In this document: in pieces, positions 1 through 34,772 of the stretch | Layout of the letters: every line of letters begins with the position of its first letter | Position numbering within the stretch: position 1 is the first letter of the stretch | Source of the DNA: Syntrophomonadaceae bacterium | GTDB taxonomy: Bacteria > Bacillota > Dethiobacteria > DTU022 | Length of the DNA: 34,772 nt | Reading direction: 5' to 3' | Assembly (NCBI GenBank): GCA_007132095.1 | Contig: SLPH01000047.1 | Location: 1-34,772 of the forward strand | Notes under the pieces: generated by a model | Told to the model about the DNA's origin: nothing | Seen by the model: the letters and a program-made list of their open reading frames with translations, nothing else | Database searches by the model: none | Translations under genes and position numbers: made by a program

Positions 1-1
1 T

Positions 2-511
2 CGCCTGGTCGGGGGCGCCGGTGAAGAAACCATAATCGCCCGGGTTGGCGAAGGGATTGTAACCACAATCGGCTCTTCAACTGACCACAAGATGGTTCTC
101 GAAAATCCGGATACGATATCCAACACTGTGTTGAACAAGGGGCTCGATTCAGGCACCGCCTTTGAAATACTCTCGATTGACGTTGCCGATGTTGATGTTG
201 GCAAAAACATTGGAGCCCAGCTGCAAACTGACCAGGCCGAAGCCGACAAGCGGATCGCCCAGGCCAAGGCTGAAGAACGTCGCGCCATGGCTGTTGCCAG
301 GGAACAGGAAATGCAGGCCTCTGTTCAGGAGATGCGCGCTAAGGTTGTCGAGGCCGAAGCCGAGGTGCCCCGGGCGATGGCCCAGGCATTCCGTGATGGC
401 AACCTGGGGGTAATGGATTATTACCAGATGCACAATGTGATGGCTGACACAGATATGCGCCGCAACATTAGCAAACTTGGCGGGGACGCTCAGCCGGAGG
501 ACAAGGAGTAA
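2..511 (+). CDS. floA: Flotillin-like FloA (YqfA family), 5'-truncated at window edge
   Basis: Frame is open from base 2 upstream of the listed ORF ([26 protein letters not shown]...). C-terminal EA-rich coiled coil and '[23 protein letters not shown]' are typical of FloA. Next to phoH as in Firmicutes. Confidence 0.9.
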
Positions 512-529
512 AACGGAGGCTTTCTCGAT

Positions 530-1018
530 ATGGAAGGCAACATTACATTTCTGATTATAATATTTATCATTGTATCCAGGCTTCTGGCTGCCCTGTTTAG
601 AAAGACTGCAGCCGGCAGCGGGACCGGGAGCCGCGAGCGGCGGCAGTCTCCTGTTGAGCCGGAGTTTACGGTAGAAACAAGGCCAATTTCTGCTCCACCG
701 CCCGGTCAGGCTGTCGACCCCTGGAGCTTTGAGCCTACCGGTGAGACGAGAATGCCGGTTGACAGCAGGCCTTTTGAAAGCCCTGCTGCTGAAACTAAGT
801 CTTCGAGGATACAGGAACCTCCTCCGCTTTTTAGAGAGGAGGATAAGATTGATGGCCGGCCTTCGAAGAAAATGGCAAGGTCCGGTAAAGCCGGCCGAAG
901 CAGTGTGCTCGGGGACCTGGAACAGACCTTTGCCACAAAAGGCAAATTTCTATCGGCCTTTATAATGCATGAAATACTCGAACCACCGAAGGCTCTTAAA
1001 AAGCGCAGGCAGTCTTAG
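530..1018 (+). CDS. Hypothetical protein with N-terminal transmembrane segment and Pro/Arg-rich soluble tail, encoded downstream of floA
   Basis: Hydrophobic N-terminus (FLIIIFIIVSRLLAALF) then low-complexity region; 18-nt gap from floA; ends in TAG. Confidence 0.6.
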   Translation: MEGNITFLIIIFIIVSRLLAALFRKTAAGSGTGSRERRQSPVEPEFTVETRPISAPPPGQAVDPWSFEPTGETRMPVDSRPFESPAAETKSSRIQEPPPLFREEDKIDGRPSKKMARSGKAGRSSVLGDLEQTFATKGKFLSAFIMHEILEPPKALKKRRQS

Positions 1019-1087
1019 CGCTCTTATCAGCGCAGCTGCCAGAGGAGAAGTTGAATAATAACCTAGCTTGGCTGGAGGCTTGATTAA

Positions 1088-1984
1088 ATGGCGACAGAAA
1101 AGCCCTGGTCTGAAATAGGCGCCGGACCGCCCGGTAGCGCTGATATAAATATACTTGGTGTTCCCTTCGATGGTGCGGTAAGCAATGCCGCCGGCGCCGC
1201 TGAGGCTCCTGTGCGCCTGCGAGAGCTTTCGAAGATATTACCCCCTTTTTCCGAAGCAGGGGTCGATCTTCGGCCGCTGAGAATCCATGACTATGGCGAT
1301 TTGACGGTTACCTCTGAATGGGAGGGCTACTTCGACAGTGTAAAAGAAAAAGCGGCCGGGCTTTTCAGGTCAGGCGGATTCAACCTATTCCTTGGTGGGG
1401 ATCACTCAATCAATATTCCCCTGTCTGCCGCTTTTGCCGAGCATCATTATCCTGCTCCGGTTGGAATGATTCATCTTGATTCTCACTGCGACCTCATGGA
1501 TGTTTACGATGGGTTGAAATGGTCGCATGCCTGCCCGCAGAGACGCTTTCTTGAGCAGCCCAATGCCGAGCCAAAGCGCCTGTTTTTGCTGGGAATCCGC
1601 TCTTATGAAGCGGAGGAGTTAGATTTTATCAATCGACACCCCTCCCTGACCGTGGTTGGGGCAGGCCAATTTTTACAGCAAACTCCCGGGCAAACTTTAC
1701 AGATGATATGTGAAGCCATGAGCGGCCTGGAATCTCTGTACCTATCCCTTGATATCGATGTCTTGGATCCGGCCTACGCCCCCGGCACAGGGACACCTGA
1801 AGGAGGCGGCCTCTCTACAAGGCAGGTTTTTGAGTTGGTTCGAAATATTGTTGAGCGGCTGCCTGTAAAGGCGATGGATCTTGTAGAAGTGGCTCCTCCC
1901 CTGGATCATTCCGATATTACCTCGTGGGCTGCCCTGAAAATAATTTATGAACTATTTGCTGCACTTGCCCTGAAAAAGCAATAG
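1088..1984 (+). CDS. Agmatinase/arginase (ureohydrolase) family protein
   Basis: Metal-binding motifs GGDHS, HLDSHCD and SLDIDVLDPAYAPGTGTPE. Confidence 0.9.
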   Translation: MATEKPWSEIGAGPPGSADINILGVPFDGAVSNAAGAAEAPVRLRELSKILPPFSEAGVDLRPLRIHDYGDLTVTSEWEGYFDSVKEKAAGLFRSGGFNLFLGGDHSINIPLSAAFAEHHYPAPVGMIHLDSHCDLMDVYDGLKWSHACPQRRFLEQPNAEPKRLFLLGIRSYEAEELDFINRHPSLTVVGAGQFLQQTPGQTLQMICEAMSGLESLYLSLDIDVLDPAYAPGTGTPEGGGLSTRQVFELVRNIVERLPVKAMDLVEVAPPLDHSDITSWAALKIIYELFAALALKKQ

Positions 1985-2040
1985 CATTGTTCTATTCTTA
2001 TCCTTTGAAATCGCTTTAACAGAAAGGAGAGCATTACTTA

Positions 2041-3027
2041 TTGTCTATTAATGAAATTAGCCGCACCTTGATGCTATCCGGCGGTGACGAATCAGTTCAG
2101 CTTCTGGGAAAACATGATCGCCATTTTGCCCTGGTTGAGGATAAGTTTGCAGTACGCCTTATCCCCAGGGGTCATGAACTGGAGATCGAAGGGGCGGAAG
2201 AAGATGTTGAAGTAGTTTATACAATGTTCCAGGAGCTGCTGGCTCATATTCGTAAAGGGCACCTTTTGACAGGTCGCGAGTTTGAATATGCCCTGAAGCT
2301 GGCCGGGCAGGGTGACGTTAACCTGATCTGCTCTCTTTTTAGCGATCTGGTCCTGGTTACCCCGCGCGGAAAGCAGATCAGGCCAAAAACGATAGGTCAG
2401 AAAAGATATCTTGAAGCGATACGCTGTTTTGACATAGTTCTCTCAATTGGCCCTGCGGGTACGGGAAAAACCTACCTTGCACTGGCGATGGCCGTTGATG
2501 CCCTGAAGTGTAAGCAGGTGCAGCGCCTGGTTTTAACCAGGCCTGCAGTTGAAGCAGGCGAACACCTGGGCTTTCTTCCCGGTGATTTCCAGGAAAAGGT
2601 TGATCCGTACCTAAGGCCTATTTATGACGGCCTTTACGATTTGCTGGGAATAGAAACCTTCCAGAAATACAGGGAAAAAGGTATAATTGAGATTGCGCCT
2701 CTTGCTTACATGCGGGGGCGCACATTGGATGATTCCTTTGTGATCCTTGACGAGGGGCAGAATGCCACCTCTGAGCAGATGAAAATGTTCCTCACGCGCC
2801 TTGGATTTGGTTCTAAAGCGGTAATAACCGGTGACATTACCCAGGTAGACCTTCCCCGCGGGCGTTTTTCGGGGCTGGAAGAAGCATCGAGGATACTTGC
2901 AGGCATTGAAGGAATTGCCATTAGCTATCTTTCTGATAAAGACGTTGTCAGGCACCCCCTGGTTCAAAAAATAATCAGGGCTTACGAAAATTACAAAGCC
3001 TCCGGGGAGAGCAGCAAGAGTGAATAA
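2041..3027 (+). CDS. phoH: PhoH family ATPase (TTG start)
   Basis: Walker A 'GPAGTGKTYLA'; 'RPAVEAGEHLGFLPGD', 'FVILDEGQNATSEQMKMFLTRLG', 'VITGDITQVDLP'. Confidence 0.95.
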   Translation: MSINEISRTLMLSGGDESVQLLGKHDRHFALVEDKFAVRLIPRGHELEIEGAEEDVEVVYTMFQELLAHIRKGHLLTGREFEYALKLAGQGDVNLICSLFSDLVLVTPRGKQIRPKTIGQKRYLEAIRCFDIVLSIGPAGTGKTYLALAMAVDALKCKQVQRLVLTRPAVEAGEHLGFLPGDFQEKVDPYLRPIYDGLYDLLGIETFQKYREKGIIEIAPLAYMRGRTLDDSFVILDEGQNATSEQMKMFLTRLGFGSKAVITGDITQVDLPRGRFSGLEEASRILAGIEGIAISYLSDKDVVRHPLVQKIIRAYENYKASGESSKSE

Positions 3028-5131
3028 TAAAGACAGATTAAGCGCTATTTTTGATCGGTCAGTCTCTTTCAGGGACAATATTATGCTGCAAAAAATTGCC
3101 CTGGCGGCAGCCCTGTTTCTGGCCATCTATTTGCTGCTGATCATTTCCAGTATGCCGGCAAGACTTGATCTTTCTATCGGCAGACCAAGCCCCAAGACGA
3201 TTTACGCTTCACGGGACACCATCGACGAATATACGACAAATCGGCTGAGAGAATCGGCAGCTGATTCAGTTTCAAGCGTCTATAATGATAATCCGGCCGT
3301 GCTCGAAAATGCCCTGGAACAGATTGATCAATTTTTTGAGGCTGTTTTTGAAATTAAAGCAGACGAAGAAGCAGAATACGATGATAAAATCTATGCCCTC
3401 CAGGAGTTAACAGAAGAAGAACTCCCGGAGTCGACTCTTGAAGCCCTCTTGATCGAGCAGGCTACCCTGCTGAGCATGCAGCGCAGGCTCAGCAGTGTAG
3501 TTACTGAAATATTCCAGCAGGGTATCCGGGAAGAAGACCTGCAGAGCACCAGGAGGCGTGTGACTCAGGAGATCGCCCTGCTGCCATTCAATTCCGAACT
3601 GAAGAGGATTGCAGAGCAGTTGGTCCTTCCCATGGTCGAGCCAAACAGGTTTCTTGACGTCGCAGCGACTGAAGCCATGCGCGAGCAGGCCCGCCAGGAA
3701 GTGGAGCCTGTAATTGTGCTAAGGAACACACTAATCGTTAGTGAAGGAGAACCGGTAAGAGCTCAGCAGATGGCTTTGCTTGAAAGCATGGGATTGCTCA
3801 GGGGAAGGCAGGCGGATTACTTCGGATACGTGGGCCTTTTTTTCCTGCTCCTGATCGTGTTTATCGTTGTAACTATCTATATCAGAATTTTCGTAAACCA
3901 CGTTTTTCGCAGCCCTCCCTATTTAACCCTAATGGGACTGGTAGTGATCATTACCCTGGTATTTGCTATTGCGGCAACTTATTTTTCCGGCTATCTCATA
4001 CCGGTAGCGATCGGGGTAATCCTGCTAACCGTCCTTTTCGGCTATAAGCTGGCGGTTATCATCAACCTCGTATTTGCCCTCTTTGTCGGTCTGATCACTA
4101 GCGGCGATTTTGCCTTTGTTATAGTGGCCATGCTTGGAGGCATGGTTTCAATTTACGCTGTTTCAACACTAAGTCAGAGAAGCGATCTGGCCAGGGCCGG
4201 CTTTTTTGTGGCTGTAACCAATGCAGGCGTGATCGTCTCAATTTTCTTCTTTTTTGGCAATGTAAGTTTAGAAACTGATTCTCTCGTTTCGCTGGGATAC
4301 AGCGTCCTGGCCGGAATTGGCAGCGGAATATTTTCTTCAGTGATAGCAATTGGCCTTCTACCTTACCTGGAAACCTTTTTTGGCGTAACTACAGCAATTA
4401 CCCTGCTCGAGCTCTCCAACCCGAATCATCCGCTCTTGAAGGAAATGCTGCAAAAAGCGCCCGGCACGTATTATCACAGTATGATGGTTTCAAACCTGGC
4501 CGAGTCTGCCGCTGAATCGGTTAAAGCCGATGCGCTCCTGACCAGGGTAGGTGCATATTACCACGATATCGGAAAATTAAAGCGGCCTTATTTCTTTTCA
4601 GAAAACCAGCTTTCAGGAGATAACCCGCACAGCAAGCTTTCGCCAAACCTGAGCTCCTTGATTATCGGCGCCCATCCCAAGGACGGTTTTGAAATGGGGA
4701 AAAAACACAAACTACCGGAAGCGATCCTTGATATAACCTCGCAGCATCATGGCACCAGCATGATCTCCTTCTTTTACCAGCAAGCGCTTGAGAATTGTGA
4801 ACATGAAGAGGTTCCCATGGAAAAGTTTCGTTACGAGGGTCCAAAGCCCCAGACCAAAGAGGCGGCAATTATAATGCTTGCCGATGTGGTTGAAGCGGGT
4901 GTGCGATCCCTCTCCAAGCCGGCCGGCGGCAGGGTGGAAACCATGATCAGGAGAATGATTAAAGAAAAAGTAGACGACGGCCAGCTGGATGAGTGCGATT
5001 TGACTTTTAAAGAGATCGATTTAATCGCTCAGTCTTTTGTCTACATTATGTCTGGAATTTATCACTCCAGGATTGAATATCCTGAAAAAGATTTAAAAGC
5101 GGAACTGGAAAGGAGTTCTTCTGACAGATGA
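3020..5131 (+). CDS. pgpH: PgpH/YqfF-type 7TM-HD c-di-AMP phosphodiesterase-like protein
   Basis: N-terminal extracytoplasmic region, multiple TM helices, C-terminal HD domain ('GTYYHSMMVSNLAE', 'YYHDIGKLKRPYFF'); overlaps phoH end. Confidence 0.92.
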   Translation: MNNKDRLSAIFDRSVSFRDNIMLQKIALAAALFLAIYLLLIISSMPARLDLSIGRPSPKTIYASRDTIDEYTTNRLRESAADSVSSVYNDNPAVLENALEQIDQFFEAVFEIKADEEAEYDDKIYALQELTEEELPESTLEALLIEQATLLSMQRRLSSVVTEIFQQGIREEDLQSTRRRVTQEIALLPFNSELKRIAEQLVLPMVEPNRFLDVAATEAMREQARQEVEPVIVLRNTLIVSEGEPVRAQQMALLESMGLLRGRQADYFGYVGLFFLLLIVFIVVTIYIRIFVNHVFRSPPYLTLMGLVVIITLVFAIAATYFSGYLIPVAIGVILLTVLFGYKLAVIINLVFALFVGLITSGDFAFVIVAMLGGMVSIYAVSTLSQRSDLARAGFFVAVTNAGVIVSIFFFFGNVSLETDSLVSLGYSVLAGIGSGIFSSVIAIGLLPYLETFFGVTTAITLLELSNPNHPLLKEMLQKAPGTYYHSMMVSNLAESAAESVKADALLTRVGAYYHDIGKLKRPYFFSENQLSGDNPHSKLSPNLSSLIIGAHPKDGFEMGKKHKLPEAILDITSQHHGTSMISFFYQQALENCEHEEVPMEKFRYEGPKPQTKEAAIIMLADVVEAGVRSLSKPAGGRVETMIRRMIKEKVDDGQLDECDLTFKEIDLIAQSFVYIMSGIYHSRIEYPEKDLKAELERSSSDR

Positions 5132-5577
5132 GCGTTATTTTAACTGCAGCAGTTGGAGAATCCCCTTTTTCTTCTGCTTTTACAGAAAAACTAACCTCTT
5201 TACTTGACGGACTGCTGTCAGAACATGAACTGGGTCATGGCGAAGTCGGCCTCATTCTTACAGGTGACGGAGAGATACAAAAGCTGAACAGGCAGTACAG
5301 GAATATTGATGCTCCCACGGATGTCCTTTCTTTTGGCTACCTTGACCCTGACGATCATGACGGTGATAATAAAGGCGATACTGCTGTTGGCGATATTTAT
5401 ATTTCCCTTGACAGGGCCAGGCGGCAGGCTTTTGAAGCAGGGCACACTTTGGAGCGCGAAACAGCATTACTTGCCGTGCATGGTATGCTGCACCTTTTGG
5501 GCTACGACCATGACAGCGCCTCTGCAGAAAAGCTGATGTGGGGCAAGCAAGAGGAGATACTGGGAAAGATTGAATAA
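5128..5577 (+). CDS. ybeY: Endoribonuclease YbeY
   Basis: 'LNRQYRNIDAPTDVLSFGY' and zinc motif 'HGMLHLLGYDH'; ATGA overlap with upstream gene. Confidence 0.95.
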   Translation: MSVILTAAVGESPFSSAFTEKLTSLLDGLLSEHELGHGEVGLILTGDGEIQKLNRQYRNIDAPTDVLSFGYLDPDDHDGDNKGDTAVGDIYISLDRARRQAFEAGHTLERETALLAVHGMLHLLGYDHDSASAEKLMWGKQEEILGKIE

Positions 5578-5971
5578 AAAAACAGGCAGAGACAATCAGG
5601 TTGAAGGCGTTATATACAGCTTGAGAAACGCTTACCGCGGTTTGAAGTATTCCTTCGCAACCCAGCGCAACATGGCTATTCATTCCATTATCGGCGCTGT
5701 CGTAATTGCTGCGGCAATCTTCCTTCGTGTTTCTTTTCTGGAAGTTGCAATTTTGGTAGTTGTCATTGCCCTTGTAGTTGCCGCTGAAATACTGAACACC
5801 TCCCTGGAAAAAACAATCGATCTCATTACCAGGGAGAGAAATGAACTGGCTCATATAGCAAAGGATACGGCAGCCGGCGCGGTCCTGTTTGCCGCAATAT
5901 TAGCCGTGGTTACAGGCCTATTAATCCTCGGCCCTCCTCTCTTCGATCTGGTTACAGACCTGTTGAGGTAA
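5570..5971 (+). CDS. dgkA: Diacylglycerol/undecaprenol kinase family protein (TTG start)
   Basis: 'AYRGLKYSFATQRNMAIHSIIGA' and 'VVAAEILNTSLEKTIDLI' motifs; follows ybeY. Confidence 0.92.
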   Translation: MNKKTGRDNQVEGVIYSLRNAYRGLKYSFATQRNMAIHSIIGAVVIAAAIFLRVSFLEVAILVVVIALVVAAEILNTSLEKTIDLITRERNELAHIAKDTAAGAVLFAAILAVVTGLLILGPPLFDLVTDLLR

Positions 5972-5998
5972 CTATTTTCTTGCGGAAGGTGATAAAGC

Positions 5999-6832
5999 AT
6001 GCACCATCAAAGATTACTGGCCGCTGCCAGGGCCGCCCGTTCCAGGGCATATGCCCCTTATTCCGGTTTCCGGGTCGGCGCTGCCCTGCTTACAGACAGA
6101 GGCAGCATCTATACAGGAGCTAATATTGAAAACTCTTCATACGGCTTGACTATCTGTGCTGAAAGAGTTGCCCTTTTTTCGGCTGTTCATGCCGGTATTA
6201 GAAGCTTCAAGGGTTTAACCGTCGTTACCGACACCACCCCTCCTTCGAGCCCCTGCGGCGCCTGCAGGCAGGTATTGCTGGAATTGGCGGGCGATATTGA
6301 AGTAGTCATGGCAAATATGCAGGGTGACCAGTTTACCCGTTCCGCCCTGGAACTCTTGCCCCATCCATTTGGTCCTCAAGCCGCCCTCAAAGATTGGGAT
6401 AAGGGCCTGGAAACCCCGGACAATGAAGCCTGGAGAATGCCTGTTTCTTACAACCCGATCGGCTATGTCCGGAACAGTTTTTCTTCAACTGCAGAAATCC
6501 CCTCACGTTATAAGGAACTGCTGTCGGAAGTGGTCCTTGATCCGGTTTATACACAGGGGCTTTATCGTCTTGACGAAGAGGAAAGAATAGTGATTTTCTC
6601 TCATTTGCATAGCTCCGAAGGGTTTAATTTGAAAGGCGAACGCAGTGGAAGGGGAGGAGAAGTGTATGGAGTATTCTCCTGTCGCACTCCTTTTCGGCCC
6701 AACCCGCTGGCCCAAACAGTCGTAGAACTGGTCGGTATAGATAATAATATCCTCACGGTCAGGGGACTGGATTTAATCAATGGCACTCCCGTTTTGGATA
6801 TAAAGACTGATTACGACAGGTTGAAAGGATAA
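5999..6832 (+). CDS. cdd: Cytidine deaminase fused to TrmO/TsaA-like (tRNA methyltransferase family) domain
   Basis: N-terminal cytidine deaminase motifs 'YSGFRVGAAL', 'CAERVALF', 'SPCGACRQV'; C-terminal TsaA/TrmO motifs 'NPIGYVRNSF', 'GVFSCRTPFRPNPLAQTVVEL', 'VRGLDLINGTPVLDIK'; one continuous frame. Confidence 0.9.
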   Translation: MHHQRLLAAARAARSRAYAPYSGFRVGAALLTDRGSIYTGANIENSSYGLTICAERVALFSAVHAGIRSFKGLTVVTDTTPPSSPCGACRQVLLELAGDIEVVMANMQGDQFTRSALELLPHPFGPQAALKDWDKGLETPDNEAWRMPVSYNPIGYVRNSFSSTAEIPSRYKELLSEVVLDPVYTQGLYRLDEEERIVIFSHLHSSEGFNLKGERSGRGGEVYGVFSCRTPFRPNPLAQTVVELVGIDNNILTVRGLDLINGTPVLDIKTDYDRLKG

Positions 6833-6835
6833 ACT

Positions 6836-7723
6836 ATGCATCGATCAGGATTTATCGCTTTGATCGGCCGCCCGAACGTGGGAAAATCAACCCTGCTCAA
6901 TGCCCTTGTCGGCGAAAAAATATCGATTATTTCAGATAAGCCGCAGACGACAAGAAACCGGATCAGCGCTGTCCTGACCAGGCCTGAAGAGCAGATTATC
7001 TTTATCGACACACCGGGCCTGCACAAACCTAAACACCTGCTTGGCACATCAATGGTCAGCATGGCTCGCTCTACCATGAATGAAGTTGACCTGATCTGCT
7101 TTCTGGTCGAAGCAAACGAACCGCCCGGGCGAGGCGATGCCTTTATCGCAGAAATCCTTGCATCAGCTGATAACCCTGTGTTTCTTGTGATCAATAAAAG
7201 CGATCTCACCTCGCCGGAGCAGCTTGAACGCAACCGGGACTTATACGGGGAGCTAATTAAGGCCGAAGGGGTTTTTGTGCTCTCAGCTCTTAAAAGTTTA
7301 AACTTGGAACCCCTTGTTGAAGCTATTATCGAACGTCTGCCCGAGGGACCTCAATATTATCCGCCGGACATGATCACCGATCAGCCCGGCCGTTTTATTG
7401 CCGCCGAGATAATCCGTGAAAAAATTATCGCTCTTACCCGCCAGGAAGTTCCCTTTTCCGTTGCGGTTGTTATTGAAGAGATGAAACCGCGGGAAGAGAG
7501 CGACCTTCTGGACATCAGGGCTGAAGTTCTTGTTGAGCGCAAGTCCCAGGTGGGCATTATTGTGGGTAAAGGCGGGACGCTGCTCAAAGAGGTGGGAACC
7601 AGGGCCAGGCTGGAACTGGAGGCTCTTTTTGGCCAGAGAATATTTCTCGATATCAGGGTTAAGGTCAGGAAGGACTGGCGCAACCGGCAGGACGAGCTGC
7701 GCCGCCTTGGCTATGAGGGCTAA
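6836..7723 (+). CDS. era: GTPase Era
   Basis: 'GRPNVGKSTLLNALVGEKISIISDKPQTTRN', 'DTPGLHKP', 'NKSDL', C-terminal KH domain 'IIVGKGGTLLKEVGTRAR'. Confidence 0.97.
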   Translation: MHRSGFIALIGRPNVGKSTLLNALVGEKISIISDKPQTTRNRISAVLTRPEEQIIFIDTPGLHKPKHLLGTSMVSMARSTMNEVDLICFLVEANEPPGRGDAFIAEILASADNPVFLVINKSDLTSPEQLERNRDLYGELIKAEGVFVLSALKSLNLEPLVEAIIERLPEGPQYYPPDMITDQPGRFIAAEIIREKIIALTRQEVPFSVAVVIEEMKPREESDLLDIRAEVLVERKSQVGIIVGKGGTLLKEVGTRARLELEALFGQRIFLDIRVKVRKDWRNRQDELRRLGYEG

Positions 7724-7774
7724 GGTCAGGACGGTATAACCGGTTTTGTTTAATTTCTATAGGGATGTGCCGAT

Positions 7775-8506
7775 ATGGCGGGACGAAACTTTAAAGCAAT
7801 AGGCCTGGTGCTGCGCAGCAGGATCCTGGGCGAATCCGATCGTCTCATTACAGTTCTCACACCGGATCGGGGCAAGTTTGAAGCTGTCGCCCGCGGGGCC
7901 CGCAAAACAAAGAGCAAGCTGGCTGCAGGGGTCGACCTGTTCACGCACGGATCTTTTGACTTTTACAGCGGTAAAACCTGGCCTGTTCTAACCGGTCAGG
8001 ATGTAATAGAGCATTTTTCTTGCTTCCGTGAAGACTATACCTGTTACCCCTACGGCCTTTACCTGGCCGAGCTTGTTGATCGCCTGGTTTCGGGAGAGGA
8101 ATCCAACCCGGAAATATTTAACCTGCTGCTTGATGGATGGAAGCTGCTGGGAGAGAACCTGGACAGGGCTCTTTTATGCCGTGCCTTCGAGCTGAAGCTG
8201 GCTCACGCGGCAGGTTACAGCCCGCATCTCGATGCATGTACAGGGTGCGGTATGACGGGTAACGGGGCTTTCAGCCCCAGGCAGGGCGGGCTTGTCTGTT
8301 CCGAATGCCGGGGGATCGACTTGATCAGGCTCGATCCCGGAACCCTTGCCCTGGCCAAACATTTGCTCCAGATGCCGCTGGCCTCCAGCCGCAAAGTCCG
8401 TTCGACTAACGCTCAGAAAGATCAACTGCGCAGGGTAAATACAGCTTTTCTGGCTTATCATCCTGAGCTGGGCGACATTAAAACCAGGAAACTGCTGGAT
8501 GAGTAG
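7775..8506 (+). CDS. recO: DNA repair protein RecO
   Basis: N-terminal OB fold 'GLVLRSRILGESDRLITVLTPDRGK'; zinc motif 'CTGCG...GGLVCSEC'; follows era. Confidence 0.95.
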   Translation: MAGRNFKAIGLVLRSRILGESDRLITVLTPDRGKFEAVARGARKTKSKLAAGVDLFTHGSFDFYSGKTWPVLTGQDVIEHFSCFREDYTCYPYGLYLAELVDRLVSGEESNPEIFNLLLDGWKLLGENLDRALLCRAFELKLAHAAGYSPHLDACTGCGMTGNGAFSPRQGGLVCSECRGIDLIRLDPGTLALAKHLLQMPLASSRKVRSTNAQKDQLRRVNTAFLAYHPELGDIKTRKLLDE

Positions 8507-8627
8507 CCCGTCTTTTCGCCCGGCCTGCTCCCGGGGTTTGTGGGGTTGCGTATAAGCCTGGCGCTTTTAAAAAACAGCGATCCAATATTTTTGATTAATA
8601 CTACAGCAGTCTGGGGAGGTGACCCCG

Positions 8628-10094
8628 GTGAAGACGCCCGGAACTGAAGGCCGCAGCGGAGTGGGATTTCAGATCAATGCCCTGTCGGAAGAATCGATTG
8701 ATCGGATTCATGAAGCCACCCTTGAGGTGATGAACAAAACAGGTCTCAGGGTTTACAGCGATCTGGCGCTTGACATATACCACGGTGGAGGTTGTTTTGT
8801 AGACCGGGCCGCAAAGACAGTTTTTTTCCCTGCCGAAGTCGTCGAATCCTGTATCAAAAGGGCTCCGGAAGAAGTCTTGCTTGCCGCTCGCGACGAGAGC
8901 TTTGATTACCTGGCCGGAGGAAGAAGGGTCGGTTTCTGTAATTTTAGCTGCGGTGTCCAGGTGGTTGATCTTGAAAGCGGTTCTGTCCGCGATTCCACCC
9001 TGCAGGATTCTGCTGATGTAGCCAGGCTGGTCGATTACCTGGATCAGTACGACATTTTGGACTGTCCTGTCATCCCCCGCGACGTTAATCCGGCCCTCTT
9101 CTCGCTGTATAACTACGAGATAATGGTCTCAAATACTGTCAAACACTGTAGCACTGCGCCGCAGAGTTACCGCCATGCCGAACTTATGATCGATATGGCA
9201 GCCGCGATTATCGGGAGCAGGGAGGAGTTAAAAAAGAGGCCGATCATCTCGGCCGATGTTTGCCCCCAGAGCCCGCTATCCCTGGCCCGGGAAACCTGCG
9301 AAACCATAATTGTTTATGCCAGACACGGTATTCCTGTTAATGTGCTTTCCATGGCCCTGGCAGGCGGTACTGCGCCCGTTACCCTGGCCGGAACGCTTGT
9401 CACTCATAATGCTGAAGTTTTAGCCGGAATCTGTCTCAGCCAGCTGGCAAAACCGGGGGCACCCAATTTTTACGGCAGTTCATCGACGATCATGGAAATG
9501 CGCCGCGGCACCGCCGCCGTGGGCTGCCCGGAAATGGCCATGATCAGCGCTTGTGTTACGGCGATGGCAAGGCGTTACGGTATCCCCAGTTTTCTGGCCG
9601 GTTCATAGACTGATAGCAAGCTGGGCGATCTCCAGGCCGGTCATGAGCGTACTCTTACCATTATGGCTGCAGCGTTGGCAGGTGCCAACATGATTTACGG
9701 CCCCGGTATGGTGGAGCAGGGAATGACCATGGACTACGGCCTGCTGGTCGCTGATAACGAATTTGTCCGCATGGTCAAACGATTGCTGGTAGGGGTACCT
9801 GTTAATACTGATACCCTGGCTGTTGGTTTAATCAGGGAGGTTGGTATTGGGGGAGAATTTGTTACCCACCAGCACACGTTTAACCATTTCAAAGAAAACC
9901 AGGTTCAAGTCACCATGGTTGATCGAAACACAAGGGGTGCCTGGCTATCCGAAGGAGGCCTCGATATGCACAGCCGTTGCAACGAAGAAGCAAGAAAAAT
10001 CCTGGCTTCGCATCAATGTCTTCCTTTAGATGAGCAAACCAAAAGGGATCTGCGCAAGATTATTCTTCTGGCAGAGAAAGAATTTGCTACCTGA
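8628..10094 (+). CDS. mttB: Trimethylamine methyltransferase (MttB) family protein with putative pyrrolysine at in-frame amber codon 9606-9608
   Basis: ORFs 8619-9608 and 9663-10094 are in the same frame. Translation through TAG gives '...RYGIPSFLAGS[TAG]TDSKLGDLQAGHERTLTIMAAALAGANMIYGPGMVEQGMTMDYGLL...', continuous MttB family sequence. SD GGGGAGG at 8613-8619 favours GTG start at 8628. Confidence 0.88.
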
Positions 10095-10265
10095 CTTCCG
10101 CTTCCATTGTCAGGCGGGAGGTAATAATATTGCAGCAGGGAATTATTATATTAGCGCCTGCTTCCAATGCTTATAATCGGGGACGATGCTGAAGCAGAAA
10201 ATATTCTTTGCGGGCGCCAGGGGGACAGCTCTTCCCGGAAATAAGTATATCAGGAGGATGAATAG

Positions 10266-10745
10266 ATGAAAATTGGCATCATATTTTACTCTCTTTCAGG
10301 CAACACCAGGCAGGTTGCAGAAAAAATTGAGAAAAATCTTTCTGCTGCAGGCCACACTGTTTCGCTGGAAGAAATCCGGATTTCCGGCGACACGCCGGCC
10401 CAGGCCGGAAAGTTTAAGCTGGAACACGTTCCATCCGTTGAAGAATTTGAGGCCCTGATCCTGGGATCCCCTGTGCAGGCCTTCAGCCTTAACCCGGTCA
10501 TGAAAGCCTATCTTGATACCATGCCTTCTTTAAAAGGCAAAAAGGTTGCTCTTTTTGTTACCAAGCATTTGCCCATGCTCTGGCTTGGCGGCACCGGGGC
10601 GATCGGAATTATGAAGAAAGCTTGCGAAAAGAAAGAAGCCCGGGTGGTGGGAACAGAAATAGTCGTCTGGTCCGGTAAACACCGTTCGCGATCAATAAAG
10701 AATTGCGAAGACAGCGTCAGCCGCCTGTTCTCTCCTTCGAACTGA
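10266..10745 (+). CDS. Flavodoxin-like protein
   Basis: N-terminal FMN-binding signature 'IGIIFYSLSGNTRQVAEKI'; 'LILGSPV' strand. Confidence 0.82.
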   Translation: MKIGIIFYSLSGNTRQVAEKIEKNLSAAGHTVSLEEIRISGDTPAQAGKFKLEHVPSVEEFEALILGSPVQAFSLNPVMKAYLDTMPSLKGKKVALFVTKHLPMLWLGGTGAIGIMKKACEKKEARVVGTEIVVWSGKHRSRSIKNCEDSVSRLFSPSN

Positions 10746-10798
10746 AGAATGCCAGGGCAGGGGTAAAGCGCTTAACTGCAACCGGAGGTGTGTTAAAC

Positions 10799-11830
10799 TT
10801 GGAAAAAGAGATGCTTGCCCTAGTTAAAAGGAATATGGGGCCCGGTTATAGTCTTGAAAAGGTGCCGGTGCCCGTTCCCCGGGAAGGAGAACTTCTCGTC
10901 AGAGTCGAGGCCGTCGGTATATGCGGCACAGATCTTTCCATTATTGCCGGAAAAAGGGAAATTCCGCTGCCTCTTGTTCCGGGGCATGAATTTGCAGGGA
11001 AAGTGGCCGCGACCGGCCCCGAAGTGGAAGAGTTTTCTGTCGGGGACAGGGTTACTGCCGGCCTGGTCATCGGTTGTGGCGATTGCCCTTATTGCCTTGA
11101 AGACTTAGATACTCTTTGCGATAATATCCTGGAAACGGGCATTCATGTTGATGGGGCTTTTGCCAGGTACGTAAAGGTTCCTGCAAAAGTGACCCATTTG
11201 CTTCCGGAAAGCATGAGTTATGAGGATGGGGCCCTGCTTGATCCTGTTGCCTCTGCCTATCGGGCTGTAAAAAAGGCGGCGATAAAGCATGGTGAAACAG
11301 TAGTTGTTGTCGGGCCGGGGCCGATCGGTCTGCTGGCAGTCCAGATAGCCAGGGCCGAAGGCGCAGGTCGGATCATCATTACCGGTCTTCCGGAAGACGA
11401 GCCAAGGTTGTCCAGGGCCCTTTTAAACGGAGCCGATGAAGCTGTCAGCGGCTCTGCGGCCAGCGTTATCGCTTCTCTAGATCAGATTACTGCCGGGAGA
11501 AAAGCTGATGTTGTGATCGAAGCCACCGGTAGATCATCTGCCCTGGAAGTTTGCACCTCCGTTCTAAAGAAATGTGGAAGACTGAGTATTGCCGGCATAT
11601 TTCACGAAAACCCGCCTGTCGATTTAGGACGGGTTGTGCGCTCGGAATTGACCATTACGGGCAGTATATGTTACACGATCCAGGATTTTAAAGATTCGCT
11701 TACCCTGGTTTGCGAGGGCAGGATTAATCCTGCCAGCCTGATCACCCACCGTCTGCCTCTGGAAGATATTGGTGACGGACTGGCGCTGTTGGAACGCAGG
11801 GAAGCAATTAAGGTGATTCTGGAGCCATAA
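10799..11830 (+). CDS. Zinc-dependent MDR-family alcohol/polyol dehydrogenase-like protein
   Basis: 'GICGTDLSIIAG', 'PGHEFAGKVAATG', structural Zn motif 'CGDCPYCLEDLDTLC', Rossmann 'VVVVGPGPIGLLAVQIARAEGA'. TTG 10799 start preferred (GGAGG at 10784-10788); longer ORF overlaps upstream gene. Confidence 0.88.
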   Translation: MEKEMLALVKRNMGPGYSLEKVPVPVPREGELLVRVEAVGICGTDLSIIAGKREIPLPLVPGHEFAGKVAATGPEVEEFSVGDRVTAGLVIGCGDCPYCLEDLDTLCDNILETGIHVDGAFARYVKVPAKVTHLLPESMSYEDGALLDPVASAYRAVKKAAIKHGETVVVVGPGPIGLLAVQIARAEGAGRIIITGLPEDEPRLSRALLNGADEAVSGSAASVIASLDQITAGRKADVVIEATGRSSALEVCTSVLKKCGRLSIAGIFHENPPVDLGRVVRSELTITGSICYTIQDFKDSLTLVCEGRINPASLITHRLPLEDIGDGLALLERREAIKVILEP

Positions 11831-11856
11831 CAACCAGGAGGAGGAGATTAGACAGC

Positions 11857-13275
11857 ATGAAAAGGGAACATGATGTTGCTTCTGCCCATCCCTACATGCC
11901 CACCGGGGCGCCTGAAATCAGGGCGGAGATGTTAAAAGAGGTTGGGGCAGACACACTGGAGGATCTCGTTTCCGATATTCCGGAAAAGTTCAGGTTCAGA
12001 GGCAAAATGAATATCCCGGAGCCGCTTTTAAGCGAATCGGATTTAAAGCGGCACGTGGAAAGCATCATGGTTAGGAACATTTCCTGCGCCGATTACACAA
12101 GTTTTCTCGGGGCCGGTTGCTATCGTCATTACGTGCCCGCTGTTTGTGACGAGATTAACAGCAGGGCTGAGTTTCTGACCGCTTACGTGGGTGACACTTA
12201 TTCTGATCATGGCAAAATGCAGGCATTTTTTGAATACTGCAGCCTCATGGCCGAACTCCTCGAAATGGATGTTGTCAGTTATACTACCTTTGACGGGGGT
12301 CAGGCTGCCTGCTCTGCGCTCAGAATGGCCCTCAAGATTACCGGCAGGAAAAAACTGCTTGTTCCGGCCACGATCAACCCGGAAGTTTTAAGTCAGCTGA
12401 GGGATTATTCAGGCCACCTGGCAGAAATTATAACTATTGATCGCCATCCTGAAACCGCCGGAATGGAACTGGAAGTTTTGGATCGGGAGTTGGATAACCA
12501 AACTGCCGCCGTCTATATTGAAAACCCTTCCTACCTGGGCTTTCTTGAACTGAATGCCGGAAAAATCAGCGACCTGGCTCATTCCCGGGGCGCCCTTTTT
12601 GTTGTCGGGGCCGATCCGATTTCGCTGGGTGTTATCACCCCGCCGGCCACATACGGAGCTGATATTGTCTGCGGCGATATTCAATCTCTGGGTTTGCATA
12701 TGCATTACGGCGGTGGCTGCGCCGGCTATATCGCCACTCCCGACGAAGAGCGATTTATTGCCAGCTATCCCACCTACATTTATGGTATTACCAGGGCCAG
12801 GGACGACAGCGGTTTCGGGTGGGGCCGCGCATTGAACTGGCGCACTTCTCACGGCAGCAGGGAGAAAGCGAACGAGTATATGGGCACAGCTGCCGGCTTA
12901 TGGGCCATAACGGCCGCTGTTTACCTTGCCCTGATGGGGCCGCAGGGTATGAAAGAAACTGGCGCGACAATCCTGGCCAGAACAGAATATGCCCGCCGGA
13001 TCCTGGGGGAGATAAAGGGTGTCCGGTCAAACCTGATCAGGGCTCCGCATTTCAGGGAAGTGGTTGTTAATTTTGACAATACCGGGTGCAGCACTGCCGC
13101 TGTAAACCGCTCGCTGCTTGGGCATGGGATCTTTGGCGGCAAGGATTTATCCGGAGACTTTCCCTGGCTGGGGCAGAGCGCCCTTTACTGTTTCACCGAA
13201 GCTACCACCGCTGATGATATCGACAGGCTGGCTGAAGCGCTCGATCAGATCCTTAACAGCAGGGAGGGGAACTGA
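11857..13275 (+). CDS. Divergent glycine dehydrogenase (decarboxylating) subunit 1-like (GcvPA-like) protein
   Basis: 'FLGAGCYRHYVPAVCDEINSRAEFLTAY', 'FDGGQAACSA', 'GADPISLGVITPPATYGADIVCGDIQSLG' align with GcvPA; several conserved blocks differ (see findings). Confidence 0.82.
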   Translation: MKREHDVASAHPYMPTGAPEIRAEMLKEVGADTLEDLVSDIPEKFRFRGKMNIPEPLLSESDLKRHVESIMVRNISCADYTSFLGAGCYRHYVPAVCDEINSRAEFLTAYVGDTYSDHGKMQAFFEYCSLMAELLEMDVVSYTTFDGGQAACSALRMALKITGRKKLLVPATINPEVLSQLRDYSGHLAEIITIDRHPETAGMELEVLDRELDNQTAAVYIENPSYLGFLELNAGKISDLAHSRGALFVVGADPISLGVITPPATYGADIVCGDIQSLGLHMHYGGGCAGYIATPDEERFIASYPTYIYGITRARDDSGFGWGRALNWRTSHGSREKANEYMGTAAGLWAITAAVYLALMGPQGMKETGATILARTEYARRILGEIKGVRSNLIRAPHFREVVVNFDNTGCSTAAVNRSLLGHGIFGGKDLSGDFPWLGQSALYCFTEATTADDIDRLAEALDQILNSREGN

Positions 13276-13276
13276 T

Positions 13277-14842
13277 ATGAAAAACTCCGATAATAAGGCA
13301 GGCAAGGTTAGGAATTATCACGGGGTGCGCTGGGACGAGCCGATCATCATGGAAATGGGCCAACACGGCCAGCGAGGTTTCGTGCCTTCACCGCTCGAGG
13401 ATAGGGTTATTGAAAAAGTTGGCGATCCCATGGATCTTTTACCGTCCGGCTTGAAGAGAGAACAGGAGCCGGCGCTGCCGGAACTTGGTCAGATGCAGGT
13501 TTTAAGACACTTTCTGCGCCTTTCACAGGAAACACTTGGCGCAGATCTATGCATCGATCTTGGTCAGGGTACATGCACTATGAAATACAGCCCAAAAATT
13601 AATGAAGCTCTGGTCAGTTCACCGAAAATGAGCGAGCTGCATCCATACCAGGATGAAGAGACAGTTCAGGGTATCCTGGAAATTACTTATCAGCTGGAGC
13701 AGTATTTAAAAGAACTTTCCGGAATGGACAAGTTTTCATTTCAGGGCAGCTCCGGAACCCAGGCAATTTACGCTAACGTTTCCGTAATCAGGAAATATTT
13801 CCTGGACCGTGGCGAAACAGGCCGCAACGAGATTATTACTACAATACTTTCTCATCCCGGGAACCCTGGCGCGGCTGCGACGGCAGGCTATAAAGTTATC
13901 ACCCTCATGCCGGATGAGAGCGGTCTGCCCGACCTCGAAGCGCTGAAAGCGGCCGTATCGGAAAAAACGGCCGCACTGTTGATCACCAACCCGGAAGATA
14001 CCGGCATTTTCAATGACCGGATTAGCGAGTTTACCGATATTGTTCATCAAGCGGGCGGGCTTTGCTGTTATGACCACGCCAATGCAAACGGGTTGATGGG
14101 TATTGTCAGGGCTGTCGATATGGGTTTTGACCTCTGTCACTATAATTTACACAAATCGTTTTCATCTCCCCATGGCAGTCACGGGCCGGGAGCCGGAGCG
14201 CAGGGTGTAACTGAAAAACTGGCCAAATACCTTCCTGTGCCTACAGTTGAATTTGATGGAAAGAAATACTGCCTCAGTTATGACCGCCCTGATTCAATCG
14301 GTAAGATCCGCAAATTTTATGGTGTTCCGCCGGTGTTTGTTCGCGCCTATGCATATATCAGATCCCTGGGCCCGGATGGTCTAAAACTGGCTGCTTTGCT
14401 CTCAATTCTGAACAACAACTACCTGCTTAAAAAGCTGCTCCAGGTGCCGGGCTTAAGCTGTCCCATGGCTGAAGGGCGCCAGCGGATCGAACAGGCCAGG
14501 CTAAGCTGGGCTGAACTGAAAGAAACGACAGGGATCGGCACTGACTGCATTAACCGCAGGATCATCGATTACGGCCTGCAAACCTATTTTACCAGCCATC
14601 ACCCCTGGATTATCCCCGAGCCATTTACACCAGAGCCGCCGGAATCATACTCCAAAGACGATCTGGATGAATATGCAGCTGTGCTCGAACGGGTAGCCAG
14701 GGAGGCTTACAGCGATCCCGACCTGGTCCGGGATGCTCCTCACAACAGCGCTATCAGCCTTATTGATGTGGAACCTTTAATGGACCTGGAGCGGTTTGCC
14801 TGCACCTGGCGGAGTTTTTTGAAAAAGAACCGCCAGGCTTGA
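13277..14842 (+). CDS. Divergent glycine dehydrogenase (decarboxylating) subunit 2-like (GcvPB-like) PLP protein
   Basis: 'TCTMKYSPKINEALV', 'LHPYQDEETVQGILE', PLP-lysine block 'DLCHYNLHKSFSSPHGSHGPGAG', 'SYDRPDSIGKIRKFYG', 'VRAYAYIRSLGPDGL'. Start set at ATG 13277; upstream part of listed ORF overlaps gcvPA. Confidence 0.85.
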   Translation: MKNSDNKAGKVRNYHGVRWDEPIIMEMGQHGQRGFVPSPLEDRVIEKVGDPMDLLPSGLKREQEPALPELGQMQVLRHFLRLSQETLGADLCIDLGQGTCTMKYSPKINEALVSSPKMSELHPYQDEETVQGILEITYQLEQYLKELSGMDKFSFQGSSGTQAIYANVSVIRKYFLDRGETGRNEIITTILSHPGNPGAAATAGYKVITLMPDESGLPDLEALKAAVSEKTAALLITNPEDTGIFNDRISEFTDIVHQAGGLCCYDHANANGLMGIVRAVDMGFDLCHYNLHKSFSSPHGSHGPGAGAQGVTEKLAKYLPVPTVEFDGKKYCLSYDRPDSIGKIRKFYGVPPVFVRAYAYIRSLGPDGLKLAALLSILNNNYLLKKLLQVPGLSCPMAEGRQRIEQARLSWAELKETTGIGTDCINRRIIDYGLQTYFTSHHPWIIPEPFTPEPPESYSKDDLDEYAAVLERVAREAYSDPDLVRDAPHNSAISLIDVEPLMDLERFACTWRSFLKKNRQA

Positions 14843-14867
14843 CAAAGACGGGGTCAGTTGTTAGTAT
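14839..14867 (+). promoter_or_regulatory. Putative sigma-A promoter for T-box/glyQS
   Basis: TTGACA (14839-14844) - 17 nt - TAGTAT (14862-14867), just upstream of the T-box leader. Confidence 0.6.
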
Positions 14868-14884
14868 GCAAATAGTTCAATAAC

Positions 14885-15097
14885 GGTCAGGCGATGAAGG
14901 AAAGAGTAGCCGAAATCTTGCCTGTAATTAAGTAAAGCGAGCCGGGGACGGTGTAAGCCCGGCCGGCGGATCGGTGAACGGCGTTCCTGAGCGATACTTT
15001 TTTAAGCGGGCTTCCCTTTCGGGAGGCCAAGTAGGGTGGAACCGCGGGATCATCTCCCGTCCCTATAGCCATTGCAGCTAAGGGGCGGGATTTTTTA
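14885..15097 (+). promoter_or_regulatory. T-box leader (glycyl-type) upstream of glyQS
   Basis: 'gatgaaggaaagagtag' AG-box-like start, 'gcgagccggggacggtgtaagcccggc', T-box sequence 'agggtggaaccgcggg' (about 15033-15048), then terminator helix and T-run; glyQ follows. Confidence 0.93.
15055..15097 (+). terminator. T-box intrinsic terminator
   Basis: 'tcccgtccctatagc...gctaaggggcggga' hairpin followed by tttttt. Confidence 0.8.
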
Positions 15098-15154
15098 ATT
15101 TTTAACCTTGCCTTGCAGAAGTTGAGACAGCTCCGGCTAAAAGGAGGAAAAGAC

Positions 15155-16033
15155 TTGGAACTACAGCAAATTATGATTAAATTACAGGAATACTGGGACT
15201 TAAAAGGATGCCTGGTATGGCAGCCTTATGATGTTGAGAAAGGAGCCGGCACCATGAATCCGGCGACCTTTCTGAAATCTTTGGGTCCCGAACCCTGGTC
15301 GGTTGCTTATGTTGAACCGTCAAGAAGGCCGGCCGACGGCCGCTACGGGGAAAACCCGAATCGACTCTACCAGCACCATCAATACCAGGTTATCATTAAG
15401 CCTGCTCCGTCTGACATCCAGCAGCAGTACCTGGATAGCCTGGCCTACCTTGGCCTGGATCCTCTTGAGCATGATATCCGTTTTGTTGAAGACAACTGGG
15501 AAGCTCCAACTCTCGGAGCCTGGGGCCTTGGCTGGGAGGTCTGGCTGGATGGTATGGAGATAACCCAGTTCACCTATTTCCAGCAAGTTGGCGGTTTTGA
15601 TGTCGAGCAGGTTCCGGTTGAACTTACTTACGGCCTGGAAAGGATTGCCATGTACTTGCAGGATTGCGACAATGTCTTCGACCTGATCTGGACTGATAAG
15701 ATCACCTATGGTGAAATTTTTCAGCGAGTGGAGTGGGAGCATTCAAGTTACGCTTTCGATCACGCCGATCGCGACCTTCTTTTCAAGCTCTTCAGCGATT
15801 ACGAGGCTGAAGCAAAAAGGCTTCTCGGCCTAAACCTTGTTTTCCCCGCTTACGACTATATCCTGAAATGTTCGCATACGTTTAACCTTCTTGATGCCCG
15901 GGGAGCAATCAGCGTAACAGAGCGGGCTGCATACATCGGCAGGGTGCGCACCCTGGCCCGCCTCTGCGCTGAAGGTTACCTGAACCAGAGGGAAGCGGCA
16001 GGATACCCTCTATTAGCCGGAGGTGGAGTGTAA
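15155..16033 (+). CDS. glyQ: Glycine--tRNA ligase alpha subunit (TTG start)
   Basis: '[52 protein letters not shown]', '[32 protein letters not shown]'; SD aaggagg at 15141-15147. Confidence 0.97.
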
Positions 16034-18111
16034 TGGCAGGAAAAGCAGATTTATTACTTGAAATAGGCTGTGAAGAAATACCTTCCCGTTTCATGGAGGG
16101 AGCTTTGAAGCAGCTTGAACGCGAACTGGATTCTCTCATGGAAGAAAATCGCCTTGGCCGCGGCAGTATTGAAACTTTTGGCACTCCCCGCCGCCTTGTC
16201 GCCCTTGTCAGGGATCTTGACTCAAGCCAGCCAGACCTGGTCGAGACAGTTAAAGGACCCCCGGTAAACCGCGCTTACGATGAAGCGGGCAACCCGACCA
16301 GGGCTCTGCAGGGCTTCCTGCAGGGACAGAAAGCCTCCCTGGACAGTGTTGAAGAAGAGACAATCAAGGAGGCAAAGTACATTGTTTTACGTAAACCTGT
16401 CAAGGGGCGTTCCACCGCTATTCTTCTGCCTGACCTTCTGCCTGAGGTTATTAAGAAACTAAGCTTTCCCAGGCCAATGTACTGGCACTCCAAAGAGGTC
16501 CGGTTTGCCCGCCCTATTCGCTGGCTGCTTGCCCTCTATGACAATACGGCCCTTTCTTTCAGTTATGCCGGTGTAGAATCCGGTGATGAAACTTATGGCC
16601 ACCGTTTCCTTTCTCCGGGCCCTTTCAGCGTTAAAAGTGTGAACCACTTTTTTAGCCTCCTGGAAGAAAATTATGTTGTTCTCGATCAGGATAGACGCCG
16701 GGAAATGATCCGGGAGCAGCTATTGCAGATAAGCGCCGCCAGGGGCGGCCTGGCCCTGATTGACGAGAACCTGCTTGAAGAGGTGATCTACCTGGTGGAG
16801 TATCCCGTGGCTATCCAAGGGCACTACGATGAAAGTTACCTTGATCTGCCCAAAGAAGTTCTGGTTACCACGATGCAGTACCATCAGCGCTACTTTCCGC
16901 TGGCCGATCAAAGCGGGGAAAAACTGCTGCCGGTTTTTGTCGGTATCAGTAATAATCTTTACCACAACAATATTCGTAAAGGTTACGCCAAGGTTTTGCA
17001 GGCCAGGCTGGCCGATGCCCGCTTCTTCTTCGATGAAGATCGCAAGATCCCCCTTGAAGATTATGTTGAGAAGCTAAAAAGCGTTGTCTTTCTTGAGCAG
17101 CTGGGGACGATCGACCAAAAGAGGGATCGCCTCGTTTCCCTGACCGGAAAGCTGGGGCAGGCCCTGGGCTTGTCGCAGGATAAGATAGAGAGCGCTTCGC
17201 GGGCCGCCCACCTGTGCAAAGCCGATCTTGTGACCGGGATGGTCAAGGAATTCACGGAACTACAGGGAGTAATGGGGCGTGAATATGCCGGGCTTAGCGG
17301 TGAAACAGAAGCGGTTTCTATGGGGATATATGAACATTATCTGCCCCGGTTTGCCGGCGATCTGCTTCCCTCGGGACTTGAGGGTGCTGTTGTCTCTCTG
17401 GCTGACAGGATTGACACCCTGGCCGGCTGTTTTGCGATTGGTATGCAGCCAACGGGATCACAGGATCCTTATGCCCTCCGCCGCCAGGCCCAGGGAGCTG
17501 TCGCCATTCTTCTTGAAACCGGATTTAATCTTGCCCTCGAAGACTACATTGACCTGGGCATCAACGCAATAGCTCCGGCTCTGGAAATAAACGATGAAAA
17601 CCGGGAGAGGCTGAAAAGGGACCTTTACGAGTTCCTAATCCAACGGATTCGTTACATATTCCAGGAAGAAGCAATTTCGCATGATGTAATTGAAGCTGTT
17701 TTAGCCGTTCCATTTTCTTCGCCGGCATCGCTTAAAGAAAAAGCCAGGGTCCTGGAAGATTACCTGCAGGGTCCGCTCCTTGATGATGTCATTACCGCGT
17801 ATAATCGCGTTGCAAACCTGGCCCGCAAAGCTTCCGGCAGCCCGGTTGACGAAAACAGCCTGGAAGAGAGTGCTGAAAAAGAGCTCTTCCGGGAATATAT
17901 GGCAGTGTCATCGGCAATGCGCGATATAAATGATACGGCTGCCCTGCTGGAAGAGCTGCAGCGTTTAAAGGGCCCGGTCGACCGCTTTTTTGACCACGTA
18001 ATGGTTATGGTTGAAGATCGGCAGTTACGCGAAAACAGGCTCAACCTGCTCTGGAACATAAAGCGTTTATTCAACCGGGTTGCCGATTTTTCAAAACTGC
18101 AGGCGCCATAA
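16033..18111 (+). CDS. glyS: Glycine--tRNA ligase beta subunit
   Basis: 'LLLEIGCEEIPSRFM', 'FARPIRWLLALYD', 'DPYALRRQAQGAV'; overlaps glyQ stop. Confidence 0.97.
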   Translation: MAGKADLLLEIGCEEIPSRFMEGALKQLERELDSLMEENRLGRGSIETFGTPRRLVALVRDLDSSQPDLVETVKGPPVNRAYDEAGNPTRALQGFLQGQKASLDSVEEETIKEAKYIVLRKPVKGRSTAILLPDLLPEVIKKLSFPRPMYWHSKEVRFARPIRWLLALYDNTALSFSYAGVESGDETYGHRFLSPGPFSVKSVNHFFSLLEENYVVLDQDRRREMIREQLLQISAARGGLALIDENLLEEVIYLVEYPVAIQGHYDESYLDLPKEVLVTTMQYHQRYFPLADQSGEKLLPVFVGISNNLYHNNIRKGYAKVLQARLADARFFFDEDRKIPLEDYVEKLKSVVFLEQLGTIDQKRDRLVSLTGKLGQALGLSQDKIESASRAAHLCKADLVTGMVKEFTELQGVMGREYAGLSGETEAVSMGIYEHYLPRFAGDLLPSGLEGAVVSLADRIDTLAGCFAIGMQPTGSQDPYALRRQAQGAVAILLETGFNLALEDYIDLGINAIAPALEINDENRERLKRDLYEFLIQRIRYIFQEEAISHDVIEAVLAVPFSSPASLKEKARVLEDYLQGPLLDDVITAYNRVANLARKASGSPVDENSLEESAEKELFREYMAVSSAMRDINDTAALLEELQRLKGPVDRFFDHVMVMVEDRQLRENRLNLLWNIKRLFNRVADFSKLQAP

Positions 18112-18176
18112 AAAACAGCAGTTTGAAGGATCCGGGCCCTCCGGTAGAGTATTAAGAAAGCGAGAGGTGGACTTTT

Positions 18177-19001
18177 ATGAGCGAAGATCAAGAACGGCCT
18201 ATAGTCTATATCGTTTCTGACTCCATCGGCGAAACTGCCGAATTTGTTGTAAAGGCTGTTGCCAGTCAGTATAATTCCGGCCATGTTGACCTGAAGAGGG
18301 TTCCCTTTGTTGAAAACAAGGAGCAGCTTCAGGCGGTTGTCGAAGAGGCGTCTCGCAGGAAATCTATTATCGCTTACACCCTTGTTGTTCCGGAACTGCG
18401 AGCGGCCATGATCGAAGAGGCCACCCGCTGTTCTATATTTACCGCTGATATCCTCGGTTCGCTGATGAGCGCTTTCAAGCGAATAACAAATAAAGAGCCC
18501 AGCTTTGAACCGGGCCGGATGCGCCGTCTCGACGAAGATTATTTTCGACGGGTAGCGGCAGTGGAATTTGCCGTTAAACATGATGATGGCAAAGACCCGC
18601 GCGGTTTGTTAAAGGCAGACGTCGTGCTGATTGGAATATCGAGAACTTCAAAAACTCCGCTCAGCATGTACCTGGCCCACCAGAGAATTATGGTCGCCAA
18701 CCTGCCCCTGGTTCCCGAGGTGGAACCTCCCGAAGAGCTATTCTGGGTTGATCCTGAAAAAATTATTGGACTCGTAATCGACCCGGGGCAGCTTCGTCAA
18801 ATTCGCACCGAACGCCTTAAATCTCTCGGCCTCACCGACGATGCTGATTATGTTGCCGTGGAAAGAATTGAAAAAGAACTTACCTATGCCCGCAGGATCA
18901 TGAAAAAGATTGGTTGTACTGTTTTTGATGTCTCCAACAAAGCTGTTGAAGAAGTGGCGAACCGTGTCATTCAGAAAGTAAAAGGAGGGCGTCTGGATTG
19001 A
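18177..19001 (+). CDS. PPDK/PEP synthase regulatory kinase/pyrophosphorylase (PpsR/PdrP, YqfL family)
   Basis: 'IYIVSDSIGETAEFVVKA', 'VLIGISRTSKTPLSMYLAHQ', 'NLPLVPEVEPPEEL'; next to ppdK. Confidence 0.92.
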   Translation: MSEDQERPIVYIVSDSIGETAEFVVKAVASQYNSGHVDLKRVPFVENKEQLQAVVEEASRRKSIIAYTLVVPELRAAMIEEATRCSIFTADILGSLMSAFKRITNKEPSFEPGRMRRLDEDYFRRVAAVEFAVKHDDGKDPRGLLKADVVLIGISRTSKTPLSMYLAHQRIMVANLPLVPEVEPPEELFWVDPEKIIGLVIDPGQLRQIRTERLKSLGLTDDADYVAVERIEKELTYARRIMKKIGCTVFDVSNKAVEEVANRVIQKVKGGRLD

Positions 19002-21652
19002 AAAAAATGCAGTATGTTTATCCTTTCGCAGATGGCGACAAGTCGATGAAAAGCCTTCTTGGCGGAAAAGGCGCCAATCTGGCCGAAATGGCCAGGATCG
19101 GCCTGCCTGTCCCGCCAGGGTTTGTCGTTACCACTGAAGCATGCAACCACTATCTCAATAAGGGTAACCAGCTCTGGCCGGACCTAAAAAGCGAGATCCT
19201 GGAAAACCTGAAATCTTTGGAAGAAAAAACGGGGCGCACCTTTGGCGGAGCCAAACCGTTGCTAATATCTGTCCGTTCCGGCGCTGTAGTTTCCATGCCC
19301 GGAATGATGGATACAGTATTGAACCTTGGCCTTAACAGTGATACCTGTGAAAGCCTGGCCCGTGAAACCGGGGACAGGCGTTTTGCTCTCGACTGCTACC
19401 GCCGTTTCATCCAGATGTTCGGCGATGTTGTTTTAAAGGTCAATCATTACAGCTTCGAAAATTTCATCACTGCAGCCCGGGAAAAGAGGAAGGTCCGAAC
19501 CGATTCCGAGCTTGAGCCGTCCGACCTCGAAAAATTAATCGAAGATTATCTTGCTACCGTCCGCAAGGAATCGGGCCGGGATTTCCCCCAGGATCCCAAT
19601 GAACAACTTTTCCTTGCCGTAGAAGCTGTTTTCAGCTCCTGGAATACCAACCGGGCTGTCGTATATCGCAGGGCTCATCGTATACCTGATGACCTCGGTA
19701 CGGCGGTCAACATCCAGGCCATGGTTTTTGGCAACCTCAGTGATAACAGCGGTACAGGAGTGGCTTTTACCCGCAACCCCGCCAATGGGGAGCCGTACCT
19801 CTACGGCGAATACTTGCTTAATGCTCAGGGTGAAGATGTCGTAGCGGGCACTCGTACTCCAAATCCTATCTCGGAATTAAAAAAAGAACTTCCCGCTGTT
19901 TATGAGCAGTTTAAAGCAGTGTGTGAAAAGCTGGAGAAACATTATCGGGACATGCAGGATATAGAATTTACCATAGAGCGGGGCAAGCTATACATGCTGC
20001 AGACACGGACAGGGAAGCGGACAGCCTCGGCTGCGGTGCGTATCGCTGTTGATATGGTTGAAGAGGGCCTGATCAGCACTAATGATGCCCTGTTAAGAGT
20101 CGAACCCTCTCAGCTTGAGCAGTTAATGCACAGGCGGATTGACCCCGATATCAGCCTTGTTGAGGCAGCGCGAGGTCTTCCGGCTTCGCCCGGCGCCGCT
20201 TCAGGAAAAGTGGTTTTTAATGCAGATAAAGCCCAGGAGATGGCTCAGTCGGGTGAGAGCGTACTCCTGGTCAGGCCGGAAACTACCCCTGACGATATTC
20301 ACGGCATTATAGCCGCCCAGGGAGTTTTAACCAGCCGTGGCGGTATGACCAGCCATGCGGCCGTTGTAGCCCGCGGTATGGGTAAGCCCTGTGTCTGCGG
20401 GTGCGAAGCTTTGCGCATAGATTTGGCCCGGGGCCGTTTTAATATAGGCGGGGAGGAATATGAAGAAGGGGAGATCCTTTCTATCGATGGTCTAACCGGC
20501 CAGGTATTTTTCGGAGCAGTTCCGCTTATAGAGCCTCAGTTCAGCGATGAGTTTTACACATTACTTGGTTGGGCCGATCGTGTTCGCCGCCTTAAGATAC
20601 GGGCTAACGCGGATAATCCTGACGATGCCATACTGGCTATTGAAATGGGGGCACAGGGTATAGGCCTATGCCGCACCGAGCACATGTTTATGGCAGCTGA
20701 CCGCATTCCCGTGGTTCAGAAGATGATCCTGGCGGGCAGCCTGGAGGATAGAGAAGCGGCTCTGAAGGAACTTTTACCGATGCAGCTTGAGGACTTTAAG
20801 GGTATTTTTAAGGCCATGGCCGGAAAACCGGTTACCATCCGCCTGCTTGATCCGCCCCTGCACGAGTTTCTGCCTGATAAAGAAGTGCTTCTTGTAGAAC
20901 TTGAAAGGCTTAATTTACAAGGTGGAGATCCGGGGTCGATCAGTGAAAAAGAGCAGATGCTGCAAAAAGTCAGCGCCCTGAGCGAGTTCAATCCAATGCT
21001 CGGGCACCGGGGCTGCCGGCTCGGCCTGGTCTATCCTGAGATTTACAGGATGCAGGTAAAAGCGATTTTCCTGGCCCTTTTTGAACTTGTTGACGAAGGG
21101 ATAGAAGCCCGGCTGCTGCAGCCGGAAATTATGATTCCCCTTGTCGGGCATCGCGAAGAAATGGAAAGAATGAAAGTGCTGGTTGATGATACAGCCCGGA
21201 CTGTATTTAACGGGTCCGGGCGGGAACTGCCCTATTCCGTGGGGACAATGATAGAACTGCCACGGGCCTGCCTGGTTGCAGATCAGCTGGCCAAATCGGC
21301 TGAATTTTTCTCTTTTGGTACAAACGATCTGACCCAAACCACCCTGGGCTATAGCCGCGATGATTCGGAAGGAAAATTTTTACCCTTTTACCTGCAGCAA
21401 AAAATAATTCCCGCCAATCCATTTGCAGAGTTGGATTGTGAAGGCGTTGGCCAGCTCGTTAAGATGGGTGTTGAAAAAGGCCGCCAATCGAGGCCTGGAA
21501 TAAAACTTGGCATTTGTGGTGAGCACGGTGGAGATCCTTCCTCCGTGGAGTTTTTTAACGATATCGGGCTTGACTATGTCAGCTGCTCGCCCTATCGCCT
21601 GCCCATTGCCCGCCTGGCGGCTGCACATGCAGTGTTGCGAAAAAATGAATAA
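18998..21652 (+). CDS. ppdK: Pyruvate, phosphate dikinase (TTG start)
   Basis: 'LLGGKGANLAEM', 'GVAFTRNPANGE', phosphohistidine 'GGMTSHAAVVARGMGKPCV', 'GLCRTEHMF', 'FGTNDLTQTTLGYSRDD'; 884 aa. Confidence 0.97.
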   Translation: MKKMQYVYPFADGDKSMKSLLGGKGANLAEMARIGLPVPPGFVVTTEACNHYLNKGNQLWPDLKSEILENLKSLEEKTGRTFGGAKPLLISVRSGAVVSMPGMMDTVLNLGLNSDTCESLARETGDRRFALDCYRRFIQMFGDVVLKVNHYSFENFITAAREKRKVRTDSELEPSDLEKLIEDYLATVRKESGRDFPQDPNEQLFLAVEAVFSSWNTNRAVVYRRAHRIPDDLGTAVNIQAMVFGNLSDNSGTGVAFTRNPANGEPYLYGEYLLNAQGEDVVAGTRTPNPISELKKELPAVYEQFKAVCEKLEKHYRDMQDIEFTIERGKLYMLQTRTGKRTASAAVRIAVDMVEEGLISTNDALLRVEPSQLEQLMHRRIDPDISLVEAARGLPASPGAASGKVVFNADKAQEMAQSGESVLLVRPETTPDDIHGIIAAQGVLTSRGGMTSHAAVVARGMGKPCVCGCEALRIDLARGRFNIGGEEYEEGEILSIDGLTGQVFFGAVPLIEPQFSDEFYTLLGWADRVRRLKIRANADNPDDAILAIEMGAQGIGLCRTEHMFMAADRIPVVQKMILAGSLEDREAALKELLPMQLEDFKGIFKAMAGKPVTIRLLDPPLHEFLPDKEVLLVELERLNLQGGDPGSISEKEQMLQKVSALSEFNPMLGHRGCRLGLVYPEIYRMQVKAIFLALFELVDEGIEARLLQPEIMIPLVGHREEMERMKVLVDDTARTVFNGSGRELPYSVGTMIELPRACLVADQLAKSAEFFSFGTNDLTQTTLGYSRDDSEGKFLPFYLQQKIIPANPFAELDCEGVGQLVKMGVEKGRQSRPGIKLGICGEHGGDPSSVEFFNDIGLDYVSCSPYRLPIARLAAAHAVLRKNE

Positions 21653-21753
21653 TATGAAGATTCAATCTTAAAAAAGACTGCATATATTAACAGGAGAACT
21701 ATTATTTTTGGCGAATAGTTAATGAGTTAAAATAGCTGCAAGGAGTGATCTAG

Positions 21754-23817
21754 TTGACCCATCAGCATAACCAGGATCTGGCTTTAAATGATATTCACCC
21801 ACCCTGTCAGTCAGCATGTCCGCTGCACCAGGGGTGCCGCGATTACCTGCTGGCTATCGCCACCGGAGACTTTGACCGCGCACTGGCGATCATCAAGGAG
21901 ACAAATCCGCTGCCCTTTGTTTGTGGAACAATCTGCGCTCATCACTGTGAAGACGAGTGCCGCCGTAATGATGTGGATAAACCTCCCTCGATTCGCGCAT
22001 TGAAAAGGTTTGCCGTGGAATACGGCAATGCCAAAGTTCTGCCACCCGCCGAAGGGCCGGAGGTCAGCGGTAAGGTTGCCATTATCGGTGCCGGACCGGC
22101 CGGCCTGACAGCCGCTTTTGACCTTGCCCGTCAGGGGGCAGATGTTACCGTTTACGATCGGGAAGATTCCGCAGGCGGTGCCGTACGCCATTATATCCCA
22201 CTGTACAGGCTTCCCGACGCCTCGATTGACAAGGATATCGAAGAAATAGCAGAACAAGGCGTAAAATTTAAATTCGGCGAAGAGCTTGGCAAAGATATTT
22301 CTATTGAGGGCCTGGAGAAAGAAGGATATGATTCCATCCTACTGGCCATGGGGCTTCCTGTCAGCCGCGGAGTCGATATCACAGGGACCGATGGCGAAGG
22401 AATCCTGTATGCCCTGCCTTTCCTTTACGAGGTCAAAAGAAAAGGTTTTAAGTTTGAAGGCAGCCCAACTGTAATAGTAATCGGCGGCGGTAACGTGGCC
22501 ATGGATGTTGCACGCTCCGCTGTCCGTGCCGGTGCAGGCAAGGTCAAATTGACCTGTCTCGAAGGTGACGCAGAAATGCCTGCTTTCGAGTGGGAAATAG
22601 AAGAGGCCAGGGAAGAAGGGGTTGAGTTTAATAACTCCTGGGGTCCTAAAGCAATAGTCCGCGATGGCGGGAAGGTCGCCGGCCTCGAGCTGGTTGAATG
22701 TACTTGTGTATTTGATGAAGAAGGCCGTTTTAACCCCACCCTGAATGAGGATTGCAAGGAAGTATTAAGTGGCGATATCGTCATTTTTGCCATCGGCCAG
22801 GGCGGGGATCCTGAACCGGTGCGCGGGGCTGTCGAAGTTGACGATCGCGGCCGCATTGTTTGCGATAGCAACAAAATGACTACCAGCCGTAAAGGCGTAT
22901 TTTGCTGCGGCGAAGTAGTAACCGGTCCCGGCTCAGCTGTTAAAGCTATGGCGAACGGCCGCCTTGCTGCAGAAGCCATTGCCGCTTTCCTCAATGGCGC
23001 CTCTTTCGATGCAGCAACAATTAAGGAAACTCCCGCAACCGATAAGCTGGATGATAAAGTAGCTTCAGAAGTAAAACCTTACGACCGTTTCCCCATTCCG
23101 ATGATTTCTCCGGAAGAAAGGGTTCGCCATTTCAAACAGGCCGAACTCGGCTACGGCGTTGAGACCGCTATTTGTGAGGCCCGTCGCTGCCTGACCTGTT
23201 CAGCCGGCGCCGTGCAGGATGAAGATGTTTGCGTCCACTGCCTCACCTGTGTTCGTATCTGTCCTTACAATGTTCCCGTTATCAACGAAGATGGCAAAGT
23301 GTCAATTCGCAATGAGCAGTGCCAGGCCTGCGGTCTCTGTATGAGCATGTGCCCGGTATATGCAATTAAGTTCAGGGCCCCCTATGTCGAAGAAGCTGCC
23401 GCCTCAATTGAACCCAGGGTTAAAGAGCTTGTCGCTTCCCGCAACGGCAGCCCTGTCATGCTTGCTGTAACCTGTGCTTACGGAGCTTTTGCCATGCCAG
23501 AATTTGTTAATAAGCAGCGCAAAGATATTGCCCTGGTCCGTTATCCCTGCGTGGGCAAACTTGACTCAGCCGACCTGCTCAAGGCTTTTGAGCTTGGCGT
23601 TGACGGAATAGTGGTAGTTGGCTGTAGCGAAAGCGAAAAGTTTGATTGCCAGTATAAGGATGTAAGTTCATGGGCAGCTAAGCGGGTTGGGCATACCGCC
23701 GACCTGATTGAAATGCTGGGCATGGAAAGAGAGCGGGTAACCTTCTCCGAGATTGCCGGTGAAGAGATCGATAAATTCGATCAGCTGATTGCCGAAGCTG
23801 CGGAGAAGATCAAGTAG
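21754..23817 (+). CDS. GltD-like FAD/NAD(P) oxidoreductase - 2x[4Fe-4S] ferredoxin - MvhD-like domain fusion
   Basis: N-terminal GltD-type Cys motifs (CQSACPLHQGC; CGTICAHHCEDEC), 'GAGPAGLTAAFDLARQGADVTVYDRE', second 'VIGGGNVAMDVAR', ferredoxin 'CVHCLTCVRICP' and 'CQACGLCMSMCP', C-terminal 'LVRYPCVGKLD...VDGIVVVGCSESEKFDCQYKD'. Confidence 0.85.
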   Translation: MTHQHNQDLALNDIHPPCQSACPLHQGCRDYLLAIATGDFDRALAIIKETNPLPFVCGTICAHHCEDECRRNDVDKPPSIRALKRFAVEYGNAKVLPPAEGPEVSGKVAIIGAGPAGLTAAFDLARQGADVTVYDREDSAGGAVRHYIPLYRLPDASIDKDIEEIAEQGVKFKFGEELGKDISIEGLEKEGYDSILLAMGLPVSRGVDITGTDGEGILYALPFLYEVKRKGFKFEGSPTVIVIGGGNVAMDVARSAVRAGAGKVKLTCLEGDAEMPAFEWEIEEAREEGVEFNNSWGPKAIVRDGGKVAGLELVECTCVFDEEGRFNPTLNEDCKEVLSGDIVIFAIGQGGDPEPVRGAVEVDDRGRIVCDSNKMTTSRKGVFCCGEVVTGPGSAVKAMANGRLAAEAIAAFLNGASFDAATIKETPATDKLDDKVASEVKPYDRFPIPMISPEERVRHFKQAELGYGVETAICEARRCLTCSAGAVQDEDVCVHCLTCVRICPYNVPVINEDGKVSIRNEQCQACGLCMSMCPVYAIKFRAPYVEEAAASIEPRVKELVASRNGSPVMLAVTCAYGAFAMPEFVNKQRKDIALVRYPCVGKLDSADLLKAFELGVDGIVVVGCSESEKFDCQYKDVSSWAAKRVGHTADLIEMLGMERERVTFSEIAGEEIDKFDQLIAEAAEKIK

Positions 23818-23847
23818 GATTGCCCATCAAGCCTTAGGATTTGTTAA

Positions 23848-23877
23848 CCCCGGCGCCTTTCAGGTGCCGGGGTTTTT
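23848..23877 (+). terminator. Rho-independent terminator downstream of the oxidoreductase
   Basis: ccccggcgcc / ggtgccgggg hairpin followed by ttttt. Confidence 0.85.
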
Positions 23878-24053
23878 ATCCCGGTGCGGGGAGGATTGGG
23901 ACCGCAATTGTCGAATTAGAGCAACCGGGGTTTTTGACAACCATATCCCAAGAACCCGGTATTTTCGGGTCGCCTCGTCTCTGTCGTGGGATGGGGTTTT
24001 GTTGTAATTCGGCCCCGGGTAGGAATTATACAAAAAGCGGGTTGGTGCTGGTT

Positions 24054-25871
24054 ATGGCACAGGGTATACCGGAAGATCTGATCGATGAGATCAGGCAGCG
24101 TACTGATATTGTTGGCCTTATTGGCGAATACCTGAAACTGGAGCGCCGGGGCAAAAATATGGTAGGCTTATGCCCATTTCACAGTGAAAAAACTCCTTCC
24201 TTTTCTGTGTCTTCCGAAAGACAGCTTTATCATTGTTTTGGCTGTGGCGCTTCGGGTAATGCGTTCAACTTCATGATGGAGCAGGAAAAGCTGACTTTTC
24301 CTGAAGCAGCAAGAGTTTTGGCTGAACGAGCCGGAGTGAAAATACCGCTTAGCGGTTCTTCGGCCAGGGAGGAAACTTTAAAAGAAAAACTCTATGAAAT
24401 CAATTTGCTGGCAGCAAAATATTATGCCTATTGTTTAAACAAGCTTAAGGTCGGGCAGGCTGCTTTGAATTACCTGGAACAGCGGGGCATTTCCGCCGAG
24501 TCGCGGCAGGCCTTTATGATTGGCTATGCTCCGCTGGGTTGGACCGGTTTTCATGACTTTGCGGTGAAAAGAAGGGTCGACCCTGCCATGCTGGTTAAAG
24601 CAGGCCTGGTATCTGCAGGCCGGGACAACAAGCATTATGATCGCTTCCGGGACCGGTTAATGTTTCCCATCTTTAATATCAGGGGAAGAATTACCGGCTT
24701 TGGCGGGCGTATTATAGCGGAGCGCCCGGGCAGCGGACCAAAATACCTGAATTCTCCTGAAACGGCTATCTTCAACAAAGGCGCTACGCTCTATGGTCTA
24801 AACTTGACCAGGGAGACAATACGGAAGGAAAAAACGGCTATTCTCATGGAAGGATACACAGATGTTATCAAATCTTACCAGTCCGGCATTAAGAATATTA
24901 CTGCGCCCCTGGGGACCGCGCTCACGGAAACCCAGGTCCGCCTGCTTCACTCACAGGCTGATACTGTGGTGATCGCTTTTGATGCCGATAGCGCCGGGCA
25001 GGCTGCTGCCTGGCGGGGATTAGCCCTTCTGCAGGACAGCGGCTGTCTTGTAAGGGTCGCTGATTTACCGGAAGGAAGCGATCCTGACAGCTATATCAGC
25101 AAACAGGGCAGGGAAGCATTTTCCGCGCTTGTTGCCGGTGCAGTTCCACTGATGGATTACCGCATGGCCAGGTTGAAGAAAGATTACGATTTACATACCG
25201 ATAAAGGAAGAAAGGGCTACACTGACGAAGTAGTAGACCTGCTCAAAAATACTGCAAACCTTGTTGAGCGGGATCATTACCTGAAAGTAGCCTCAGAAAA
25301 CCTGATGGTTTCCGAAGAAATACTCAGGGCTGAACTTAAGAGAAGGAGTGCATTTTTCCGCAAGCCGGTTCCTGAAAGCGGCGTCAGCGGAGACCGGAAC
25401 GAATTCGAAGTGCTGCCCGCTGAAAAAATTTTAATTTCATTAATGCTGCATAGCAAGGATATTGCCTTAAGAGGGCGAACCTTAATAAAACCGGATTATT
25501 TATCCGGACCGCAGGTAAGGCATTTATTAGAAATAATAACTGCCTCTGCTGCGGAAGAGCGCACCTTTAGCGCAGAAAAGATACTAAACAGGCTCGATGA
25601 CGAGAGGGTCAGAAAGTTCGCTGCAGCTGCTGTTGCCGACCCTGCCCTGCAGGATCTGGAGCCCTCCAGGGCGAAGCGTATGTTAGAGGATTGCTGCAGC
25701 AGTTTGCAGAATATGTGGTTGGAAAAGAAAACCCTGGAGCTTGAGCAAAAGATTAAGGAGCTTGAGTTACAGGGGCTGGATGATAAGGTGACCGAACTCC
25801 TGTACCAGTATCAGCAGGAGATTGCCAATTCGAAAGCAGACCATAACCGTTCCGATAAAGGAGTGGATTGA
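24054..25871 (+). CDS. dnaG: DNA primase
   Basis: CHC2 zinc finger '[13 protein letters not shown]...[11 protein letters not shown]'; Toprim '[16 protein letters not shown]' and '[11 protein letters not shown]'. Start moved from ORF-track 23841 to ATG 24054. Confidence 0.95.
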
Positions 25872-25872
25872 G

Positions 25873-26988
25873 ATGGCTAAAAATACAGAGAAAACATTGT
25901 CTCTTGAAGAAGCACAGCAGGAGCTGATTGAACGCGGTAAGAAAAAAGGCTCCATCGGCTACAAAGAGATTATTGATACCCTTCAGCCGCATTCCCTTTC
26001 GGTTGATGCCCTGGACAGTTTCTATGATAAACTGGCCCAGAATGGTATTGATATTCGAGACGATTCCGGCTCCGATGCCCAGGAAGATGATACGCAGGAC
26101 GATGCCGAAGAAGAAGTCAAAGCCGACGAAAGTGAGATACTTTCTGTGCCCGGTGGTGTTTCCGTCAACGATCCGGTTCGGATGTACCTGAAAGAGATAG
26201 GCAAGATTCCCCTGCTCACCCCGGAAGAGGAAGTAGAGTTAGCCCGGGCTATTGAAGAGAACAGCGATGAAGCAAGGCGCCGACTTGCCGAGGCTAACCT
26301 GCGCCTGGTGGTTAGCATTGCCAAGAAATATGTCGGTAGGGGCATGCTCTTCCTTGATCTGATCCAGGAAGGGAACCTTGGCTTGATCAAGGCTGTAGAA
26401 AAATTTGATTATCGAAAAGGCTACAAGTTCAGCACCTATGCAACCTGGTGGATCCGCCAGGCTATCACGCGGGCGATTGCCGACCAGGCGAGAACAATTC
26501 GCATACCAGTGCATATGGTGGAAACGATCAACAAGCTGATCCGTATCTCCCGTCAGCTGGTCCAGGAATTGGGAAGAGAACCTCTTCCTGAAGAAATTGC
26601 CCAGGAAATGAACATCAGCGAGGAAAGAGTCAGGGAAATTTTGAAAATCGCCCAGGAACCGGTATCGCTGGAAACCCCCATTGGCGAGGAAGACGATAGC
26701 CACCTTGGTGATTTTATCGAGGATCACGAAGCCCAGGCTCCGGCAGATGCAGCCGCATTCGAGCTTTTAAAAGAACAGCTTGAGGATGTGCTTGATACGC
26801 TTTCCCCTCGCGAGGAAAAAGTGCTTCGCCTCCGTTTTGGTCTTGATGACGGCCGTTCCCGCACCCTTGAAGAGGTAGGGCAGTATTTTGGTGTGACACG
26901 GGAGCGGATTCGCCAAATCGAAGCCAAGGCGCTGCGTAAGCTGCGCCATCCCATGCGCAGCAAACGACTACGCGATTATTTGGAATAG
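25873..26988 (+). CDS. rpoD: RNA polymerase primary sigma factor (RpoD/SigA)
   Basis: '[29 protein letters not shown]', '[44 protein letters not shown]', '[41 protein letters not shown]'. Start at ATG 25873. Confidence 0.97.
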
Positions 26989-27035
26989 AACGGTTTGCAG
27001 AAAAGACTATAGCCATTTCTTCCCATTAATATTCC

Positions 27036-27066
27036 AACAGCAGCCCCCGGCGGGGCTGCTGTTTTA
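27036..27066 (+). terminator. Intrinsic terminator after rpoD
   Basis: aacagcagcccc...ggggctgctgtttt GC-rich hairpin with short T-run. Confidence 0.7.
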
Positions 27067-27099
27067 GTCTGCCCGGCAGGAGAGCAATCTCCTGCCCGA

Positions 27100-28800
27100 C
27101 TACCTGTCTGCCGGCCTTAAAATAGCGCCCTCTGATGCTGAGGCGACCAGGGTTCTATAACGTTCCAGGATGCCTTCCCGGGCCGGCTTAAGCGGTGAGT
27201 CCTGTTTTCGTAAAGCTAATTCACTTTGCGGAACCAGGATATCGATCTTCCTGGCGGGGATATCGATGCGAATGCGATCCCCTGATTCAACTAAGGCCAG
27301 CGGTCCTCCAACGGCTGCTTCCGGTGATACGTGGCCTATGCAAAGCCCGCGTGACGAACCTGAAAATCGGCCGTCCGTAACTACCGCAGAAGCGCTGTTC
27401 ATGCCTCTCAGGATAGAGCTGAGCATATGCATTTCCCGCATGCCGGGGCCGCCTTTTGGCCCTTCATAGCGGACAATAATTATGTCTCCCTCGTTAATCC
27501 TGCCTTCAAGGGTTGCAGTTACAGCATCTTCCATCAGGTTGAACGGCCTTGCCGGTCCTTCGGTCACGAAGACGCTTTTAGCCAGGGCGGATAACTTGAC
27601 GACCGCCCCTTCCGGGGCAAGACTGCCCCGGAGAATAACCAGCCCGCCGGAGGGGTGCAGAGGAGAGCCAAGCGGCCGGATTACCCTTCGGCTTTCTATC
27701 CGGGGCTGCGAGGCCAGAAATTGCCCGCCGGCCCTGCCCAGGCCCAAGCCGCTAACTGTAATAGCGCTCTTGTCTATTAGCGGATCCAATTCATGTAACA
27801 GTGCGGGCATTCCCCCTTCATGAAAAAAGTCAGCCAGGGCATAAGTTCCTGATGGCAGCAGGTCGCAGAGGTGAGGTACGGAAGAACCGATCTGATCAAA
27901 ATCTTCAAGGCTCAGCTTAGTTTTTGCTTCAGAAGCAAGCGCGAGCAGGTGCAAGATACTGTTTGTCGACCCGCCAAGGGCCATGTCGGCGGCGATAGCG
28001 TTCAGAAGCGCCTGGCGGGTAATAATGCTGCGCGGGGTTAGGTTCTCCCGCACCAGGCTTACAGCTCTTTCCCCGGAAGCCCTGGCCAGCCTTGCTTTGA
28101 ATGCGCTCCGGGCCGGGGAGGCGCCCATTCCGGGGAGGGTCATCCCTAATGCCTCTCCTAAACAGGACATGGTGTTGGCAGTGCCAAGCATGGCACAGCT
28201 GCCGGCTCCGGGGATAGCCGCTTCCTCGCAGGCAGCAAGTTCGGCAGCGCTTATTTGTCCTGCTGCTGCCGCGCCGGCCAGTTCGCGCATATTGCTGAGC
28301 GCGAGGCGGTCGTAGCTGCCGTGGCGTCCGGCTTCCATGCAGCCTCCGGTTACCAGGATGGTGGGCAAGTCCAGGCGCAGGGCAGCCATAAGCTGTCCCG
28401 GCACAATTTTGTCGCAGCCGCAGAGCAAGACCAGTCCATCAAGGCAGTGAGCGCGGGCCATGATCTCTATTGTGTCGGCAATAACCTCCCGGCTGGGAAG
28501 AGAATAGCCCATGCCGCTGTGCCCCTGGGCTAAACCGTCGCACACGGCTAAGGTATGGAACTCGCGCGGAATGCCTCCTGCGGCGCAGATGCCCTCCCGG
28601 ATTACTGCAGACAGTTCATTCAGGTGAATGTGCCCGGGAACCAGGTCGGTAAAAGAGTTGGCAATGCCGATCAACGGTTTTTGAAGGTCACCGCGATTGA
28701 GGCCCAGGCCAAACAGGAGGGCCCGGTGACCGGTTCTCTCTGATCCTATTGAAAGATTGTCGCTGGGCAGGTTTTTCTTAGTTGTCATAATGCTGCTCAC
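27100..28800 (-). CDS. IlvD/Edd family dehydratase (dihydroxy-acid or sugar-acid dehydratase), GTG start
   Basis: 'GHSGMGYSLPSREVIADTIE', 'GCDKIVPGQLMAALRLDLPTI', 'GAGSCAMLGTANTMSCLGEALGM', 'TDGRFSGSSRGLCIGHVSPEAAVGGPLAL'. Confidence 0.9.
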   Translation of the reverse strand: MSSIMTTKKNLPSDNLSIGSERTGHRALLFGLGLNRGDLQKPLIGIANSFTDLVPGHIHLNELSAVIREGICAAGGIPREFHTLAVCDGLAQGHSGMGYSLPSREVIADTIEIMARAHCLDGLVLLCGCDKIVPGQLMAALRLDLPTILVTGGCMEAGRHGSYDRLALSNMRELAGAAAAGQISAAELAACEEAAIPGAGSCAMLGTANTMSCLGEALGMTLPGMGASPARSAFKARLARASGERAVSLVRENLTPRSIITRQALLNAIAADMALGGSTNSILHLLALASEAKTKLSLEDFDQIGSSVPHLCDLLPSGTYALADFFHEGGMPALLHELDPLIDKSAITVSGLGLGRAGGQFLASQPRIESRRVIRPLGSPLHPSGGLVILRGSLAPEGAVVKLSALAKSVFVTEGPARPFNLMEDAVTATLEGRINEGDIIIVRYEGPKGGPGMREMHMLSSILRGMNSASAVVTDGRFSGSSRGLCIGHVSPEAAVGGPLALVESGDRIRIDIPARKIDILVPQSELALRKQDSPLKPAREGILERYRTLVASASEGAILRPADR

Positions 28801-29876
28801 TCCCCTAGCTTATCCGCTGATAGGAATACTGTGACCCCTGATGCTGCCGACTGTTTAACCGCAAGCGATAACTGGAGGGCATTTTTTGCATCAAGGGCGC
28901 TTAAGCGGGGTTTGCCGCCTTCTGTTAACGCATCAATGAAATCTTCCGTCGCTAACACGAAACTGGACTCCCAACTGCAATCTATGTTTTCGTATGCGGT
29001 AGTAATCCCCCTGCTGTAGATTTCAAGCGGGGGGCGGTTTTGTAACCTTCCGGTACAGCGGTTGACAAATATGATCCCCGAACTGCCGGTGATCTCCAGG
29101 CGGCTTTCATCGGCATAGTGGCAGCTGTCGATCAATAGCTCAGGAGCCATCACGACATCCATCATGCCGATCGCTTTGCCCTGTTCGTACTTCCACATCA
29201 CTGATGCCGGCACATCAACAGTCATTCCGCTACCCTCTATAATTTCCGTCTCTTCAGTCCAGGCAACCACTTTTTCTACCTTGCCCAGCAGATAGATGGC
29301 CAGGGAAAAATTGTGGTAGTTGTGATCGAACATGATCGGGCAGCCACCGCCTGATTCCGGGTTAAAACGCCACTGCCAGGCCTCAAGGGGTATATCCCAT
29401 GCTCCGGGACTGTAGCCGCAGCGAACTCTGAGGTTGAATGACAGCGGTTCCCCGATCGCCCCGCTCTTTATAAGTTCAAGTGCTTTTACGTAAGGAGGAT
29501 AATAGACAAAATTTTCGTAGACCCGGAAATTTACGCCTGCTTTCCCGACGGCTTCAATAATCTGATCGGCTTCCTCCATGGTTAGGGCCATCGGTTTTTG
29601 CAGGGAGATATGCTTTCCTGCCCGGGCTGCTTCACCGGCCATGGTGCAGTGCAGGTTGTGCGGGGTTAATATTTCCACCAGGTCAATCGCCGGATCGGAA
29701 AGGGCCTCGAAGTAGCTGCTGAAAACCTTTTCTGCTCCCCACAGGGCCGCCTTCTTCTCCGCTTTTTCCTGGTCTGGATCATAGAGACCGTAAATCCGGG
29801 CCCTCTTATTGTCGCGGTAACCCCGGGCGTGCAGATCCGATATTCTGCCGCATCCGGCAAACAGCACATTAATCAT
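28797..29876 (-). CDS. Gfo/Idh/MocA family oxidoreductase
   Basis: 'VLFAGCGRISDLHARGY', 'VEILTPHNLHCTMAGEAARAGKHISLQKPMALTMEEADQII'; overlaps the dehydratase start. Confidence 0.9.
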   Translation of the reverse strand: MINVLFAGCGRISDLHARGYRDNKRARIYGLYDPDQEKAEKKAALWGAEKVFSSYFEALSDPAIDLVEILTPHNLHCTMAGEAARAGKHISLQKPMALTMEEADQIIEAVGKAGVNFRVYENFVYYPPYVKALELIKSGAIGEPLSFNLRVRCGYSPGAWDIPLEAWQWRFNPESGGGCPIMFDHNYHNFSLAIYLLGKVEKVVAWTEETEIIEGSGMTVDVPASVMWKYEQGKAIGMMDVVMAPELLIDSCHYADESRLEITGSSGIIFVNRCTGRLQNRPPLEIYSRGITTAYENIDCSWESSFVLATEDFIDALTEGGKPRLSALDAKNALQLSLAVKQSAASGVTVFLSADKLGE

Positions 29877-29900
29877 TGGCTCACCCCTTTATAGTTTCAG

Positions 29901-31694
29901 CTAAGCCTGGATTTCAGAGCGCGCTTTCTCGTAAGCGGCGCGTTTTTCTTCCAGGTATTCAGGTACGGGTACATCCCACCACCCTGCTGCTCTTCCTCCG
30001 GACCAGGGGTAGCGGCGGTTTACTTTCACTTCAACCAGGCGGGGTCCTCCGGCCCGGATCGCCCTTTCCAGGGCGGCCTGTACTTCACCTGGTCTGGATA
30101 CTGTTTCACCGGCAACGTTAAAAGCGGCAGCCAGAGCTTTGAAATCGGTGCCGGATTCTTCACCCTGCCTGGTGGTAAACTCTGTTGCGTACTGTCTTGC
30201 TTCTCCGTAAACATCGGTCTGCAGATCCCTGATTGAAAGGAACCCGCTGTTATTTAAGATGATTGCGATAACATCCAGTCCATATTGTGCCGCTGTAGCC
30301 AGCTCCTGGGCTGTCATCAGAAAATCTCCGTCTCCCGCCAGGGCGACAACAGTATTTTCGGGTCGGGCCAGCTTGACTCCAAGCGCTGCCGGAAAAGCAA
30401 AGCCCATGGTGGAAAAACCGCCAGTGGTGACAAGGGTACCCGGCTCATAAAAAGGAAACTCCTGCAGAACCTGGGCCTGGCTGTGCCCTGAGGAGGTAAC
30501 AAGGTAGCCGTCTCTGGGCAGGGCCGCCCTGATTTCCCGCAAAGCCCCCGATACGGTAATAGGAACCTTGTCGCCGCTTCGAAAAGCTTCCAGCTCAGCC
30601 TGCCAATTGTTCCTCGCAGTTTCAATCTCTTCCCTGTAGCTTAATTTAGCCATCTTATTCTTAGCCGGTTCCAGCTCTTCCAGCAGCGCTTCGAGCGCCA
30701 GGCGGGCATCGCCGGTTATGGCTGTCTCAATCGGATAGTTCTTGCCTATTTCCGCCTGATCGATATCAACCTGGATCAGTTTGGTCGGGGGGATGTTATA
30801 GCTGACGCCGCGTCTGTAGGATGAGGTGGTTTCATCGGCAAATCGGCAGCCGACTGCCAGGATCAGGTCTGCTGCCGCAGCCAACCTGTTTCCGCAACCT
30901 GTGCCTTTCGAGCCGGCATGCCAGGCATACAGGGGATGATCTTCTGGAAAAGCGCTTTTCCCGGCCATGGTTGTTATTACGGCAGCCTGAACAGTTTCGG
31001 CAAGTTTAACCAGGACTGTTGAGGCCCCGGAACGCAGCGCTCCGCCTCCGGCGATAATAAGGGGACGTTTGGCTTCTGTAATCATGGCAGCCGCCCGGCT
31101 GATGTCGGAGCTGCATGGTCTTCCCGGTTCCGGGGACCGGTAGCTAAACACCGATTCCTCCAGTTCTGCAGTTTCGGCCTGAACATCCATGGGCAGGGCA
31201 ATAACTGCCGGTCCGGCTCTTTCTGTCCTGATCGCCGTGAAAGCCCTTCGCAGGGCGGTAGGCAGCTGTTCGACCCTGGCAGCATGCTGGGCATACTTGG
31301 ACAGGGGTTCTAAAACGCGCAGCGAATCAGCGGGGCGAACTCTTTCAATTTCCTGCAGCACCCCCCGTCCGGCCATATAGCTGTGAGTTTCGCCAATTAG
31401 GGCCAGCATGGCAGTCGAATCGACATATGCAGTGCCCAGTCCCACGGCCAGGTTCATAGCTCCCGGCCCAATCGAAGTGAATACGGCAGCCGGTTTACCG
31501 CTTACCCGGTAGTAGCCATCGGCCATATGGGCGGCGCTCTGCTCATGACGGACAAGATAAAGAGGCAGCCTGTTCCTTTCCTCGTAAAAGGCGTCGACCA
31601 GGGGCAGGCACCCATGGCCTGGTATGCCGGCAATCCAGGGTATACCCATACCTAATAATGCTCTTGTTACTATTTGACCTCCCGTTAAACGCAT
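29901..31694 (-). CDS. Thiamine-pyrophosphate-dependent enzyme, acetolactate synthase large-subunit-like
   Basis: 'VRHEQSAAHMADGYYRVSGKPAAVFTSIGPGAMNLAVGL', TPP motif 'ALAGDGDFLMTAQELATAAQYGLDVIAIILNN'. Confidence 0.88.
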   Translation of the reverse strand: MRLTGGQIVTRALLGMGIPWIAGIPGHGCLPLVDAFYEERNRLPLYLVRHEQSAAHMADGYYRVSGKPAAVFTSIGPGAMNLAVGLGTAYVDSTAMLALIGETHSYMAGRGVLQEIERVRPADSLRVLEPLSKYAQHAARVEQLPTALRRAFTAIRTERAGPAVIALPMDVQAETAELEESVFSYRSPEPGRPCSSDISRAAAMITEAKRPLIIAGGGALRSGASTVLVKLAETVQAAVITTMAGKSAFPEDHPLYAWHAGSKGTGCGNRLAAAADLILAVGCRFADETTSSYRRGVSYNIPPTKLIQVDIDQAEIGKNYPIETAITGDARLALEALLEELEPAKNKMAKLSYREEIETARNNWQAELEAFRSGDKVPITVSGALREIRAALPRDGYLVTSSGHSQAQVLQEFPFYEPGTLVTTGGFSTMGFAFPAALGVKLARPENTVVALAGDGDFLMTAQELATAAQYGLDVIAIILNNSGFLSIRDLQTDVYGEARQYATEFTTRQGEESGTDFKALAAAFNVAGETVSRPGEVQAALERAIRAGGPRLVEVKVNRRYPWSGGRAAGWWDVPVPEYLEEKRAAYEKARSEIQA

Positions 31695-31772
31695 CGACAG
31701 ACCTCCCTGGTTGTTTTAAATAATAGAAGCACTTTCTCTGCTTTCCCCGTAAATCCTGCTCTTTTTCAGAAA

Positions 31773-31807
31773 ATTATATTGACAAATGCTCATCATCAAG
31801 ATTAACT
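31773..31807. promoter_or_regulatory. Putative overlapping divergent promoters (TPP operon on -, transporter on +)
   Basis: + strand TTGACA (31779-31784) - 17 nt - TTAACT (31802-31807); - strand TATAAT is the complement of ATTATA at 31773-31778, abutting the + strand -35 box. Confidence 0.45.
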
Positions 31808-31826
31808 AGCTGTATAAAGCGGGAAA

Positions 31827-33209
31827 GTGGGTGTTAAATTGAACGAAACCTCAAGGAGTCCGGTTTATTACGATGGCAAACTGCCGCTTTGGACGAAGGT
31901 CGGTTTTGGCATATGTGATTTGGGCGGCAACTTGTTTTTTACCATGATGGGTTTTTACCTCCTCTTTTTTATGACAGACCTGGTCGGCCTCGCTGCCGGG
32001 TTGGCCGGCACAGCCCTGATGCTGGGCAAAATATGGGATGCCGTCACCGATCCTACCGTAGGCTATCTCTCAGACCGGACCCGGACTCGCTGGGGCAGAA
32101 GGCGCCCCTACATGTTTGTCGGCTCTCTGCTGCTCTTTATAATGATGATTGTGATGTTTAGTAAACCTTCTTACAGCGGACAATGGCAGCTGTTTGCCTG
32201 GGCGGCGATAACATACTGCCTGCTGTGTACTGTTTACACCCTGGTCAACATTCCCTACGGAGCCCTTACACCCGAGCTGACCAGGGATTACAACGAGCGA
32301 ACCGTGCTCAATGCCTTTCGCATGAGCAGTGCCGTGGTCGGCACCCTGCTTGGGGCGGGCCTGGTTTTACCGATCGTTTCCATGCCCGATGATCCGGTTG
32401 CAGGCTGGCAGCTGGCCGGCGCAGTCATGGGCGCCATCATGATGGTGACCGGGCTGATTACCGTTTTTACCGTGAAAGAGCCCCGCCACGGCGAAGCTCC
32501 GCCGCCTCAGAATATTTTTAAATCCTATGCCCAGGTTTTGGGCATGAAAGCGTTTCTGACCTGCCTGATTCCGTGGACCCTGCATATCACCGGGATTACC
32601 ATTATACAGGGCGCCCTGCTTTATTACTTTGTCTACCTTTATGGCGATGAAATGGGCTTTCAGCTTGCGCTGGTGGCCCTCCTGGTCAGCGCCATGATCT
32701 TTATCCCGGTCTGGACAGTTATATCTAAACGTATTGGCAAAAAGCTAAGCTATAACAGCGGCATGCTGATCCTGACAGCATCTGTGCTGGTATTTTTCTT
32801 TATCGGTCACCGGGTTCCAATGGAAACCTCATACCTGATCATGGCGGTAGCCGGCTTCGGTTTTGCCACCCAGTACGTAATGCCTTACGCCATAGTGCCT
32901 GATGTGGTCGAATACGATTATGCCGAGAACGGTGTGAGAAGGGAAGGGGTCTTTTATGGGCTCTGGACCTTTACCAGCAAGGTGGGGCAGGCGCTGGCCA
33001 TAGCCCTCAGCGGCTGGACTTTAAGCGCATTCGGCTACGTGCCCGATCTGCCCCAGACCGAACTGGCTCTGCTTGGCATCCGCCTGTTGTGCGGGCCGAT
33101 ACCGGCAGTGTTCTTCTTTGCCGGAATTATAATACTTTCTTTCTACCCCATCACCAGGGACAGGTACGAAGAGATCCTTAAAAAAATTGCCCTGCGCGAC
33201 GCAAACTAA
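31827..33209 (+). CDS. MFS transporter, GPH (glycoside-pentoside-hexuronide:cation symporter) type
   Basis: 'KIWDAVTDPTVGYLSDRTRTRWGRRRPYMF', 'NIPYGALTPELTRDYNERTVLNAFRMS', about 12 hydrophobic segments, 'VVEYDYAENGVRREGVFYGLWTF'. Confidence 0.9.
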   Translation: MGVKLNETSRSPVYYDGKLPLWTKVGFGICDLGGNLFFTMMGFYLLFFMTDLVGLAAGLAGTALMLGKIWDAVTDPTVGYLSDRTRTRWGRRRPYMFVGSLLLFIMMIVMFSKPSYSGQWQLFAWAAITYCLLCTVYTLVNIPYGALTPELTRDYNERTVLNAFRMSSAVVGTLLGAGLVLPIVSMPDDPVAGWQLAGAVMGAIMMVTGLITVFTVKEPRHGEAPPPQNIFKSYAQVLGMKAFLTCLIPWTLHITGITIIQGALLYYFVYLYGDEMGFQLALVALLVSAMIFIPVWTVISKRIGKKLSYNSGMLILTASVLVFFFIGHRVPMETSYLIMAVAGFGFATQYVMPYAIVPDVVEYDYAENGVRREGVFYGLWTFTSKVGQALAIALSGWTLSAFGYVPDLPQTELALLGIRLLCGPIPAVFFFAGIIILSFYPITRDRYEEILKKIALRDAN

Positions 33210-33222
33210 CGTAAACTGACCC

Positions 33223-33251
33223 TTGACGGGGCTGAACACTTTAAGTATAAT
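33223..33251 (+). promoter_or_regulatory. Sigma-A-type promoter for tRNA-Asn
   Basis: TTGACG (33223-33228) - 17 nt - TATAAT (33246-33251). Confidence 0.75.
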
Positions 33252-33268
33252 ACTTATGCCAGTAGTGG

Positions 33269-33343
33269 TCCTCAGTAGCTCAACGGCAGAGCGACCGGCT
33301 GTTAACCGGTAGGTTGCAGGTTCGAATCCTGCCTGGGGAGCCA
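33269..33343 (+). tRNA. tRNA-Asn (GTT), CCA encoded
   Basis: Acceptor tcctcag/ctgggga, anticodon stem accgg/ccggt with loop ctgttaa, T-arm gcaggTTCGAATcctgc, 3' CCA. Confidence 0.95.
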
Positions 33344-33352
33344 GAAAAAACA

Positions 33353-33385
33353 GGCAGAACTTCTAAAAAGAAGTTCTGCCTTTTA
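33353..33385 (+). terminator. Intrinsic terminator after tRNA-Asn
   Basis: Perfect 12-bp stem ggcagaacttct-aaaa-agaagttctgcc followed by tttt. Confidence 0.9.
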
Positions 33386-33516
33386 ATTGATATGTCAATG
33401 TTTGGGCACATCCTGGATAGATAAAAATTATGCTTCCAATCCGGCTCACCGGTAATCTGATCAATTTCAGGCAAACAAGTTTGACAGGAGATGTTGCACT
33501 ATTTGTGCAGTATCAA

Positions 33517-34236
33517 TCAAATGCCGTGGCCGCTTTTCTCTATTCGAACTCCGTCTGCCTGGCTTTTCTCTTTGCGCCACTCGCAGCGCTCTCTCTTCGA
33601 ACAAATGTCGCAGGGCAAAATGCTGTTGTCCAGTTCTTTTCCCCTGGGAATTACAAATGACAGGGATTTGCGCGGAAGCATGAGGCAGCTATCTGTCAAC
33701 CTTACACCGATCTTATCTACCGGCAGCAGGGAGAAAACCTGTCGCTGCTGCTCTATGGGCCAGCCCTCCTGCCCGGGCTCGGCTTTCATGCCCAGCGAAA
33801 GATCCAGTTTGCAAGTTTCTGCGCTAATTAAATCTTCAACTGCCTGGGATGCCATTCCCACCGCCGCTATGCCGGCCCCGTCAAGAGTCACTGCCTGAAC
33901 GGGGTTTTCACTCATCATCTCATCAACCCTTTTTTCCAGCTTATGGCCTATGGTGCAAACGCCTATATAAAGATGTTCCGCCCCTTTTACCGCCTTCTCA
34001 ACAAGGCGCCCTTCGAAGAACCCTCCTTCAAAATTCACCCTGCGGCCTTCCATACTTTCTACCTTTACCAGGCTGTAAATTGCCGCCGGTTCAAGCAGGG
34101 ATTGAGCCTCTTCAAGAACCTCTTCCGCAAAGCCTAAAAGCCGGTCCGAAGCGCGGGCGGGATCGATGCCCTGGCCTTTTAAGATTATTTCGGCGGTCAA
34201 TTTAATGTCAAAATCGTGAATCTCTTTGGTTGTCAA
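33517..34236 (-). CDS. Vitamin B12-dependent methionine synthase activation-domain-like protein (TTG start)
   Basis: 'LYIGVCTIGHKLEKRVDEMM', 'AVTLDGAGIAAVGMASQAVEDLI', 'LLPVDKIGVRLTDSCLMLPRKSLSFVIPRG', C-terminal 'CDICSKRERCEWR'. Confidence 0.8.
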   Translation of the reverse strand: MTTKEIHDFDIKLTAEIILKGQGIDPARASDRLLGFAEEVLEEAQSLLEPAAIYSLVKVESMEGRRVNFEGGFFEGRLVEKAVKGAEHLYIGVCTIGHKLEKRVDEMMSENPVQAVTLDGAGIAAVGMASQAVEDLISAETCKLDLSLGMKAEPGQEGWPIEQQRQVFSLLPVDKIGVRLTDSCLMLPRKSLSFVIPRGKELDNSILPCDICSKRERCEWRKEKSQADGVRIEKSGHGI

Positions 34237-34270
34237 ATTTTCAGCCCCCTATTAATTGCATCCAGCTATT

Positions 34271-34299
34271 ATTGTAACCCTCCCTGCCGGAAGGTGCAA
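34271..34299 (-). promoter_or_regulatory. Putative promoter of the B12 activation-domain gene
   Basis: On the minus strand TTGCAC (34299-34294) - 17 nt - TACAAT (34276-34271), about 35 nt upstream of the TTG start. Confidence 0.5.
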
Positions 34300-34327
34300 T
34301 ATACTAAAGCCTGGGGTTGCACATTCC
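34289..34327. repeat. 11-bp imperfect inverted repeat overlapping the putative -35 box
   Basis: GGAAGGTGCAA (34289-34299) and TTGCACATTCC (34317-34327), one mismatch, 17-nt spacer. Confidence 0.65.
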
Positions 34328-34651
34328 ATGTATCAGAAATATTTACCTGTTAAGTTCCGAGAATAACTTGCCACCAGGATTACATCATGCAAAATACTCC
34401 GAAACGTAAGGATTTAAATCATGGTTAACGGGTTTTGTATTCAGCGAACAGCTACCCGGCGCCTGCCTTATTAGATTATTTCCAAAGCGCAATAAAATAA
34501 TGCCGTACTATCGGCTATAACAGCCTCGGAGATTCCTCTTCGCAGGATCTAAGTCGAGGTGAAAAAGTTGCGCTGCCGGTTCTTGACAACAAACTAAAGG
34601 GTATGTTAAACTCATATAGCTGTAAGAGGTGTAGTTAAATATTGACGATGT

Positions 34652-34727
34652 GGGCCCATAGCTCAGCTGGAAGAGCTACCGGCTCATAACCGGTTGGTCC
34701 CAGGTTCGAGCCCTGGTGGGCCCACCA
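34652..34727 (+). tRNA. tRNA with CAT anticodon (Met-type), CCA encoded
   Basis: Acceptor gggccca/tgggccc, anticodon loop ctcataa, T-arm ccaggTTCGAGccctgg, CCA. Elongator Met versus lysidine-modified Ile not resolved by eye. Confidence 0.9.
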
Positions 34728-34733
34728 AATCTT

Positions 34734-34772
34734 GGCCCCTTCGTCTAATCGGTTAGGACACCAGCCTTTCAA
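34734..34772 (+). tRNA. tRNA-Glu (TTC), truncated at window end
   Basis: 'ggccccttcgtctaatcggttaggacaccagcctttcaa' matches the 5' half of tRNA-Glu through the anticodon loop ctTTCaa. Confidence 0.85.

Follow-up and report, generated by a model that had tools for sequence, protein, structure and literature searches.

Pyrrolysine (Pyl) encoded by an in-frame TAG and Pyl-containing bacterial trimethylamine methyltransferases (MttB) have both long been known. In the structure of MttB from Methanosarcina barkeri, a cis peptide was found at Gly110-Thr111, with its carbonyl holding a water at the Pyl imine and with Thr111 contacting the corrinoid; Gly110 was reported to be 100% conserved in 66 Pyl-MttB sequences, a regularity and not a formal criterion of membership (PMC9842639). 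The presence of a cognate corrinoid gene nearby is likewise usual for Pyl-MttB without being a formal criterion. Among bacteria, the dichloromethane-fermenting Peptococcaceae DCMF has 23 Pyl methyltransferases among 96 (PMC6778437). What is new at the locus described here is a clade of these enzymes that stands alone in its genomes and carries Ser-Cys at the place of Gly110-Thr111.

The window, i.e., the whole stretch of DNA analyzed (34,772 nucleotides), corresponds to contig 49 in a draft assembly of 2.16 Mb and 220 contigs (97.2% complete and 4.9% contaminated). The features of interest in it are the following:

7775 to 8506, forward strand: recO, the upstream neighbor (context only)
8613 to 8622, forward strand: ribosome-binding site of mttB, GGGGAGGTGA, five bases before the GTG at 8628
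8628 to 10094, forward strand: mttB-type gene, 488 amino acids with Pyl327 (from its frame and the TIGR02369, PF06253, and 7XCL matches)
8946 to 8951, forward strand: codons AGC TGC of Ser107-Cys108, aligned with Gly110-Thr111 of M. barkeri MttB
9606 to 9608, forward strand: in-frame TAG read as pyrrolysine, equivalent to Pyl334 of M. barkeri MttB (from the 7XCL alignment and a TAG in 11 of 11 orthologues)
9606 to 9705, forward strand: match to Rfam PYLIS_3 (mttB), 62.3 bits, a sequence match only
10266 to 10745, forward strand: flavodoxin-like gene, the downstream neighbor

A single open frame runs from the GTG at 8628 to the TGA at 10092-10094, free of frameshifts and with the TAG at 9606-9608 as its sole internal stop. 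An earlier note, made from the letters alone, had described two listed ORFs as one frame split only by this codon; re-reading the frame (8628-10094) confirmed it, and a gene caller would list two fragments, as the note expected. The start at 8628 is better than that at 8619, since the latter sits within the ribosome-binding site. When read through, the product has 488 amino acids, with the amber residue at position 327. It matched TIGR02369, the NCBIfam model for Pyl-containing MttB, with 635.9 bits (residues 14-483 on model positions 1-469 of 469), above the equivalog cut-off of 525 bits, and Pfam MTTB (PF06253) with 324.4 bits (residues 16-480). The proposed identity as a Pyl-MttB stood. Among solved structures, 7XCL/7XCM (M. 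barkeri MttB) matched best (residues 13-486, E ~1e-107), and the non-Pyl MtgB structure 2QNE scored 239 bits. Residue 327 aligns with the position given as unknown in 7XCL, namely Pyl334, which places the TAG exactly on the Pyl site, as had been suggested from its position before a T/S-D-S-K element. The equivalents of Met249, Tyr364 (here Tyr357), and Gly372 are all kept, and both domain and structure matches continue unbroken across the two sides of the TAG. The apparently split gene is almost certainly one enzyme with a stop codon read as pyrrolysine.

The earlier note reasoned that decoding would depend on genes elsewhere and asked for a genome search. Other contigs of this genome carry the full set, with PylS split:

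C137:5-814, with the 3' part at C153:1-405: pylC, split over two contigs (310 bits)
C137:882-1604: pylSc (321.8 bits)
L019:1775-1846, reverse strand: pylT, between pylSn and pylSc, GGGGGGTGGATCGTATTGATCACACGGACTCTAAATCCGTGCAGCCGGGCGAAACCCCCGGACTCCCCGCCA
C137:1916-2176: pylSn (128.6 bits)
C153:550-1365: pylD (225.8 bits)
C153:1480-2511: pylB (474.4 bits)

Contigs C137 and C153 overlap by 121 identical bp, and therefore pylSn-pylT-pylSc-pylC-pylD lie in a single series on the same strand, with pylB pointing towards them. The tRNA-Pyl gene was not reported by ARAGORN; it was located by eye, and its fold is that of a tRNA-Pyl: the anticodon stem has six pairs, its loop carries CUA, and the 3' CCA is encoded. 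Since all these genes are present, an objection based on a genome devoid of pyl genes fails. Mis-binning of the pyl contigs was considered, and the co-occurrence of TAG-containing mttB and pylSn in relatives (see below) argues against it; in composition, pyl contigs and window showed no clear separation (GC 0.475-0.496, tetranucleotide correlations 0.86-0.93).

The same genome has ten MttB-family genes, three of them (the window copy and two others) with a single in-frame TAG, as well as two TAG-containing mtbB genes, both above the model cut-off. Contig C137 carries a Pyl dimethylamine methyltransferase (mtbB; TIGR02368, 526.9 bits versus a cut-off of 369.1), a TAG-mttB, two corrinoid proteins, a methyltetrahydrofolate:corrinoid methyltransferase-like protein, and a betaine/carnitine-type transporter, while the second TAG-mtbB lies with a TAG-mttB on C116. 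It is the C137 copy that best matches canonical MttB in this genome (about 747-749.6 bits versus about 633-635.9 for the window protein). The window itself was correctly said to hold no corrinoid-protein gene; such genes were found on C137, C195, and C112, and the enzyme could therefore be served in trans. The genome's MttC proteins are encoded at L019:11469-12110 and L019:12249-12884.

Judging from sequence, the window gene very probably encodes a Pyl MttB-family methyltransferase, decoded through the pyl set of its genome, that most likely demethylates trimethylamine with a corrinoid protein made elsewhere and supplied in trans. The UAG codon 327 would be decoded by tRNA-Pyl through its CUA anticodon. 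PylBCD would make the Pyl and the split PylSc/PylSn synthetase would attach it to the tRNA, the genes for all of these lying elsewhere in the genome. As judged from homologous enzymes, a tertiary methylamine, with trimethylamine the most likely one, would bind to the Pyl imine, which would present one methyl to Co(I) in an MttC/MtbC-type corrinoid protein acting in trans from C137; the methyltetrahydrofolate:corrinoid methyltransferase could then hand this methyl on to the folate pool. The sequences show the frame, the TAG with its conservation and the selection on both sides of it, and the genes for decoding, corrinoid proteins, and methyl acceptor; how efficiently the UAG is decoded, which substrate the enzyme uses, and which protein is its partner are what we infer here.

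When 71 MttB-family proteins were placed on a tree, the window protein grouped with nine orthologues in a single clade (support 100/100), and a further Pyl clade was its sister (99/98). Three changes of the Pyl state were needed on this tree, which fits a single origin of Pyl and two losses, one lineage having gone to Leu and another to Ile/Met. Leu, Ile, or Met replaces Pyl in close relatives of Pyl-MttB (L025:7772-9322, L022:4268-5824, L101:9336-10850, and L107-L109), several of which share genomes with Pyl copies. The TIGR02369 score alone is no proof of Pyl, because most of these relatives also exceed the cut-off. All 10 clade sequences covering the site have Ser-Cys at the place of Gly110-Thr111, so that Gly110, as Ser107, is not conserved in the window protein. 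A few other Pyl-MttB have Ala, Cys, or Ser at the Gly110 position as well (L082-L084, L038, L167, and L168). Outside the family, the closest relative (G207, 614 bits) has Ser-Lys at the pair and sits in a mtbB(TAG)-mttC-mttB(TAG) run, from which we conclude that the clade lineage probably derives from an ordinary methylamine operon.

These data bear on a different reading, in which the protein contains Pyl but is not a trimethylamine enzyme, the Ser-Cys clade now acting on a different methylated amine or putting the same chemistry to a housekeeping or regulatory use. It is consistent with a clade of its own and the Ser-Cys pair fixed in it, with the presence of two more canonical Pyl-MttB copies in the genome, and with the neighborhood: neither mttC nor mtbB was found beside any of the 11 clade loci (flanks of ca. 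2-8 kb, some one-sided), whereas 24 of 28 other Pyl-mttB loci have one or the other. However, the score exceeds the trimethylamine equivalog cut-off, the Pyl, Met249, and Tyr364 equivalents are kept, and the closest relative outside the family, which also has Ser there, lies in a mtbB-mttC-mttB operon. The substrate may differ from trimethylamine, and we consider a shift of this kind unlikely but worth keeping in mind. A more specific form of the idea, a functionally distinct Pyl enzyme with the same chemistry, an imine pocket rebuilt with Ser-Cys for Gly-Thr, and a substrate other than trimethylamine, expressed apart from methylamine operons and, in several genera, out of the era-recO-glyQS cluster of housekeeping genes, seems to us rather doubtful.

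The gene was followed across 100 related genomes, the window's own included. TAG-mttB was found in 16 and pylSn in 20, with both in 15; thus, pylSn was present in 15 of 16 genomes with TAG-mttB versus 5 of 84 without (Fisher P ~1e-12). The exception, G012 (L086 and L078), is a 93% complete draft with TAG-mttB and TAG-mtbB where pylSn was not found, while G024, G029, G056, G057, and G061 have pylSn but no TAG-mttB listed above the model cut-off. Two complete pyl cassettes, L176 (C104) and L177 (C134), each with pylT, pylSc, pylSn, pylB, pylC, and pylD, appeared in G015; their PylSc are 60% identical, and mis-binning is possible in this genome (86% complete and 4% contaminated). G023 likewise has two pylSn. 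Among the relatives' named assemblies are several Bacillota MAGs, of which two carry CSSed soda-lake series names and are listed as Syntrophomonadaceae; soda-lake MAGs filed as Syntrophomonadaceae had 16S sequences 86-95% identical to uncultured Dethiobacter relatives (PMC6146748).

Orthologues of the window gene were identified in ten genomes (G002, G005, G007, G008, G012, G014, G020, G021, G023, and G027). In the window and in G005, G020, G021 (from recO), G023, and G027 (towards glyQ), mttB is in or near the era-recO-glyQ-glyS cluster, and in several genomes the flavodoxin gene comes after it. In G002, G007, and G014, this cluster has the flavodoxin gene and no mttB, the orthologue being elsewhere, and relatives without pyl genes (G003, G017, G019, and G025) have recO-flavodoxin-glyQ without mttB there, not a version with a sense codon. 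A role for flavodoxin as a partner (electron donor in corrinoid reactivation) was rejected: it is resident between recO and glyQ also in these seven genomes without mttB there, and is therefore probably unrelated. Glycine cleavage genes downstream (gcvPA/gcvPB) were discarded as a pathway link, as they also adjoin the flavodoxin gene in G002, where mttB is elsewhere. Promoter and terminator matches near the window gene were no more than expected by chance. Also in the window, one open frame at 5999-6832 joins a cytidine deaminase domain and a TrmO-type tRNA methyltransferase domain, and an equally long open frame occupies this place in relatives.

The TAG was kept in 11 of 11 orthologues, window included. 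A codon alignment of nine sequences (window included) had a single column that was TAG throughout, and the two further, partial orthologues also have TAG; the amber codon is therefore not due to chance. The values of pN/pS for the nine were 0.148 before the TAG and 0.169 after it, and truncation is ruled out because selection persists after the codon. The window copy is the faster-evolving one, with 73% identity to its orthologues versus 84-96% among them, an extra divergence that exceeds the differences in glyQ, glyS, and ppdk. This divergence, and the use of TAG as a stop elsewhere in the genome, are what could be said for a nonsense mutation or a decaying pseudogene. However, with the TAG shared by every orthologue, equal purifying selection after it, no other stop or frameshift, and a complete pyl set, we regard decay as very improbable; a nonsense mutation is practically excluded here and already refuted for the clade. 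A gene caller would list two separate genes, an MttB cut short at 326 residues and a C-terminal protein with its own start at 9663, but both parts share one frame and are spanned by one family domain, and the 18 codons between the TAG and the ATG at 9663 show no break in conservation, leaving this option even less credible. An error in sequencing or assembly that made TAG out of a sense codon, conceivable for a draft in 220 contigs, is refuted by the TAG at the same codon in independent assemblies of other species, and its probability is close to nil.

In the nine contig stretches sampled for stop-codon use, 24 of 96 long open frames end in TAG, ca. five of these being Pyl codons, so TAG still serves as an ordinary stop in about one fifth of the sample, with recO and rpoD among these genes. 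UAG decoding must therefore compete with termination, and some termination at 9606 is likely. As for a structural signal after the UAG, the PYLIS_3 segment folds no better than shuffled sequences (z-score 0.78) and no consensus fold was obtained over 40 family sequences in that region, so this candidate was dropped, in agreement with the lack of a common structure in the mttB region described before (PMC3639795).

For a mostly uncultured Bacillota family, the practical consequence is that it seems to lack a methylamine enzyme that it has, because gene callers split such genes. The part for specialists is the stand-alone clade with its changed active-site pair. Since Gly110 has been described as invariant, the clade would be, if Ser-Cys alters the chemistry, a natural test of which residues are needed around pyrrolysine.

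Compared with known systems, the window enzyme shares with M. barkeri MttB (PDB 7XCL/7XCM/7XCN; PMC9842639) the position of Pyl and the Met249, Tyr364, and Gly372 equivalents, but it has Ser107-Cys108 for Gly110-Thr111, a bacterial split PylS, and no adjacent mttC, and its methyl group probably goes to tetrahydrofolate instead of coenzyme M. DCMF (PMC6778437) and the Desulfobacula-like Deltaproteobacteria (PMC8318568) belong to bacterial lineages different from that of the window, with the same enzyme family, in-frame TAG, and genomic pyl genes, and methyl entry into the Wood-Ljungdahl pathway was proposed for both; the deltaproteobacterial enzyme has a cognate corrinoid gene nearby, whereas the window clade does not. 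The non-Pyl MttB superfamily, represented by the glycine betaine methyltransferase MtgB (PDB 2QNE), belongs to the same family but lacks Pyl, while the window protein clears the Pyl equivalog cut-off by a wide margin.
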